64,000 nucleotides of DNA from Elioraea rosea. GTDB lineage: Bacteria > Pseudomonadota > Alphaproteobacteria > Acetobacterales > Acetobacteraceae. Where the stretch lies: NCBI RefSeq assembly GCF_007644105.1, contig NZ_VFAC01000002.1:1-64000 (forward strand). The letters run 5' to 3'. Below, one piece after another: positions 1 through 64,000 of this stretch (positions within the stretch are counted from its first letter, which is position 1; each line of letters opens with the position of its first letter). The notes under the pieces were generated by a model. It was not told where the DNA came from and ran no database searches. It saw nothing but the letters and a program-made list of their open reading frames with translations. A program made the translations under genes and the position numbers.

Positions 1-169
1 TGCCGGCGAAGCGGCCGACGCGGTCGGCGTGCTGCGCCCGCGCCGGGGCGCTCGCGCCTGCAGCGAGCGCGGCGCCGAACCCGGCGAGCAGGCCGCGTCG
101 AACGGCGGACACGCCCTCGCCCGGCAGTGGGCGGCTGGGCTGGGCTGGAAGGGGGGCCTTCGTCGTCAT
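1..169 (-). CDS. Exported protein, N-terminal fragment (cut by window edge)
   Basis: The minus strand reads an open frame of 56 codons from an ATG at 169 to the window edge, with a purine-rich ribosome site (GGAGTGAG) just upstream. After a short polar leader it shows an Arg-Arg pair followed by a small hydrophobic, alanine/glycine-rich segment and an Ala-x-Ala type cleavage region ending in ARAQ, which resembles a Tat-type export signal. It is divergent from the LysR gene at 299, so it is a plausible target of that regulator. The mature part visible is too short to name a family. Confidence 0.5.
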   Translation of the reverse strand, partial: MTTKAPLPAQPSRPLPGEGVSAVRRGLLAGFGAALAAGASAPARAQHADRVGRFAG

Positions 170-298
170 CGTTCTCACTCCTGGCTCGCTGACGGCGTCA
201 TCGCTGCCGTTGCCGCTGATGTGCCTCAACCCAACCAATGCTTCCAATCTCGTATTTTTCCTGGTCCAGTACCTGAAAGATATCAATTGGATGGCCGC

Positions 299-1171
299 AT
301 GGAGCTCCGCCACCTGCGCTACTTCGTCGCCGCCGCGGAGGAGGAGAACTTCGGTCGCGCAGCTCAGCGGCTGAATCTCGCCCAACCGGCGCTCTCCCGG
401 CAGATTCGCGACCTGGAACGGGAGCTCGGCGTGGCACTCTTCGACCGGATCGGCCGCGGCGTGCGGCTCTCGGCCGCTGGCGCCGCCTTCCTTGAGGATG
501 CGCGGCGCGTGCTCGCCGCCACGCGCGGCGCGGCCGAGCATGCACGTGCGGTCGGGCTGGGCGAGGCTGGCACGCTGCGCCTCGGCCTCCTCGATAGCGC
601 TGCCTGGGGCGGCGAGGTGCCGACCGCCCTCGCCCGCTTCCGGCGCGCGCATCCGGCGGTGCGGCTGGAGCTGACAGCGGCGAACTCCGTCTCGCAGACT
701 GCGGCAATCGAGGCCGGGCAACTCGACGCCGGCTTCCTCTACCGGCAAGGCGCGCTGCCGGCGGGCCTGGTAAGGCGACCAGTACGCGAGGACCGGCTGC
801 TTGCCGCCTTGCCGCGCGGGCATCGGCTTGCCGCAGGCCGCGCGACGCTTCGGGCATCCGATCTGGCGGATGAGCCGTTTGTCTGGTTCGCGCGCGCCGT
901 CGCGCCGACCTATTTCGATCGCGCTATGGCGGCCTTCGCCACCGCTGGCCTCGTGCCGCGCGTGGTCCAGGAGGGCGAGAGCGACAGCGTCATGCTTTCG
1001 CTGGTATCGGCGGGTGTCGGCGTCAGCCTAGTCAATTCGGTCGCACGCTGGCGCCGTCCGCAAGGCGTCGTCCTGCGCGAAGTCGCAGACCTCGATTTGG
1101 CGCTTCGGCTGGACCTGGTCTGGCGCGCACCACCGGCGCCCGCGCTGCAACAGCTTCTGACGCTCCTTTGA
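299..1171 (+). CDS. LysR-family transcriptional regulator
   Basis: A 290-residue protein, the normal length for LysR regulators. The N-terminus (MELRHLRYFVAAAEE, then a helix-turn-helix containing LNLAQPALSRQIRDLE) is the typical winged HTH at about residues 1-60. The remainder fits the two-lobed periplasmic-binding-like effector domain. The frame is open back to position 29, but the upstream part has no family character, so the ATG at 299 is chosen. It is divergent from the exported-protein gene at 169, and LysR regulators usually control such a neighbour. The effector cannot be told from sequence. Confidence 0.9.
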   Translation: MELRHLRYFVAAAEEENFGRAAQRLNLAQPALSRQIRDLERELGVALFDRIGRGVRLSAAGAAFLEDARRVLAATRGAAEHARAVGLGEAGTLRLGLLDSAAWGGEVPTALARFRRAHPAVRLELTAANSVSQTAAIEAGQLDAGFLYRQGALPAGLVRRPVREDRLLAALPRGHRLAAGRATLRASDLADEPFVWFARAVAPTYFDRAMAAFATAGLVPRVVQEGESDSVMLSLVSAGVGVSLVNSVARWRRPQGVVLREVADLDLALRLDLVWRAPPAPALQQLLTLL

Positions 1172-1351
1172 GACCGACTCATAACCGCCCTCTTCGCACC
1201 GCTCCGAAAATCGCAACTCGATCGACTAACTGTAGAAAACGATAGTCCCACAGGCGCAGTGAAATTCATCGAAGATGCGCCCCCCGCGGCCTACAGACAT
1301 TCCTTCCAGGCTTCCGACTTCTGCTCCAGATACCCCAACACAACGCGGTTT

Positions 1352-1401
1352 CCCCGACATATCGGGGCGACAAGGACCTCGGGTTCTTTGGCCTAAGCCA
1401 A
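1352..1401. terminator. Two small hairpins between convergent genes
   Basis: The 268-base gap between the convergent LysR gene and the permease gene holds two perfect short inverted repeats: CCCCGA-cata-TCGGGG at 1352-1367 and TTGGC-ctaa-GCCAA at 1388-1401. Neither is followed by a T tract on either strand, so a terminator role is only a guess from their position. Nothing else recognisable lies in the gap. Confidence 0.25.
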
Positions 1402-1439
1402 CCTTGCCGATGCGGCGGCCATGCGAACCGCGCCCAGGT

Positions 1440-2147
1440 TCAGCGCCTCGCGACAGACCCGCCCAGCAACAGCAGCGCCTCCGCCAGAAAGGCCAGCGCA
1501 GCGGTCGCCGCAGCGCCCTGGACGATCAGCACCGCGTTCTGATTCTGCAAACCGAGCACGATCGGCGTGCCAAGTGTCGACGCCCCGGCAAGCGCCCCCA
1601 CGGCCGCCGTCGCCACCGACAACACCAGCGCGACGCGAAGGCCATCCTGCATCACCGGCCAGGCCAAAGGCAGCTCGACCTCGAGCAGGACATCGCGCGG
1701 CGGCAGCCCCATCGCTTCGGCCGCCGCGCGCGCGTCAGGCGACACGGCTTCCAGCGCGCCAGTCGTCGCGCGAAGCACGGGCATCATTCCATAGAGCAGC
1801 AAGGCCAGGGCCGTCGGCCATAGTCCGAACCCGAAAGCCGGCACGCTCAAGGCGACCACAACGACCGGCGGTACCGCCTGCGAGATGGCGGCGATCGCGT
1901 CCACCATCGGCCGCAGCCCGCGCCCCACCGGCCGAGTTACCGCGATACCGAGAACGATGCCCAGCATTGAGGCTGCACCAGCGCCCGCGAGCGCTAGGCC
2001 CGAATGGGCAAGCGCAAGCGACAGAAGCCGTTCGGCAGGAAATGGCGCTGCCGTTTCGCCGATCGCCTGGCCAAGCAGGACGGCACCCTGCGGCGACGCA
2101 ACCAGTGTCAGCAGGAGAGCGAGAAGCAATTGCGGCAGGGCGCGCAT
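1440..2147 (-). CDS. yehW: Osmoprotectant ABC transporter permease, YehW-like
   Basis: A 235-residue hydrophobic protein with about five to six membrane segments. It carries the ABC permease coupling-loop region (AEAMGLPPRDVLLEVELPLA) at about residues 140-160. Length and sequence fit the short permease of the OpuB/OpuC and YehW branch, which moves glycine betaine, choline or related compatible solutes. The start codon overlaps the stop of the ATPase gene by one base. It is the last gene of a four-gene operon whose order (binding protein, long permease, ATPase, short permease) equals yehZYXW of enteric bacteria. The substrate is inferred, not shown. Confidence 0.85.
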   Translation of the reverse strand: MRALPQLLLALLLTLVASPQGAVLLGQAIGETAAPFPAERLLSLALAHSGLALAGAGAASMLGIVLGIAVTRPVGRGLRPMVDAIAAISQAVPPVVVVALSVPAFGFGLWPTALALLLYGMMPVLRATTGALEAVSPDARAAAEAMGLPPRDVLLEVELPLAWPVMQDGLRVALVLSVATAAVGALAGASTLGTPIVLGLQNQNAVLIVQGAAATAALAFLAEALLLLGGSVARR

Positions 2148-3058
2148 CAGGCCTGCCGCAGCACGGCCTCTGCGTGCAGCGAACCGCCAGCGCAGGCGAG
2201 CACCGTCGCGCCACTTTCGGCCATCAGCGACAGGGCATCGGCGAGGCTGGCCTCCGCCGGCAGTTCCGGTGCGCCTTGCGGCGGCGCCTCGGGCACCACC
2301 GAAGCCGCAGCGGGCAGGAGCGCGAACCGCCGCAGCCCCGGCTGCGTGCCTCCCAGAAGCTGCCGTGCGAAGGCATCGGCGCCAGGCGCGATCAACGAAG
2401 CAGCCGGGCCGGCTGCGACGACCCGACCCCCGCGCAGGACCACGAGCTGCGTACCGAGCTCGAGCGCCTCGTCCGGATCATGCGTGACCAGAACGATCGT
2501 CTTCCCTGTCGCCTGATGGATGCGCCGCAGCTCCGTCCGCAGCTCGCGGCGGGTGATCGGGTCCACGGCCCCGAAGGGTTCGTCCATCAGCAGGATGTCG
2601 GGATCGGCGGCAAGCGCCCGGGCAAGGCCGACCCGCTGGGCCTGCCCGCCGGAGAGGGCGCGCGGCAGGCGGCCCGCGAGACTCCGGTCGAGATGCAGGA
2701 GTGCCATCAGCTCCGCCGTGCGGGCGGCGATACGAGGGGCGTTCCAGCCGCGCAGGCGCGGCACCGTCGCGATGTTCTCGGCGACGGTGCGATGCGGGAA
2801 CAGACCGACCGACTGCATCGCGTAGCCGATCGACTGCCGCAGCTTCGCCGGATCGAGCCGCGCGACATCCTCGCCACGCACGAACACCCTCCCGCGGCTC
2901 GGCGCGACCAGGCGGTTGACCAGCCGCAGCAGCGTCGTCTTTCCCGACCCCGAGGGTCCGACGAGGGCGCAGAGTTCACCGGCCTCGATCATCATGGTGA
3001 TGCCGGAGAGCGCCTCGGCCGTGCCAAACCGGACATGGACGTTCTCGAAGGCGATCAT
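2147..3058 (-). CDS. yehX: Osmoprotectant ABC transporter ATP-binding protein, YehX-like
   Basis: A 303-residue ABC ATPase. It shows Walker A (GPSGSGKTT, about residue 36), a Q-loop, the signature LSGGQAQR, Walker B (ILLMDEPFGAVD) and a switch histidine in VTHD. The region just after the Walker B motif and the C-terminal extension of about 70 residues fit the OpuA/YehX type, where the tail is CBS-like. The frame is open about 180 codons further upstream, but homology begins at the ATG at 3058, whose ATGA overlaps the stop of the preceding permease. It energises import through the two flanking permeases. Confidence 0.9.
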   Translation of the reverse strand: MIAFENVHVRFGTAEALSGITMMIEAGELCALVGPSGSGKTTLLRLVNRLVAPSRGRVFVRGEDVARLDPAKLRQSIGYAMQSVGLFPHRTVAENIATVPRLRGWNAPRIAARTAELMALLHLDRSLAGRLPRALSGGQAQRVGLARALAADPDILLMDEPFGAVDPITRRELRTELRRIHQATGKTIVLVTHDPDEALELGTQLVVLRGGRVVAAGPAASLIAPGADAFARQLLGGTQPGLRRFALLPAAASVVPEAPPQGAPELPAEASLADALSLMAESGATVLACAGGSLHAEAVLRQA

Positions 3059-4164
3059 GCCCGCTGCTCGGCCGCGCCGATCGCGGTGTCGGCCGCCAAT
3101 GCGAGCGCAACGATGGGCAGTGCGCCGAGCAGCATGAGGTCGGTCGCGAACTGGGCGAGGCCCTCGAAAACCAGGGCGCCGAGGCCACCGGCGCCGACAA
3201 GCCCGCCAAGCGTCATCAGCCCGATCGACTGAACCACCGCGACGCGCAGCCCGCCTGCGAAAACCGGCATGGCGAGGGGGACACGAATCTCGGCGGTCAG
3301 CCGCGCCTCGGTCATGCCGATAGCGCGCGCGGCGGCCACGGCGTCGGGATCGGCCGAGGCAAGCCCGCCCAGCAGGCTGCGGAAGAGAGGGAGTGCGAGG
3401 TAGGCGGCGGTCGCCATTACCGCCGGTGCCGGCCCGATCGCTGCCAGCCCCAGTTCTCGCAATGCGGGAAAGCTCGCCAACAACGCCGCAAGAAGGGGGA
3501 TCAGCAGTGCGAACAGCGCAAGCGCCGGGACCACCTGCACCGTCGCGAACACTGCCCCGATCGGCGCTGCCAGACGTGGCTGGCGGAACGCCGCCCAAGC
3601 AAGCGGGACGGCAAGCAGCAGCGCCGCCATCAGCGCAGCGCCCGACAGCACGAGGTGCTGCAGGATCGCCGCCTGCACCGCCTCCGCTCGAACGCGGTAC
3701 TCGACGAGAAGGGAAAGCGAATGCAGGGCGCCACTGGCAAGGAGCAGCGCGAATGACGCGGCAACGGTCAGCAAGAGGAGCAACCGGCCCAGCGCTCCAA
3801 GCGATGCGCCTCTTGCGGCACAGAGGCCAAGCGACCCAACGAGCGCTGCCCAGAAGCCGAAGCCGACCCCCGCGCGCGCCGCAGCGGCCAGCCCCTGGAG
3901 CGCCTGCGCTGCGGCCTGTCCCGTCAGCCCCGCCAGGAGCACCGCGGCGGCAAGGGCCGAACAGGCTGCCGCAGGCGCCGGAACGCGTCTCGGCAGCGCC
4001 GCCAGGGTGAGCAGTGCAACAACCGGCAGTAGCGCGCCAAGCGTAGCAAGTGCCGAGATCGACGTTCCTGGCAGCAGCCGGTTTGGTGCGACGACCAGCC
4101 AGGGCAGCGGAAGCAGCATGCCCGCGAACGCGACCGCCGCCGGCAGCAGGACCGTCGTGCTCAC
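3055..4164 (-). CDS. yehY: Osmoprotectant ABC transporter permease, YehY-like (long form)
   Basis: A 369-residue, very hydrophobic protein; the length matches the YehY-type long permease. About four extra N-terminal membrane segments (residues 1-160) precede a standard permease domain. That domain contains the coupling loop AARAIGMTEARLTAEIRVPLA near residue 290. It starts with GTG at 4164 and overlaps the binding-protein stop (GTGA), so the two are translationally coupled. The long plus short permease pair with one ATPase is characteristic of the OsmF/YehZYXW systems. Confidence 0.85.
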   Translation of the reverse strand: MSTTVLLPAAVAFAGMLLPLPWLVVAPNRLLPGTSISALATLGALLPVVALLTLAALPRRVPAPAAACSALAAAVLLAGLTGQAAAQALQGLAAAARAGVGFGFWAALVGSLGLCAARGASLGALGRLLLLLTVAASFALLLASGALHSLSLLVEYRVRAEAVQAAILQHLVLSGAALMAALLLAVPLAWAAFRQPRLAAPIGAVFATVQVVPALALFALLIPLLAALLASFPALRELGLAAIGPAPAVMATAAYLALPLFRSLLGGLASADPDAVAAARAIGMTEARLTAEIRVPLAMPVFAGGLRVAVVQSIGLMTLGGLVGAGGLGALVFEGLAQFATDLMLLGALPIVALALAADTAIGAAEQRA

Positions 4165-5069
4165 CCGCGGATCGTCGCCAAATGCTCCTGCGCTACCGCC
4201 CGTGCAGGCTGCCCCTCGACAACGATCTTGGCATTGAGCCGGCGGAGCACATCCATGTCGAGCGAGGCGAAGACCGGCGCCAAGGCGGAACGGATCGCGG
4301 GGAAGCGGTCCAGAACCGCCGCGCGCACGATCGGCGCAGGCTCATAGACGATCTGCGCGCCGCGATCGTCCTCCATCACGACGAGGTCGAGCGCGGCAAT
4401 GCCGCCATCGGTACCGTACACCATCGCCGAATCAACACCGGAGATGCCTTGAGCCGCCGCACGCATGGTGACCGCCGTCTCGCCACCGGGAAGAACGATG
4501 ATGCGGTCGCGCGGGAAGGTCGCGCCGTAGGTCTGTTCGAAGGCTGGAAGCGCAGCGGGGCTTTCCACGAACTCCGCCGAAGCAGCGAGGCGAAGCGCGC
4601 CGCGTGCGGCGGCGGCGAAGAAGTCTCCCATCGTCGCCAGCTTCTCGCGCGTGGCCACGTCGCGACGCACCGCGATCGCCCAGGTATTGTTGGCCTTCGC
4701 TCGGTCGAGCCAGATGATCCCCTGAGCGCGATCGAGTTCTGCCGCCAGGGCGAAGGCGCGCTCCCCGTCACGCCAGGCCGCATCGCCCTCCCGGCGGTGG
4801 AAGAACGACGCATTGCCCGTGTACTCGGGATAAAGGTCGATCTCGCCGGACAAGATGGCGGCGCGCACGATGCGCGTCGGGCCAAGCGCAAGACGCGCCT
4901 CGGTCGGCACGCCGGCGCGCTCAAGCGAGAGGAGGATCAGGTTGCCAAGGAGCTGCCCCTCGGTATCGAGCTTGGAGGCTACGACCACCCGCGCCTGCCT
5001 GCCCTGCCCGCGGGCAGGTCCCACGGCCATCACCACGGCCCCTGCCAACAGCGTGCGTCGTCCCATCAT
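4161..5069 (-). CDS. osmF: Osmoprotectant-binding periplasmic protein, OsmF/YehZ family
   Basis: A 302-residue protein of the OpuAC-type substrate-binding family. A short signal (MMGRRTLLAGAVVMAVGPA, cleaved near ARGQG) is followed by the typical opening VVVASKLDTEGQLLGNLI. The family signature GEIDLYPEYTGNA sits near residue 80, and YGTDGGIAALDLVVMEDD lies in the second lobe. The ATG at 5069 is preferred over an in-frame codon 33 residues upstream because GGAGGT lies just ahead of it. It is the first gene of the operon and would capture betaine-like solutes for the YehY/YehW permeases. Confidence 0.88.
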   Translation of the reverse strand: MMGRRTLLAGAVVMAVGPARGQGRQARVVVASKLDTEGQLLGNLILLSLERAGVPTEARLALGPTRIVRAAILSGEIDLYPEYTGNASFFHRREGDAAWRDGERAFALAAELDRAQGIIWLDRAKANNTWAIAVRRDVATREKLATMGDFFAAAARGALRLAASAEFVESPAALPAFEQTYGATFPRDRIIVLPGGETAVTMRAAAQGISGVDSAMVYGTDGGIAALDLVVMEDDRGAQIVYEPAPIVRAAVLDRFPAIRSALAPVFASLDMDVLRRLNAKIVVEGQPARAVAQEHLATIRG

Positions 5070-5384
5070 GCGCACCTCCCTCCCGGTCCGAGGACAGCCT
5101 AGCCCGCTGGGGGCGCAGAGCGCCAAGCCTTCGAACCGCAGACCTTCGTGATGGGAGCCCGGTTCCACGCCGTCCCGATCAGTGAACTCAATCCCCAGTT
5201 GACGTGAGCGCTCGGCCCGTACCCGCCATCCTGTCCGCGGCCACGCACCGGCGACACAAGTAGCGAGGCGGATTGGGAATTCTTTACACCAGCGGCGCGA
5301 CTTCGTTAGGCTTTCGCGAAGGAGCGGTGAACACGCCGCCCTCTCGCTGCAACGGCGAGGCTAAGCAAAACTGGGGAGAATCGG
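5070..5384. promoter_or_regulatory. Divergent control region between osmF and the liv-type operon
   Basis: These 315 bases between two divergent operons contain no convincing gene. On the plus strand TTTACA at 5283-5288 is followed after 18 bases by TAGGCT, a weak -35/-10 pair for the operon starting at 5385. GGGGAGA lies 6-12 bases before its ATG. I found no clear operator or terminator. Confidence 0.35.
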
Positions 5385-6647
5385 ATGAGAAGGTCTTTTC
5401 TTGCGGCAGCAGCCGCCATCGCGCTTGCCATGCCGGGGGCCGCGCTGGCGCAGGAGACGATCAAGATCGGCATCCTCGTTGCACTGGAGGGCGCGTTCAG
5501 CGAAGGCGGTCGTGACGGCGTGCGGGGGGTCGAGCTCGCGCTCCGGCAGGTGAACAACACCGCAGGCGGCCGCAGGATCGAGACCATCGTGGCGCCGACC
5601 GACACGCGCCCCGATACCGCCGTGCGCCAGGCCCGCAAGCTGATCGAGCAGGACGGCGTCGATTTCGTGATCGGCCCTCTCTCCGGCTCGGAAGGCATCG
5701 CGATCCGCGACTATGCCAAGACCGTTCCGGACAAGACCTTCATCAACGGCAGCTCCGGCGCGCTCGAGACCACATGGGTCGATCCGGCGCCCAACTTCTT
5801 CCGCTTCCACACCGACGGGGCCCAGTGGGGTGTCGGGCTCGGGCAGTACGTCGTCGAACAGAAGCGCTGGCGGCGCATCGCCACCGTGTCGGCCGACTAT
5901 TCGTTCGGGTATACGAACTTCCTCGGCTTCGCAGTCGATTTCTGCCGCGCGGGCGGAGACATCGTGCGCCGCTTCTGGGTACCGCTTGGCGCCTCGGATT
6001 ATGCAGGCGTGATCGCGCAGCTTCCGGACGACGTCGATGCCATCTATCTAGGCCTCGGCGGGACGGACGCGATCAACTTCCTGAACCAGTACGCGCAGGC
6101 GGGCGCGCAGATGAACTTCATCGGCGGCACCATCATGGCCGACCAGACGGTGCTGACCTCCCGGGGCCGCGCCAAGGACCTGCTGATCGGCACGCCGACC
6201 TCCGGCATGATCTCCGACGAGAACCCGGATGCCGCGTGGACGGCCTACGTGGCCGCCTATCGCGGCGCCTTCCCCGAAGGACAGCGCTTCCCCTCCCCGA
6301 CCATCTTCGCCACCGGCTACCACATCGCGACGCTCGCGGCGATCAAGGCGCTGAACGATGTCAGCGGTGATCTCTCCGGCGGGCAGCGGCGCTTCCAGCA
6401 GGCGCTCGCGACGATGGAGCTCGACACCCCGCTCGGCAAGATCAAGCTCGACCAGAACCGTCAGGCCATCGGGCCGGTGTTCGTCAACGAAGTGACGGCA
6501 CGGGCAGACGGCTCGCTGTTCAACCGCATGGTCAAGCGCGCCGACAACGTGACGCAGACATTGGGGCTGACGCCGGAGCAGTTCCGCGCGCTCGGCCTGC
6601 CCTCGCGCGACAATCCTGACTGCGCGCGCCTCAGGGCCGGGCGCTGA
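5385..6647 (+). CDS. ABC transporter periplasmic binding protein, branched-chain amino acid type
   Basis: A 420-residue protein with a clear Sec signal peptide (MRRSFLAAAAAIALAMPGAA, cleavage about after ALA at residue 22). A two-lobed Leu/Ile/Val-binding-protein-like fold follows. The motifs IKIGILVALEGAFSEGGRDG, FVIGPLSGSEG and TFINGSSGA are typical of the Peripla_BP_6 family. This family also binds amides, urea and aromatic acids, so the ligand need not be an amino acid. It opens the large plus-strand operon, and a 13-bp hairpin follows its stop. The enzymes downstream suggest an aromatic or heterocyclic substrate, which is inference only. Confidence 0.9.
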   Translation: MRRSFLAAAAAIALAMPGAALAQETIKIGILVALEGAFSEGGRDGVRGVELALRQVNNTAGGRRIETIVAPTDTRPDTAVRQARKLIEQDGVDFVIGPLSGSEGIAIRDYAKTVPDKTFINGSSGALETTWVDPAPNFFRFHTDGAQWGVGLGQYVVEQKRWRRIATVSADYSFGYTNFLGFAVDFCRAGGDIVRRFWVPLGASDYAGVIAQLPDDVDAIYLGLGGTDAINFLNQYAQAGAQMNFIGGTIMADQTVLTSRGRAKDLLIGTPTSGMISDENPDAAWTAYVAAYRGAFPEGQRFPSPTIFATGYHIATLAAIKALNDVSGDLSGGQRRFQQALATMELDTPLGKIKLDQNRQAIGPVFVNEVTARADGSLFNRMVKRADNVTQTLGLTPEQFRALGLPSRDNPDCARLRAGR

Positions 6648-6660
6648 CCCGGCGCAACTC

Positions 6661-6698
6661 CGGCGGCGAGCCCAGCGGTTGCACCGGGCTCGCCGCCG
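6661..6698 (+). other. Intercistronic hairpin after the binding-protein gene
   Basis: A perfect 13-bp inverted repeat (CGGCGGCGAGCCC at 6661-6673, GGGCTCGCCGCCG at 6686-6698) with a 12-base loop lies 13 bases after the stop of the binding-protein gene. There is no T tract, so it is more likely an mRNA-stabilising or attenuating structure, giving more binding protein than permease, than a full terminator. Confidence 0.6.
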
Positions 6699-6797
6699 CA
6701 TGCCGCTCCGCATGACGACAATGCCGAGGAATTTGTGCGGGGCCATGCGTCACGCAGAGAGCGCACCGCGCCCGTGTCACCCCTGGGAAGGGCGGTG

Positions 6798-7811
6798 ATG
6801 GCTGCCCTGGCGCGCGCCAATCCCATCGTAGTGCTGCTGGCAGGGCTCCTGGTCGCAGCGCTGCTGTGGCTGATCATCGCGCCCTGGCCGCCAGGGGTCA
6901 CGGGCGTGATGGGGCCGAAGCGCGTCTTCCTCGCCGCGATCCTGTCCGGCATCACGCTCGGCGCGCTCTACTTCCTGGTGGCAAGCGGGTTCACCCTCAT
7001 CTTCGGCCTGATGCGCAACGTCAACCTCGCGCACGGCTCGCTCTATCTGCTCGGCGGATACATCGGCTTCGAGGTTGCCGACAGGACGGGCTCCTGGCTG
7101 CTCGCCTTCCCCGTCGTGTTCATCATCGTCGCCGCGCTTGGCGTCGTACTGCAGTACGTCGTCTTCCGCCGCATGGAGGGCGAGGAACTGCGGCAGACTC
7201 TGGTCACCATCGGGCTCTCGATCGTGATCGCAGACCTGCTGCTGTGGATTTGGGGAGGCAAGTCCTACCAGATCCTGACCCCCGATTTCCTGTCCGGCCC
7301 GATGGACCTGCCTCTGATCACTGCCGTAAGGTCGGACGGCGCGGCGGTGTATCTCCGCTATCCGCGCGTCAGGATCTGGATCCTGATCGCGGCGGTGGTG
7401 GTGGGTGTGGCGATGTGGCTCGTGATCAACCGCACCAGGATCGGCATGCTGATCCGTGCCGGGGTGGACGACCGCGAGATGCTCGCAGCCTCCGGCCTGC
7501 CGATCCAGCTCGTGTTCGTGCTCGTCTTCGCCTTCGGCGCAGGGCTTGCCGGAGTAGGGGGGATCGTCGGCGGAACATTCCAGTCGATCTCTCCAGGGGA
7601 GGACACGCGCTTCCTGCTTGCGAGCCTGGTTGTCGTCATCGTTGGCGGCATGGGGTCGATCCCTGGCGCGGCACTCGGGGCGCTGATCATCGGCCTCGCA
7701 GAGCAGATCGGCCTCGTCTACGCGCCGACCTATTCGGTCGTGTTCACCTTCCTCATCATGGCCGCAGTGCTTGCCTTCCGGCCGCAGGGTCTCTTGGGAG
7801 CGAGGCGCTAG
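6798..7811 (+). CDS. livH: Branched-chain-type ABC transporter permease, LivH-like
   Basis: A 337-residue integral membrane protein with about eight hydrophobic segments. It carries the LivH family motifs GLMRNVNLAHGSLYLLGGY (residues about 70-90) and GGMGSIPGAALGALIIGLAE near the C-terminus. The ATG at 6798 follows GGGAAGGG at good spacing. A GTG at 6735 with its own GAGGAA is an alternative that would add 21 polar residues. The next gene begins directly after the stop. It pairs with LivM to form the pore of the importer. Confidence 0.88.
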   Translation: MAALARANPIVVLLAGLLVAALLWLIIAPWPPGVTGVMGPKRVFLAAILSGITLGALYFLVASGFTLIFGLMRNVNLAHGSLYLLGGYIGFEVADRTGSWLLAFPVVFIIVAALGVVLQYVVFRRMEGEELRQTLVTIGLSIVIADLLLWIWGGKSYQILTPDFLSGPMDLPLITAVRSDGAAVYLRYPRVRIWILIAAVVVGVAMWLVINRTRIGMLIRAGVDDREMLAASGLPIQLVFVLVFAFGAGLAGVGGIVGGTFQSISPGEDTRFLLASLVVVIVGGMGSIPGAALGALIIGLAEQIGLVYAPTYSVVFTFLIMAAVLAFRPQGLLGARR

Positions 7812-8870
7812 ATGGCCGTGGCAGGAGAAGCGCGGCTTCCCGCCGGGTCAGCGAGCGGGGGGTGGCTTGCGCGGGTGCCGCCGGCACTTTGGGTGCTGGC
7901 GCTGCTAGCCCTGCTGATGCCCGCCTTCGCCAACAACTTCATCCTGTTCCAGGTCTTCGGCTGGACCTTCATCCTCGGGATGATCGCGCTGTCACTGATG
8001 TTCCTTGCCGGCTACGGCGGCATGGTGAGCCTCATACAGATGACGGTCGCGGGGCTTGCCGGCTATCTCGTCGCCATTCTCGGCCCCTCGGGCACCGAAC
8101 AGGTCAGCCTCGGGCTGCCGTGGTGGATCAACATCCCCGCGGCAGTCCTGATCGCGACCTTCTTCGGAACGCTTGTCGGCGCGCTCGCGGTGCGCACCGA
8201 AGGCATCTACACGATCATGATCACGCTCGCGATCGCGGCGGCGTTCTTCTACTTCACGCGGCAGAACTACACGATCTTCAACGGGTACTCCGGCTTCAGC
8301 CTGGTCGTGCCGCCGCAGCTTTTCGGCATCGATTGGCGCCAGCCGGTGGCGTTCTACTACCTCACTCTGGGCTGCGCGCTGCTCTCCTACGCGGCAGTCG
8401 TGTATGTCGCACGCTCGCCCTTCGGGCTTGCCCTGCAAGGCGTGCGCGACAATGCCCGCAGAATGGCTGCCCTTGGCTACAACGTCGTCTGGCACAGAAT
8501 CCTCGCCTACGGCTTTGCCGCCGTGATCGCCTCCTTCGGCGGCATCCTCCTCGTCTGGCAGAACGCGCAGATCGCCCCGGGCACGGCCGGGCTGCCGGCC
8601 GTCATCGACATCCTCGTCATCGCTGTGGTCGGCGGGCTACGCCACCCGGTGGGGCCGTTCATCGGCGCCTTCATCTACGTGCTTCTGAGCTCCTTTGCCC
8701 CCGATATCCTGCAGGCGCTCGGCCTCGCACCGGACCGCTTCAAACTGATCGTCGGCATCGGGTTCCTCGCCGTCGTCTATTTCTCGCCCGATGGCGTGCT
8801 CGGCCTCTGGGAGCGCGCGATGGCGCGGCGTCGCAACCGCACCGACCCGCTGACGGGCTTGCCGCGATGA
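7812..8870 (+). CDS. livM: Branched-chain-type ABC transporter permease, LivM-like
   Basis: A 352-residue membrane protein, with its ATG directly adjoining the livH stop. LivM features are GYGGMVSLIQMTVAGLAGY near residue 73, LALQGVRDNARRMAALGYNV in the cytoplasmic coupling loop near residue 205, and a GGLRHPVGPFIGAF segment near residue 275. About ten hydrophobic segments are visible. It overlaps the ATPase gene by ATGA, so it is translationally coupled to it. Confidence 0.9.
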   Translation: MAVAGEARLPAGSASGGWLARVPPALWVLALLALLMPAFANNFILFQVFGWTFILGMIALSLMFLAGYGGMVSLIQMTVAGLAGYLVAILGPSGTEQVSLGLPWWINIPAAVLIATFFGTLVGALAVRTEGIYTIMITLAIAAAFFYFTRQNYTIFNGYSGFSLVVPPQLFGIDWRQPVAFYYLTLGCALLSYAAVVYVARSPFGLALQGVRDNARRMAALGYNVVWHRILAYGFAAVIASFGGILLVWQNAQIAPGTAGLPAVIDILVIAVVGGLRHPVGPFIGAFIYVLLSSFAPDILQALGLAPDRFKLIVGIGFLAVVYFSPDGVLGLWERAMARRRNRTDPLTGLPR

Positions 8871-9661
8871 TGGAGCAGCTGGGCGATGCTGCGACGCGCC
8901 TCGGCTCCGTCAGTTCGGGCAATGCCCTCGAACTGCGCGGCGTGACGCGCATGTTCGGTGCTCTCTCCGCCATCTCCGACGTGACGATGACCATCCGCCC
9001 CGGCGAGCGCCGCGCCGTGCTCGGCTCAAACGGGGCGGGCAAGACGACGCTGTTCAACTGCATCACCGGCGATGTGCCGCCGACCTCCGGCACGATCCGC
9101 CTCTTCGGCGAGGATGTCACCCGCTTTCCGGCCCATGAGCGTATCCGCCGCGGCCTGAGGCGCACGTATCAGATCTCGCTCCTCTTCAGCGGTCTTTCGG
9201 TGGCCGACAACGTCTATCTCGCGTGCCGCGGCGTTTCGCGCTGGCGGTTCTCGCTGCTTCGCCCGCGGAGCGGCGATCCGCTTCTGGGGCGTGCCGATGA
9301 GCTGATCGAGGCGGTGCACCTGACGCGGGCGCGCGACAGGCTTGTCTCCGAACTCTCCTACGGCCAGCAGCGCCAGCTCGAGATCGCGCTCGCCCTCGCC
9401 GGCGCGCCGCGCTTCATCCTCTTCGACGAGCCTGCCGCCGGCCTTTCGCCGACGGAACGGCGAGACCTCGTCGACATCCTGACAAACCTGCCGCGCCACA
9501 TCGGCTTCATCATCATCGAGCACGACATGGATGTCGCGCTGCGCGTGGCCGAAAGCGTTTCGATGATGCACAACGGCCGTGTGTTCAAGGAGGGCACGCC
9601 GGCCGAGATCGAGAACGATGCCGAGGTGCAGGCCCTCTATCTCGGGGGCAGCCATGGCTAG
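8867..9661 (+). CDS. livG: Branched-chain-type ABC transporter ATP-binding protein, LivG-like
   Basis: A 264-residue ABC ATPase with Walker A (GSNGAGKTT, about residue 50), a signature region [11 protein letters not shown], Walker B ([13 protein letters not shown]) and the LivG-typical [15 protein letters not shown]. The frame is open far upstream through the permease genes, but homology starts at ATG 8867, which overlaps the livM stop. Its own end overlaps the next gene by eight bases. The first of the two ATPases of the importer. Confidence 0.9.
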
Positions 9662-11858
9662 GGGAACCGGCACGCTCGCGCTCGAGATCCGCGGCCTCAA
9701 CGTCTTCTACGGCGCGAGCCACGCGCTGCAGGGCGTCGATCTCAGCCTCGAGGGCGGCATCCTCTCCGTCGTCGGCCGCAACGGCATGGGCAAGACGACG
9801 CTCTGCAAGGCCATCATGGGGCTCGTTCCCGTTGCGTCCGGGACGATCCGCTTCGCTGGCCAGTCGCTCGTCGGGCTCTCGACATCGGAGATTGCCCAGC
9901 TCGGCGTCGGGTACGTTCCCCAGGGCAGGCGGCTGTGGCGGTCCCTCACCGTCGACGAGCACCTCCGCATGGTGGCGCGCCCGGGCGGCGCATGGACCGT
10001 CGAGCGGATCTACACGACCTTCCCCCGTCTCGCGGAACGGCGCGGCAATGGCGGAGCCCAGCTCTCCGGCGGCGAGCAGCAGATGCTCGCGATCTCCCGC
10101 GCACTGCTCCAGAACCCGCGCCTCCTGGTGATGGACGAGCCGACAGAAGGTCTCGCGCCGGTCATCGTCGAACAGGTCGAGGCACTGATCTACCGCCTCG
10201 CCGATGAGGGGGACGTCGAGGTGCTGCTCATCGAGCAGAACATCGGCGTCGCCTGCGCCACGGCAGACCAGGTCGCGGTCATGGTGAACGGACGGGTGAA
10301 CCGGATCGTCTCCGCGCGGGCGCTCGCGACGGATCTCGAACTGCAGCAGCGCCTTCTCGGTGTCGGTCGCCACGGCCACGAGGATGAGCTTGTGTCGCCC
10401 GTGGCCAGCGCCTCCGCCGCTCCTGCCAGCGCCGCAGCGGCGGTGGGCGTGACGAAGGTCTATCTCTCGAACCCCGTCAGACCGACGCGATGGTCCCAGC
10501 CCGCGCCCGTCGAACAGATCGAGCGTGCCGCGCGCGTGCTCACCACGGGGCTCCTGCCCGCATCCGCGTCCGCTGCCGCTCAGGCCGAGCTCCGCCCCCT
10601 CGCTGCGCCGGGTGAACGCGTCGTCCTCGTGGCCGGAACCTGCGACACGAAGGGCGAGGAGCTTCGGTTCCTTCGCGACATCATCCGCGAAGCTGGCTTG
10701 GCGGTACGCCTCGTCGATCTCTCGACGAGCGGCCGGCATTCCGGCGCCGAGATTCCCGCCCACCTCATCGCCGCCTTCCACCCGCGCGGCGCCTCGGCCG
10801 TGTTCACCGGGGACCGGGGCATTTCAGTCGCCGCGATGACGGAGGCGTTCTCGCGCTGGATCGCCCGGCAGGACGGCGTTGCCGGCATCATCTCGGCCGG
10901 CGGCTCGGGCGGCACGGCGATGGTGGCGCCCGCGATGCGCGCCCTGCCGATCGGCGTACCGAAGCTCATCGTCTCGACCGTCGCCTCGGGCGAGGTGAGC
11001 CGCTATGTCGGCCCCTCCGACATCATGATGATGCACTCGGTGGCCGACGTTCAGGGCCTGAACGCCATTACGCGCGAGGTCCTGTCAAATGCCGCTCACG
11101 CCATGGCGGGCATGGTGGCAGCGCGGCTTGCGGCGCCGCGCCAGGTGGACACGCGCCCCACAGTCGCCCTCTCGATGTTCGGTGTCACGACGCCCTGCGT
11201 GCAACAGACGGTGGCGTTGCTCGGCGAGGGCTATGACTGCCTCGTCTTCCACGCCACAGGCATCGGCGGCCAGTCTATGGAGAAGCTGATCGACAGCGGC
11301 AAGGTCAGCGCGGTGATCGACGTCACGACCACCGAGGTGGCCGACCTGCTGATGGGCGGCATCTTTCCCGCCACCGAGGATCGTTTCGGCGCCATCATAC
11401 GCCGGCGCGTGCCCTATATCGGCTCCGTCGGCGCGCTCGACATGGTGAATTTCGGCCCGCCCGAGACGGTGCCGGAGAAGTATGCGGGCCGCCTCCTTTA
11501 CCAGCACAACCCGCAGGTGACGCTGATGCGCACCACCGCCGAGGAGAACGCGCGGATGGGCCGCTGGATTGGCGAGCGGCTGAACGCGATGGAAGCGCCT
11601 GTGCGGTTCTTCCTGCCCGAGGGCGGCGTCTCGGCGCTCGATGCACCGGGGCAGCCCTTCGATGACCGCACGGCACGAGCGGCACTGTTCACCGCCGTCG
11701 AACAGACCGTGCGCCAGAGCCCCACGCGCCAGGTGATCCGCGTTCCACACCATATCAATGCGCCCGAGTTCGCCGCCGCCCTCGTTGCTGCCTTCCGCGC
11801 GCTGCATGGCGCAGACCCGGGCCCGCGCCGCGTGGCGCGCAAGGAGAGACCACGATGA
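9654..11858 (+). CDS. LivF-type ABC ATPase fused to a Tm-1-like (UPF0261) domain
   Basis: A 734-residue two-domain protein. Residues about 8-240 are a complete LivF-type ABC ATPase (Walker [10 protein letters not shown], signature LSGGEQQ, Walker [11 protein letters not shown], then [11 protein letters not shown]). An alanine- and serine-rich linker of about 75 residues follows. From about residue 322 ([20 protein letters not shown]) the rest matches the Tm-1-like ATP-binding family UPF0261/COG5441: [19 protein letters not shown], then [14 protein letters not shown]. Tm-1 is the tomato protein that inhibits tobamovirus replication; the bacterial members have no settled function. There is no frameshift or internal stop, and the Tm-1-associated TIM-barrel gene overlaps the end. 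The fusion ties this enigmatic domain to substrate import. Confidence 0.88.
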
Positions 11859-12694
11859 TGCCGCGCCAGCAGATCCTCGCGCGGCTCCGTGCCAAGCTCG
11901 CCCGCGGCGAGGCGATCGTCGGCGGCGGAGCCGGTACCGGGCTTTCTGCCAAGTGCGAGGAGGCGGGAGGCATCGACCTCATCGTCATCTACAACTCCGG
12001 GCGCTATCGCATGGCCGGGCGCGGATCCCTCGCAGGGATGCTGGCCTATGGCGACGCCAACGCCATCGTCGTCGAGATGGCGGCCGAGGTGCTTCCGGTC
12101 GTGCGGCACACGCCCGTGCTTGCCGGAGTGAACGGCACCGACCCGTTCCGCAGCATGGAGGTGTTCCTCGATGAGATCCGTCGCCTCGGCTTCTCTGGCG
12201 TGCAGAACTTTCCGACCGTCGGGCTGATCGACGGCGTGTTCCGCCAGAACCTCGAGGAGACCGGGATGTCCTATGGCCTCGAGGTGGACATGATCGCCAA
12301 GGCGCATGCGCGCGATCTGCTGACGACGCCTTATGTGTTCAACGCAAGCGAGGCGGAGGCGATGGCAAAGGCAGGTGCCGACATCATCGTCTGCCATCTT
12401 GGGTTGACGACGGGCGGCACGATCGGGGCCGAGACCGCACTGACGCTCGCGGAGTGCCCGGCGCTGGTCGACGCCTGGGGAGAAGCCGCGCTCAAGGTGA
12501 ACCCGGAGATCCTCATCCTCGTCCATGGCGGGCCGGTGGCCGAGCCGGAGGATGCTGACTACGTGCTGGAGAGAAGCACGCTCTGCCACGGATTCTATGG
12601 AGCCTCCTCCATGGAACGGCTGCCGACCGAGCGCGCGCTGACGGAACAGACGCGCGCCTTCACGAGACTGCGCACCACGCCCGGCAAGGTCTGA
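11855..12694 (+). CDS. Phosphoenolpyruvate hydrolase-family TIM-barrel protein (COG5564)
   Basis: A 279-residue protein beginning [20 protein letters not shown]. Diagnostic stretches are [40 protein letters not shown] and [19 protein letters not shown]. This is the TIM-barrel family often annotated as PEP hydrolase-like or TIM-barrel signal-transduction protein. It is routinely next to or fused with UPF0261 domains and equals the C-terminal domain of plant Tm-1. Here the Tm-1 partner is the C-terminal half of the preceding fusion, and the genes overlap by ATGA. The reaction is not established; a role in processing the imported compound is inference. Confidence 0.85.
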
Positions 12695-12724
12695 ACCGAT
12701 GCGGGGAGACAGGAGAGAAGCGTC

Positions 12725-15310
12725 ATGGTGACAGGAGCCTTCATCGGCCAGCTGATCCTATGGATCGTGGTCGCCGTCATCGTCATCGCCGTCGTCTACT
12801 GGGTGATGCAGTTTCTCTACCGTCGCTCGACGAAGGAGGTGGCGTTCGTACGCACCGGCTTCCTCGGCCAGAAGGTGGTGATCGACGGCGGTGCGTTCGT
12901 CTGGCCGATCATCCACGACATCACCCCCGTCAACATGAACACCCTGCCCTTGCGCGTGATGCGAACCCGGCAGGATGCGCTGATCAGCAAGGACCGGATG
13001 CGCATCGACATGGAGGCGGAGTTCTACGTGCGCGTGCGTCCCGAGCCCGAGGCGGTGGCGACCGCGGGGTCCACGCTTGGCCGCCGCACGCTCGAGCCCG
13101 AGCGCCTGCATGCCCTGCTCGCCGGCAAGTTCGAGAGCGCGCTCCGCGCCGTCGCGGCCGAGATGACGATGAGCGAGATGCACGAGCAACGCGCGCAGTA
13201 CGTGGCGCGGGTGCGCGACGTCGCCCAGGAGGATCTAGCCAAGAACGGGCTCGAGCTCGAGAGCGTGGCGATCATGGACATCGACCAGACGCCGCTCGAG
13301 TACTTCAACCCGTCCAACCGGTTCGATGCGGAAGGCCTGACCGCGCTGATCCGCGACATCGAGGAGAGGCGGAAGCTCCGCAACGACATCGAGCAGACGG
13401 CGATGATCGCGATCCGCACCCGGAACCTCGAGGCCGAGCGCGAAGCGCTGGAGATCGAGCGGCAGAGCGAGGAGGCGAGGCTCTCGCAGGAGCGCGAGGT
13501 CGAGTTCCGCCGCGCCCAGCAGCGGGCCGAGCTCGCACGCGAACGGGCGGCGCGCGAGACCGACGCGGAGGAGGCGCAGATCAGCGCCCGCGAAGCCATC
13601 GAGAAAGCGCGGATCGCCAATGACCGGGCGGTCGCCGAGGCGCGCATCGCCTCCGAGCGCGAGGTGCGTGCGCGCGAGATCGAGCGGCAGAAGCTGATCG
13701 AGGCCGAGGAGATCGCCGCACGCGAAGCCATCGAGAAGGCGCGGATCGCCAACGAGCGCGCGGTCGCCGAGGCACGCATTGCATCCGAGCGCGAGGTGCG
13801 CGGCCGCGAGATCGAGCGGGAGAAGCAGCTCGAAGCCGAGGAAATAGCCGCACGCGAAGCGATCGAGCAGGCGAAGATCGCGCAGGAGCGCGCAATTGCC
13901 GAAGCCCGGATCGCCAAGGAGGAGGAGATCCGCCGGCGCGAGATCGCACAGCGCAGGGCGGTCGACGCCGAGGAGATCGCCGCACGCGAGGCGACGGAGA
14001 AGCTCCGCATCGCCGAAGCCGCCGTCGTCAGCGAGACACGCATCGCGGAGGATCAAAGGATCCGCTCTCTCGAGATCGAACGGACGCGCGCCGTCGAGGC
14101 GGCTGAGATCGCGGCGCAGCAGGCAACCGAAGCGGCACGGATCGCACGCGAGAAGGCACTTGCCGCCGCGCGAATCTCTGCCGACGCGATGACGCGGGAG
14201 CAGGAGATCGCCCGCGACAAGGCTCTCGACGAGGCTCGCGTGGCGGCGCAGGAGGCCGTGCGCTCGCGCGAGATCGCCCGCGAGCGCGAGCTCGAGGCCG
14301 CCGAGATCGCCAAGCGCAAGGCGGTTGAGGAGGCCGAGCAGGCACGCATCGTCGCGCTGGCCGCGGGGCGCGCCGAGGTCACCGCGGCCGAGGCTTCCGT
14401 TCGCCAGGCGCAGATCGTCGCCCAGCGCGACGTGGAAACGGCCGAGGTGGAGCGAGACCGAGCCCTCGAGGCGGCTCGCATCGAGCGCAAGCGGTCGCTC
14501 GAACAGCTCGAGATCGCGCGGATGCAGGCGCTGCGCGAGGCGGAGATCGAGAGCCGCGAGGACATCGAGCGCGCACGCATCGCTTCCGAACGCGGCCTCG
14601 ACGAGATCCGCATCGGGCACGAGACCGAGAGGCGACGCCTCGAGGTCGAGCGCGAGCGCATCGTCGAGACGGTGCAGCTCGAGAAGGCGATCGCCCTCGC
14701 GCGGAAGTCTCTCGAGGAGAGCGCCGCACGCATCGAGGCGGATCAGGCCCGCGCGCGGGTAGCGGAGGCGGAGGAGAAGATACGCACCGTGCGCGAGACG
14801 GAGATGGCCTCGCGCCGGCAGAAGATCGACCTCCTGCTCGCGGAGAAGGCAGCGGCGGAGATCAAGGTCGCCGCTGAAGCGGAGAAGGTACGCCGGGAGG
14901 TCGAAGCAGAGGCGCAGCGGCTCCTGAACGAGGCCGAGAACGTCCTGACCGACCCTGCCCGTTCCTCGCTGTTCCGGCGCAAGCTTCTCGAACATGTCGA
15001 GGGGATCGTCGCAGCCTCCGTCAAGCCACTGGAGAAGATCCAGGAGATCAAGATCATGCAGCTCGATGGGCTCGGCGGCATGGGCGGCGAGGGCCGCGTC
15101 GGGAGCCCGACGGACGAGGTGATCACCTCCGCGCTGCGCTATCGCGTGCAGGCCCCCCTGATCGATGGGCTGCTCTCCGACATCGGTATCGAAGGCGGCA
15201 ACCTCGCCAAGCAGGGCGGGCTGATGCGCGAGGCCTCGGATATGCAGCGCATCGCCACGGAGGCGCGCAAGAGCGCCGCGAAGCCCGAGGGTGGAGAGGG
15301 GAAGAAGTAG
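12725..15310 (+). CDS. Flotillin-like SPFH protein with a long 11-residue-repeat coiled coil
   Basis: An 861-residue protein. Residues about 8-30 form one N-terminal membrane segment, and about 35-220 an SPFH/band-7 domain (EVAFVRTGFLGQKVVIDGG, then ALISKDRMRIDMEAEFYVRV). A charged helix of about 450 residues follows, then a small flotillin-type C-terminal domain (SLFRRKLLEHVEGIVAASVK). From residue 288 the helix is built of 11-residue units ending in (R/E)IA. YqiK-like flotillins are about 550 residues, so the coiled coil is expanded. A ribosome site GGAGACAGGAGA precedes the ATG. Flotillins assemble membrane scaffolds; here one could organise the transporter and enzymes of this operon, which is inference. 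Confidence 0.85.
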   Translation: MVTGAFIGQLILWIVVAVIVIAVVYWVMQFLYRRSTKEVAFVRTGFLGQKVVIDGGAFVWPIIHDITPVNMNTLPLRVMRTRQDALISKDRMRIDMEAEFYVRVRPEPEAVATAGSTLGRRTLEPERLHALLAGKFESALRAVAAEMTMSEMHEQRAQYVARVRDVAQEDLAKNGLELESVAIMDIDQTPLEYFNPSNRFDAEGLTALIRDIEERRKLRNDIEQTAMIAIRTRNLEAEREALEIERQSEEARLSQEREVEFRRAQQRAELARERAARETDAEEAQISAREAIEKARIANDRAVAEARIASEREVRAREIERQKLIEAEEIAAREAIEKARIANERAVAEARIASEREVRGREIEREKQLEAEEIAAREAIEQAKIAQERAIAEARIAKEEEIRRREIAQRRAVDAEEIAAREATEKLRIAEAAVVSETRIAEDQRIRSLEIERTRAVEAAEIAAQQATEAARIAREKALAAARISADAMTREQEIARDKALDEARVAAQEAVRSREIARERELEAAEIAKRKAVEEAEQARIVALAAGRAEVTAAEASVRQAQIVAQRDVETAEVERDRALEAARIERKRSLEQLEIARMQALREAEIESREDIERARIASERGLDEIRIGHETERRRLEVERERIVETVQLEKAIALARKSLEESAARIEADQARARVAEAEEKIRTVRETEMASRRQKIDLLLAEKAAAEIKVAAEAEKVRREVEAEAQRLLNEAENVLTDPARSSLFRRKLLEHVEGIVAASVKPLEKIQEIKIMQLDGLGGMGGEGRVGSPTDEVITSALRYRVQAPLIDGLLSDIGIEGGNLAKQGGLMREASDMQRIATEARKSAAKPEGGEGKK
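13586..14311 (+). repeat. In-frame hendecad (33-bp) tandem repeat with 132-bp higher-order unit
   Basis: Within the flotillin-like gene, residues 288-529 can be written as 22 consecutive 11-residue units without a gap, for example AREAIEKARIA, NERAVAEARIA, SEREVRGREIE, REKQLEAEEIA. Four units make a 44-residue (132-bp) superunit. The first two superunits (13586-13717 and 13718-13849) differ at about 17 of 132 bases by my count; the third is more diverged. Eleven-residue periodicity with good phasing continues, with a shift, to roughly residue 660. Confidence 0.85.
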
Positions 15311-15313
15311 GCC

Positions 15314-15751
15314 ATGCCGCGCGTCTACGTCTCCTCCGTCATCGAAGCACCGGCAGCCACCGTGTGGGAGCGGATCCGCGATTTCAACGCCCTGCCCCGC
15401 TGGCACCCGCGCATCCGCGACAGCCGGATCGAGAACGGCGAGCCTCCCGACCGCGTCGGCTGCGTACGCGACTTCCACCTGCAGAATGGCGACCGGATTC
15501 GCGAACGCCTCCTCGGCCTGTCCGATTTCGACATGTTCTGCACGTACTCGATCCTGGAATCGCCGATGCCGATCACCGACTATGTCGCGACGATCAGACT
15601 CACGCCGATCACCGATGGCGACCGCACCTTCGCGGAGTGGACGGCCGAGTTCGAGTGCGCCCCCGAAGCCGCGGCGGATCTCGTCACGGGGATCGGGCAG
15701 AACGTGTTCCAGGCCGGGTTCGATGCGCTCAAGCGCCAGATGTCGGGCTGA
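15314..15751 (+). CDS. SRPBCC (START-like / polyketide-cyclase-type) protein, first copy
   Basis: A 145-residue protein with the SRPBCC pattern: an opening strand VYVSSVIEAPAATVWERIRD, LPRWHPRI in the first helix-turn, and a C-terminal long helix ending NVFQAGFDALKRQM. It lies three bases after the flotillin-like gene and three before a paralogue. The family forms a deep hydrophobic ligand cavity and includes CoxG-like proteins linked to molybdenum hydroxylases. A role in binding the pathway substrate or in handling the hydroxylase is plausible; no catalytic residue can be assigned. Confidence 0.85.
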   Translation: MPRVYVSSVIEAPAATVWERIRDFNALPRWHPRIRDSRIENGEPPDRVGCVRDFHLQNGDRIRERLLGLSDFDMFCTYSILESPMPITDYVATIRLTPITDGDRTFAEWTAEFECAPEAAADLVTGIGQNVFQAGFDALKRQMSG

Positions 15752-15754
15752 GCC

Positions 15755-16204
15755 ATGCCGAAGGTGATCCGCAGCACCGTGATCGACTATCCGATCGACG
15801 CAGTGTGGGCCGTGCTGCGCGACTTCAACGGACATGACCGCTGGCACCCCGCGGTGGCAGACAGCATCATCGAGCGCGGCCAGACATCCGACCGCGTCGG
15901 TTGCGTCCGACGCTTCCATCTGAAGGATGGTTCGGAACTGCGCGAAATGCTTCTGACTCTGTCAGATGCGGATACGGCGTTCTCCTACTGCCTCCTGGAG
16001 ACGCCGGTGCCGCTTCTCAACTACGTCGCCCATGTGCGGCTCGCACCGGTGACGGATGGAGACAGGACGTTCTGGCATTGGGAGAGCCGCTTCGATACGC
16101 CTTCCGGGCGCGAACGGGAGCTTGCCGACATGGTCGGGCGGGAGATCTATGAGGGCGGCTTCGCCGCGATCCGCGCCCACATGGCGGCGGGGGGCACGGC
16201 ATGA
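15755..16204 (+). CDS. SRPBCC (START-like) protein, second copy
   Basis: A 149-residue paralogue of the preceding protein. The two share RDFN near residue 23, RWHP at about residue 30, DRVGCVR, the stretch ITDGDRTF/VTDGDRTF, and a C-terminal helix (REIYEGGFAAIRAHM). Tandem duplication followed by divergence is the simplest reading. The start follows the previous stop by three bases, and its own stop overlaps the FAD-subunit gene by ATGA. Two nonidentical copies may form a heterodimer or bind two intermediates; that is inference. Confidence 0.85.
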   Translation: MPKVIRSTVIDYPIDAVWAVLRDFNGHDRWHPAVADSIIERGQTSDRVGCVRRFHLKDGSELREMLLTLSDADTAFSYCLLETPVPLLNYVAHVRLAPVTDGDRTFWHWESRFDTPSGRERELADMVGREIYEGGFAAIRAHMAAGGTA

Positions 16205-17007
16205 CGCCGGCGGTGGAAACCTATGCCACCCTCGCGGAGGCAGCCCGCGCCATGGCGTCGGGAGACGGCGTCTATCTCGCGGGCGGAACACTCCTAATGC
16301 GCGCCGTCAATGCCGGAGAGGTGCCACGGCGGATCATCCGAACGACGGACCGAACGTTGCGCGAGATCGCCCCCGTGGGGGATGCCGTACGCATCGGCGC
16401 CGGCGTGACGATGGTCGAACTGCTCCAGAACCGTGAGCTGGCCTTTCTCCACGCCGCGGCGCGCCAGGTTGGCGGGCCGCAGATCCGCGCGATGGGAACG
16501 GTGGGCGGGAACCTGTTCGCGCCGCACCCCTATGGCGACCTCGCCGTGGCTCTGCTCGCGCTCGGTGCAAGGGTGGTGATGGCGGGACAGGCGGGTGCCC
16601 GTCCGCTTGCCGACCTTCTGCGCGACAGGGCGAGGACTGGGCTGGTTGCGGCAATCGAATGCCCACGCCCGCGCGATGCGCGTAGCTTCGGCTTCCTCAA
16701 GGTCTCCCGCGTGCACCCGCGCGGCGCGTCGGTGGTGTCAATCGGCGCCCACTTGCCGCGCGAGGGCGGGCGCATTCGTGGCGCTCGCATCGCATTCGGG
16801 GCCATGGGTGCAGCACCGCTCCAGGCTTCCGCGGCCGAGCGGGCGCTCGAGGGCCAGGCGCTCGATGCTGCGGCAATCGCGCGCGCCGGCGCCGTAGCCG
16901 CACAGGGCATCGATCCGCCGAGCGACTCCCTGGCCTCGTCCTGGTACCGGCGGGAGGTGTCGGGCGTGCATCTCCGCCGGCTCCTCGAGAGCATGGAGCG
17001 CGGCTGA
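16201..17007 (+). CDS. Molybdenum hydroxylase FAD-binding subunit (CoxM/CutM type)
   Basis: A 268-residue FAD-binding subunit of the xanthine dehydrogenase/CO dehydrogenase family. The FAD-contacting motifs are present: AGGTLLMRA near residue 27 and MGTVGGNLFAPHPYGD near residue 100. The C-terminal CO-dehydrogenase flavoprotein-like domain follows with KVSRVHPRGASVVSIGA. It transfers electrons from the iron-sulphur subunit to an acceptor. It overlaps both neighbours, in the gene order FAD, FeS, Mo. It is slightly shorter than the usual 280-300 residues but otherwise intact. Confidence 0.88.
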   Translation: MTPAVETYATLAEAARAMASGDGVYLAGGTLLMRAVNAGEVPRRIIRTTDRTLREIAPVGDAVRIGAGVTMVELLQNRELAFLHAAARQVGGPQIRAMGTVGGNLFAPHPYGDLAVALLALGARVVMAGQAGARPLADLLRDRARTGLVAAIECPRPRDARSFGFLKVSRVHPRGASVVSIGAHLPREGGRIRGARIAFGAMGAAPLQASAAERALEGQALDAAAIARAGAVAAQGIDPPSDSLASSWYRREVSGVHLRRLLESMERG

Positions 17008-17480
17008 TGGCAAAGAAGCCGGTCACCTTCACCCTCAATGGGACCGAACGCGCCGCCTTCGCCGATCCTGGCCAGAACCTGCTTGACCTGTTGCGGCGCG
17101 GCGTGGGTGACCTGACGCCCAAGTATGGCTGCGCGCAAGGCGGTTGCGGCGCCTGCACGGTGCTGATCGACGGCGCGCCACACCTCTCCTGCCTGGTCCT
17201 CGGCGAGACGGTGGAGGGGCGCGCGGTGGAGACGGCGGCCGGCCTTTCTGGCGCGGCCCTGCACCCGTTGCAGGAAGCGTTCATGGTGCATTTCGCGGCG
17301 CAGTGCGGCTACTGCACACCCGGAATGCTGATGGCGGCGAAAGCCCTGCTCGACCAGACGCCGAAGCCGACGCGCGAGGAGGTCGAGGAAGCGATCTCGG
17401 GCAATCTCTGCCGCTGCACCGGCTATGAGCCGATCATCGCGGCGATCCTTTCCGTCGCGAACGGGAGCGTGCGCGCATGA
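17007..17480 (+). CDS. Molybdenum hydroxylase 2Fe-2S subunit (CoxS type)
   Basis: A 157-residue protein with both expected clusters. The plant-ferredoxin-like cluster is bound by C42, C47, C50 and C62 (YGCAQGGCGACTV). The second cluster is bound by C100, C103, C135 and C137 (CGYCTPG and NLCRCTGY). All eight ligands are present and the length is typical. Its ATG overlaps the FAD-subunit stop by one base and its stop overlaps the large-subunit start by four. It relays electrons between the molybdenum site and FAD. Confidence 0.95.
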   Translation: MAKKPVTFTLNGTERAAFADPGQNLLDLLRRGVGDLTPKYGCAQGGCGACTVLIDGAPHLSCLVLGETVEGRAVETAAGLSGAALHPLQEAFMVHFAAQCGYCTPGMLMAAKALLDQTPKPTREEVEEAISGNLCRCTGYEPIIAAILSVANGSVRA

Positions 17481-19189
17481 GCGATGGCATGATCGAGTTC
17501 CGCAAGGAGTTCTTCGCCGATGAGCGTGACGACACGCTGAACGAGATCGGCAAGCCCACGCGGCGGCAGGACATCCTCGGCCACGTCACCGGGCGATCGC
17601 CCTTCTATGACGATCACCTGTTCCAGGGGCTGCTGCACATGCGCTGCGCCCGGTCGCCGCACCATGCTGCGCGTATCCGCCGCATCGATACGTCCGAAGC
17701 CGAGCGGACCCCGGGCGTCGTCCGCGTGCTGATCGGGCGTGACGTACCGCTGAACCTCAACACGCTTCTGTCGCTTCTGGATTTCGGCATCGATGACGAG
17801 CCCGTGCTCGCGACCGACCGCGTGCGCTACCGCGGCGAACCCGTGGCGGCGGTGGTCGCAGACAGCGAGGCGACGGCCCGGGCCGCAGCGGCGAAAGTGC
17901 GCGTGGAGTGGGAGGTCCTGCCGCACGTGCTCGACGTCGAGGAGGCCATCCGCCCCGGCGCGCCTGTGGTGCTCGACATCTACCCCGGCAACCGCTTCAT
18001 CTACCATGGGAAGTACGACCACCAGAAACTGCGCTACGGCGATGTCGAGGCGGCGTTGCGGGCGGCCGATCATGTCGTCGAAGGTCGCTACCAGATGTCG
18101 CCGATCGAGCAGGCGCCGATCGAGACCTGCGGCGCCATCGCCGCGCCGGAGACGAATGACCGCTTCGTCTGCTACTCCTCCACACAGGCGCTGTTCTTCT
18201 CGCTCGCCACCTCGTCGAAGCTCCTGCGCCTGCCCTCGAGCAGGCTGCATTTCATCGGCGGAACGGTAGGCGGAGGGTTCGGCGGCAAGGTCGATTCCAT
18301 CCACGAGCCGCTCGCCATCCTCGGCGCGATGCTGACCGGACGCCCCTGCAAATACATGTGGGACCGCGAGGAGGAGATGCAGGTCGGCGCACCGCGGGGG
18401 GCGGAGCGCTGGTACATCAGCGACGGCGTGATGCGCGACGGCAGGATCGTTGCGCGGAAATTCGTCGGCTACTTCGATTCGGGCGCGTACACGCGGCTTT
18501 CGTCCTACGCGATCATCAAGGCGGTCGGCCACCTGCCCGGGCCCTATACGATCCCGAACGTTTCGGCCGACGTCTCCTGCGTCTACACCAACCGCACGCC
18601 GGCAACAGCGATGCGCGGCTTCGGCATCACGGGCGTGGATTTCGCGATTGAGGCGCACATGGACAAGGTTGCAGAGGTCGTCGGGATGAACCCGATCGAC
18701 TTCCGCATCCTCAACGCGTATCGCGACGGCGACATGAAGGCGCATCGTCGGTCGGCGAAGAACTGCGCGCTCATCGAGTGCTGCCAGGTGGTTGCGGAGA
18801 AGGCGGGGGTTCAACTCTCCAACGCCGCCCGCACGGCCTCCTCGCGCCAGGGTGGCGGCGGCGACCGCGGCCGCCTGCCGGCACATACGGCACTGGACCA
18901 GTCAGGCCGCGTCGAGGGGTTCGACACGGGCAGCTACGCGCGCAAGGCGGGGCAACGGCCGGCGACGCAGCATCAGGTGCCGGCACCTGTCGCAGCGCGG
19001 GCGAGCCCCGCAACCCAGGCTGCGTCAGTCCAGTCGAGGCCGCGGGTCGAAGAGACCCGCGTGGCGCCGTCGGCATCGCAGACGACACAGCAGCCAGCGC
19101 CACCGCAGCAGCACCCCGCGCCGCCATCGGCCCCGCCCCGTTCTGGCCCGATCCGCTTCTCCTCCCTCTCCGGCTTCAGGAGGCGGTGA
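17477..19189 (+). CDS. Molybdenum hydroxylase large subunit, N-terminal half, with low-complexity tail
   Basis: A 570-residue protein. Residues about 25-440 match the first half of the roughly 780-residue molybdopterin subunit of xanthine-dehydrogenase-type enzymes: GKPTRRQDILGHVTGRSPFY, VRYRGEPVAAVVAD, GGTVGGGFGGKVD, and AMRGFGITGVDFAIEAHMD. Homology stops near residue 445. The last 120 residues are rich in Ala, Pro, Gln and Arg and end RFSSLSGFRRR. The CO-dehydrogenase active-site loop (AYRCSFR) is absent, so the substrate is not CO. The rest of the catalytic domain is in the next, overlapping gene, and the products presumably assemble together. Confidence 0.85.
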   Translation: MSDGMIEFRKEFFADERDDTLNEIGKPTRRQDILGHVTGRSPFYDDHLFQGLLHMRCARSPHHAARIRRIDTSEAERTPGVVRVLIGRDVPLNLNTLLSLLDFGIDDEPVLATDRVRYRGEPVAAVVADSEATARAAAAKVRVEWEVLPHVLDVEEAIRPGAPVVLDIYPGNRFIYHGKYDHQKLRYGDVEAALRAADHVVEGRYQMSPIEQAPIETCGAIAAPETNDRFVCYSSTQALFFSLATSSKLLRLPSSRLHFIGGTVGGGFGGKVDSIHEPLAILGAMLTGRPCKYMWDREEEMQVGAPRGAERWYISDGVMRDGRIVARKFVGYFDSGAYTRLSSYAIIKAVGHLPGPYTIPNVSADVSCVYTNRTPATAMRGFGITGVDFAIEAHMDKVAEVVGMNPIDFRILNAYRDGDMKAHRRSAKNCALIECCQVVAEKAGVQLSNAARTASSRQGGGGDRGRLPAHTALDQSGRVEGFDTGSYARKAGQRPATQHQVPAPVAARASPATQAASVQSRPRVEETRVAPSASQTTQQPAPPQQHPAPPSAPPRSGPIRFSSLSGFRRR

Positions 19190-20211
19190 TGACGCTGCAC
19201 CGCGGCCGCGGCTTCGCTGCGATCAACTACCCCATCGGCATGAACCTCGGAGGCGATCCCTCGCAGGCGCTCGTTCACTCGAACCCCGATGGCAAGTTCA
19301 CCGTCACCCTCTCCTCGATCGATCTAGGGCAGGGGATGAAGTCGGTCACCCGACAGATCGCTGCCGAAACGCTCGGCATCCCCGTCGAGGATGTCTACGT
19401 CGATACGGCCGACAGCGACACGGGCCCGCACTGCATGGGGAGCTTCGCCTCGCGCGGCACGCACCGCGTCGGCAATGCCGTGATCCAGGCAGCGCAGGAG
19501 GCGCGCGCCGTGATGCTCGATGCAGCCGCAGAGGAGCTCGAGGTCGATCCGGCGGATCTGGTGACGGACGGTCAGGGCAACATCCATGTGCGCGGCGCAC
19601 CATCCCGGTCGATCACTACGATGGCCGCCTGCCAGGCCGCGCAGTTCCGCCAGGGCAAGACCGTCTCTGGACGGGGAATTTTCCTTATCCCCCTTTCGGA
19701 AGTCGACCCCGATACGGGCGAGATGACGCCGGTCTCCTGCTTCGCGCACGCAGCGATGATCGTGGAGGTCGAGGTCGATGACGAGACGGGGGAGGTTTCC
19801 GTCACCGACATGAAATCTGCCTACGAGGTGGGGCGCGCGCTGAACCCGAAGCTCGTGGAGCAGCAGCTTCGCGGCGGCGCGTGGATGGGGATGAGCCATG
19901 CCGCCTGGGAGACGACCGAGCCCTACTATCCGGATCGCGCGCACGGCCCGGTCGATTTCTCCGGCTACCTGATGCCTGGGCCGGGCGATCTCGCCCCGCA
20001 CCATATCTCGATTCTCGAACGACCCGCACCCGATGGGCCCTTCGGCGGCAAGGGGCCGGGGGAGATGTGCGCCAACCCCGTGCTCCCGGCCGTGGTGAAC
20101 GCGATCTACGATGCCGTCGGCGTGCGCATCGACGACCTTCCGGTCACCCCGGAGAAAGTGCTGCGCGGCCTGCGCGCCCAGGGCGGCGCCAAGCCGCGCC
20201 GGCGCCTTTGA
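19189..20211 (+). CDS. Molybdenum hydroxylase large subunit, C-terminal half
   Basis: A 340-residue protein that resumes the molybdopterin subunit where the previous gene leaves it: INYPIGMNLGGDPSQALVH, then SSIDLGQGMKSVTRQIAAET and GSFASRGTHRVGNAVI. Near the C-terminus FGGKGPGEMCANPVLPAVVN carries the glutamate expected to be the catalytic base (GPGE). Its ATG shares one base with the previous stop and has a strong AGGAGG just upstream, inside the preceding gene's 3' end. That argues for a genuine separate cistron rather than a frameshift. The frame is open further upstream, but that part overlaps the other half and lacks homology. Confidence 0.85.
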   Translation: MTLHRGRGFAAINYPIGMNLGGDPSQALVHSNPDGKFTVTLSSIDLGQGMKSVTRQIAAETLGIPVEDVYVDTADSDTGPHCMGSFASRGTHRVGNAVIQAAQEARAVMLDAAAEELEVDPADLVTDGQGNIHVRGAPSRSITTMAACQAAQFRQGKTVSGRGIFLIPLSEVDPDTGEMTPVSCFAHAAMIVEVEVDDETGEVSVTDMKSAYEVGRALNPKLVEQQLRGGAWMGMSHAAWETTEPYYPDRAHGPVDFSGYLMPGPGDLAPHHISILERPAPDGPFGGKGPGEMCANPVLPAVVNAIYDAVGVRIDDLPVTPEKVLRGLRAQGGAKPRRRL

Positions 20212-20214
20212 GGC

Positions 20215-21096
20215 ATGGCGATCAGGCGCAGCATCGCTGGCCTGGGCGACCCGGGCGCCGTGGCGCGCGCGATGCGGGATGCGCAGTACATCGCCGACGA
20301 AGGTCTTGCCACCACTGCCTACCTCGCACTCGCGCTCGGCAAGCCTTTGCTGCTCGAGGGCGCGCCGGGCGTGGGCAAGACCGAGGCCTCCAAGGCGCTC
20401 GCCTCGGTGCTCGGGCGGGAACTGATCCGCCTTCAGTGCTACGAGGGCATCGATGCCGCGCACGCGCTCTACGAGTGGAACTTCCCTCGCCAGATGCTCG
20501 CGATCCGCCAGGCGGGGGATGCCTATGTGAACCTCTATGCAGACGAATACCTGATCGCGCGGCCGCTTCTGCTGGCGCTGCAGGCGCCGCGCCAGCGGCT
20601 TCTGCTCATCGACGAGATCGACAGGGCCGACCATGAGTTCGAGGCCTTCCTGCTGGAGTTCCTCTCCGACTTCACGATCTCCATCCCAGAGCGCGGCACG
20701 ATCCGTGCGGCGGAACCGCCGGTGGTCGTGCTGACGTCGAACCGCACGCGCGAGCTGCACGAGGCGCTTCGCCGGCGCTGCGTGTATCACTGGATCGGCT
20801 ATCCCGAGCCTGCGCTCGAGACGGATATCGTGATGATGCGCGCCTCCACGGTGGCGCGCGACACGGCCGAGCGCGTCGTCGCCGCGGTGAACCGGCTGCG
20901 CGCGGAGCCGCTCGCCAAGCCGCCGGGTGTTGCGGAAACGGTGGAATGGGCCGAGGCAGCGACCCTGCTTGCCGCGCAGGGGGCGGCCTGGCCGCGCGCC
21001 TTCGCCCGCGCGATCGGGGTCGCGCTGAAGGACCAGGACGATATCGCGTTTCTCGGGCCACGCCTCGATGCACTGCTATCGGAGGTGGCGTCATGA
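20215..21096 (+). CDS. coxD: MoxR-type AAA+ ATPase, CoxD-like maturation factor
   Basis: A 293-residue AAA+ ATPase of the MoxR group. It has Walker A (GAPGVGKTE, about residue 49), Walker B (LLLIDEIDRAD, about 124), sensor 1 (VVLTSNRTRELHEALRRR) and a C-terminal lid domain. Genes of this type beside molybdenum hydroxylases (coxD in Oligotropha) assist assembly or sulphuration of the metal site, working with a VWA-domain partner. That partner follows with an ATGA overlap. This supports the reading that the split hydroxylase is functional and needs dedicated maturation. Confidence 0.88.
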   Translation: MAIRRSIAGLGDPGAVARAMRDAQYIADEGLATTAYLALALGKPLLLEGAPGVGKTEASKALASVLGRELIRLQCYEGIDAAHALYEWNFPRQMLAIRQAGDAYVNLYADEYLIARPLLLALQAPRQRLLLIDEIDRADHEFEAFLLEFLSDFTISIPERGTIRAAEPPVVVLTSNRTRELHEALRRRCVYHWIGYPEPALETDIVMMRASTVARDTAERVVAAVNRLRAEPLAKPPGVAETVEWAEAATLLAAQGAAWPRAFARAIGVALKDQDDIAFLGPRLDALLSEVAS

Positions 21097-22196
21097 CGGC
21101 TCCCCGCGCGCTCGCCCCGTTCCTCGCGTTTCCGCGCGCGCTGCGCGAGGCCGGCTTTCCGGCTGCGCCTGAACAGACGCAGGACTTCATCGCGGCCGTC
21201 GGCCTCCTCGGGCCACGATCGCTCCGTGACGTGCGTCTTGCCGCACATGCTGTGTTCGGCCCGTCGCCTGATCGGCGCACGGCATTCGACGAGGTGTTCG
21301 ACCGCGTGTTTCTTGGCCGCGACATCGCAGCACCCATGCCCGGCGAGGTGGAGGATCTCCCCGCTGCCTTCGACGAGGCCGGCTTCGAGATCCTTCCCGA
21401 GGCAGAGTACACGGAGGAGGCCGGAGCGGAGGCAACGCAGGCGGAACGTCTTTCCCGCCGCGACTTATCCGAGATCGAGGCTGACGAGGCCGCACGCCGA
21501 CTGAGGCGCCGCGCCGCCGCCTCCCTGCCGCGCCGCCGCAGCCGCAGGCTGAGCGCGGGCTCCGGCCGTCTCGCCGATCCGCGCCGCGCGTTCCGCGAGA
21601 TGCTCCGCCGCGACGGCGAACTCACCGTCCTGCCGACCCGTCAGCGGCGGATGCGCCAGCGCCGCGTGCTTCTGCTGATCGATGTCTCCGGATCGATGAA
21701 GGCGGCGACGGCCGGCACGCTTCGCCTCGCCCACGCGCTCGTCCAGGCTGGGGAACGTGTCGAGGCCTTCACGATCGGCACGAGGCTCACGCGCATCACG
21801 CGCGCGCTGGCCCATCGCGAACCCTCTGCCGCTCTCACCCGCGCCTCCGGCCTGGTGGCGGACTGGGATGGCGGCACCAGGCTCGGCGAGGCGCTCGCGG
21901 TGTTCCTCTCCGTGCCGCGTTTCGCTTCGTTCGCGCGCGGCGCACTGGTCATCATTGTCTCGGATGGGCTCGAGCGCGGCGGGCCGGAGGCGCTGTCCTC
22001 CGCCATGGCGCGGCTGCGCGGGCTGGCCTGGGGCCTTCTCTGGCTCTCGCCGCTCGCGGCGGATCCGGCCTACAGGCCCGAGACGGGCGCAATGCGCGCG
22101 ATCCTGCCACTCCTCGACAGGCTGGGCGATGGAGGCAGCGGGGCTGCGATCGCGGAGGAGGTGCTCGGCTTCGGCAGGCGGGCGGGGAGCCGATGA
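21093..22196 (+). CDS. coxE: VWA-domain protein, CoxE-like maturation factor
   Basis: A 367-residue protein with an N-terminal helical region, a basic central stretch (RRLRRRAAASLPRRRSRR) and a C-terminal von Willebrand A domain. The metal-ion site motif LLIDVSGSMK lies near residue 195. Then come a DWDGGTRLGEAL loop with the conserved threonine/glycine-rich site and a VIIVSDGLERGG strand. This matches CoxE, the partner of the MoxR-type CoxD. It overlaps both neighbours by ATGA. Cytoplasmic; no signal or membrane segment. Confidence 0.88.
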   Translation: MTAPRALAPFLAFPRALREAGFPAAPEQTQDFIAAVGLLGPRSLRDVRLAAHAVFGPSPDRRTAFDEVFDRVFLGRDIAAPMPGEVEDLPAAFDEAGFEILPEAEYTEEAGAEATQAERLSRRDLSEIEADEAARRLRRRAAASLPRRRSRRLSAGSGRLADPRRAFREMLRRDGELTVLPTRQRRMRQRRVLLLIDVSGSMKAATAGTLRLAHALVQAGERVEAFTIGTRLTRITRALAHREPSAALTRASGLVADWDGGTRLGEALAVFLSVPRFASFARGALVIIVSDGLERGGPEALSSAMARLRGLAWGLLWLSPLAADPAYRPETGAMRAILPLLDRLGDGGSGAAIAEEVLGFGRRAGSR

Positions 22197-23071
22197 CTGT
22201 CGATTCCCATTTTCATATCTGGCGGCGCGACGATCTCCCCTGGCTCTCGGGACCGATGCAGCCGCGCATTTTCGGGCCCTACGAACCCATCCGGCGTGAC
22301 TATCCGATCGAGGAGTACCTTCTCGATCTCGCCGGCCAGGGCGTCACGGCCGCCGTGTACATCCAGGCGAACTGGCCAACCCCGCGTGCCGAGGACGAGG
22401 TCGCCTGGGTTTCGGCCGAGGCCGACCGGACCGGCTGGCCGCAGGCCATCGTCGGCTACGCCGACCTGACACGTCGAGACGCGATGGCAGCGGTCGACCG
22501 GCTTCTCCGCTTCCCCCGCGTGCGCGGCATACGCCAGCAGCTGCACTGGCACGAGAACATGCTGTACCGGTTCGCTGCGCGCGACGATCTCTGCCTCGAT
22601 CCGGTGCTCCAGCAGAACATCGCCTCGCTTGGCCGCCACAGCCTCGTGTTCGAGCTTCAGGTCTTTGCCGCGCAGATGGCCGGGGCAGCGATGCTGGCCG
22701 ATGCGGCGCCTCAGACGACACTCGTTTTGCAGCATGCCGGCATGCTCGAGGACCCCAGCGATGACGGCGTTGCTCTCTGGCGCCGCGGCATGGCGGAGCT
22801 TGCGCGGCGGCCGAACGTGGTCGCGAAGCTCTCGGGTCTCGGCACGTTCCTGCGTCGGCTGGATGCGCCACATGTGGCGATGATCACGGCAGAGACGCTC
22901 AGGCTGTTCGGGCCGGAGCGCTGCCACTTCGGCTCGAACTTTCCCATCGAGAAGCTCTGGACTGACTACGCCGCCCTTCTCGCGGCGCATCGCGAGGCCG
23001 TCGCACCGTTCGGCGAGGCCGCCGCGCGGGCGGTCTTCAACGACACGGCACGCCGGGTCTACCGGCTCTGA
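22193..23071 (+). CDS. Amidohydrolase 2-family hydrolase (lactonase-like)
   Basis: A 292-residue TIM-barrel metal-dependent hydrolase. It has the N-terminal HxH metal pair (H6 and H8 in VDSHFHIW), a mid-protein IRQQLHWHEN segment, LQHAGM in a later strand, and the C-terminal GSNFPIEK that usually supplies the catalytic aspartate. Here the residue before Phe-Pro is Asn, where many members have Asp (typically SDWP or SNFP). Relatives include fuconolactonase and dicarboxylate-lactone hydrolases. The gene overlaps coxE by ATGA. Likely role: hydrolysis of a lactone or cyclic product of the hydroxylase. Confidence 0.82.
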   Translation: MTVDSHFHIWRRDDLPWLSGPMQPRIFGPYEPIRRDYPIEEYLLDLAGQGVTAAVYIQANWPTPRAEDEVAWVSAEADRTGWPQAIVGYADLTRRDAMAAVDRLLRFPRVRGIRQQLHWHENMLYRFAARDDLCLDPVLQQNIASLGRHSLVFELQVFAAQMAGAAMLADAAPQTTLVLQHAGMLEDPSDDGVALWRRGMAELARRPNVVAKLSGLGTFLRRLDAPHVAMITAETLRLFGPERCHFGSNFPIEKLWTDYAALLAAHREAVAPFGEAAARAVFNDTARRVYRL

Positions 23072-23084
23072 GGGAGGAAGACGA

Positions 23085-23933
23085 ATGCCGCTCGAGATCA
23101 AGGTCCTCGACTATGGCGACATCGAACTCGAATCCAGCTTCCTCGTGCTCGGGCGCGACTGCGGGCGGACGAGGCGCGTGTACACCTACGGGTTCCTGAT
23201 CCTCGGCGGCCAATACCCGATCGTTGTCGACACCGGGTTTCGCGACAACGCGATCATGGGCTCGCTCGGCATGCGGGGGCTGCAGTCGCACGAGAACATG
23301 CTGGAGCGCCAGCTTGCGCGGCACGGGGTGAAGGTGGGCGATGTTCGCTTCGTCGTGCACACCCACCTGCACATCGACCATGCCGGCAAGGACGACCATT
23401 TCCCGATGAACACCACGGTGGTGGTGAACCGACGGGAAATGGAATGTTCGGTGTCGGGCCTGATGCATCCGCAGTATCCCAAGCCCGACGTGATGCACCT
23501 CGTCGAGCGCCTGCATACGCCGCAGGCGCTGAGGTTCGAGGATCTCGAACTGTCGGGGCCGATCGAGCTCATGCCAGGCGTGGTGCTCGAGGCGGCGAAT
23601 GCGCACACCGAGGGCTCGCTCAACGTGCACGTCGAGACGGCGGAAGGTCGCGCGACGATCTGTGGCGACGTGATCTACGACATCCAGGATCAAATCGTCG
23701 AACCGTTCCGGCTGCATTTCGCCCAGGAAGTGCAGGTGACCGGCAACCACGCCGGCTCCAAGCGCGCGGAGAAAGCGGCGATCAAGAAGCTTCTCAATGG
23801 CTCCGCCTTCCTTCTTCCGGTGCACGACAAGCCGGCAAAGGTGGTTCAGGGGCAGATCGTGGGGCGCCTCGGAATGGAAGTGCCCGGACCCGTCACGCAG
23901 ACCGTCTATCGACGCGACTGGTTTCCCGCCTGA
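23085..23933 (+). CDS. Metallo-beta-lactamase-fold hydrolase, N-acyl-lactonase-like
   Basis: A 282-residue MBL-fold enzyme with the dinuclear zinc motif H92-T-H94-L-H96-I-D98-H99. A further histidine sits in ANAHTEGS near residue 166, an aspartate in CGDVIYD near 190, and a late histidine in NHAGSK. Layout and length fit the AttM/AiiA lactonase branch. GGAGGAAG precedes the ATG. No luxI/luxR-type genes are nearby, so a catabolic lactone substrate fits better than quorum quenching. Confidence 0.85.
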   Translation: MPLEIKVLDYGDIELESSFLVLGRDCGRTRRVYTYGFLILGGQYPIVVDTGFRDNAIMGSLGMRGLQSHENMLERQLARHGVKVGDVRFVVHTHLHIDHAGKDDHFPMNTTVVVNRREMECSVSGLMHPQYPKPDVMHLVERLHTPQALRFEDLELSGPIELMPGVVLEAANAHTEGSLNVHVETAEGRATICGDVIYDIQDQIVEPFRLHFAQEVQVTGNHAGSKRAEKAAIKKLLNGSAFLLPVHDKPAKVVQGQIVGRLGMEVPGPVTQTVYRRDWFPA

Positions 23934-23950
23934 GCCCTGGAAGGCGAACG

Positions 23951-25504
23951 ATGGCCCATACCGCGCATGATCCGAGCTTCCTCCGCCTGATCGACGAGCA
24001 CGCCCCGGTGCGGCAGATCGGCAGCGGCTTCACCTTCACCGAGGGCCCTGTGTGGCATCCGGTCGAGCAGGCGCTCTACTTTTCCGATATGCCCGGAGAC
24101 GTGCGCCGCCGCTGGGACCGTACCGGCATCCGCGAGGTGATGCGGCCTTCGAACAAGGCAAACGGGCTCTCCTTCGATGCAGAGCTTAACCTTCTCGCCT
24201 GCGAGCATGCGACATCCTCGCTCGCGCGCTTTCGCCCGGATGGCCGGCGCGAGGTCCTCGCATCCCACTCAGAGGGGCGCGAGCTGAACAGCCCGAACGA
24301 TGTCTGTGTTCACTCGAGCGGGGCGATCTATTTTTCCGACCCGTGGTACGGGCGGATGCCGCATTACGGCGTCGAGCGGCCACGCCAGCTCGGCTTCCAG
24401 GGCGTCTATCGGCTCGCTCCGAACCATGTCCCCGGCGGCGAGCCGCAGCTTATGGTCGAGCGCTACCTGTTCACCCAGCCGAACGGCCTCTGCTTCTCCC
24501 CCTGCGAGCGCCTGCTCTACGTCAACGACACGGAGCAGGCGAACATCCGCGTGTTCGACGTGGCCGAGGACGGTGCGCTGCGGAACGGACGGATCTTCGC
24601 CTCCAGCATCCGCGAGAACCTGAATCCCGGTGTTCCCGACGGGATGAAGTGCGATGCGGAGGGCAATGTCTGGGTCACCGGCCCGGGCGGGCTGTGGGTG
24701 TTCGCGCCCGATGGTCGGCACCTCGGCCGCGTGGCAATCCCCGAGCCCGCAGCCAACCTGGCCTGGGGCGGGGCGGAGTGGCGCACGCTGTTCGTCACGG
24801 CCGCCACCTCGGTCTATGCGATCGACGTCAAAGTCGGCCCACGCAACGAGCCGTTCATGCGTGCGGCGTCGCAGCGCGCACCCCGGGCAAGCGGCGAACC
24901 GCTCCGGCTCGATGCACGGCGTTGCGCGCTCATCATCCAGGACATGCAGAACGACGTGGTGATGGAGGGCGGCGCCTTTGCAGCGTCCGGGTCACCGCGG
25001 CATTGCCGCGAGCAGAACGCGGTTGCCAACATCGCACGGCTGGCCGATCGCTGCCGCGCGCTCGGCGTGCCCGTGATCCATGTCTGGTTCGTCGTTCCGC
25101 CGGGCGCGAAGGGGCTCACCCTGAACGCACCGCTCTTCGAGGGCGTGATCGACAACAACGCCATGGTACGAGGCACCTGGGGGGCCGCACCGGTGCCGGG
25201 GCTCGAGCCGCGGCAGGGAGATCATGTCGTCGAGAAGATGCGCATGTCGGCCTGGGAGGGAACGGCTCTCGAGACGATCCTGAAGGCGGAGGGACGCGAC
25301 ATCGTGATCGCAACGGGTGCCTGGACGAATATGTCGATCGAGCACACCGCGCGGACGGGTGCCGACAAGGGATACGTCATGGTCATCCCCGAGGATGGGT
25401 GCTCGACGATGAATGCGGATTGGCACCGCGCCTCGATCAACTACGCCATGCAGAACGTTGCGCTGGTAACGACGACCGATGCCGTCATGGCGGCGCTCGG
25501 CTAG
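23951..25504 (+). CDS. SMP-30/gluconolactonase domain fused to isochorismatase-like domain
   Basis: A 517-residue fusion. Residues about 10-300 form an SMP-30/gluconolactonase-type beta-propeller: FTFTEGPVWHPVEQALYFSD, NSPNDVCVHSSGAIYFSDPW, PNGLCFSP, PDGMKCDAEGNVWVTGPGG, with the metal-binding Glu, Asn and Asp positions visible. Residues about 318-515 form an isochorismatase-like domain: D331 in IIQDMQND and K429 in VEKMRMSAW are the first two triad residues. The nucleophile position in TNMSIEHTARTGA is Ser462 instead of Cys. The domain may be catalytically altered or binding-only. The start at 23951 is chosen at the SMP-30 homology. It is the last gene of the long operon. Confidence 0.85.
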   Translation: MAHTAHDPSFLRLIDEHAPVRQIGSGFTFTEGPVWHPVEQALYFSDMPGDVRRRWDRTGIREVMRPSNKANGLSFDAELNLLACEHATSSLARFRPDGRREVLASHSEGRELNSPNDVCVHSSGAIYFSDPWYGRMPHYGVERPRQLGFQGVYRLAPNHVPGGEPQLMVERYLFTQPNGLCFSPCERLLYVNDTEQANIRVFDVAEDGALRNGRIFASSIRENLNPGVPDGMKCDAEGNVWVTGPGGLWVFAPDGRHLGRVAIPEPAANLAWGGAEWRTLFVTAATSVYAIDVKVGPRNEPFMRAASQRAPRASGEPLRLDARRCALIIQDMQNDVVMEGGAFAASGSPRHCREQNAVANIARLADRCRALGVPVIHVWFVVPPGAKGLTLNAPLFEGVIDNNAMVRGTWGAAPVPGLEPRQGDHVVEKMRMSAWEGTALETILKAEGRDIVIATGAWTNMSIEHTARTGADKGYVMVIPEDGCSTMNADWHRASINYAMQNVALVTTTDAVMAALG

Positions 25505-25636
25505 CGAGCCTGCCTCAAGGCGCATCTGCAGGATGCCCGGGTCAGGACGCGCGATGGCGCGGCGGCAGTGGCACGCGCGTGCGCCGTCACCGATCGACCG
25601 ATGGCCGGGTCTTGGCTCGATGTGCACCTGCCTCAG

Positions 25637-26956
25637 TCATGCGGGCAGCGCCTCGGCTCTCTCCATCCATTGTTGATTCGGAACGCTCGACGGTCGCGCT
25701 GCGATGCGCTCATGAGCGAGCGCGAGGGCGACATCGCGATAGCCCGCGCGGATCGCCGCCTCGATCGATGTCCACGCGACCACGTCCCGCTGCGCGTGGC
25801 TTCCACCCATGCGCCAAAGCTCGCGCTGCGCCCGAAGAAGGTGATCGACGGCGGGGCCATAGGCCTCGCTGCGGAACGCGGCGAAGCCCTCGACGGCGGG
25901 TAGGCCGACCCGGGCATACGCCTCGGAGACCTCGCTCCCGCGTCCAGCGGTCGTGCGCATCGCCTCGACGCGCCGTGCCACAGCAGAGTGGTCGCCAGTG
26001 GCGAGTTCCGCCATCGCCGCGTGGATGTCGGTGAAGACGAGGGATCGTCCGTCTGCGTGACCCTGCCACAGCGCTGCCAGCTCGGCCCAACGGTTCCCGA
26101 CATCGCACCCAAGCGCATCGAGCCGCCAGAGCAAGGAGGGCGCGTTGGTCAGGTGCGTGCCGACCGGCCGCTGCGTTGCGCGCACCGGTCCGTCGTAGAG
26201 TTCGAGCGCGGCATCGTACTTGCCGAGCTCGATGTGGAAGAGCGCGCGATGCCACCAGATGTGAAGCTGGAACACATGGCCCGGAGAGGCCCAGAACGCT
26301 TCCCGCTCCGCCATCCAAGCAAGCCCGTCGCGCGGACGGGCGGTCTCCTCCATGACGTGCGAGACGGTATGGTGCGGCCAGAAGCTGCACGGCTCCAGTT
26401 CGGCGGCCTCGCGCGACGCATCCTCCGCCCGCCGGTATTCCCCCATCTCCTCCAGGCCGAAGCCACGATAGGCGAGAATGGTTCCATAGCCAGGCTGGTT
26501 CCTCGACCAGAACGGCATCGCCCGCGCTGGCCGGGCACTCATCAGGTCCGGTCGTCCCGCCCAGAGATCCAGTGCCATCGCGGCCTGGTGGGCGACGAGG
26601 TCAAGCGGCGCGCCCCTCAGATGACGATCAAGGATCGCAGCCGCGGACGTGCGAGCACCGCCGACAGCATGGCTCAGGGCGGCGAAATGCGCCTGCTCGC
26701 GCTCGTTGCGCTCGAGCGGCCGTGCGGCCTCGACGGTTGCCTTGGCGAGAGCGAGTGTCCCTGGGTCGTTCGCCAGGAGAAGCGCCCAGGCCTTGGCAAG
26801 ATAGGCCATCGAGAACTGGGGCGAAGCAGCGATCGCCGCGTCGAAGCGGGCGAGCGCGTCGCCATACACAAGGACGAACGCCCTTGCGCCTTCCTCATAG
26901 GCGGACGCGGCCTCGCCCGTCGCACCGGACAATGGGTGGCCTTGGGCATCGCGCAT
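25637..26956 (-). CDS. Tetratricopeptide-repeat protein, TTC38-like
   Basis: A 439-residue all-helical protein resembling the TTC38 family found in bacteria and animals. Recognisable are LARFDAAIAASPQFSMAYLA, a central EPCSFWPHHTVSHVMEETAR and FQLHIWWHRALFHIELGKYD. The conserved His-x-x-x-His and Trp-Trp-His residues are a hallmark of this family. No signal peptide. The ATG at 26956 has GGAGGAGG just upstream, so the 35 residues that could be added by an earlier start are rejected. Convergent with the long operon and divergent from the regulator at 27074. Function unknown. Confidence 0.78.
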   Translation of the reverse strand: MRDAQGHPLSGATGEAASAYEEGARAFVLVYGDALARFDAAIAASPQFSMAYLAKAWALLLANDPGTLALAKATVEAARPLERNEREQAHFAALSHAVGGARTSAAAILDRHLRGAPLDLVAHQAAMALDLWAGRPDLMSARPARAMPFWSRNQPGYGTILAYRGFGLEEMGEYRRAEDASREAAELEPCSFWPHHTVSHVMEETARPRDGLAWMAEREAFWASPGHVFQLHIWWHRALFHIELGKYDAALELYDGPVRATQRPVGTHLTNAPSLLWRLDALGCDVGNRWAELAALWQGHADGRSLVFTDIHAAMAELATGDHSAVARRVEAMRTTAGRGSEVSEAYARVGLPAVEGFAAFRSEAYGPAVDHLLRAQRELWRMGGSHAQRDVVAWTSIEAAIRAGYRDVALALAHERIAARPSSVPNQQWMERAEALPA

Positions 26957-27073
26957 CGTCGCCTCCTCCGCCCCTGCCGTCTGCGGGATGATTGGCTCTT
27001 CGTACCGATCGGTGTACGCTGCCGTGGGGCCGGGCCGGCAGGCGGCGACGGCCAGAACCAAGGCTTCCGTGCC

Positions 27074-28159
27074 ATGCCCGATGCGATGGGCTTCCCGCGG
27101 CGGCCCTTGCGCGTCGCGATCCTCGTTCTGCCGGAGCTTTCCTCCGCCTCCGTGACGTACGGCATGTACGACGTGCTCTCCGGCGTCGGCCGACGCTACG
27201 AGATGCTGACGGGAGGCACTCCGCCGGCTGACGGGCCGCTTATCGATGCCCGCCTCGTCTCGCCGGACGGGGGTGATGTACCGGTATCGTTCGGCGTGGT
27301 CGTCGGCGGCACCCGTGCCCTATCCGACGATGCATCGGCCGGTGCCGATGCCGATCTCGTCTGTGTTCCATCCGTCTCCGCCCGGCCCGACCGCCCCCTC
27401 GAGCCACCGAAGGTGGCGCTCGACTGGCTTCGGGCGCGGCACGCCGCGGGCTCGGTGATCGCCACCGCCTGCTCGGGCGCGGTGGTCCTTGCCGAGGCAG
27501 GGCTGCTCGATGGCGGCGTTGCGACGACGCACTGGGCCTTCGCTGCGGGCCTTCGCCAGCGACACCCGTCGGTGCGCGTGTGCGCGGACCGCGTGCTCGT
27601 TCCCAGCGGGCCGGACGAGCGCATCATCACGTCGTCCGGGTACAGTTCCTGGCAGGACCTGATGCTCCACCTCGTCGGGCGCTTCTTCGGGCCAGAGCGT
27701 GTGCGCCAGATGGCAAAGGTGCACCTGTTCCAATGGCACGTCTCGGGCCAGCTCCCCTTCACGGCATTGGCCGGAACAGCGCAGCATGGCGACCGTGCGG
27801 TTCGCGAAGCCCAGGCATGGCTCGCTGAGAACTATCGCGCACCTCGCCCTGTCGTAGGCATGGCGGCGCGCGCCGGCCTGCCGGAACGCACCTTCAAGCG
27901 CCGCTTCCGCATCGCGACCGGCCTCGCCCCGCTCGACTACGTCCATGCGCTGCGGATGGAGGAAGCGAAGCAGATGCTCGAGATGAGCGACCTGCCCGTG
28001 GACGCGGTCGCCGAGGAGGTCGGCTAAGAGGACCCGGCCTTCTTTCGCCAGCTCTTCCGCCGCCACGTCGCGATGACGCCCGCAGCCTATCGCCGCGCTT
28101 TCGCCCGCCCCCCGAAAGCCATTGCTGCTCGGACGCAATCCGACACGCGATCAGGCTGA
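27074..28159 (+). pseudogene. GlxA-family AraC regulator interrupted by one stop codon
   Basis: Residues 1-190 form a DJ-1/PfpI-like amidase-type domain (VAILVLPELSSASVTYGMYD, then VIATACSGAVVLAEAGLLDG with the nucleophile-elbow cysteine). An AraC helix-turn-helix domain follows (AARAGLPERTFKRRFRIATG). Codon 318 is TAA at 28025-28027, exactly at the tyrosine of the usual VGYED motif, and the same frame continues with EDPAFFRQLFRRHVAMTPAA to a stop at 28157. A TAC/TAT-to-TAA change would remove the last 43 residues, including the end of the second HTH. It is either a recent nonsense mutation or a sequencing error. Confidence 0.78.
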
Positions 28160-28499
28160 GTGCGAGGCTGGGCTTAGCGATCCGGTGTCGTCATATCGAT
28201 ACCGCAACTCGTGATGGAGCATGGCACGCAGCCGGGGTAATCCCCGTCTCGACCTGGCCTGGCTGAGTGCGGGCGAGTGCCGGGGACCTTCTCGCCGCGC
28301 CACTCGTGATCGGGCTAGTCGCACTGTTGGTATGGGCTGGCACGCAGACCACACTGCCGTCCCTGCTCGGCGAGGCGATCCCAATCTCACGCAAACCGGC
28401 CGTTTTGCCCGCGCGGTTCCCGGAAGTCGTTCAACTGCATGGCAGCGCTCGCCATGGCGCGGTACGTTCGGGGGTACGAGTCGCCCGGCAGTGAGCGCG
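28160..28499. other. Noncoding stretch before the cytochrome gene
   Basis: These 340 bases hold no gene I can support. A short plus-strand frame at about 28267-28494 starts with a membrane-like stretch (DLLAAPLVIGLVALLVWAG) but turns into sequence without family character and lacks a ribosome site. It could be the remnant of a small permease, or chance in GC-rich DNA. I saw no terminator or clear promoter. Confidence 0.4.
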
Positions 28500-28814
28500 A
28501 TGACAAACGTCTTCCTCGGATTGGTCCTGATCGGCCTTGCCGTACCCGCTGCAGCGCAGGACGGACAGCCGGAGCGCGGGAGGGCGTTCGCGGAATCCAA
28601 CTGCGCCTCCTGCCACGCGATCGGGCCTACCGGCGCAAGCCGGCTTGCCGCGGCGCCGCCGTTCCGTACGCTGCACCAGCGCTATCCGGTCGAGCAGCTT
28701 GCCGAGGCGCTCGCGGAAGGGATCACGACGGGGCACGACGCCATGCCGGAATTCCGGCTCGACCCGCCGCAGATCGACGATTTCCTCGCCTACCTTCGGA
28801 CGTTGCAGCCCTGA
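28500..28814 (+). CDS. Small c-type cytochrome (periplasmic, monohaem)
   Basis: A 104-residue protein with a signal peptide (MTNVFLGLVLIGLAVPAAA, cleaved before QDGQPERG). One haem-binding motif CASCH lies near residue 35, and a later methionine in HDAMPEF near residue 80 is the probable axial ligand. The C-terminal helix IDDFLAYLRTLQP is typical of class I cytochromes c. A GTG at 28491 is an alternative start. It stands alone between the broken regulator and the riboswitch, so its redox partner is not apparent; the DadA-type dehydrogenase downstream is one possibility. Confidence 0.82.
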   Translation: MTNVFLGLVLIGLAVPAAAQDGQPERGRAFAESNCASCHAIGPTGASRLAAAPPFRTLHQRYPVEQLAEALAEGITTGHDAMPEFRLDPPQIDDFLAYLRTLQP

Positions 28815-28940
28815 ACGGGTCGGTGCCGGCGTAGCGATCGGCCTCCGGCCAGGCACCCCGATCGCTCGGGGAGCGCCGCCGGGCTTCCCACGACACCCTC
28901 CGCCGCATACCAGGCACCGCAATGGTGCCAAGCAATCGGC

Positions 28941-28970
28941 TTGACGCAATCTTCCGATCCTCGCCATAAG
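28941..28970 (+). promoter_or_regulatory. Sigma-70-type promoter of the riboswitch-dadA transcript
   Basis: TTGACG at 28941-28946 and CATAAG at 28965-28970 are separated by 18 bases, a good -35/-10 pair. Initiation would fall at about 28977, exactly where the conserved glycine-riboswitch structure begins. The agreement of spacing with the RNA start is the main support. Confidence 0.7.
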
Positions 28971-28971
28971 A

Positions 28972-29167
28972 CGCCCGCGGGAGAGATCGCCCAGGCCAGT
29001 GGTCGGGGCGGCGCCGAAGGAGCAACCGCCCCGGAAACTCTCAGGCTCACGTACCGCACCTGACTTGGAACTCTGGAAAGTGGAGCAGCCGCTCCCGCCG
29101 ACGGTGTAAGTCTCCGCCCCGCGAGGGGGCGACGACGAAGCTCTCAGGCCAATGACAGAGGGGGCAT
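28972..29167 (+). promoter_or_regulatory. Tandem glycine riboswitch (two aptamers)
   Basis: Two consecutive glycine aptamers are recognisable. Aptamer 1 has GCGGGAGAGA at 28977-28986, GCCGAAGGAGCAA at 29013-29025 and AAACTCTCAGGC at 29035-29046. Aptamer 2 has ACTCTGGAAAG at 29070-29080, GCCGACGGTGTAA at 29097-29109, and GCTCTCAGGCCAATGACAGA followed by GGGG from 29140. These conserved blocks, their order and spacing are diagnostic. The dadA-type gene starts about 40 bases later. Glycine binding normally turns such catabolic genes on. Confidence 0.93.
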
Positions 29168-29203
29168 TCGAACCTGCGCAGGGCGCGCGGGAGGAGAATG
29201 CGA

Positions 29204-30466
29204 ATGTCCCGTACCGAGCGCGACACCGTCGCCGTCATTGGCGCCGGCATCACCGGCATCACCACCGCCTACAAGCTTGCCCGGAACGGCCACGCCGTCA
29301 CGGTCTTCGAGCGGCATCCCTATGCGGCGATGGAGACCTCCTTCGCCAATGGCGGGCAGCTCTCTGCCTCGAACGCCGAAGTCTGGAACAGCTGGGCAAC
29401 GGTGCTGAAGGGCCTGAAGTGGATGGTCTCCCCCGGCGCACCGCTGCTCGTGAGCCCGAGGCCCTCCTGGCACAAGCTGTCCTGGATGGCAGAGTTCCTC
29501 GCCGCCATTCCGCAGTACGAGGAGAACACGATCACGACGGCGCGCCTCGCTATCGAGGCGCGGCAGCATCTGCGCGAGATGGCCGAGGCGGAAGGCATCG
29601 ACTTCGACGCCCAGGACCGTGGAATCCTGCACTTCTACAAGACGAAGGCGGAGTTCGATGCGGCAACGCGCGTGACGGAGCTGCTCGCCAAGGGCGGGGT
29701 TGAGCGGCGCGCCGTCACACGCTCCGAGATCCGCTCGATCGAGCCGGCGTTGCAGGGCGAGCTCTACGGTGGCTACTACACGCCCTCCGACTTCACCGGC
29801 GACATCCACAAATTCACCACCGGGCTCGCGCTTGCCTGCGAGCGGCTCGGCGTCGCCATGCGTTTCTCGACCGACGTGGTCTCGGCACAGGCGGACGAAG
29901 GCGGGGTGACGCTGGTCGGCCGCTGCACAGAGCCGACGCGCGACGGCACGGAGCATGCGGCGGAAACGTTCCGCTTTACCAAGGTGGTGGTCTGCGGCGG
30001 CGTCATGTCGCGCCGGCTCGGCACGTCGTTTGGCGACCGCATCAACGTCTATCCCGTCAAGGGGTACTCGATCACGGTCGACCTCGCCGATCCGGCTGAC
30101 CAGCAGGCCGCTCCATGGGTGAGCCTGCTCGATGACAAGGCCAAGATCGTCACCAGCCGCCTCGGCAAGGACCGCTTCCGCGTCGCTGGCACCGCCGAGT
30201 TCAACGGCTACAATCGCGACATCCGTGCCGAGCGGATCGCGCCGCTGGTCGCCTGGTTCCGGGCGCATTTCCCCGGCATGAGCACCCGCCACGCCGTGCC
30301 GTGGACAGGGCTTCGCCCGATGATGCCCGATATGCTTCCGCGCGTGATGCGCGGCCGGAGCACACGGGTGTTCTACAACACCGGCCACGGGCATCTCGGC
30401 TGGACGCTTTCGGCGGCCACGGCCGATGCCGTCGCCGCCCTGGTGAGCGTGCGCCCCAACACGTAG
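29204..30466 (+). CDS. dadA: FAD-dependent D-amino acid dehydrogenase, DadA family, under a glycine riboswitch
   Basis: A 420-residue flavoprotein. The FAD-binding Rossmann motif is VAVIGAGITGITTAYKLARNGHAV (GxGxxG near residue 14). DadA-type stretches are FANGGQLSASNAEVWNSW and a C-terminal NTGHGHLGWTLSAATADAVA. The ATG at 29204 is preferred over one at 29198 because GGAGGAG lies seven bases ahead of it. DadA-family enzymes oxidise D-amino acids, or glycine in related oxidases, to oxo acids. The riboswitch in the leader implies glycine or a glycine-yielding compound as inducer, so a glycine-oxidising or glycine-detoxifying function is plausible. Confidence 0.88.
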   Translation: MSRTERDTVAVIGAGITGITTAYKLARNGHAVTVFERHPYAAMETSFANGGQLSASNAEVWNSWATVLKGLKWMVSPGAPLLVSPRPSWHKLSWMAEFLAAIPQYEENTITTARLAIEARQHLREMAEAEGIDFDAQDRGILHFYKTKAEFDAATRVTELLAKGGVERRAVTRSEIRSIEPALQGELYGGYYTPSDFTGDIHKFTTGLALACERLGVAMRFSTDVVSAQADEGGVTLVGRCTEPTRDGTEHAAETFRFTKVVVCGGVMSRRLGTSFGDRINVYPVKGYSITVDLADPADQQAAPWVSLLDDKAKIVTSRLGKDRFRVAGTAEFNGYNRDIRAERIAPLVAWFRAHFPGMSTRHAVPWTGLRPMMPDMLPRVMRGRSTRVFYNTGHGHLGWTLSAATADAVAALVSVRPNT

Positions 30467-30516
30467 GGCGGGCTGGCGGCGCGCCGCGCGAAACGTCACT
30501 CTGCGGCGCGGGACGC

Positions 30517-31452
30517 TCACGGCTCCTCGGTACTGTCGCGGGCGGTCGGCAACAGATAGTCGACCGCCTCGAGCACCGTGATGACGCGCTTCAGGATCGC
30601 CATGGGCGCCGCCAGGGCATCGGCCCGGGTTTCCGTGCGGTAGAGTGCCGCCACGCGGGGCGCGGCGAGCGGCGGCACCGAGGCGAGAACCGCCAGGCGT
30701 CCCGCGGCCACGTCGGCCGCGATCATTCGCCGCGGCAGGAGCCCGACGGCCACGCCGGCCGCCACCAGATGGGCAATGACCGACACGCTGCTGCAGACGC
30801 CGAGCTGCGCGGGCTCGATGCCTGCCGAGGCGAACCAATCGATGATCTGCCGATGCATGGGAGAGCCCGGCGGCGTCGCGATGATCGGCCGCGGCTGGAG
30901 GTCCTGCGGGCACACCTCCGCGGGGAGAGCGAGGGAGGGGGCGGCCGCCCATACCGCCTCCTGGAAGCCGAGCGGGACGATCGTGAGCCGCAGATCGGGC
31001 GTGGGGTTGGACACGAACGCGATGTCGATTGCGCCCGCGAGCAGCGCCGCCTGAAGATCCGCGCTCGTGTCGATGACGAGCTCCGGTCGGAGTGCCGGAT
31101 AGGTCTCTGAGAGGTCACGCAACAGGGGTGGAAGGCAGACCATGGCGAAGGTCTCCTGCATCCCGATGCGGACGCGGCCGGCCACCTGCCCTTGTCCGCC
31201 GAGGCGCTCCTCGAGCAATGCGACCTCGCCGAGGATGCGCGTCGCATGTTCGAGAAGCGCCGCACCGTCCGGCCCCAGCCTCAGTCCCCGGCCTTCACGC
31301 TCGAACAACACCCGCCCGAGCGCGAGTTGAAGGTCACGCAGCCTCAGGCTCACCGTGGGCTGGGAGAGGTTGAGCTGGCGTGCGGCAGCCCGAACGGAAC
31401 CGAGCCTGGCGGTCCAGAGGAACGCGGCGAGCTGGGCCAGGGTGACGCGCAT
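30517..31452 (-). CDS. LysR-family regulator of the adjacent TRAP operon
   Basis: A 311-residue LysR protein with an N-terminal HTH (LGSVRAAARQLNLSQPTVSLRLRD, residues about 17-40). A typical effector domain follows (GRVRIGMQETFAMVCLPPLL, then IIDWFASAGIEP and VAAGVAVGLLP). It is divergent from the TRAP binding-protein gene, with a 128-base gap containing a set of inverted TTGATT/AATCAA half-sites. It therefore most likely controls the TRAP transporter and itself. The effector is unknown, probably an organic acid. Confidence 0.9.
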   Translation of the reverse strand: MRVTLAQLAAFLWTARLGSVRAAARQLNLSQPTVSLRLRDLQLALGRVLFEREGRGLRLGPDGAALLEHATRILGEVALLEERLGGQGQVAGRVRIGMQETFAMVCLPPLLRDLSETYPALRPELVIDTSADLQAALLAGAIDIAFVSNPTPDLRLTIVPLGFQEAVWAAAPSLALPAEVCPQDLQPRPIIATPPGSPMHRQIIDWFASAGIEPAQLGVCSSVSVIAHLVAAGVAVGLLPRRMIAADVAAGRLAVLASVPPLAAPRVAALYRTETRADALAAPMAILKRVITVLEAVDYLLPTARDSTEEP

Positions 31453-31484
31453 TGATTGTAATTCTCTATCCTATTCCCCCAGAA

Positions 31485-31506
31485 AATCAAAATTGATTGC
31501 CAATCA
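31485..31506. promoter_or_regulatory. Overlapping inverted repeats, probable LysR operator
   Basis: In an AT-rich patch between the LysR gene and the TRAP operon, AATCAA (31485-31490), TTGATT (31493-31498) and AATCA (31502-31506) alternate in orientation. TGATTG-C-CAATCA at 31494-31506 is a perfect 6-1-6 palindrome, and AATCAA-aa-TTGATT is a perfect 6-2-6 one. A further ATTGATT lies at the LysR start codon (31451-31457). This is the expected place for a LysR site. Confidence 0.55.
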
Positions 31507-31580
31507 TCCTGTTCGTAGCGTGATCGCAGCGAGTGTCGTGCGAGGCACCGACCGCCCGCGCCAACGGAGGAGACCGACCG

Positions 31581-32666
31581 ATGCGCCGTATCCTGACCGC
31601 TACGTGCCTCGCCGTGGCGCTTTCCAGTGCTCCGCCGATCGCCCAGCAGGCCACCGCCCAGCAGGCATCCACACAGGGCCTGCCACCGATCAACCTCAAG
31701 GTGTCAGGCGGCAACCGCACCCAGAACCTGTTCCGCTACGTCTACGGCCCCTTCTTCACGCAGGAACTGACGCAGCGCTCGAACGGCGCCATCACCACCA
31801 CCTTCGGGTCGATCGAGGAACTCGGCATCCGCGGGCCTGAGGTGCTCCGCCTGCTCCGGCTGGGCATGTTCGACATCTCCGAGGGAACGCTCAGCTACAT
31901 GGCGGGGGAGGACCCGCACTTCGATGCGCTCGACCTTCCGGGCGTCACGCTCGATATCGATGCGCAGCAGCGCGCAACGGATGCCTACCGCCCGGTGATC
32001 GCGCGGCAGATGGCGCAGAAATTCGGCGTGAAGCTGCTCAGCATGAGCCCGGTCGCGCTCCAGGTGTTCTACTGCAAGGGGCGCATCGAGGGCTTGGCAT
32101 CGCTCTCAGGCAAGAAGGTGCGGACCTTCAACCGCGCGATGTCGGACCTGGTCGAAGCCGCGGGTGGATCGACCGTCAACCTACCCTTCGCCGAGGTGAT
32201 CCCCGCGATGCAGCGCGGGGTGGCGGATTGCGCCGTCACCGGAACATCTGCCGGCAACACCGCACGGTGGTGGGAGGTGACCGACCACCTCTACCTGCTT
32301 CCCATGGGCTGGTCGATGACCTTCTTCGGCGCGAACCTGCGCGCCTGGGAAAGGCTCGATCCGCGGACGCGCGCCTTCCTCGAGGCGGAGTTCGCAGCGC
32401 TTGAAACACGGATGTGGGCGCAGGCCAAAGCCGATGTCGAGGATGGCATCGCCTGCAACACGGCGCGCGGCCAGTGCCGCGACGGCATCGTCGCTTCTCC
32501 GCCGATGACTCCCGTCGCCGTGTCGGAAGATGATCGCTCCCGGGCCCAGGCACTCCTGCGCGATCGGGTGCTGACCGATTGGGCACGGCGCTGCGGCGCG
32601 GCCTGCGTTCGCGAATGGAACAGCACGGTGGGCGCCGTGGTCGGAGTGGAGGCGCGGATGCCCTGA
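31581..32666 (+). CDS. dctP: TRAP transporter periplasmic binding protein (first system)
   Basis: A 361-residue DctP-family solute-binding protein with a signal peptide (MRRILTATCLAVALSSAPP). The DctP core includes RLGMFDISEGTLSYMAGEDP, SGKKVRTFNRAMSDLVEAAG and PFAEVIPAMQRGVADCAVTG. It also has cysteines at VFYCKG, VADCAV, IACNTARGQC and RRCGAAC that are matched in the second TRAP protein of the window. GGAGGAGA precedes the ATG at 31581. With the two membrane subunits downstream it imports an organic anion by sodium or proton symport. Confidence 0.88.
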   Translation: MRRILTATCLAVALSSAPPIAQQATAQQASTQGLPPINLKVSGGNRTQNLFRYVYGPFFTQELTQRSNGAITTTFGSIEELGIRGPEVLRLLRLGMFDISEGTLSYMAGEDPHFDALDLPGVTLDIDAQQRATDAYRPVIARQMAQKFGVKLLSMSPVALQVFYCKGRIEGLASLSGKKVRTFNRAMSDLVEAAGGSTVNLPFAEVIPAMQRGVADCAVTGTSAGNTARWWEVTDHLYLLPMGWSMTFFGANLRAWERLDPRTRAFLEAEFAALETRMWAQAKADVEDGIACNTARGQCRDGIVASPPMTPVAVSEDDRSRAQALLRDRVLTDWARRCGAACVREWNSTVGAVVGVEARMP

Positions 32667-32689
32667 GCAGTCAGCCCCGGCGCGGCGCA

Positions 32690-33268
32690 ATGATCGTTGG
32701 CGCATCGCGCCTGCTCGCGCGCCTGGGTGGCGCACTGCTGCTCGCCTCGGCCCTGCTGATCAGCGGCGAGATCATCGCGCGCAAGCTCCTGGGATCGTCC
32801 TGGAATGTCGCGACAGAACTGTCCGGCTATGCGCTCGCGATCGGATCGAGCTTCGCCTTCGCCGATGCCCTGCTCGCGCGCGCGCACATCCGCGTCGATG
32901 TGCTGTATCGAACGGTTCCACGCCCGGTGCGCGCGGCCCTCGATTTCCTGAGCATGGCGAGCCTGGCTCTGCTCGGCCTCGTTCTTGCCTGGCGCATCTT
33001 CGATGTGGTTGCTGAATCGTACCGGCTCGGTGCACGCGAGAACACGACGCTTGCGACGCAGCTCGTCATCCCGCAGGGGCTCTGGTTGCTTGGGGTCGCC
33101 TGGTTCGCGGTCGTCGCGATCTGGCTTTCGGTCCGAACGGCCGCCGCCTTGGTGCGGCGCGACGTTGCGAGCGCCCAGCGGATTGCCGGGCCCGCGGGCA
33201 TCGAGGAGGAACTGGCCGAGGCAATGGCCGATGCAAGCGCGCGGTTGACGCGGTCGAGGCACGGGTGA
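32690..33268 (+). CDS. dctQ: TRAP transporter small membrane subunit (first system)
   Basis: A 192-residue protein with four hydrophobic segments and DctQ-family traits (ISGEIIARKLLGSSWNVATE and GYALAIGSSFAFADALLARAHIRVDV). The frame is open upstream into dctP, but the DctQ homology begins at the ATG at 32690. It overlaps the large permease gene by GTGA. It bridges the binding protein and the large permease. Confidence 0.85.
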   Translation: MIVGASRLLARLGGALLLASALLISGEIIARKLLGSSWNVATELSGYALAIGSSFAFADALLARAHIRVDVLYRTVPRPVRAALDFLSMASLALLGLVLAWRIFDVVAESYRLGARENTTLATQLVIPQGLWLLGVAWFAVVAIWLSVRTAAALVRRDVASAQRIAGPAGIEEELAEAMADASARLTRSRHG

Positions 33269-34554
33269 TCGGCACTGCCCTCGGGTTACTGCTGGCGCTG
33301 CTTGGCCTTTCCTTGCCGGTCGCGGCAGCGCTTGCCCTTCTCGGATTCTCGCTCGGTTCGCTGTTCACGCCGATCCCACTCCATCTGGCGCTCGGGGAGA
33401 TCGCGTGGTCCGCGAGCACGAATGCGCTCCTCGTCAGCGTGCCACTGTTCATCCTGCTCGGAGAGATCCTCCTGCGCTCCGGCATCGCCGACAGGCTGTA
33501 CGGCGCGATGGCCGCCTGGCTGTCGTGGCTGCCGGGCGGGCTGATGCACGCCAATATCGGGTCCTGCATGGCGTTCGCCGCCACATCGGGTTCTTCCGTC
33601 GCGACGGCGGCGACGATCGGCACTGTCGCGATGCCCCAGATACGCCGTTTCGGCTATGGCGAACCGCTGTTCCTGGGCTCGCTCGCGGCGGGCGGAACGC
33701 TGGGCATTCTCATTCCGCCATCGATCAATCTTATCATCTATGGCTGGCTGACGCAGACATCGGTCCCGCAGCTCTATCTGGCCGGATTCCTGCCCGGGAT
33801 CGTGCTCGGCCTCGCCTTCATGACGACGATCCTGATCTGCTGCCTGGTCAGGCCGTCGCTCTCGGGCGCCGCTCCCGCATCCGACTGGGCCAGCAGGATC
33901 GCGAGCCTTCCCGGCTTGTTGCCGCCGCTGGCGATCTTTCTCGTTGTCCTCGGGAGCATCTACACGGGGTGGGCGACGGCCACGGAATCGGCCGCGCTCG
34001 GCGTTGTCGCGGCGCTCGTGCTGGCGGCCTGCTACCGCCAGTGCACGGTCTCGATGCTGCTGCAGGCGATCGACGGCACGATGCGTACCACCGGCATGAT
34101 CATGCTGATCGTGGCCGCGGCCTGGTTCCTGAACTTCGTTCTGTCGGCCATCGGGCTGGTCAACGCCCTCAATGCCTTCATCACCGAACTGGGTCTCGCG
34201 CCTGGACAGATGCTCTTCGCAATCATCGCGTTCTACATCGTGCTCGGCTGCTTCATGGAGCCGCTTCCGATGATGATCGTGACCGTGCCCGTCATCACCC
34301 CGGTGATCGTGAGCGCTGGCTACGATCCCATCTGGTTCGGCATCATGGTCGTTCTCCTGTGCGAGACGGCGATGATCACCCCTCCTGTCGGCGTCAATCT
34401 CTTCGTCGTCCAGGGCGTGCGGGGACGCGGCTCGATCAACGACGTCATCATCGGTGTGTTGCCCTTCATCGGCAGCCTCCTGTTCATGATCGGCCTCATC
34501 GTTGCGTTTCCCGATATCGTCCTCTGGTTGCCGAGGACGTTGACGGCACGCTGA
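33265..34554 (+). CDS. dctM: TRAP transporter large permease (first system)
   Basis: A 429-residue DctM permease with about twelve hydrophobic segments. Family motifs are MHANIGSCMAFAATSGSSVA, GGTLGILIPPSINLIIYGWL and CFMEPLPMMIVTVPVITPV, with TPPVGVNLFVVQGV near the end. It begins with GTG overlapping the dctQ stop. It is clearly paralogous to the second DctM (45318-46604). It provides the substrate pathway and the ion coupling. Confidence 0.92.
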   Translation: MIGTALGLLLALLGLSLPVAAALALLGFSLGSLFTPIPLHLALGEIAWSASTNALLVSVPLFILLGEILLRSGIADRLYGAMAAWLSWLPGGLMHANIGSCMAFAATSGSSVATAATIGTVAMPQIRRFGYGEPLFLGSLAAGGTLGILIPPSINLIIYGWLTQTSVPQLYLAGFLPGIVLGLAFMTTILICCLVRPSLSGAAPASDWASRIASLPGLLPPLAIFLVVLGSIYTGWATATESAALGVVAALVLAACYRQCTVSMLLQAIDGTMRTTGMIMLIVAAAWFLNFVLSAIGLVNALNAFITELGLAPGQMLFAIIAFYIVLGCFMEPLPMMIVTVPVITPVIVSAGYDPIWFGIMVVLLCETAMITPPVGVNLFVVQGVRGRGSINDVIIGVLPFIGSLLFMIGLIVAFPDIVLWLPRTLTAR

Positions 34555-34580
34555 GTTCACATCACCCCGGAGGAAACACC

Positions 34581-35228
34581 ATGCCTGCCGCGCGTATGGT
34601 CACGCTGAACAACAAGACGATCACCATCGATGACGGGATGCGTGCACGCATCCTCGACGAGATGCCCGAGATCCGCTGGATCGCAGATGCAGCGTTGCGC
34701 GACGGCGTGACGGATGCATGGGCCGCCGCGGTCGCGAGCTCGAGCCTGTCGCGCATCGGCGACATGAAGCCGTCCGGCAATTACGATTCCCGTCCCCTCC
34801 GAAGCGGATCGCAGGCGGACCACATCCGCAGCGTCACGCGCATGGCGGTGAAGATCGCCGAGGAGTTCGCGCAGCTCTTTCCCGGCTTCACGGTTGACCG
34901 CGACATCCTGATCGCAGGGTCGCTCTGCCACGACATCGGCAAGGTGTGGGAGTTCGATCCCGAGAACGTCCGCAGATGGAAGGCAGCGCCGCGCAAGGTT
35001 GGCGTGCCATCCCTGCGCCATCCCGGCTATGGCATCCACATCTGCCTGACGATGGGGCTGCCAGAGGCGGTGGCACACATGGCCGCCGCCCATTCAGGGG
35101 AGGGAGAGCTGCTCACGCGCAGCCTGGAGAACACGATCCTCCATTGGGCCGATTACACGTTCTGGCGCGTCGTCGAGGCTGGCGACCTGTTTGCCGACAC
35201 GGATCGCTGGCTTGAGCAGCCCAACTGA
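34581..35228 (+). CDS. HD-domain phosphohydrolase-like protein at the end of the TRAP operon
   Basis: A 215-residue soluble protein with the HD metal-binding pattern: H81 in QADHIRSVTRMAVKIAEEF, H117-D118 in GSLCHDIGKVWEF, and later histidines in LRHPGYGIHI and AAAHSGEGE. GGAGGAAAC precedes the ATG at 34581, 26 bases after dctM, so it is probably cotranscribed with the transporter. HD proteins hydrolyse phosphoesters or nucleotides, and some act on other bonds. Such proteins are not standard TRAP partners, and no specific substrate can be assigned. The frame is open upstream, inside dctM, without homology. Confidence 0.78.
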   Translation: MPAARMVTLNNKTITIDDGMRARILDEMPEIRWIADAALRDGVTDAWAAAVASSSLSRIGDMKPSGNYDSRPLRSGSQADHIRSVTRMAVKIAEEFAQLFPGFTVDRDILIAGSLCHDIGKVWEFDPENVRRWKAAPRKVGVPSLRHPGYGIHICLTMGLPEAVAHMAAAHSGEGELLTRSLENTILHWADYTFWRVVEAGDLFADTDRWLEQPN

Positions 35229-35241
35229 GAGACAGCGCGGC

Positions 35242-35261
35242 CCAGCCTGTCACAGGCTTGG
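35242..35261. terminator. Hairpin between convergent genes
   Basis: CCAGCCTG-tca-CAGGCTTGG at 35242-35261 can form a stem of about eight pairs with one mismatch, in the 39-base gap between the HD-protein gene and the convergent membrane protein. No T tract follows, so it is only a candidate bidirectional terminator. Confidence 0.3.
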
Positions 35262-35267
35262 TGAAAC

Positions 35268-35996
35268 CTACGGATAGTCGCAGCGCTCCGCGGTCACGTT
35301 CACGAAGCCGCGCAGGTCAGCCTCCGTCACCAGGAACCGGTGCTCGTTGGCACCGCGGACGACCGAGAAGGTCAGCGGCAGCTGACCGGCGGTCTCGGTC
35401 CGGCCGCCGCCCGGTTGAATCGCGACGATGGTCACGGGGAGGGCCGGGTCGTACCAGGCCTGCGGTGCACCGTCCGGCGCGCGGGCGGACTGGCCCTCCC
35501 CGGTCACGACGATGGCGCCAGCGAACGAGACCGAGGTCTGGCCGGTTCGCGCCAGCGGCGTAGCAAGCAGGAACCGACGTGTCTCCTGGGTCGCGTCGCA
35601 TTTCGTGCCGTTCGTCGCGTTGCGAAGCACGAGCTTGAGCCTGTCCGGTGCCAGGCCCTCCGTCAGTCGTTCCTGCACCTGCAGGAAGAGCTCGCGCGCC
35701 GTTCCTGTGGGCACGTCTCGGCCATAGCGAGCCTCCCACTCGCGCACCCGAGCCTCGGCCTGCTGGCGCAGAGCCTCGGTCTGGCCGAGTTGCTGCTGGA
35801 GCGCCGCGATCGTCCGCCGCTGCTGGTCGAGATCGCGTCTCAGCGCATCGGTCTCGACCTGGGCAAGCCGGCTGCCGGATTCGTAGGCGAATGCGCCCAG
35901 CAGCACGAGGCCGCCGAGGATCGCGAAGAAGGTGACAATGCGCGCTCGTCTGCGCCTCCGCTCGGCGCGGCGAGCATCGCGCAACCCAAGACTCAT
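35268..35996 (-). CDS. Inner-membrane protein with coiled coil, unknown function
   Basis: A 242-residue protein. After a basic N-terminus (RRAERRRRRAR) there is one membrane segment at about residues 20-40. A predicted coiled coil of about 60 residues follows (LRRDLDQQRRTIAALQQQLG and on), then a beta-rich C-terminal domain with two cysteines (GTKCDATQ, TAERCDYP). The topology suggests a periplasmic C-terminal domain held to the inner membrane. The frame is open 105 codons upstream, but MSLGLRDARR at 35996 is the natural start. It is divergent from the periplasmic glucan genes. I do not recognise the family. Confidence 0.7.
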   Translation of the reverse strand: MSLGLRDARRAERRRRRARIVTFFAILGGLVLLGAFAYESGSRLAQVETDALRRDLDQQRRTIAALQQQLGQTEALRQQAEARVREWEARYGRDVPTGTARELFLQVQERLTEGLAPDRLKLVLRNATNGTKCDATQETRRFLLATPLARTGQTSVSFAGAIVVTGEGQSARAPDGAPQAWYDPALPVTIVAIQPGGGRTETAGQLPLTFSVVRGANEHRFLVTEADLRGFVNVTAERCDYP

Positions 35997-36199
35997 CGGT
36001 TCCCGTCTTCCTCTCGTCTCTTCCGCCGGATGGGTTTCTAGCACCCGTCCGCGACGATGGGCACCGTGAGGCCGCTTCTGCAACGGCCGGGCGCCAGGAG
36101 CCTTCGGTTCGCTGCGATTCGAGCGGCCTGCCCGCTCTTCCGGCAGCAACTTCCGGCGCGGTCGTGTCGTTAGGGCTGGGGCGGGGCCGGAGGAGAGCG

Positions 36200-37732
36200 A
36201 TGCTACGACGGCATCTGATGATTGGAGGAGCAGCGGCGGTTGGTGTGGCGCTCGCGCCGGGAGCAGGCATGGCCTCTTCGAACACGCTCGTCGCGCAGGA
36301 AGGTACGCCATTCAACCCCGAGGGTGTGCTGCGGGCAGCGCAGACCCTTGCCACCCAGCCCTTCTCGCGCGGCGACGCGAACCTTCCGAGCGCCTTGAAC
36401 GACCTGTCCTACGATCAGTACAGGATGATCCGCTTCGACAGGGCGCAGGCGCTCTGGCGCGGCGGCGACCTGGGCTTCGAGCTCCAGCCGGCGCACAGGG
36501 GCTTTCTGTTCCGCGAGCGCGTGGCCTTGCATGAGGTGGGCGATGGCGTGGCCCGCCCCCTCACCTTCGGGCGCGAGCAATTCACCTATGGTGAGGCGCC
36601 CACGCCGCCTGAGGGCGAGGACATCGGCTTCGCTGGCGCGCGGCTCCTCGCGCCGCTCAACCGCCCCGGTCATTTCGACGAGGTGGTCAGCTTCCTGGGT
36701 GCGAGCTACTTCCGCGCCCTCGGCAGGGGGCACGTCTACGGCATCTCCGCGCGCGGCCTCGCCATCGCGACGGCCGATCCGAAGGGCGAGGAGTTCCCGG
36801 CCTTCCGAGCCTTCTGGTTCGAACGCCCCGCGCAAGGCGCCCGGCAGGCCACGGTACACGCGCTGCTCGACAGCGAGAGCCTTGCGGGCGCGTACACCTT
36901 CGTCGTTCGCCCCGGCGAAACCACAACGATGGATGTCGATGCACACATTTTCCCACGGCGCGATGTTCCGCTCGTCGGGATCGCTCCGTTGACGAGCATG
37001 TACCTGCACGGGCCGAACGATCGCGGCCGCATCGACGACTATCGCCCAGCCGTGCACGACTCCGATGGCCTGTTGATGCTGAAGGCCAATGGCGAGCGGG
37101 TGTGGCGGCCGCTCACCAATCCGCGCACGCTCCAGGTCAGCGCGTTTGCCGATGAGTCGCCGTCCGGCTTCGGCCTGATGCAACGGCGGCGCGAATACGC
37201 CGACTTCCATGATCTCGAGGCGCTCTACCATCGCAGGCCGAGCCTGTGGGTCGAGCCTCTGGATCGCTGGGGCCCAGGCAAGCTGCATCTCGTCGAGATC
37301 CCGACCGACGGCGAGATCCACGATAACATCGCCGCGTTCTGGCGGCCGGACGATGTTCCGAAGAAGGGCCAGCCGCTGCGCCTGCGCTACCGGTTGCACT
37401 GGTGCTCCCGCGCGCCCATCGACACCACGCTCGCCTCCTTCGACAGCACACGCGTCGGCCAGGGCAGTGGGACGGGCATGCGCCGCTTCGTGCTCGACGC
37501 GCTCGGCCCTGCCCTCGCCGAGCTCGCCTCCGACACCGACCTGAAGCTTGAGGTCAGGGCCTCGAGAGGCAGCCTTCATCATGGCGCGGTGCATCGCAAT
37601 GCGGTGACCGGGGGGCTCCGTGTCGCCTTCGAACTCCGGCTCGAGGGTGCGAATCTGGTCGAACTCGGCGCGCGCGTGCTCTCGGGCGAGACCGCGATCA
37701 CCGAAACCTGGCTGTATCGGTGGACCGCATGA
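36200..37732 (+). CDS. opgG: Periplasmic glucan biosynthesis protein, OpgG/OpgD family
   Basis: A 510-residue protein of the MdoG family, of the usual length. The N-terminus MLRRHLMIGGAAAVGVALAP has a twin arginine and may be a Tat signal, as in OpgD. The mature part shows DLSYDQYRMIRFDRAQALW, then GISARGLAIATADPKGEEFP, FWFERP, PLTSMYLHGPNDR and DSDGLLML. GGAGGAGAG lies just before the ATG. OpgG acts in the periplasm on the linear glucan made by OpgH and is needed for branched osmoregulated periplasmic glucans. It overlaps opgH by ATGA. Confidence 0.9.
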   Translation: MLRRHLMIGGAAAVGVALAPGAGMASSNTLVAQEGTPFNPEGVLRAAQTLATQPFSRGDANLPSALNDLSYDQYRMIRFDRAQALWRGGDLGFELQPAHRGFLFRERVALHEVGDGVARPLTFGREQFTYGEAPTPPEGEDIGFAGARLLAPLNRPGHFDEVVSFLGASYFRALGRGHVYGISARGLAIATADPKGEEFPAFRAFWFERPAQGARQATVHALLDSESLAGAYTFVVRPGETTTMDVDAHIFPRRDVPLVGIAPLTSMYLHGPNDRGRIDDYRPAVHDSDGLLMLKANGERVWRPLTNPRTLQVSAFADESPSGFGLMQRRREYADFHDLEALYHRRPSLWVEPLDRWGPGKLHLVEIPTDGEIHDNIAAFWRPDDVPKKGQPLRLRYRLHWCSRAPIDTTLASFDSTRVGQGSGTGMRRFVLDALGPALAELASDTDLKLEVRASRGSLHHGAVHRNAVTGGLRVAFELRLEGANLVELGARVLSGETAITETWLYRWTA

Positions 37733-39954
37733 GCACGCGTGGGCCTCTGGCAGGTTCGGCTGCATCGGGGCCAGGCACGCGCATCGGCGCCATGCCGCCT
37801 CCGTCGCCGATGCCGATGCCGATCCAGCTTCTCGACGCCGCGCCCGAGCCGCTGTGTCGCAAGCCCGACTCGGCGCCGCCCGGGTTGATGCTGCGCCGCG
37901 TGCTCGTGCTTGGCACCGCGGCCTGCCTGGCACTCTTCGGCACGCACGAGATGGCCGAGGTGTTGGATGGCCCCCTGCTGAACGTTCCGGCGATCGCGCT
38001 TCTCGTCCTGTTCGCGCTGCTTTTCGCCTGGATCGCGCTTGCGTTCGTGAGCGGCGTCGTCGGCTTCATCGTGCTCGTGCGCAGCGGCGGGGAACGCCTC
38101 CTGGCACGAGGCAGCGCTGAGGACCTCAAGAGTCGCACGGCCTTGCTGATGCCGATCCATAATGAACAACCTGCAGCCGTGTTTGGCGCGATCTCCGCGA
38201 TGCGCGAATCGCTCAGGAAGGCGGGAGCGGCTGCCAGCTTCGACATCTTCGTGCTGAGCGACACGACCGACCCCGATGCCTGGGTCGCCGAGGAGGCGCA
38301 TTACCTGGCGATAAGCCGGACCGGCCAGGGTGGGCCGGACCTGTTCTACCGGCGCAGGCGTGACAACGCCGGGCGCAAGGTTGGCAACATCGCCGAATGG
38401 GTGACGCGGCATGGCGGCGCCTACGAGAACTTCGTAGTGCTCGACGCAGACAGCATCATGACGGCCGAGGCGCTGATCACGCTCGCCGCGACCATGGACC
38501 GGCAGCCAGGCGTCGGCCTGATCCAGACGCTTCCCGTCAGCGTCGGGGGACGCACGGTCCTGGCACGGCTGCAGCAATTCGCTGGCCGCGTCCACGGCGC
38601 GCTCGTCGCCACGGGTGCCGATTGGTGGCAGGGCTCCGAAGGGAACTACTACGGCCACAACGCAATCATCCGGACGCGCGCCTTCGCCGAAGCCGCTGGA
38701 TTGCCGCGGTTGCCCGGCCGCAAACCCTTCGGCGGCGACATCCTCAGCCACGATTTCATCGAGGCGGCCATGCTGCGCCGCGCCGACTGGGCCGTGCACA
38801 TGGTGCCGGGCCTCGCGGGAAGCTACGAGGAGGGACCGCCGACCCTCATCGACAGCGCGATCCGCGATCGCCGCTGGTGTCAGGGCAATATCCAGCACAC
38901 GGCCCTCCTCACGACGGCCGGGTTCCACCCGATCAGCCGGCTGCACCTTCTGACGGGGATCGGCGCCTACCTGACGGCGCCCCTCTGGCTCGCCTTCCTC
39001 GTTGGCGGCATCATCCTCGCCGTCCAGGCCCATCTCAGCACGCCGAGCTATTTTCCGAGTGGCCACGTGCTGTTTCCGGAATGGCCGGTCGTCGACCCCG
39101 TCCGCGCGAAGTGGATGTTCCTCGGCACGATGCTGATGCTGATCGTGCCGAAGCTCCTCGCGGCAATCGCGTTCCTGGTCAATGCGCATGATCGGCAGCG
39201 TTCCGGAGGTGGGGCCCGCGTGCTGCTTGGCGTGATGCTTGAGATCGTCATCACCGGCCTGCTTGCACCGGTGACGATGTTGACCCAGGCGCGTCAGGTG
39301 GTCAGCATCCTGCTCGGCCGCGACGCGGGATGGAGCGCGCAATCCCGCAGCAGTGACCGCGTGAGCTGGCGGGAGGCGGCCAGTCGCTACTGGGGGCATA
39401 CGGTAATCGGGGTCGTTCTCGCGTCGGGCTTCCTGGTCGCGCCCGCGCTTGCCCTCTGGATGTCGCCGGTGATCCTCGGCCTCGTCCTGGCGATTCCGCT
39501 CGTGGTGCTCACGGGCAGCGCCGCGGCAGGGTACGCTCTCCGCAACGCTCGCCTGATGCTCATCCCCGAGGAAACCGCCCCGCCGCACGAGCTTTCACTC
39601 ACCGATGCCGCGCGCGCGCGGCTCGCGGCGGAACAACTTGGGCCTGGTGAGGCCATTGCACAGCTCGCAGCAGACGAGGTGCTGCTCGAGCTTCACTGCC
39701 ACATGTTGCCGAAGCGGCGCGCACGAGGGATTCAGGCGATCGATCTTCCCCTTGCGACAGGCCTTGCCAAGCTCGATGCCGTCGATGAGCTGCCGACCCT
39801 GCTCGCGCTGCTCGATCGACGCGAGAAGGCAGCCCTGCTCGCGGATGGACGCTCGGTGCTTCGCCTTGTCCGTCTCGCACGCGGCCGGAGGCCGGAGGCA
39901 GCCGACGCTGACGCGGGCCTCGCCTGCCTGGTCAAGGAGCTGCAGCCGGCCTGA
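37729..39954 (+). CDS. opgH: Membrane glucosyltransferase OpgH (periplasmic glucan synthesis)
   Basis: A 741-residue GT2-family membrane enzyme. Two N-terminal membrane segments (about residues 55-105) precede the cytoplasmic catalytic domain: LLMPIHNEQPAAVFGAI, VVLDADSIMT with the DxD site, GGDILSHDFIEAAMLRRADW, and the RxxRW motif in IRDRRWCQGN. At least four membrane segments follow. It polymerises UDP-glucose into the beta-glucan backbone and exports it. ATG 37729 overlaps the opgG stop; a GTG nine bases earlier is an alternative. A role in hypo-osmotic adaptation is established for the family. Confidence 0.92.
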   Translation: MSTRGPLAGSAASGPGTRIGAMPPPSPMPMPIQLLDAAPEPLCRKPDSAPPGLMLRRVLVLGTAACLALFGTHEMAEVLDGPLLNVPAIALLVLFALLFAWIALAFVSGVVGFIVLVRSGGERLLARGSAEDLKSRTALLMPIHNEQPAAVFGAISAMRESLRKAGAAASFDIFVLSDTTDPDAWVAEEAHYLAISRTGQGGPDLFYRRRRDNAGRKVGNIAEWVTRHGGAYENFVVLDADSIMTAEALITLAATMDRQPGVGLIQTLPVSVGGRTVLARLQQFAGRVHGALVATGADWWQGSEGNYYGHNAIIRTRAFAEAAGLPRLPGRKPFGGDILSHDFIEAAMLRRADWAVHMVPGLAGSYEEGPPTLIDSAIRDRRWCQGNIQHTALLTTAGFHPISRLHLLTGIGAYLTAPLWLAFLVGGIILAVQAHLSTPSYFPSGHVLFPEWPVVDPVRAKWMFLGTMLMLIVPKLLAAIAFLVNAHDRQRSGGGARVLLGVMLEIVITGLLAPVTMLTQARQVVSILLGRDAGWSAQSRSSDRVSWREAASRYWGHTVIGVVLASGFLVAPALALWMSPVILGLVLAIPLVVLTGSAAAGYALRNARLMLIPEETAPPHELSLTDAARARLAAEQLGPGEAIAQLAADEVLLELHCHMLPKRRARGIQAIDLPLATGLAKLDAVDELPTLLALLDRREKAALLADGRSVLRLVRLARGRRPEAADADAGLACLVKELQPA

Positions 39955-39983
39955 TGCGTGTATTCGGTTGCGACTTGCCTTGA

Positions 39984-41330
39984 TCACACAGCGCGGATGA
40001 GGGCGTCGATATCGGGTGCACGGTCGAGTGCTTCGACGGCGCATGCGAGGGGCGAGAGGTCGGAGCGCGGTGTGCGCGCCGCCGCTAGACACGCCGCAGC
40101 CTTTGCCATTCGTGCCGCAACCGAGAGAGGATTGGCCGGACTGCCGATCGTGTCAGACACAGTCACGCGCAGTGTCGAGGTTTGCTCCACTTCGACGGTT
40201 TGCGGAACGATGGCATTCGGGTCGGAGTTGTCGTCCTGGATCAGCCGAACGCGACCAGCGAGCGCAAGCGTCTTGGGATCAGCAAGGCACGGGGCATTGA
40301 AGTCAGCGAGGGTCACGGTGCCGAAGCGCAGTGTCGTCGCCGCAACGTAGGGCAGGCAGAGCCGCGCGTAATTCGGCGTCAGGTCGTCGCGCAGAGGCCG
40401 CCCGACGAGGCGCATCGCAAGCGGCGGCAGGTGGAGTCGTACTTCGCGCACCGCCGTAGCGTCGATCGCCTCCTGCGCGAGGAGGCGCTGCAGACCATCG
40501 ATCACCGGATGGGTGAGCCGACCTGACGGAAACGGCTTGTGGGACAGGGCCTCGACCTGCCAACGCTGCCCAAGCGCAGCAAGACCAGGAGCAAGATCGT
40601 GCTCCGGCTCGGTCATTGCCAGAAAACCGGAGCGGCCGGTGAGCCAGGCGGCAGGCCCGCGCGCGCCAGCCTCGGCAAGATCGGCGGCGCGGATGCCGGC
40701 AGCGGCAGCGAAGCCCATCTGGACCGCGAGCGCCATGCCCCCTTCGTGATGCGCCTGCATCGTTCCGGGGATCTGGCCAAGCAACAGCCCCGCACCGCCC
40801 GCGCCCGTGGCGAGATCGAAAGCGCGCAGCCGCGCCACCGCCCCGTAGGCGCCGAACATTCCCGCCGTCGCGGGCCGGAAGAACCGCATCTGGCCACGCG
40901 CGGCGGCACCGATGGTGCAGGCGAGGTCAAGCCCGAACACGACGGCGGAGAGGAGCCGTCCGCCGGTCACCCCGCCGAGCCGTTCCGCTTCGGCGAGCGC
41001 GGCGGCAAGCGTGGGCGTCACGGCGTGAGCCACCGCGGCCTCGTGGATCGCGTCGAACTCGAGCACATGCGCCTGGAAGGCATTGACGAACGCCGCCTGT
41101 GCAGCGGGCAGGCGCACCGCCTCGCCCCATACCTTCGCCGCATCACCATCGCCCCACCGGCGGACCGCGGAGAGCACGCCTGGCTGGTCCGCATGGGCGG
41201 TCCCAGCGATGCCGACGGCAAGCGTGTCGAGCACGAACACGCGGGCGGCTTCGCGCGCGGCTGCTGGAACTGCCGCCTCGGGCGCGTCGAGCACATGCCG
41301 CAGCAGCGCGGCTTCCGCATCAGGCATCAT
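39984..41330 (-). CDS. MmgE/PrpD-family protein
   Basis: A 448-residue protein with MmgE/PrpD features: VFVLDTLAVGIAGTAHADQPG near the N-terminus, EFDAIHEAAVAHAVTPTLAAALA with the conserved Asp/His region, and SHKPFPSGRLTHPVIDGLQRL in the second domain. The family includes 2-methylcitrate dehydratase and aconitate-decarboxylase-like enzymes acting on small carboxylic acids. The pair of ATGs at 41330/41327 is chosen as start because the 40 residues upstream have no family similarity. It is divergent from the HyuB gene. The substrate is unknown; it could process acids released by the Hyu enzymes. Confidence 0.85.
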   Translation of the reverse strand: MMPDAEAALLRHVLDAPEAAVPAAAREAARVFVLDTLAVGIAGTAHADQPGVLSAVRRWGDGDAAKVWGEAVRLPAAQAAFVNAFQAHVLEFDAIHEAAVAHAVTPTLAAALAEAERLGGVTGGRLLSAVVFGLDLACTIGAAARGQMRFFRPATAGMFGAYGAVARLRAFDLATGAGGAGLLLGQIPGTMQAHHEGGMALAVQMGFAAAAGIRAADLAEAGARGPAAWLTGRSGFLAMTEPEHDLAPGLAALGQRWQVEALSHKPFPSGRLTHPVIDGLQRLLAQEAIDATAVREVRLHLPPLAMRLVGRPLRDDLTPNYARLCLPYVAATTLRFGTVTLADFNAPCLADPKTLALAGRVRLIQDDNSDPNAIVPQTVEVEQTSTLRVTVSDTIGSPANPLSVAARMAKAAACLAAARTPRSDLSPLACAVEALDRAPDIDALIRAV

Positions 41331-41440
41331 CGGCCGATGCTGCTGGCGCAGCGCAGCCTGGTCAATCCGCCCCCGTCTTGCGGCCAGCGGCCCGAGCGCC
41401 GACAATCGATGTGACACTGCACAAGAGGGCCGCGCACGCC

Positions 41441-43225
41441 ATGACAGCAAGCCACGATCCGATCGCGTTCGAGCTGTTCAGGAACGCGATCTTCTCGATC
41501 GCCGACGAAATGGCGTTGACGGTGTTCCGCACGACCTATTCGGGCGTGCTGAAGGACAACATGGACTACTCCACCGCCTTCGCCGACGCGAACGGGCGTC
41601 TCGTCGCGCAGGGGCTGACGCTGCCAGGTCATCTCGGCTCGATCCCAACCGCGCTCGACAGCATCATGCGCCATTTCGGCGACGCGATGAACGAGGGCGA
41701 CATCTACGTCCTCAACGACCCTTTCGATGGCGGCATGCACCTGCCGGACATCTTCGTCTTCAAGCCGCTCTATCATGAAGGCCGGCGGCTCGCCTTCGCG
41801 GCCACCGTCTGCCACCACACCGACGTCGGTGGGCGCGTGGCGGGCTCCAATGCCTCCGACTCGACCGAGATCTACGCCGAAGGCCTGCGCATCCCTCCGC
41901 TCAAGCTGTATGACCGCGGCGTCCGCAACGAGACGCTGATGTCGATCATCGAGCGCAACGTGCGCCTGCCTGTCCGGCTGTTCGGCGATCTGCGTGCCCA
42001 GCTCGCTGCCTGCCACATCGCCGAGGCACAGTTCCGGGAGCTGGTAAGCCGCTACGGCGCGGCCACCGTGTCGACCTACATGGAAGAGGTCATCGACTAT
42101 GCCGAGCGGCTGACACGCGCAGCGCTCGCCGACCTGCCGGACGGGGAATGGTCCTTCGAGGACTGGATCGACGATGACGGCGTGGACGTCGGCAAACCGA
42201 TCCGGCTCTTCGTCACGCTCAGGAAGCGCGGCGGGCACATGGTCGTGGATTGGACGGGCACGAACCCGCAGGTGAAGGGCGCGATCAACAACACGCTCTC
42301 GTTCACGAAGGCGGCGTCCTACACCGCCGTCCGCTCCGTGCTCCCCGCCGGCATCCCGAACAACGAGGGCGTGTTCCGGGCGATCGAGGTGATCTGCCCT
42401 CCCGGCACCGTCGGCAACGGCGTGCTGCCCGCCGCCTGCGCCGCGCGCGGGCTCACCGGGTTCCGCATGACCGACTGCATGTTCGGCGCGCTCGCCATGA
42501 TGCTTCCGGACCGCGTGTTCGCGGCAGGCGACGGGGGCAACACGGGCATCTCGATCGGCGGCTGGGATGCAGCCCGCCAGCCCTTCATCTACGTCGACTT
42601 CACCTGTGGTGCCTGGGGCGCACGGCCCTGGGCGGACGGGTTGGATGGGAACAGCCACATGTTCGCCAACATGGCGTCCCATTCCGTCGAGGTGACGGAA
42701 GCTGAGCAGCCGATCCAGCTCCTAGCCTACGAGTTCGTTCCGGACAAGGCGGGGGCAGGCAAGTTCCGCGGCGGCGTGCCATTCCGCCGCGACTACCGCT
42801 TCCTCGAGGAGGAGGGCACGTTGCAGGTCCGCTCCGACAGGCGGGTGCACCGGCCCTTCGGCCTCTATGGCGGCAGCCCGGGCGCCCCCTCCGCGAATGT
42901 GCTGAACCCCGACACCGACAACCGGCCCCTTCCCTCGAAGGTCACCATGACCATCCGTCGCGGCGAGGTGTTCCGCCATGTGCTCGCCGGCGGCGGCGGC
43001 TGGGGTGACCCGCTCGAGCGTGACACGGCACTGGTTCTGCGCGACGTCCGCAACGAGCTGCTGTCGATCGCGAAGGCTGCTGCCGACTACGGCGTCGTCA
43101 TCGCGGACGGGAGGATCGACGAGGCGGCCACCGCACGCCTGCGGGCCGAACGCCGAAAGCAGAGGGGCTGGCAGGAACCGCCCAAGGTGCTCCGCGACGA
43201 TCCATTGCCCCAGGCCGCGGAGTGA
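41441..43225 (+). CDS. hyuB: Hydantoinase B/oxoprolinase-family subunit (first set)
   Basis: A 594-residue HyuB-family protein: PIAFELFRNAIFSIADEMAL, DYSTAFADANGRLVAQGLTL, NDPFDGGMHLPDIFVFKPLY, CHHTDVGGRVAGSNASDSTE and a C-terminal GGGGWGDPLERD. The family pairs with HyuA in ATP-dependent hydantoinases, 5-oxoprolinase, acetone and acetophenone carboxylases. Here B precedes A, the reverse of the other two sets in this window. The ATG at 41441 is chosen at the start of homology, but its ribosome site is weak. It overlaps the HyuA gene region by one base (TGATG). Confidence 0.9.
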   Translation: MTASHDPIAFELFRNAIFSIADEMALTVFRTTYSGVLKDNMDYSTAFADANGRLVAQGLTLPGHLGSIPTALDSIMRHFGDAMNEGDIYVLNDPFDGGMHLPDIFVFKPLYHEGRRLAFAATVCHHTDVGGRVAGSNASDSTEIYAEGLRIPPLKLYDRGVRNETLMSIIERNVRLPVRLFGDLRAQLAACHIAEAQFRELVSRYGAATVSTYMEEVIDYAERLTRAALADLPDGEWSFEDWIDDDGVDVGKPIRLFVTLRKRGGHMVVDWTGTNPQVKGAINNTLSFTKAASYTAVRSVLPAGIPNNEGVFRAIEVICPPGTVGNGVLPAACAARGLTGFRMTDCMFGALAMMLPDRVFAAGDGGNTGISIGGWDAARQPFIYVDFTCGAWGARPWADGLDGNSHMFANMASHSVEVTEAEQPIQLLAYEFVPDKAGAGKFRGGVPFRRDYRFLEEEGTLQVRSDRRVHRPFGLYGGSPGAPSANVLNPDTDNRPLPSKVTMTIRRGEVFRHVLAGGGGWGDPLERDTALVLRDVRNELLSIAKAAADYGVVIADGRIDEAATARLRAERRKQRGWQEPPKVLRDDPLPQAAE

Positions 43226-43230
43226 TGCGC

Positions 43231-45315
43231 ATGGCGATGACCTGGCGCGTCGGTGTCGATATCGGCGGTACCTTCACGGATATCGTCATGCTCGGCTCCG
43301 ACGGAACGGTGCACACGAAGAAGATCTCCTCGAGCGTGGACGACTATGCCCGCGCGATCGTCGAAGGCTTGACCCAGCTCTTCGCGGAAACGGGCATCGG
43401 CGCCGGAGATATCGAGGAGATCCGCCACGGCACCACCGTTGCCTCCAACGCGATCCTCGAGCACAAGGGTGCCCGGACGGGGCTGATCACCACCGCGGGC
43501 TTCCGTGATGTCCTGGAAATCCGCACGCTCCGGATGCCGCGGCTCTACGACATGGCCTGGGAGAAGCCGCCGCCGCTCGTGGAACGCCGCCTTCGCCGCG
43601 TGGTGGACGAGCGCATCGACGCACGCGGGCAGATCGAACGAGCGCTCGATCCTGCGCAGGCAGAGGCGGTCGTCCGCGCCCTCATCGAGGAAGGCGTCGA
43701 GGCCATCGCCGTCTGCCTGCTGCACTCCTATGCGAACCCGGCCCATGAGCAGGCGATTGCCGGGATCGTGCGCCGGCTCGCGCCGGATCTGCCGCTCTCC
43801 GTGTCCTCAGAGGTTCAACCGGAGATCAAGGAGTACGAGCGCACCTCGACGACGGTGATCAACGCCTACGTGATGCCGATCGTCGCGCGCTACCTGCGTG
43901 CGCTGCGCACGGGCCTCGACGGCGCGGGCGTCACGGCGCGGCTTCTGCTGATGCAGTCCAATGGCGGGTTGATGGCGTCGGAGGCGGCCGCTGCGAAGCC
44001 GATGCACATCATCGAATCCGGCCCAGCCGGCGGCGTGATCGGTGCGCAGGCACTTGCTCGTGCGAAGGACTTGGCCGATGTCATCACCTTCGACATGGGC
44101 GGCACCACCGCGAAGGCCGCGACCGTGGAAGCCGGGCATGTCGCGCGCGCGGCGGAATACTCGGTTGGCGCAGGCATCATGGTCGGCTCACGCCTGCTGA
44201 CCGGGGCGGGATACCTGCTGAAGGTTCCCGCGATCGATCTCGCAGAGGTCGGCGCCGGTGGCGGCTCGCTGGTGCGGGTCAACGCAGCGGGCGGCGTCCA
44301 GGTCGGCCCGGAGAGCGCAGGCGCGGTGCCGGGGCCTGTCTGCTACGACCAGGGCGGCTCCGAACCGACGATCACGGATGCGAACGTCATCCTCGGCTAC
44401 ATCAATCCGCACCACCTCGTTGGCGGTGCGGTGACGCTGAATGCCGCCCGCGCGGCAGAGGTGTTCGAGCAGAAGGTCGCACAGCCGCTTGGGCTCGAGC
44501 TCGCGCGCGCGGCGCATGGCGCGCATCTGATCGCAGCGTCGAACATGATCCGCGCGATCCGTGCCGTCTCGACAGAACGCGGGCGTGATCCGCGCCGCTT
44601 TGCGCTGTTCGCCTTCGGCGGCAACGGCCCCTTGTTCGCCTGCGGCATGGCGGAGTCCCTCGGCATGCGACGTGTCGTGGTGCCGCCTTCGCCGGGGCTC
44701 TTCTCTTCCTTCGGCCTTCTCTACGCCGACACCGAGCACCATTACGCGCGCAGCTTCCGCCGGCTGACGCGCACGGTGGACCTCGCAGAGCTCAATGAAG
44801 CCTGGAACGCCCTCGCCGAACAGGCACTTGGGCAGCTTGCGGCGGAGGGGTTCTCCGGGTCCTCGGCTAAGGTGACGCGTGCGGCAGCGCTGCACTACCA
44901 CGGCCAGAGCTTCGACCTGACCGTCCCCGTACCCGACGGGCCGCTCGACGCCGCGGCACTTCGCGCCGTCGACGAGGCGTTCGGCGTCGAACACGAGCGG
45001 ACCTACGGCCACCGCGCCGGTACCGACGAGCCGGTCGAGCTGGTGTCGATACAGGTCGTCGGACGCGGGCTGAAAGCGAACGGCGCGCTGCCGGAGCACA
45101 CGAGCCCGGCTCGCTCGGAGGCGACAATCCCTCCGCGGCGTGCCTATTTTGGCCCGACAGCGGGCTGGATCGAGACGCCCGTCCTGCGGCGGGCCGATCT
45201 CGCCACGCAGCGGGTTGGGCCGGTGATCATCGAGGAGTACGACGCAACCTGCCTCGTTCTACCGGGCTGGCATGCACGTCTCGATGACGGCGGGAACATC
45301 GTGATCGAACGCTGA
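43231..45315 (+). CDS. hyuA: Hydantoinase A/oxoprolinase-family subunit (first set)
   Basis: A 694-residue ATP-binding subunit. The phosphate-binding motif is VGVDIGGTFTDIVM, followed by RHGTTVASNAILEHKGARTG, SGPAGGVIGAQALA and the second nucleotide-binding loop FDMGGTTAKAATV. Then come GAGGGSLVRVNAAGG and YDQGGSEPTITDANV. GGAG is eight bases before ATG 43231; an ATG at 43225 is possible. It uses ATP to activate a cyclic amide or ketone for hydrolysis or carboxylation by the HyuB partner. The exact substrate is not readable from sequence. It is convergent with the second TRAP operon, two bases away. Confidence 0.9.
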   Translation: MAMTWRVGVDIGGTFTDIVMLGSDGTVHTKKISSSVDDYARAIVEGLTQLFAETGIGAGDIEEIRHGTTVASNAILEHKGARTGLITTAGFRDVLEIRTLRMPRLYDMAWEKPPPLVERRLRRVVDERIDARGQIERALDPAQAEAVVRALIEEGVEAIAVCLLHSYANPAHEQAIAGIVRRLAPDLPLSVSSEVQPEIKEYERTSTTVINAYVMPIVARYLRALRTGLDGAGVTARLLLMQSNGGLMASEAAAAKPMHIIESGPAGGVIGAQALARAKDLADVITFDMGGTTAKAATVEAGHVARAAEYSVGAGIMVGSRLLTGAGYLLKVPAIDLAEVGAGGGSLVRVNAAGGVQVGPESAGAVPGPVCYDQGGSEPTITDANVILGYINPHHLVGGAVTLNAARAAEVFEQKVAQPLGLELARAAHGAHLIAASNMIRAIRAVSTERGRDPRRFALFAFGGNGPLFACGMAESLGMRRVVVPPSPGLFSSFGLLYADTEHHYARSFRRLTRTVDLAELNEAWNALAEQALGQLAAEGFSGSSAKVTRAAALHYHGQSFDLTVPVPDGPLDAAALRAVDEAFGVEHERTYGHRAGTDEPVELVSIQVVGRGLKANGALPEHTSPARSEATIPPRRAYFGPTAGWIETPVLRRADLATQRVGPVIIEEYDATCLVLPGWHARLDDGGNIVIER

Positions 45316-45317
45316 CG

Positions 45318-46604
45318 CTACCCGCGAGCGGTGCGCGGCAGCCACAGAGCGATGTCGGGCCAGACGACCAGAAGCGCGATCATGCCGATCAGCGTCAGCA
45401 CAAATGGGGCAGTTCCGATGATCACGTCGTCGATCCGCCCACGCTTGCGCAGGCCTTGTACGACATAAAGGTTGATGCCGACCGGCGGCGTGATCATCGC
45501 CGTTTCCATCAGCAACACGATCAGCACGCCGAGCCAGACGGGATCGTACCCAGCGCGGATCAGCACCGGCACGATGATCGGCACGGTCGCCACCATCATC
45601 GACAGCGTCTCCATGAACATGCCGAGAACGAGATAGAACCCGATCACGACAAGCAGGAGCTCGAACGGCGCGAGGCCGAGGCCGGTGATGTAGCGGTTGA
45701 CCATGCCGGTCAACCCGATCGAGGTGATCACGAAATTCAGGAAGTACGCTGCCACGAGGATCGCCATGATCATCGCCGTCGTGCGCATCGTGCCTTCGAG
45801 CGATTCGCGCAGCACATCCCATGTCAGCCGCCGCTTCCACGCGGCGACAACGAGCGCGGCGATCACGCCCAAGGCGGCGGATTCCGTTGCCGTGGCGAGC
45901 CCGGCATAGATCGACCCGACGACGGCAATGAAGATGAACAGCGGCGGCAAAAGGTCAGGCAGCGATCGCAAGCGGCCTTCCCAGTCCGTGGGAATGCGCT
46001 CGCCATCGAGCCCAGGCCGCACGAGGCAGACGATCATGACCGTCAGGCTGAACAGGCCAGCGAGGACGACGCCGGGAATGAGCCCTGCGAGATAGAGCGA
46101 TGGGATCGAGGTTTCCGTCAGCACGCCATAGACGATCATGTTGATCGAGGGCGGGATGAGAATGCCGAGCGTGCCGCCCGCCGCGATCGTGCCGAGGAAG
46201 AGCCGCTCGCTGTAGCCGCGCCGCTCGACCTCGCCCATCGCAACCGTGCCGATCGTCGCCGCGGTGGCAACGCTCGAGCCGGATGTGGCGGCGAACAGCG
46301 CGCAGGCGGCGATGTTCGAATGCATCAGCCCCCCGGGCAGCCAGGGGAGCCACTGCACCAGCGCGGCGTACATCCTCTCCGCAGTGCCCGAGCGGAGCAG
46401 GATCTCGCCTAGCAGCACGAAGAACGGAACAGCGACGAGAAGGAACGAGTTCGAGGTCGACCACGCGAGCTCGCCCATCGCGAGATGAAGAGGGAAGCGC
46501 CCATAGATCTCGCCCAGGGTGAGGCCGAGCACGCCAAGAGCCGCGGCAACGGGTATCCCCGCGCCGAGAAGTCCGAGCAGGATCAGGATGGTGGTCTGGA
46601 TCAT
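45318..46604 (-). CDS. dctM: TRAP transporter large permease (second system)
   Basis: A 428-residue DctM permease closely similar to the one at 33265-34554: MHSNIAACALFAATSGSSVA, GGTLGILIPPSINMIVYGVL, MFMETLSMMVATVPIIVPV and TPPVGINLYVVQGL. About twelve hydrophobic segments. Its ATG overlaps the stop of dctQ by ATGA. The stop lies two bases from the stop of the convergent HyuA gene, leaving no room for separate terminators. Confidence 0.92.
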   Translation of the reverse strand: MIQTTILILLGLLGAGIPVAAALGVLGLTLGEIYGRFPLHLAMGELAWSTSNSFLLVAVPFFVLLGEILLRSGTAERMYAALVQWLPWLPGGLMHSNIAACALFAATSGSSVATAATIGTVAMGEVERRGYSERLFLGTIAAGGTLGILIPPSINMIVYGVLTETSIPSLYLAGLIPGVVLAGLFSLTVMIVCLVRPGLDGERIPTDWEGRLRSLPDLLPPLFIFIAVVGSIYAGLATATESAALGVIAALVVAAWKRRLTWDVLRESLEGTMRTTAMIMAILVAAYFLNFVITSIGLTGMVNRYITGLGLAPFELLLVVIGFYLVLGMFMETLSMMVATVPIIVPVLIRAGYDPVWLGVLIVLLMETAMITPPVGINLYVVQGLRKRGRIDDVIIGTAPFVLTLIGMIALLVVWPDIALWLPRTARG

Positions 46605-47167
46605 CGACGACGCTCGGCGGCGCGGACCTCTTCGGCGACATCCTCGGCCGCCGAGCGCGTCCCAACCAGTTCCGCCACGCCTGCCCGATCTCCCCGCAGC
46701 AACCGCGCCAGCGCCGTAAGGAAGAGCACCGCGCCGACAAGGATGAACATCGCAAGCCCGAGAAGCCAGATGGCCTGCGGCACGATCAGCGGTGTCTCCA
46801 GCGCGGACTGGCTGCGCGAGTGAGACGTCCAGGACTGCTCGAAGACGCCGAGCCCGTGCCAGAACACGAGGCCGAAGAACCCGACAAGCAGCACGAGCCC
46901 GACCAAGTCGAGTAGGATCCGAATGGCGGATGGAAAGAGCATGTAGAGGGAGTCGATTCGGATATGCGCTCGGTCGAGCAGTGTCGCCGCCAGGGCCCAG
47001 GCCGTGCCGATCGCGAGCGCATAGCCGGCGAGCTCGTCCCCTCCGCCGATCGACACGACGAACACCTTCCGCAGGAATACGTCGATGCCGATCAGGATTG
47101 CGGCGAGAAGGATCAGCACTCCACCGAACCAGAGGCCCGACCGAGCCAGCTTCGCCAGCGCGCCCAT
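46601..47167 (-). CDS. dctQ: TRAP transporter small membrane subunit (second system)
   Basis: A 188-residue DctQ protein with four membrane segments and the family stretches IGIDVFLRKVFVVSIGGGDE and GYALAIGTAWALAATLLDRAHIRIDS. The ATG at 47167 follows GGAGGAGTG; the frame could start four codons earlier at a GTG that lies within the ribosome site. An 82-base gap with a strong hairpin separates it from the binding-protein gene, unlike the tight junction to dctM. Confidence 0.87.
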   Translation of the reverse strand: MGALAKLARSGLWFGGVLILLAAILIGIDVFLRKVFVVSIGGGDELAGYALAIGTAWALAATLLDRAHIRIDSLYMLFPSAIRILLDLVGLVLLVGFFGLVFWHGLGVFEQSWTSHSRSQSALETPLIVPQAIWLLGLAMFILVGAVLFLTALARLLRGDRAGVAELVGTRSAAEDVAEEVRAAERRR

Positions 47168-47209
47168 CACTCCTCCCACGAGTCGGGGACGTTTCGGCGG
47201 GAGAGCAGC

Positions 47210-47237
47210 CCGGTCCGGCGCAGCTGGGCCGGACCGG
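47210..47237 (-). other. Intercistronic hairpin between dctP and dctQ (second TRAP system)
   Basis: A perfect 10-bp inverted repeat (CCGGTCCGGC at 47210-47219, GCCGGACCGG at 47228-47237) with an eight-base loop lies 12 bases after the dctP stop, between it and dctQ. No U tract follows. It resembles in position the hairpin after the liv-type binding-protein gene and may stabilise the dctP mRNA or attenuate the permease genes. Confidence 0.55.
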
Positions 47238-47249
47238 ACTCGGCGACGA

Positions 47250-48308
47250 TCAAGGAACCGGCGCGGTCAGGCCAAGTGCCTTGCCGACCGTGTCGTTCCA
47301 CTCGCGCGTGCACTCTGCGCCGCAGCGGCGGGCCCAGTTCGCGAGCACCGCGCCCTCGACCAGGCGCTTGTGCGTCTCGGTCTCCTCCGGCTTCACCGGT
47401 ACCAGCGTCATGTTCGCCGTCCGACCCATCGTGCACTGGCCACGGCCAAAATTGCAGTTGTCGGCCTGCGCGTCGGCCTCCTTCAACGTCTTCCACATCT
47501 TGTCCTCGTAGGTCTTCACCTGGTCGAGGAAGAACTGCTGCACGCGTGCGTCGAGGCGGTTCCACGTGTTCAGGTTCACCGCGAGCACATTGATGCTCCA
47601 GCCGAGAGACATCGGATAGAGCGACTTCGTCACCTCCGGCCAGCGTGCTGTGTTGCCCGAGAGGCTGCCGGTGACAGCGCAGTCGACAACGCCACTGTTC
47701 AACGCCGGAACCACCTCCGCGAAGGCCATGCTGACGGCGGTTGCGCCGATGCCCTGGAGGAAGTCGCGCATGGTGTTGTTGAAGACGCGAACTTTCTTGC
47801 CGCGAAGGCCGTCAAGTCCGCTGATCACGTCACGGCACCAGAAAACCTGAGGCGGGTTGCCGCCGAAGGCGAGCAGCTTCGCGTTCCAGTTGCGCTGCAT
47901 CTGGCGATCGATGATTGGACGCCACGCATCGCAGGCTGCCCGCGCCTTGTCAGCGTCGAGCGTGAGGCCTGCAAGGTCGCAGCCCTCGAACCGCGCATCG
48001 TCACCGGCCATCTTGGAGATGTCCATGCCGGCGAAGTCCATCACGCCGAGGCGCAGAAGGCGCATCATCGTGCGGTCGTCGATGCCCATCTGGTCGAGCG
48101 GCGTGATGTCGACGGTTATGCGGCCGTTCGACGCGCGCGGAATGGTCTCGCGCCAGAACGGCACCTCGTCGACGATTGAGGCGACGGTCGGGCTGTTCAG
48201 CCCGATCGCCTTGAACTGGAGCTGCGGCAGCTCCTGCCCGCGCACAGCGCCGAAGGGTTGGAGACAGAGCACGGCCAAGGCCGCGCCCAACACGTTGCGC
48301 ATCTTCAT
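47250..48308 (-). CDS. dctP: TRAP transporter periplasmic binding protein (second system)
   Basis: A 352-residue DctP-family protein with a signal peptide (MKMRNVLGAALAVLCLQPFG, cleaved near VRGQE). Core motifs are RLGVMDFAGMDISKMAGDD, RGKKVRVFNNTMRDFLQGIG and AFAEVVPALNSGVVDCAVTG. It shares with the first TRAP binding protein the cysteines in VFWCRD, VVDCAV, NCNFGRGQC and WARRCGAEC, so both belong to one subfamily. It is the first gene of a minus-strand dctPQM operon divergent from the second HyuA gene, which suggests its ligand is related to that enzyme's substrate. Confidence 0.88.
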   Translation of the reverse strand: MKMRNVLGAALAVLCLQPFGAVRGQELPQLQFKAIGLNSPTVASIVDEVPFWRETIPRASNGRITVDITPLDQMGIDDRTMMRLLRLGVMDFAGMDISKMAGDDARFEGCDLAGLTLDADKARAACDAWRPIIDRQMQRNWNAKLLAFGGNPPQVFWCRDVISGLDGLRGKKVRVFNNTMRDFLQGIGATAVSMAFAEVVPALNSGVVDCAVTGSLSGNTARWPEVTKSLYPMSLGWSINVLAVNLNTWNRLDARVQQFFLDQVKTYEDKMWKTLKEADAQADNCNFGRGQCTMGRTANMTLVPVKPEETETHKRLVEGAVLANWARRCGAECTREWNDTVGKALGLTAPVP

Positions 48309-48496
48309 GCCAGCCTCCCGTTCCAGACCATCGGTCGCGACGCCCGCCTGACCGAGCGCACTCGGCAGAAACCCTGTTGCGGTGATCGTTGCACTGCTCG
48401 GGCGCTTTCGGCAAGGCGTCCAATCGAAGAGCGCGGGTTTTCAATCCCGCTCTCCCGTCGCAGACTGAAGCCCCACCGTCATCGTGGACAACGCCC

Positions 48497-50581
48497 TTGT
48501 CATCGTTCGATCCCGCCTTCCGTCCGATCCGCGTTGCGGTTGATATCGGCGGCACGTTCACCGACCTGCAGATCTTCGACGCGCGAAGCACCCAGGTTCA
48601 CGCGTGGAAGACGCCGACCACGCCGGCCGATCCCTCCATCGGCCTGATGAAGGGGCTTGGCGAGGCGGCCCAGCGGTTCGGGTTCACGCTTGCCGATATC
48701 GGCCTGCTCCTTCACGGCACCACCATCGCCACCAATGCGGTGCTGGAACGGCGCCTTGCCCGTGGTGTGCTCGTCACCACCGCCGGGTTCGAGGATGTGC
48801 TGGAGATCAACCGCCACGTTCGGCGCGACATCTACGGTCTTGCACCCGACCCGCTGCCGACGCTGATCCCGCGCGACCGTCGCCTCGGCGTCCTTGAGCG
48901 GATGCGCGCCGACGGGTCCGTTGAGACACCGCTCGACCAAGTCGCGCTGCAGGGGCTTGTCGAGCGGATCGCGGCGCTCGATGGCGAGGCCGTTGCGGTC
49001 ACGCTGCTCAACAGCCACGCCAATCCGGCACACGAGCGGCTGCTCGCAGCGCACATCGGCGACGCGCTGCCTGGCCTGCCGGTATCGATCTCCGCAGATG
49101 TGTCGCCGGAGATCCGCGAGTACGAGCGCAGCTCGACGACCGTGCTCAACGCCCTGCTCGTGCCGGTGGTACGCGCGTATCTCGACCGGCTGGAACGGCG
49201 CATCGGCGAGGACGGATTCAGCCCCTCGATCTTCCTGGTGCAGTCGAACGGCGGCGTGTGCAGCCTCCGCGTGGCTGCCGAGCAGCCGGCTCGCCTGCTG
49301 CTCTCGGGGCCGTCGGGGGGCGTGCTTGCCGCCGCCCGGATCGCCAGAATGCTCGGGCGGGGCGATCTCGTCGCCGTCGACATGGGCGGGACGAGTTTCG
49401 ACGTCTCCGTGATCCGTGACGGCCGCGGATCGATCATCACCCAGGGCGAGATCGACAGGCTGCCGGTGCGCCTGCCCATGGTCGAGATGCGCACGATCGG
49501 CGCGGGCGGCGGCTCCATCGCCTCCGTCGACGCGAGCGGGCGGCTGACCGTCGGCCCACGCAGCGCGGGCGCTACGCCAGGTCCGGTTGCGTATGGTCGC
49601 GGCGGCAAAGAGCCCACGGTGACCGACACCAATCTCGCACTCGGCCGGATCGATCCCGACTACTTCCTGGGCGGCACGATGCAGCTCGACATGCCCGCAG
49701 CGCGCGCCGCGATCGCCGACCGCGTGGGCGCGCACCTGGGGCTCGGCCTCGAGCAGGCAGCAGAGGGCATCCTCGCCGTCACGAATGCCGGGCTCGGTGC
49801 CGCCATCCGATTGTCGCTGTTCGAGAAGGGGCTCGATCCGCGTGATTTCGCGCTCCTTTCCTTCGGCGGTGCCGGCGGACTGCATGCGACGGACGTGGCG
49901 GCAGAGCTCGGCATCAGAGAGGTCGTGTTTCCGCGCGACCCCGGCACCCTCTCGGCCTACGGCATCCTGTTCGCCGATCTCGCACAGGATCTCGCCCGCT
50001 CGCGGCTTCTGCGCGTCGAATCCGGGCAGCTTGCCGCGATCGCCGAGGCGGTCGCTGCCCTGCGAGAGGAGGCCGATGCCCGGCTCGCGCGCGACGGCGT
50101 CGCTCCGTCCGACAGGAGGATCGAGATCGCGGCCGACATGCGCTATCACGGCCAGGCGTTCGAGCTTCTGATCCCCTGGGGCGAGATCGCTGCTCCGGAT
50201 GAGGCGGCGCTTGCGCGCCTCGCTGCAGACTTCCACGCGACGCATCGCCAGCGCTTCAGCTACGCCAACCCAGACGAACCGGTGGAGATCGTCACGTTGC
50301 GGGCAACGGCGATAGGCCGACTGCAGAAACCAGAGCCGGGCGTCGCCTCTCCGGCACCTCGCCCCGCGCGCAAGGGCACACGCCGCGCCTACGAGGGCGG
50401 TGCCTGGCGGGAGCTTCCGGTGTGGGACCGCGACGCGCTGACGGCTGGGAGCACCATCGAAGGCCCCGCGATCGTCGAGGAAGCCTTCGCCACACACTGG
50501 ATCGGACGCGGCTGGAGCGCGCGGCTCGGCGAGGCTGGCGCCCTGATCGCCACGCGTGACAGCAACGGAGAAGCGCCGTGA
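48497..50581 (+). CDS. hyuA: Hydantoinase A/oxoprolinase-family subunit (second set)
   Basis: A 694-residue protein if it starts at the TTG at 48497. It carries [77 protein letters not shown] and FGGAGGLHATDVAAELG. No ATG or GTG lies in frame between the upstream stop and the first motif, and the other candidate start is a more distant TTG at 48389. TTG 48497 gives the same length as the first HyuA. It overlaps HyuB by GTGA. Substrate unknown, with the same ATP-dependent chemistry expected. Confidence 0.87.
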   Translation: MSSFDPAFRPIRVAVDIGGTFTDLQIFDARSTQVHAWKTPTTPADPSIGLMKGLGEAAQRFGFTLADIGLLLHGTTIATNAVLERRLARGVLVTTAGFEDVLEINRHVRRDIYGLAPDPLPTLIPRDRRLGVLERMRADGSVETPLDQVALQGLVERIAALDGEAVAVTLLNSHANPAHERLLAAHIGDALPGLPVSISADVSPEIREYERSSTTVLNALLVPVVRAYLDRLERRIGEDGFSPSIFLVQSNGGVCSLRVAAEQPARLLLSGPSGGVLAAARIARMLGRGDLVAVDMGGTSFDVSVIRDGRGSIITQGEIDRLPVRLPMVEMRTIGAGGGSIASVDASGRLTVGPRSAGATPGPVAYGRGGKEPTVTDTNLALGRIDPDYFLGGTMQLDMPAARAAIADRVGAHLGLGLEQAAEGILAVTNAGLGAAIRLSLFEKGLDPRDFALLSFGGAGGLHATDVAAELGIREVVFPRDPGTLSAYGILFADLAQDLARSRLLRVESGQLAAIAEAVAALREEADARLARDGVAPSDRRIEIAADMRYHGQAFELLIPWGEIAAPDEAALARLAADFHATHRQRFSYANPDEPVEIVTLRATAIGRLQKPEPGVASPAPRPARKGTRRAYEGGAWRELPVWDRDALTAGSTIEGPAIVEEAFATHWIGRGWSARLGEAGALIATRDSNGEAP

Positions 50582-52212
50582 AGACCCTCGGGCCCATCGA
50601 GATCGAGGTCATCCGCAACGCGCTGACCGCTGCGGCAGCCGAGATGGACGTGACCATCTGGCGCACGAGCCGCAGCACGATCGTGCGCGAGCTGCTCGAC
50701 TATTCGACCGCCGTGTTCGACGCGGACGGCAACAACGTCGCGCAGTCCGCGCGCATTCCCCAGCACCTGAACTCCATGGGCGCGGCGCTGCGCACGCTTC
50801 TGGACGAGTTCGTCGACCCGGAAACCTGGGGGCCGGACGATGTGATCGCGACGAACGATCCCTACTGCGGCGCGCAGCACCTCAACGACGTCCTGGTGTT
50901 CAAGCCAGTTTTCCATGAAGGAAGGCGCGTCGGGTATGTCGGCGCGCTCTGCCATCACATCGACATGGGCGGCCTCGCGCCCGGAAGCTACGCGGCGACG
51001 GCCACGGAGATCTTCCAGGAAGGGCTGCGCATTCCCCCGATCAAGCTGATCGAGGGCGGCACGCTGAACCGTGCGGTCTGGGCGATGATCGGTCAGAACG
51101 TACGCAAGCCGGCGCTGATGCTCGGAGACCTGCAGAGCGAGCTCGCCAGCCTCGAGGTAGGTGCAGCGGCGATCCATCGCCTCGCCGCGCGCTATGGTGC
51201 CGACACGCTCATCGAGGCCTGCCGGCGCATCCTCGACATGAGCGAGGCGGCGATGCGCGCGGCCATCCGCGCCATGCCCGACGGAACCTATGCCTTCGAG
51301 GACTTCCTCGACGATGACGGCATCAGCGGCGAACCGGTTCGCCTGCACGCGGCGGTGACCATCGCGGGGGACGAGATCACCGTCGATCTCTCGGGCTGCG
51401 CTGACCAGCAGTCGGGTCCGGTGAACTGCACGCCCGCGATGTCGCACTGCGCCGTCTACTATGCCGTGATCGCAGCGACCGATGGCTCGGTGATGGCCAA
51501 TGCCGGCTGCTACCGGCCGGTGCGGATCGTCTCGCGACCCGGCAGCGTGGTGAACTGCCGTGCGCCCGCCTCCGTCGCGCATCGCGTCGCCACCACGCAC
51601 CGCCTCGCCAACGTGCTGTTCGGTGCCCTGCATCAGGCCCTGGCCGATCGCATCCCTGCGGCGTATTACGGCGGATCCTATGTGGCGACCTTCCAGACGG
51701 TCGCCGAGGACGAAAGTCGCGAGGTTCTGGTCGAGATCGAGATCGGCGGCACCGGCGCGCATCCGCGGAAGGATGGAGTCAACGCCTGGTCGTTTGGAAT
51801 GCACAACAACTCCAACATCCCGATCGAGATGATCGAAGCGACGATGCCGCTCTCGATCACGCGCTATGGCCTCTTGCCGGATTCGGGCGGCGCCGGGCAG
51901 TTCCGCGGCGGGCTTGGCCTGGTGCGCGAGTGGCGCGTCGAGAGCCGCGCCTGCGTGTTCACCGCGAACATGGATCGCTTCCGGTTCCCGCCCTACGGGC
52001 TCGCGGGCGGCAAGCCCGGCAGCCTCGGCCGGCTGACGCGCGTTCGTGACGGCGTCGAGACGCCGATCGCGCCCAAAAGCGATAGCGTCGCGCTACGGAG
52101 GGGCGACATCGTCCGGCTCGAGACGTCAGGCGGCGGCGGCTTCGGCCATCCCGCCGGCCGCGACCCGAAAGCTGCCGAGCGCGATCGGACGCTCGGCTAT
52201 GTCACAGGCTGA
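50578..52212 (+). CDS. hyuB: Hydantoinase B/oxoprolinase-family subunit (second set)
   Basis: A 544-residue HyuB protein starting with GTG inside the HyuA stop (GTGA). Motifs: PIEIEVIRNALTAAAAEMDV, DYSTAVFDADGNNVAQSARI, TNDPYCGAQHLNDVLVFKPV, CHHIDMGGLAPGSYAATATE and a glycine-rich GGGGFGHPAGRD end. It forms the catalytic partner of the preceding HyuA. It is convergent with the aminotransferase gene, three bases away, without a visible terminator. Confidence 0.9.
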   Translation: MKTLGPIEIEVIRNALTAAAAEMDVTIWRTSRSTIVRELLDYSTAVFDADGNNVAQSARIPQHLNSMGAALRTLLDEFVDPETWGPDDVIATNDPYCGAQHLNDVLVFKPVFHEGRRVGYVGALCHHIDMGGLAPGSYAATATEIFQEGLRIPPIKLIEGGTLNRAVWAMIGQNVRKPALMLGDLQSELASLEVGAAAIHRLAARYGADTLIEACRRILDMSEAAMRAAIRAMPDGTYAFEDFLDDDGISGEPVRLHAAVTIAGDEITVDLSGCADQQSGPVNCTPAMSHCAVYYAVIAATDGSVMANAGCYRPVRIVSRPGSVVNCRAPASVAHRVATTHRLANVLFGALHQALADRIPAAYYGGSYVATFQTVAEDESREVLVEIEIGGTGAHPRKDGVNAWSFGMHNNSNIPIEMIEATMPLSITRYGLLPDSGGAGQFRGGLGLVREWRVESRACVFTANMDRFRFPPYGLAGGKPGSLGRLTRVRDGVETPIAPKSDSVALRRGDIVRLETSGGGGFGHPAGRDPKAAERDRTLGYVTG

Positions 52213-52215
52213 CGA

Positions 52216-53601
52216 TCAGGCGATCTCCCGCTCCTCGCGCAGCGCGCGTATGGCGCCCCGGAACGCATCGACGGTGCGGCTGAGATCGTCCTCCGTGTGC
52301 GCGGCCGAAGCTGGTCCCCCGGGCCAGGGCGCGAAATCCACGCCGCGGGTGCGCATGGCGAGAAGCAGCTTCGTTACGGTCTGGTTGCCGCGCGGAATCT
52401 TCAATTCGGCATAGTTCATCGACAGCGGGTCGAAGCTGCCTGGGCTGACCTCGAGACCCTTCGGGTTGACGAACACGTGGATGCCCGTGTGCGCGCCATA
52501 AGCCGCCCAGTTCAGCCCTTCCTCAACCAGCACGTCGTTCAGCGCGGCACGCAGCCTCGCGGCATAGTCATGGGTGCGCGCAACCGCGTCGGTGTCGCGG
52601 ATGATCTGGAGCGTGGCGATCCCTGCTGCCGCCGAAAGCGGGTTTGCGTTGTACGTGCCCTGATGCGGAACCTTCTCCACGCCCCGCGCGGCCGCCCGCT
52701 CGGGGTCGAGCAACTCGAGCAGGTCGCGCCTGCCGACGACCGCGCCGCCTGGCAGTCCGCCCGCGAGGATCTTCGCAAGCGTCGTGAGGTCGGGGCGGAT
52801 GCCGAGCGCCTCCTGCGCCCCGCCCCGCGAGACCCGGAAGCCCGTGACGACCTCGTCAAATACCAGAACGATGCCGCGCCGTTCGGTTTCCTCACGAAGC
52901 AGTCGCACGAAGGCTGGGCGAAGGGGCATCTGGCCGTAGGTCGCCCCCGTCGGCTCGAGGATCGCCGCCGCGATGTCGCTTCCCTCCGCATCGAGCAGCC
53001 CGAGCAGCCCCGCGTCGTCATTCGGGTCGACGAACACGACGTTCTCGGCGAGCGCACCGAGCACGCCGGGCGTAGGCGTACCGTCAAAGTGATTGGTGAC
53101 GCCGAACGCCATATGGTCATGCCAGCCATGGAAATGGCCGCGCAGCCGAAGCAGCTTGGCCCGCCCCGTCGCCGCACGGGCGAGGCGCAAGGCCATCAGC
53201 GTCGCCTCCGTGCCTGAGCTGGTGAAGCGCACCATCTCAGCACTCGGCATCAGTTCCTGGATCAGTTCGGCCCAGCGGTTCTCGAGGGCATGGTTGGCAC
53301 CATAATGCGTGCCGCGCGCCAACTGCTCGGAGACGCGTGCCATCACGGCGGGATGTGCGTGGCCGAGGATCAGTGCACCATGGCCGCCTGCGTAGTCAAC
53401 ATACTCGTTGCCGTCGACGTCCCGTTTGCGTGCGCCCTCGGCTCGGACGATCGCGAGCGGATGCGGCCGCACGTAGCGCGAATCATGCGTCACCCCGCCG
53501 GGAAACAGGCGCTGCGCTGTCGCGTAGTTCTCGGCGCTGCCTGGCGTCCGCGCAATGAAGGCTGAGACGATCGGCGAGTTGGTCGGCGGCATGGCGTTCA
53601 T
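52216..53601 (-). CDS. Class III PLP aminotransferase (glutamate-1-semialdehyde-mutase-like)
   Basis: A 461-residue PLP enzyme: GGVTHDSRYVRPHPLAIVRA, DVDGNEYVDYAGGHGALILG, RFTSSGTEATLMALRLARAA, VFDEVVTGFRVSRGGAQE and TLAKILAGGLPGGAVVG, whose lysine should bind PLP. The overall pattern is closest to the HemL-like branch of class III. Such paralogues beside catabolic genes are usually aminomutases or omega-transaminases rather than the haem enzyme. GGAGTG precedes the ATG at 53601. It lies 109 bases downstream of a LysR gene on the same strand. Confidence 0.87.
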   Translation of the reverse strand: MNAMPPTNSPIVSAFIARTPGSAENYATAQRLFPGGVTHDSRYVRPHPLAIVRAEGARKRDVDGNEYVDYAGGHGALILGHAHPAVMARVSEQLARGTHYGANHALENRWAELIQELMPSAEMVRFTSSGTEATLMALRLARAATGRAKLLRLRGHFHGWHDHMAFGVTNHFDGTPTPGVLGALAENVVFVDPNDDAGLLGLLDAEGSDIAAAILEPTGATYGQMPLRPAFVRLLREETERRGIVLVFDEVVTGFRVSRGGAQEALGIRPDLTTLAKILAGGLPGGAVVGRRDLLELLDPERAAARGVEKVPHQGTYNANPLSAAAGIATLQIIRDTDAVARTHDYAARLRAALNDVLVEEGLNWAAYGAHTGIHVFVNPKGLEVSPGSFDPLSMNYAELKIPRGNQTVTKLLLAMRTRGVDFAPWPGGPASAAHTEDDLSRTVDAFRGAIRALREEREIA

Positions 53602-53710
53602 GGCGGCACTCCGAAGGTGTTTGGCCAGCGTGGCGCGACGCCGTTCGCTTGTCCACCGGCGGTGCCGACCGCCGACGCATCAAGGTCGTGCCGGCCGATG
53701 TTTCTGCCGC

Positions 53711-54601
53711 TCACTCCCGCCGGATCACGACCTCGCCGCGCAACACCTCGCGCAGCAGCGGATTGGGAAATCGGCGCGCGATCGTCACGGCATGGAAGGG
53801 CTGGACGAGCCCCGGCAGGCGCTCGGCCTCCTCGAGCTCGCCCGAGGCAAGCTCATCGCGCACGACGATGGGCGGCAGCACGGCGAGGCCGATGCCCTCG
53901 CGCGCGAGCAGGCGCATCATCGCCATGTCGTCCACCTCCGCAGCGATCTGCAGCGTGACGCCGAGCCGCTCGCGCAAGGCCTCGAACCCGGCACGCAGGC
54001 CGCTCTCCGGCGTCGGAAGGATCAGTGGAGCGGCTGCAAGCCGTGTCGCCAAGGTTGCGTGACCGGCAAGCAGCGCCGGGCGGCCAATCAGGCTGACCGG
54101 TTCTTCCGCGAGGCGATGGGCGACGAAGGGACCTCCGGCGGCGGAGCCCGGCGGCTCGCTGGTCAGCACGACGTCGAGGCTGAGCGCTTCCAGCGCGCGT
54201 AGCAGCTCCGCCATGCCCCCAGAGCGGAGGATCACCTCGACATCGAGTTGGCCCAGCACCGGGCGCAGGAAGGCCAGCTGGAAGTTGCGCGACAGAGTGG
54301 CGAGCGCACCGACGCGCAGGATGCGCTGCGTCCGTCGCTTCTCCCGCAACGTGGCGAGCAGTTCTTCTCCCGCTGCGGCAATGTCATCCGCATGCGCGAG
54401 CGCGATGCGTCCGGCTTCGGTGAGCAGAAGGCGCCGCCCGCTCCGTTCGAACAGAGCATGGCCGAGCCGATCCTCGAGCGCGCGGATCTGCGCAGAGAGC
54501 GCAGAGGGCGCGAGATTCAGCGCGTCAGCGGCGCGGGTGAGGTTCCCCTCATGCGCGACGGCCCGGAAGTAGCGCAGGTGGTGGTAGTTAAGGTCAGCCA
54601 C
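53711..54601 (-). CDS. LysR-family regulator (NhaR-like), divergent from dabBA
   Basis: A 296-residue LysR protein starting with GTG at 54601. The HTH region reads LNYHHLRYFRAVAHEGNLTR and ALNLAPSALSAQIRALEDRLG, close to the NhaR branch. The effector domain includes LAREGIGLAVLPPIVVRDEL. It is divergent from dabB across 106 AT-rich bases and is therefore the likely regulator of the carbon-uptake pair. LysR regulators beside dab genes occur in several autotrophs. It might also act on the aminotransferase downstream. Confidence 0.88.
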   Translation of the reverse strand: MADLNYHHLRYFRAVAHEGNLTRAADALNLAPSALSAQIRALEDRLGHALFERSGRRLLLTEAGRIALAHADDIAAAGEELLATLREKRRTQRILRVGALATLSRNFQLAFLRPVLGQLDVEVILRSGGMAELLRALEALSLDVVLTSEPPGSAAGGPFVAHRLAEEPVSLIGRPALLAGHATLATRLAAAPLILPTPESGLRAGFEALRERLGVTLQIAAEVDDMAMMRLLAREGIGLAVLPPIVVRDELASGELEEAERLPGLVQPFHAVTIARRFPNPLLREVLRGEVVIRRE

Positions 54602-54707
54602 GTTGTTCTGTTTATCTTAACGATTTAGTCTAAACAATATCATTTATTGCAATCAACGTGGTTGGTATGCGGCTGTCCGTCCCAACGCGACGGAGCGCCC
54701 GACGCCG
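54602..54707. promoter_or_regulatory. AT-rich divergent promoter/operator between LysR and dabB
   Basis: About 60 bases (54602-54660) are strikingly AT-rich against the GC-rich surroundings. They contain GTTTA (54610-54614) and TAAAC (54631-54635) as inverted arms 16 bases apart, and the palindrome ATTGCAAT at 54646-54653. This is the expected site for LysR binding and for both promoters, but I cannot place the -35/-10 boxes with confidence. Confidence 0.45.
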
Positions 54708-56255
54708 ATGCCAACCCATTTCCTGCCTCTTCTCGCCCCGCTTGCCCTTGCTGCCGCTGCGTTCGTCGCCTTCCGCGGACGCGGCCTGCGCCCGACCGCC
54801 AGCCTGCGAGCAGCCGGGCTCGCCGCACTTGCGGCGGTCGCCGTCGCGGCGGCAAGCCTCTTGGTCCTGCTGCTCGCAGGGCCAGGCGGCGCGCCATTGG
54901 CGTTGGTTCGGCTCGATGCCGTGTCGGTCGCGATGCTTCTGCTTGTATCGTTCGTCGGATGCGTCGTGGTGCGGTTCTCGGCGACCTATCTCGACGGCGA
55001 GGCGCGGCAGGGCGAGTTCACCGGCTGGCTCTGCCTGACGCTCGCGGCCGCGCTGCTTCTGGTGCAGGCGGGCAGTCTCGTCGTCCTCGTCCTCGCGTGG
55101 GTCGCTGCCGGGTTTGGGCTGCAACGGCTGCTGCTCTTCTACGCGCACCGGACAGCGGCGCGGCGCGCGGCGCGCAAGAAGGCCATCTTCGCGCGGACCG
55201 GCGACGTGATGCTTGCAGCCGCAGCGTTGCTGCTCGGCTTCGCTTTCGGCACGGCCGACATCGGCACGATCCTGGAAACCGCCCGCGCGGGCGAGGCGCA
55301 GGTTGCTGCCGTCGGCGCGGCCGCACTGCTTGCCTTTGCTGCGCTGCTCAAATCGGCACAGTTCCCCGTGCATGGGTGGCTGACGGAGGTGATGGAGACG
55401 CCAACGCCGGTCTCCGCCCTGCTTCATGCCGGGCTGATAAACGCCGGCGGCTTCCTGCTGATCCGCTTCGCCGACGTGCTTCTGGCTGCCCCCGGGGTGC
55501 TCGCGGCGCTGGCGATGATCGGCGGCTTCACCGCGCTGTTCGCCGGCCTCGTGATGCTGACGCAGCCGGCGGTTAAGACAGCGCTCGCCTGGTCCACCAT
55601 CGCGCAGATGGGCTTCATGATCCTGCAATGCGGTCTGGCGCTGTTCCCGCTCGCGCTGCTGCACATCATCGCCCACTCGCTCTACAAGGCACACGCCTTC
55701 CTCGCTGCTGGCAGGGCGGTAGCGACGGTCGCGGCGATCCCGCGCCCCGGCCCCGTCGCGGTGCCGAGCGTGCGGGCAGTCGGGCGGGCCTTCCTCGCTG
55801 CGCTCGCCCTGTATGGGCTGATCGGCGCCGCATTCAGTTTCGACGGCAAGTCGCCAGCCGCGATCGCGCTCGGCGCCATCCTTGTCCTCGGTGTCGCCTA
55901 CCTTCTGGCCCAGGGCTTCGCCGACGCGGCGCCAGGGCCGCTCACGCTCCGCACCTCAGCCGCCGCGGCGGTCGCGGCCACCGGCTACTTCGCTCTGCAG
56001 CGCGCGGCCGAGGCGCTCACCGCCGGCGTGCTGCCGCCGCCCCCCGAGCCCGATGCGCTCGAATGGGTACTGATCGTGCTTGCGGTGCTGAGCTTCGCCC
56101 TTGCAGCCTTCGCGCAGGCAACCTTCCCGCTCTGGGCGCAGCACCCGGCCGCAGCCGGCCTCCGCGTCCATCTCGCCAACGGTCTCTACGTCAACGCCCT
56201 GACCGACCGGTTCCTGAACGGCTGGTCGACGCGCAACGCCGCCTGCGGAGGCTGA
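54708..56255 (+). CDS. dabB: Inorganic carbon uptake membrane subunit DabB (NuoL-like)
   Basis: A 515-residue proton-channel-type membrane protein related to NuoL/MrpA, with about 13 hydrophobic segments. The core motif [20 protein letters not shown] is followed by [20 protein letters not shown], then [15 protein letters not shown] and [14 protein letters not shown], so the channel Lys, Glu and His residues are retained. NuoL has about 600 residues; the shorter length and the neighbouring DabA identify the DAB system rather than complex I. DabB is thought to couple proton flow to DabA-catalysed hydration of CO2 to bicarbonate. Confidence 0.9.
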
Positions 56256-56257
56256 CG

Positions 56258-58627
56258 ATGCCCTTCGACCCGCACGCCACACCGACGCTCGCCAACGCGC
56301 TGGATCAGGCGCAGCGCGCGATCCCTCCGGCCTGGCCGCTCGCCGCGACCGTCGCGGTCAATCCGTTCCTCGGCCAGGCGGAGGAGGACCTTGCCATGGC
56401 GGCTGCGCGGCTTCGGCGCGTTGGTGGCGTACGGGCCACCATGCCGCGGTCCTGGTATTCCGGGCGCATCGCCGCCAGCACGATCACCGAAAGCGACCTG
56501 GAAGCAGCCTTCGCCGACGCACCGCAGACGCATCGCCCCGCCAGTGTTGCCGCGCTGAAGGCGGCGCTCGCCAGGCCGGAACCCACGCCTGACGCCCTGC
56601 CGACCGTCGCCGACCTCGTGGCCGAAACAACGGGAACCGACTGGCCCGGCATCATCGCCGAACGCATCGGCGCCTTCGCGGGCGGCTGGTTCGATGCAGG
56701 CCAGGCGCTCTGGCCCGTGCCGCGGCGCGGCTCGCTCTACACCTCATGGCGAGCTGCGGCACTGCGCGACCTGACGCCAGAGATCCTCGGCCTGCCCGGC
56801 TTCTGCGCCCATGTCGCCTCGGCGCCGGGGGAGGCCGGGGCGGCGACCGAAAGGGCCCTGGCGACGCTCGGAGTTCCGGGTCCGGCGCTCGGTACGTTTC
56901 TGCACCGGCTTCTGATGACGCTCGGCGGCTGGGCACAGCTCGCCAGGCAGCGGGGATTCGAGGCGGACCTCGCCGGCGGAACCGATGGCACGATGGCCGG
57001 GCTGCTCGCCATGCGGCTGGTTTGGGAGGAAGCACTTTACGCCCGCCATGCGCCGGCGATCGAGGCGCGCTGGCGCGAGGCGATCGCAGCGCACGCAGAG
57101 CCAGTGGTCCCGTCAGCGGATGACGCCATCGACGCAATCCTACAGGCAGCGGCGGAGCGTGCGGCGCAGCGGGAGCTGCTCGCTTCGATCACGACCGCGC
57201 CACCGCTAGCCGAAACGGCACGGCTGGCCTTGCAGGCGGCCTTCTGCATCGACGTCCGCTCGGAGGTGTTCCGGAGGGCACTCGAATCGGTCGACCCCGG
57301 CATTCGCACCCACGGCTTCGCGGGCTTCTTTGGCCTTCCCGTGGCGCACAGGCCGTTCGCGTCAGACGTCGTCGAGAACCGGCTGCCCGTGCTCCTCCGG
57401 CCAAGCCTCAGGACATGCGAGGCAGTGCCGGCCGACGATGCAGCAGAGCGCGCGCGGATCACTGCCCGGACGAAGCGCGCATGGGGGCGGTTCAGCCAAG
57501 CTGCGGTCTCCTCCTTCGCGTTCGTGGAATCGGCCGGGCTGCTGCATGCCTGGACATTGCTGCGCGATAGCTTCGGGCTTACCCGCCGCGTGCGCGCCGA
57601 GCGGCCGCCACAGCTGGGCGAAGCGCTCCCCATTGAGCAGCGCGTCGCGATCGCCGAGGGCGTGTTGCGCGGCATGTCGCTGACCAGCGGGTTCGCGCCG
57701 ATCGTCCTGCTTGTCGGCCACGGCGCGGAGGTGGCAAATAACCCGCATGCGAGCGCGCTCCAGTGCGGCGCTTGTGGCGGACACCAGGGCGATGTCAGCG
57801 CGCGGCTTCTCGCTGCGCTGCTGAACGACCGCGCGGTGCGCCAGGGCCTCGCCGGCTGCGGCATCACGATGCCCGACGACACGCTCTTCCTCGCTGGTCT
57901 GCACGACACCACAACCGACGAGGTTCGGCTGTTCGCTGAGGATCATCCTCCCGCCCGACCCGCCGGGGCGCTTGCGCGGGTGAGAGGATGGCTCGCCAGC
58001 GCCGCGGCGCTCGCACGGACGGAACGCGCAGTCCGCCTGCCGCGCGCAACGTCCGGTGAAGCGGTGATCCGCCGCGGCAGGGACTGGGCCGAGACGCGTC
58101 CGGAATGGGGCCTCGCCGGCTGCCACGCGTTCATCGCAGCGCCGCGCAGCATCACGGCGGGGCGTGACCTCGGCGGCCGGGCATTTCTGCATGACTATGA
58201 CTGGCGATCGGATGATGGATTCCGCGTGCTCGAGCTGATCCTCACCGCGCCTGTCGTCGTGGCGACCTGGATCAGCCTGCAATACTACGGATCGGTCGTC
58301 GCTCCGGACGCGTTCGGCGGCGGCAACAAGCTGCTGCACAACGTCACCGGCGGCATCGGCGTTCTCGAAGGCAATGGCGGCGTGCTGCGCACCGGCCTGC
58401 CGTGGCAGTCGGTGCACGATGGCGAGGCCCTGGTGCACGAGCCGCTGCGGCTCACCGTCCTTGTCATGGCGCCGCACGAGGCGATCGACACGATCCTGCA
58501 ACGGCATCCATCGGTACGTGCCCTGTTCGAGAACCGGTGGCTTCACCTCCTCGCCATCGCGGCTGACGGCACCGTCACCCGCTACGGCGGGGCCGGCGTC
58601 TGGTCGGCGGAGAGCCGCGTGGCCTGA
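56258..58627 (+). CDS. dabA: Inorganic carbon uptake subunit DabA (DUF2309, zinc carbonic-anhydrase-like)
   Basis: A 789-residue DUF2309/UPF0753 protein. The zinc site of DabA is complete: C330 and D332 in FCIDVRSE, H488 in [12 protein letters not shown] and C503 in [13 protein letters not shown]. The 15-residue H-to-C spacing matches what I recall for the characterised Halothiobacillus protein. The start at 56258 ([10 protein letters not shown]) follows dabB by two bases; the longer open frame upstream lies inside dabB. DabA is a cytoplasmic, vectorial carbonic-anhydrase-like subunit on DabB. No RuBisCO or carboxysome gene lies in the window. Confidence 0.93.
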
Positions 58628-58644
58628 CGAGCAGAGGGGCGCAG

Positions 58645-60414
58645 CTAGCCGCTGCGCAGCCTCCGCGTCCCGTCCACGTCGGGCGTGCCATCGGGTGCAA
58701 GCGCGACACGGAATGTCTCCCGTGCGGCATCGCTCGACATAAGCCCATCGGCCACGTCAGCCGCGACTGCTGCCGGGTCGCGCTCCACGGGAGAGCCGTA
58801 GCCGCCACCGGCAGGGCCCTCGCACACGAAGGTGTCACCGGCCTTCACCGCCATATGCGGGACCTTTGACGGAAGCGCCTGCGCAGAACCGTCGGCGCGC
58901 AGGATCTCGAGCCTGGCCGGCACGCCATCCTCGCCCCCATCGAAGCCCCATGGCCGGAACCGATGCCCCTCGCCTTCAACGGACGCGCCGCCATCGGTCA
59001 GGAACCGGAAGGACCGGATCGACCCGAGGCCGCCCCGGAACCGGCCCGCGCCGACCTTGCCCTCGCGCAGTTCATATCGCTCGACGCGGAGCGGCAGATG
59101 CGTCTCGATATCCTCGATCGGGTTGTTGCGGGTGTTGGCGTAGAGGGTATCGACCGCGTCCATCCCGTCGGCGTCGGCACGGCCGCCATAGCTGCCCTCG
59201 AAGATCTCCATGTGCACCCAGTGCTTCTCGCCTTGCAGCCCGGAGAAGGCGATGACCTTGAGGTTGCCGATGCCGGCCGAGACCTGGCCCGGCACCGCCT
59301 GGGCGAGAGCCTTCATCACCGTATCGGCGAGCTGGTTGCCCGGGCAGAATCGGGCGATCGTCGGTGCAGGGTAGATCGGGTTCGCGAGGCATCCCTTCGG
59401 CGCGACGATGGTGATTGGCCGCGTGAGCCCCTCGTTCACCGGTACGTGCCCGACGATCGCCGTATCGAGCAGCACTGACCGGATGGTCAGCCAGATCGCG
59501 ACATCGACCGTTCCGGTCAGCGGCATGTTGATCGGCCGATCCGGCACCTGCGGGGCGGTGCCGGTAAGGTCGACGATCAGTCCGTCGCCCTGTTTCGTCA
59601 CGGTCGCGACCAGAGGAAGCTCGCGGCGCGACGGGTCGGGGTCGTCGAGATAGCCGTCGATGAACGTCTCGGCCCGCCACGACCCTTCAGGGAGCTTCGC
59701 AATGGCCCGGCGCATCAGCCGCTCTGCATGATCCATCAGCGCGGCGCAGGCGGCGCGGAACGCGGGCAGGCCGACACGCGCGACCAGTGCGGCCATGCGC
59801 TCGGCGCCGATGCGGCTCGCCGCCACCTGCGCCTCCATGTCACCCACCACGAGGTCCGAGGCACGGATGTTGTCGCGCAGGATCTGCCACACGGCATCGT
59901 TCCGCACGCCCCTGTCGTAGACCTTGATGGCGCGGAACTGCAGCCCTTCCGCATAGGCATCGATCGCGTCGACGATGCCGCAGGAGCCTGGGGTGAGCGC
60001 GCCGATGTCGAGATGATGCGCCGTGGTGCCGGAGAAGCCGACGAGCTCGCCTTGGTGGAACACCGGCACGATGAAGGCAACATCCGGGCCATGGCTCGCC
60101 CCACCATACGGGTCATTGTGCATGATGACGTCGCCGGGCCGAACGGTGTCTCCGCGCGCGGCGAGTATGCGCAGCATGTGCTTCACGTAGCCAGGGATCG
60201 GCCCCGACTGAAGCGGGGTCGACTGCGCGCTCTCGGCAAGCCCGCGCCCCTCGGCATCTACTAGGGCCGCGCCGAAATCCTCCGATTCCCGGATGATCGA
60301 GGAGTAGGACATGCGCATCAGCTTGTAGCCGACCTCGACGGCAATGTTCTCGAGCGCGCCCTGCACCACCGACGTGGTGATGGGGTCGACCGTGATGGAT
60401 CCGTGCGCGTCCAT
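58645..60414 (-). CDS. hyuB: Hydantoinase B/oxoprolinase-family subunit (third set)
   Basis: A 589-residue HyuB protein: DPITTSVVQGALENIAVEVG, RESEDFGAALVDAEGRGLAE, HNDPYGGASHGPDVAFIVPV and TTAHHLDIGALTPGSCGIVD, with a C-terminal GGGYGSPVERD. It begins 11 bases after the HyuA stop and is the last gene of a minus-strand trio (deacetylase-fold protein, HyuA, HyuB). It ends 17 bases from the convergent dabA. It is distinct in sequence from the other two HyuB proteins, so this is not a recent duplication. Confidence 0.9.
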   Translation of the reverse strand: MDAHGSITVDPITTSVVQGALENIAVEVGYKLMRMSYSSIIRESEDFGAALVDAEGRGLAESAQSTPLQSGPIPGYVKHMLRILAARGDTVRPGDVIMHNDPYGGASHGPDVAFIVPVFHQGELVGFSGTTAHHLDIGALTPGSCGIVDAIDAYAEGLQFRAIKVYDRGVRNDAVWQILRDNIRASDLVVGDMEAQVAASRIGAERMAALVARVGLPAFRAACAALMDHAERLMRRAIAKLPEGSWRAETFIDGYLDDPDPSRRELPLVATVTKQGDGLIVDLTGTAPQVPDRPINMPLTGTVDVAIWLTIRSVLLDTAIVGHVPVNEGLTRPITIVAPKGCLANPIYPAPTIARFCPGNQLADTVMKALAQAVPGQVSAGIGNLKVIAFSGLQGEKHWVHMEIFEGSYGGRADADGMDAVDTLYANTRNNPIEDIETHLPLRVERYELREGKVGAGRFRGGLGSIRSFRFLTDGGASVEGEGHRFRPWGFDGGEDGVPARLEILRADGSAQALPSKVPHMAVKAGDTFVCEGPAGGGYGSPVERDPAAVAADVADGLMSSDAARETFRVALAPDGTPDVDGTRRLRSG

Positions 60415-60425
60415 ACGCAGTGTCC

Positions 60426-62492
60426 TCAGAGCGTGATGATCAGGTTGCCGCCCGCATCGGCGACGAATGTCGCGCCGGGCGGCACCACAGTGGTCGTGTC
60501 GGTCTGGATCACGATGGCGGGACCGGAGATCCGCTCCCCGAGCGGCAGCGCCTCGCGTGCAAGGACGGACGTCGCGAGACGCTGCGGAGCACCGTCAACG
60601 GCGAACACCACTTCCGCGGTCCGAACCGTCGCCGCCGCGAGAGGCTGCCCGCCCCGTGGCGAGGGGTTCGCGGGCTTCGGGCGCACGCCGATGCCGGTGA
60701 CGCGAAGGTTGACGATCTCCACCGTCGCATCCGGGAAGGCATGGCCATACTCGGCACGGTGTGCGGCGTGGAACCGCGCGATCGCTCGGGCAACCAGCGC
60801 AGCATCAACCGGGCCGCCATCGAACGGAACGCGAAGCTCGTAGCCCTGACCGGCGTAGCGCATGTCGGCCGCGCGGGCCGTGCGCGTCGCCGCAGGTTCG
60901 ATGCCGTCGGCGGCGAAGCGGGCGCCGATCTCGGCCTCCATCGCCGCGAAATCAGCCGCGATGCGCGGAAGGTCAAGTGCCGTCGAAGCCTGGAACGCCG
61001 TCCTCAGGGCATCGACCTTGATGTCGGAGGTCAGCAGGCCCATCGCCGAGGTGATGCCCGGGTGAGGCGGGACGATCACCTCGCCGATGCCGAGCTCGCG
61101 CGCGACTTCGGCACCATGCAGCGGGCCAGCCCCACCGAACGCAACGAGCGCATAGCCGCGCGGGTCGATCCCCTTCTGCACGGTCCGGCTTCGGATGGCG
61201 TTCGCCATGCTGGCGTTGATGATCGTCAGCACCCCGAGCGCCGCTTCCTCGCGGCCGAGACCGAGCCGAGCGGCGAGCCCATCGATCACCTGCTCGGAAG
61301 CAGGGACGTCGAGCGACATGGCGCCGCCGAGGAAGTTCGCCGGAACCAGGCGCCCGAGAACGACATGCGCATCCGTCACCGTCGGTTCGGTGCCGCCCCG
61401 GCCATAGGCTGCCGGGCCGGGCCGCGCGCCGGCCGAATGCGGGCCAACTCGGAACGCCCCGCCCTCATCGACCCGTGCGATCGAGCCGCCCCCCGCGCCG
61501 ATCGTATGAATGTCGATCATCGGTACCAGCAGCGGGAAGCCCGCGATCCAGGTATCGCGCGCAGTTGCCTCGGAGAAGGTTCCATCGGTGACGATGCCGA
61601 TATCGGCCGAGGTCCCGCCGACATCGAAGGTGATGAGGTTTCGATGCCCGGAAAGCGCGCCCGCCCAGGCCCCGCCGAGAACACCCGCCGCAGGGCCGGA
61701 CAGCATGGTGAAGACCGGCAGTTCTGCCACCGTCGCCGGCGTAACTACCCCCCCGTTCGAGGCCATGATGTGCAGGTCCGACCGAAGCCCCGTCTCGCCA
61801 AGTCGTCGGTCGAGGCGCGCGACGTACTCGCGCACCTTGATGCCAACGAAGGCGTTCATCGCGGCGGTCGTGAAGCGTTCGAACTCGCGGAACTGGGGCG
61901 CGACGTCCGACGAGATCGTCACGAACGCATCAGGATGCTCCTCGAGCACGAGCTCCCGCGCGCGCCTCTCATGCGCCGGGTTGAGATACGAGAACAGGAA
62001 GCCGATGGCGATCGAGACGATGCCCGCCTCGCGCAGGGCTTGCGCGGCTTGGCGGACCTCCTCCTCGGCAAGCGGGATGAGAACCTCGCCCTTCGGAGGC
62101 ACGAGCCGCTCCGTCACCACATGGCGGTGCCGCCGCTTCACGAGCGGCGTCGCCTGCCACGGGATCGCCTGCCTGATCGAGTAGTGCTGCGGCCGCTGGT
62201 GCCGGCCGATATGCAGGATGTCGCGGTAGCCGCGCGTGGTGATCAGCCCGCACTCCGCGCCGCGATGCTCGAGCGCGGCATTGGTCGCGATCGTCGTGCC
62301 GTGCAGGACATGATCGACCGACTGGCGCGGAACACCGGCAAGATCGCAGAGCCCGCCCACCCCCTCGGCCACGCCGACCGACGGATCATCCGGCGTCGTC
62401 GAGACCTTGTGGATGGTGACCGCGCCGGTCTCGGTATCGGCAAGGATGAGATCGGTGAACGTGCCGCCGACATCGACGCCAACGAGCCTCAT
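60426..62492 (-). CDS. hyuA: Hydantoinase A/oxoprolinase-family subunit (third set)
   Basis: A 688-residue HyuA protein: [90 protein letters not shown] and [20 protein letters not shown]. The ATGA start overlaps the stop of the deacetylase-fold gene, so the two are translationally coupled. ATP-dependent opening of a cyclic amide or imide is the most attractive role given that neighbour. Confidence 0.9.
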
Positions 62493-63418
62493 CGCGCGCG
62501 CTTCCCCTTCCCCGGCTTCGCTGCCTTCGGCGGCTTCGCTCCCTTCCTCGGGAAACGCCTCCGGAAATCCTCCGCCATCTCCTCGAGGGTAACGAAGCGA
62601 ACGCCAGGCTGCGCCATCATGTGCGAGATGAGCCGCTCAAGCATGAGCAGCACCTGCGGCCGCCCCGACACGTCAGGGTGGATCGTCATCGGCACCACCG
62701 CGTAGTCGTTCTCGCGATAGACGAAGTCGAAATGGTCGCGCCAGATCTCCTCGAGCGCCCGCGGTGAGACGTATCCGTGCGAGTTCGGGAACTTCTTGAT
62801 GAACATCATCGGCGGCAGGTCATCGAGGTACCAGGAGGCCGGGATCTCCACGAGGCCGGTCTCTCGCCCCTTGGTGAAGGGCTTCATCCAGGTCTCTGCC
62901 GGCTTCGAGTAGTCGATGGGCGTCCAGCCGTCGCCGGTGCGCACGTAGTAGGGCGTCGTGTCCCGGTGCATCAGTGAGTGGTCGTAGAGGATGCCGCGCT
63001 CGACCAGGATCTCGATCGAGGTCGCGCTGACCTCCCACCAGGGCGCGACGTAGCCGACAGGCCGGCGCCCCCAATGCTTCTCGATCAGGCCGATGCACTT
63101 GTCGAAGATCGCCTCCTCCTGGGTGCGGGTCAGCGCAAGCGGATTCTCGTGGCTGTAGCCGTGCAGCCCAATCTCGTGCCCGGCGTTCGCCACTGCATCC
63201 GTCATCTCGGGGAAGCTCTCGATCGTGTGGCCCGGGATGAAGAAGGACTGCTTCATGCCGAAGCGCTCGAACAGCGTCAGGATGCGCGGCATGCCCACCT
63301 CGGCGGCGAACACGCCTCGGCTGATGTCACCGGGGCTGTCCTCCCCGATATAGCTGCCGAGCCAGCCGGCAACCGCGTCGCAGTGCACGCTGAAGGCGCA
63401 GAGGATTTCCTTGGGCAT
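62489..63418 (-). CDS. Polysaccharide-deacetylase-fold hydrolase, probable cyclic-imide amidohydrolase (HpPgdA-like)
   Basis: A 309-residue CE4-fold protein without signal peptide or membrane segment. The metal triad of the HpPgdA branch is complete: D14 in [10 protein letters not shown] and H86/H90 in [18 protein letters not shown] and [16 protein letters not shown] follow. The family includes peptidoglycan deacetylase of Helicobacter, but also cyclic imide hydrolases and allantoinase-like enzymes. The cytoplasmic nature and ATGA coupling to HyuA favour hydrolysis of a cyclic imide or carbamoyl compound over cell-wall work. The tail is rich in Lys, Ala and Pro. AGGGAGAA precedes the ATG. Confidence 0.82.
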
Positions 63419-63670
63419 CGTTCGCTGTTCTCCCTGTGTCGCTCAGGCGCGGTCGTTCCGCCGCGCAACGGTGTCGAGCCTGGCAAGCACCGCTTTGGAC
63501 TGGATGGCGTCGGACTCGCCGATTGCTGCCCGTGCACGGCGCACGGAATGGCCAAGCTCAGCGCAGATATCCCCCATCGCTCCCCACCCGGCTCATCGGC
63601 CCGCTTCCGGCACGAGGCTTGCAAACATCGTGCCCACGGCAGGAACGCCGAAGCAATCCCGGGGAGGACC

Positions 63671-64000
63671 ATGGCCTACCGCATCTCCGTCGACACGGGT
63701 GGAACCTTCACCGACGTGGTGGTGCTCGATCGCGCTGGGCACATGCACATCGGAAAGGCACTGACAACCCATGAGCGCATCTTCGACGGCATGGCGGCAG
63801 CGATCGCGGTGGTCGCAGCCGATCTCGGCATCACCGCGGAGGCGCTGCTTGCGGAGGCGGCAACCCTCGTCTACGGAACCACGCGGGCGACCAACGCGGT
63901 GGTGACGAAACGGACCGCGCGTACCGCATTCCTGACCACGCGGGGCTTCCGAGACACGCTCACCCTGAAGGAGGGCGGCAAGCACGGCCCGCACGATTAT
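63671..64000 (+). CDS. hyuA: Hydantoinase A/oxoprolinase-family subunit (fourth, cut by window edge)
   Basis: The first 110 codons of another HyuA-type protein: MAYRISVDTGGTFTDVVVLD, then YGTTRATNAVVTKRTARTAF and TTRGFRDTLTLKEGGKHGP. The strong ribosome site GGGGAGGACC is directly upstream of the ATG. It is divergent from the deacetylase-fold gene across 252 bases in which I see no other gene. The RATNAV and KEGG wording differs from the three complete copies and recalls the acetone/acetophenone-carboxylase branch, but the fragment is short. Confidence 0.85.
   Translation, partial: MAYRISVDTGGTFTDVVVLDRAGHMHIGKALTTHERIFDGMAAAIAVVAADLGITAEALLAEAATLVYGTTRATNAVVTKRTARTAFLTTRGFRDTLTLKEGGKHGPHDY

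Follow-up and report, generated by a model that had tools for sequence, protein, structure and literature searches.

The window, that is, the whole analysed stretch of 64,000 nucleotides of Elioraea rosea DNA (contig NZ_VFAC01000002.1), carries on its forward strand a gene (12725–15310) for an 861-aa protein that is a giant prokaryotic flotillin of the SPFH2 type, with orthologues at L020, L021, L060–L064 and other loci. Membership in the flotillins is firm. The SPFH (Band 7) domain at residues 38–196 (12836–13312) scores 58.4 bits against Pfam PF01145 (cut-off 23.6; E = 1.2e-15), and the flotillin C-terminal domain at residues 706–822 (14840–15190) scores 110.9 bits against PF15975 (cut-off 27; E = 5.6e-32), the gene being the only one in the genome with a PF15975 domain. 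A hydrophobic N-terminal helix at about residues 8–35 (12746–12829), which spans residues 3–36 in an AlphaFold2 model, is a probable membrane anchor. Because Arg and Lys residues follow this helix, the positive-inside rule would place the rest of the protein in the cytoplasm. E. coli YqiK, of about 553 aa, has a much shorter helix than the window protein, and YqiK-type flotillins are likewise SPFH2 flotillins with an N-terminal membrane segment. The initial annotation put the rod at about 300 residues longer than in such flotillins, which agrees with an excess of about 265–300 residues over the 558–596-aa relatives found. In its length and architecture, with the expansion lying between the SPFH and C-terminal domains, the protein matches the giant SPFH2b flotillins of approximately 800–1000 aa with a strongly expanded coiled-coil region that were described in 2009 (Hinderhofer et al., 2009, PMC2636767). 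YqiK has an NfeD-type partner (PMC2636767), whereas none was found for the window flotillin: PF01957 has no match in the whole genome and no NfeD-like gene occurs among the annotated neighbours, a search that divergent YqiJ/YuaF-type partners could escape. Since SPFH2 genes without NfeD are on record in the same source (PMC2636767), the missing partner does not exclude membership.

The flotillin gene lies in a long operon, all of whose genes are on the forward strand. Upstream are genes for the periplasmic binding protein of a Liv-type importer (5385–6647; Peripla_BP_6, E = 6.4e-55), two branched-chain-type permeases (6735–7811 and 7812–8870; BPD_transp_2), a LivF-type ATPase fused to a UPF0261 (Tm-1-like) protein (9654–11858, with an inferred start codon position; the same fusion is found in L021) and a PEP-hydrolase-like protein (11855–12694; PF09370, E = 7.4e-131) whose gene adjoins the flotillin in relatives too. 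Downstream are two SRPBCC (Polyketide_cyc2) proteins (15314–15751 and 15755–16204), the FAD subunit (16201–17007) and 2Fe-2S subunit (17007–17480) of a molybdenum hydroxylase, the two halves of its large subunit (17477–19189, MoCoBD_1, E = 4.9e-66; and 19189–20211, MoCoBD_2, E = 1.3e-58, with a start inferred from an ATGA overlap), a CoxD-like AAA ATPase (20215–21096) and a CoxE-like VWA protein (20946–22196). Orthologous loci in several alphaproteobacterial families keep the Liv-type transport genes, UPF0261, the PEP-hydrolase-like protein, the flotillin and the two SRPBCC proteins. Molybdenum-hydroxylase genes are found downstream of every giant form with enough downstream sequence. No such genes follow any of the 17 shorter flotillins that share the operon type, a few of whose loci hold little downstream sequence. 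On a tree of SPFH domains the giant forms require one or two changes, so the link between giant form and hydroxylase amounts to one or two events and is no statistical proof; the operon links flotillin and enzyme by association only. Sedimentitalea arenosa (Paracoccaceae; L021) has the whole operon at 65–80% identity and groups with Elioraea in the flotillin tree, and the operon has therefore probably moved horizontally. In the congener G001, PEP-hydrolase-like genes (72% and 32% identity) are present and a flotillin match is lacking; not every member of the genus therefore has the operon.

Between the two conserved domains, the interval 13586–14311 is in frame with the gene and encodes residues 288–529, which are exactly 22 × 11 residues. 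The 22 gapless 11-residue units that had been claimed for this interval are borne out by position j, which is Ile in 21 hendecads and Val in the remaining one; position e is Ile, Val or Leu in 19 of 22, and position k is Ala in 18 of 22. Self-identity of the array is 60% at a lag of 44 residues and 32% at a lag of 11 (mean across all lags, 16%). The periodicity analysis proposed in the initial annotation gave hydrophobic power of 11.7 at a period of 11/3 and 27.1 at a period of 5.5, each above all of 2000 shuffles (maxima 8.4 and 8.1, respectively). Power at a period of 3.5 is only 0.4, which rules out a heptad coiled coil; the periodicity is thus that of a hendecad coiled coil (11/3, not 7/2). 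The longest run of Ile, Leu, Val or Met at steps of 11 is 23 (500 shuffles: mean 3.5, maximum 7). Phased repeats continue past the interval, as had also been noted: beyond I528 the core isoleucine returns at I542, a 14-residue step (14306–14350) that is a single phase change (+3) of the hendecad register, and more diverged hendecads then run from residue 542 to about residue 663 (14348–14713). Helices at residues 202–409, 437–605 and 616–740 are predicted by AlphaFold2 from three sequences with modest confidence (pTM 0.22, monomer), a model that supports helicity and nothing further.

Superunits of 132 bp begin at 13586, 13718, 13850, 13982 and 14114. The first two share 115 of 132 nucleotides (87.1%, matching the earlier figure of about 87%), with 13 of the 17 differences at third codon positions, while identity is 71% for superunits 1/3 and 2/3, 61% for 3/4 and 48% for 4/5; Tandem Repeats Finder reports 2.5–3.2 copies of 132 bp. 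The proposed 44-residue superunits are therefore strong by identity in the first three and weak thereafter, and are clearest as a charge order at position i, directly before the isoleucine. This column reads RREERREEKREERREERREREE in the window, and its charge runs R,R,E,E, a 44-residue period that makes the superunit. Residues at i have the opposite charge two hendecads on in 18 of 20 cases in the window, a count reached by one of 2000 shuffles; in L063 (36/36) and L093 (39/40) no shuffle reaches the observed count. Where a single hendecad has been gained or lost, the charge order slips by one and then resumes. The signal is present per column; net charge over the whole rod has no plain period of 11–44 residues.

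Rod lengths were compared as the distance between two anchor motifs, RN.IEQ just after the SPFH domain and (I/V/L)ERARIA..RGL.E.R near the C-terminal domain, with EQLE or NEAEN at a constant offset where these were diverged. In 23 giant forms, comprising 22 intact genes and the gene of G002 (same genus), whose frame break lies past the anchors, the distance is always 11n+10, and ten lengths occur (307, 395, 461, 483, 505, 516, 527, 615, 648 and 659 aa). These ten lengths are a better count of independent evidence than the 23 genes, because the rows are related. The distance is 11n+7 in the giant L080 (414) and in short relatives (227 and 73), the shorter sister group included. The 37 hendecads of L080 are unbroken and the 14-residue step is missing, so the offset of 3 between 11n+10 and 11n+7 corresponds to that single step. 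Rod indels in a first four-way alignment measured 88, 11, 44, 22 and 33 residues. Across the giant orthologues with 11n+10, length has changed in evolution only in 11-aa steps. The comparison of repeat number between homologues thus revealed variation between genera in 11-residue units and none within the two best-sampled genera, where the distance is 483 in 6/6 genomes and 648 in 4/4. The short flotillins of the same operon type (L065–L071, L073, L095 and L096; 684–690 aa) share the upstream genes, the SRPBCC pair, the hendecads and a related charge order in which alternation at i is weaker. They differ in having one fixed length (227), no 14-residue step and no adjoining molybdenum hydroxylase.

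These features could be explained by a tall, membrane-anchored flotillin barrel that scaffolds a catabolic pathway, a reading to which we assign a probability of about 0.5. The N-terminal helix and SPFH domain would sit on the inner membrane, and the nearly continuous hendecad helix of about 500 residues would form one stave of a right-handed helical barrel whose far end is closed by the flotillin C-terminal domain. Each helix would touch its neighbours to the left and right through two hydrophobic stripes, and the R,R,E,E order at i could help to keep neighbouring helices in register. Units would be gained and lost by exchange between repeats of 33n bp, and only whole hendecads would survive, since other steps would rotate the stripes; such selection on the register would let barrel height evolve in steps of 11 residues (about 16 Angstrom). 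The content of the operon suggests this scaffolding role, the pathway comprising Liv-type import, UPF0261 and PEP-hydrolase-like enzymes, and SRPBCC proteins. In the giant clade the split molybdenum hydroxylase may in addition dock on the flotillin through a C-terminal tag.

The large subunit of this hydroxylase is split between its two MoCo-binding domains. Its first half terminates in a linker of 80–120 residues, variable and rich in proline, followed by the tag. The motif RFS(S/T)(V/I/L)(F/S)G.RRR forms the extreme C-terminus in 20/20 intact giant operons, a count that leaves out three loci that stop before it; the window copy reads RFSSLSGFRRR (approximately 19154–19186), and that of G002 reads RFSSLSGFRRH in error-prone sequence. 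In five genomes the DNA pattern of the tag occurs once per genome, and its codons vary synonymously. AGGAGG within the RRR codons can double as a ribosome-binding site in most genomes. The idea that the tag is no more than a ribosome-binding site for the gene that follows was rejected, as five genomes keep RRR while starting it with CGN codons and RFSS..G would be left unexplained. The tag is instead a candidate docking peptide, whose partner, judging from sequence, could be the flotillin, the AAA/VWA pair or the second half of the enzyme. There is nearly an even chance that it serves enzyme maturation through the AAA/VWA pair, or joins the enzyme halves, and is unrelated to the flotillin; the AAA and VWA genes lie directly downstream. 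Outside such an operon, the nearest split homologues are two in G231 (52% and 48% identity). They stop directly behind the domain and lack linker and tag, and no gene of this type for a flotillin, SRPBCC, AAA or VWA protein was found beside them; G231 itself is not among the flotillin-positive genomes. As AAA/VWA and flotillin are both missing there, these controls fit maturation as well and do not separate the options for the tag. Against this alternative, the enzyme halves of G231 manage with no tag, provided that they are functional, and a long, variable linker suits reaching a distant partner.

The 11-residue steps could also be mainly mutational, the product of unequal exchange in a DNA tandem repeat whose length has little functional meaning. 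Unequal exchange within a 33n-bp repeat gives steps of 11 without selection, the first three superunits share 71–87% of their nucleotides, and congeners differ by two superunits, the flotillin of G002 being shorter by exactly 88 residues. Superunit pairs within a species are as similar as cross-species pairs, which is consistent with homogenisation. This explanation is nevertheless rather unlikely. Quantisation holds over ten lengths and also where repeats are too diverged for slippage, length is constant within the best-sampled genera, the charge order is preserved over up to 47 hendecads and the sister group keeps one fixed length. The initial annotation had described growth of the array by recent tandem duplication. 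Gain and loss of units stands, in that length differences between orthologues are whole multiples of 11 residues; recency is not supported. Synonymous divergence (dS, Nei–Gojobori) between superunits 1 and 2 is 0.50, with a large error over 44 codons, compared with 0.56 (window vs. G002) and 0.67 (window vs. Elioraea thermophila, the nearest named genome, at 83% identity) in the SPFH region. Because these values are close and E. thermophila has the same hendecad count as the window, the duplication, or its last homogenisation, dates from about the time of the species splits. A recent strain-level expansion is likewise not supported by dS or by the constant length within genera.

A third possibility is a free-standing rod, a hendecad coiled coil of two or three strands that acts as a spacer and holds the C-terminal domain well away from the membrane. 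Straight or slightly right-handed bundles can be built from hendecads, and the rod sequence is highly charged and free of proline. This too is improbable, somewhat more so than a mutational origin of the steps. Position e falls at 33 degrees on the hendecad wheel and position j at 164 degrees, both with Ala-rich flanks, and such a pair of hydrophobic stripes, 131 degrees apart, fits a helix packed between two neighbours. The wall of the human flotillin-1/2 cage (PDB 9bq2, 9l3g) is a right-handed barrel of 44 parallel, side-by-side helices of 186 residues, with no heptads and with charge clusters between subunits (PMC11260169), and the window protein also has the C-terminal domain by which the human cage is closed. 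The stripes and the solved complex make a barrel wall likelier than a single rod. The hendecad helix claimed for this giant flotillin holds; the simple rod drawn from it is probably wrong. As the PDB match by sequence covers the SPFH domain only, barrel assembly of the wall would follow by analogy. Like the window protein, the human cage has a long wall helix without heptads, and its neighbouring helices are in charge contact; it differs in its shorter wall (186 vs. about 500 residues) and in attaching to the membrane by lipidation rather than by a transmembrane helix (PMC11260169). The human basket is 22 nm high and wall length is expected by its authors to set complex size (PMC11260169); by the same analogy, the roughly 500-residue wall would stand two to three times taller.

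An assembly artefact, which the initial annotation named as a possible refutation and for which the imperfect assembly of G002 might be cited, is highly improbable, since the repeat units are at least 13% different from one another, the hendecad count in E. thermophila is identical and the single-contig genomes G166, G396, G575 and G608 hold equally long or longer arrays. In the single-contig genome G002 (L015, L126), the permease, ATPase, UPF0261, flotillin, CoxM and CoxL-C homologues have frame breaks. True decay of its flotillin gene was rejected, indel errors in the assembly being likelier because six neighbouring genes are affected.

Compared with the giant SPFH2b flotillins already described, the window protein is alike in length and in its expanded coiled-coil region, but the passages of that account considered here make no mention of hendecads, quantised lengths, a charge period or this operon (PMC2636767), and lengths in the present set reach 1155 aa. 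A literature search, whose coverage left out most subscription journals, found no report of hendecad fine structure in giant flotillins and no paper tying flotillins to hendecads, Tm-1-like proteins, UPF0261/PEP hydrolase or this operon. What is added to the earlier description is quantisation in 11-residue units throughout the clade, the charge order and an operon with a tagged enzyme. The size of SPFH cages is believed to follow the length of the wall helix, and the clade offers a natural series with the same two ends and ten wall lengths in 11-residue steps, in which the charge order could explain register. The operon hints at what a bacterial flotillin might scaffold, and the conserved tail of the enzyme is a docking-peptide candidate that lends itself to testing. 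A bolder and doubtful proposal, less probable than any of the alternatives above except the artefact, is that giant flotillins are height-adjustable, membrane-anchored compartments in which a hendecad ruler with a 44-residue charge pattern determines the height of the barrel, and that the hydroxylase is drawn into or onto this barrel through its dedicated C-terminal peptide, beside the importer that feeds it; if true, this would be a flotillin-based metabolic microcompartment.

On the reverse strand, an open frame of 894 aa (13235–15919) lies antisense to the flotillin gene. Similar long antisense frames are found in L020 and L021, and the frame is probably a by-product of high G+C codon usage.
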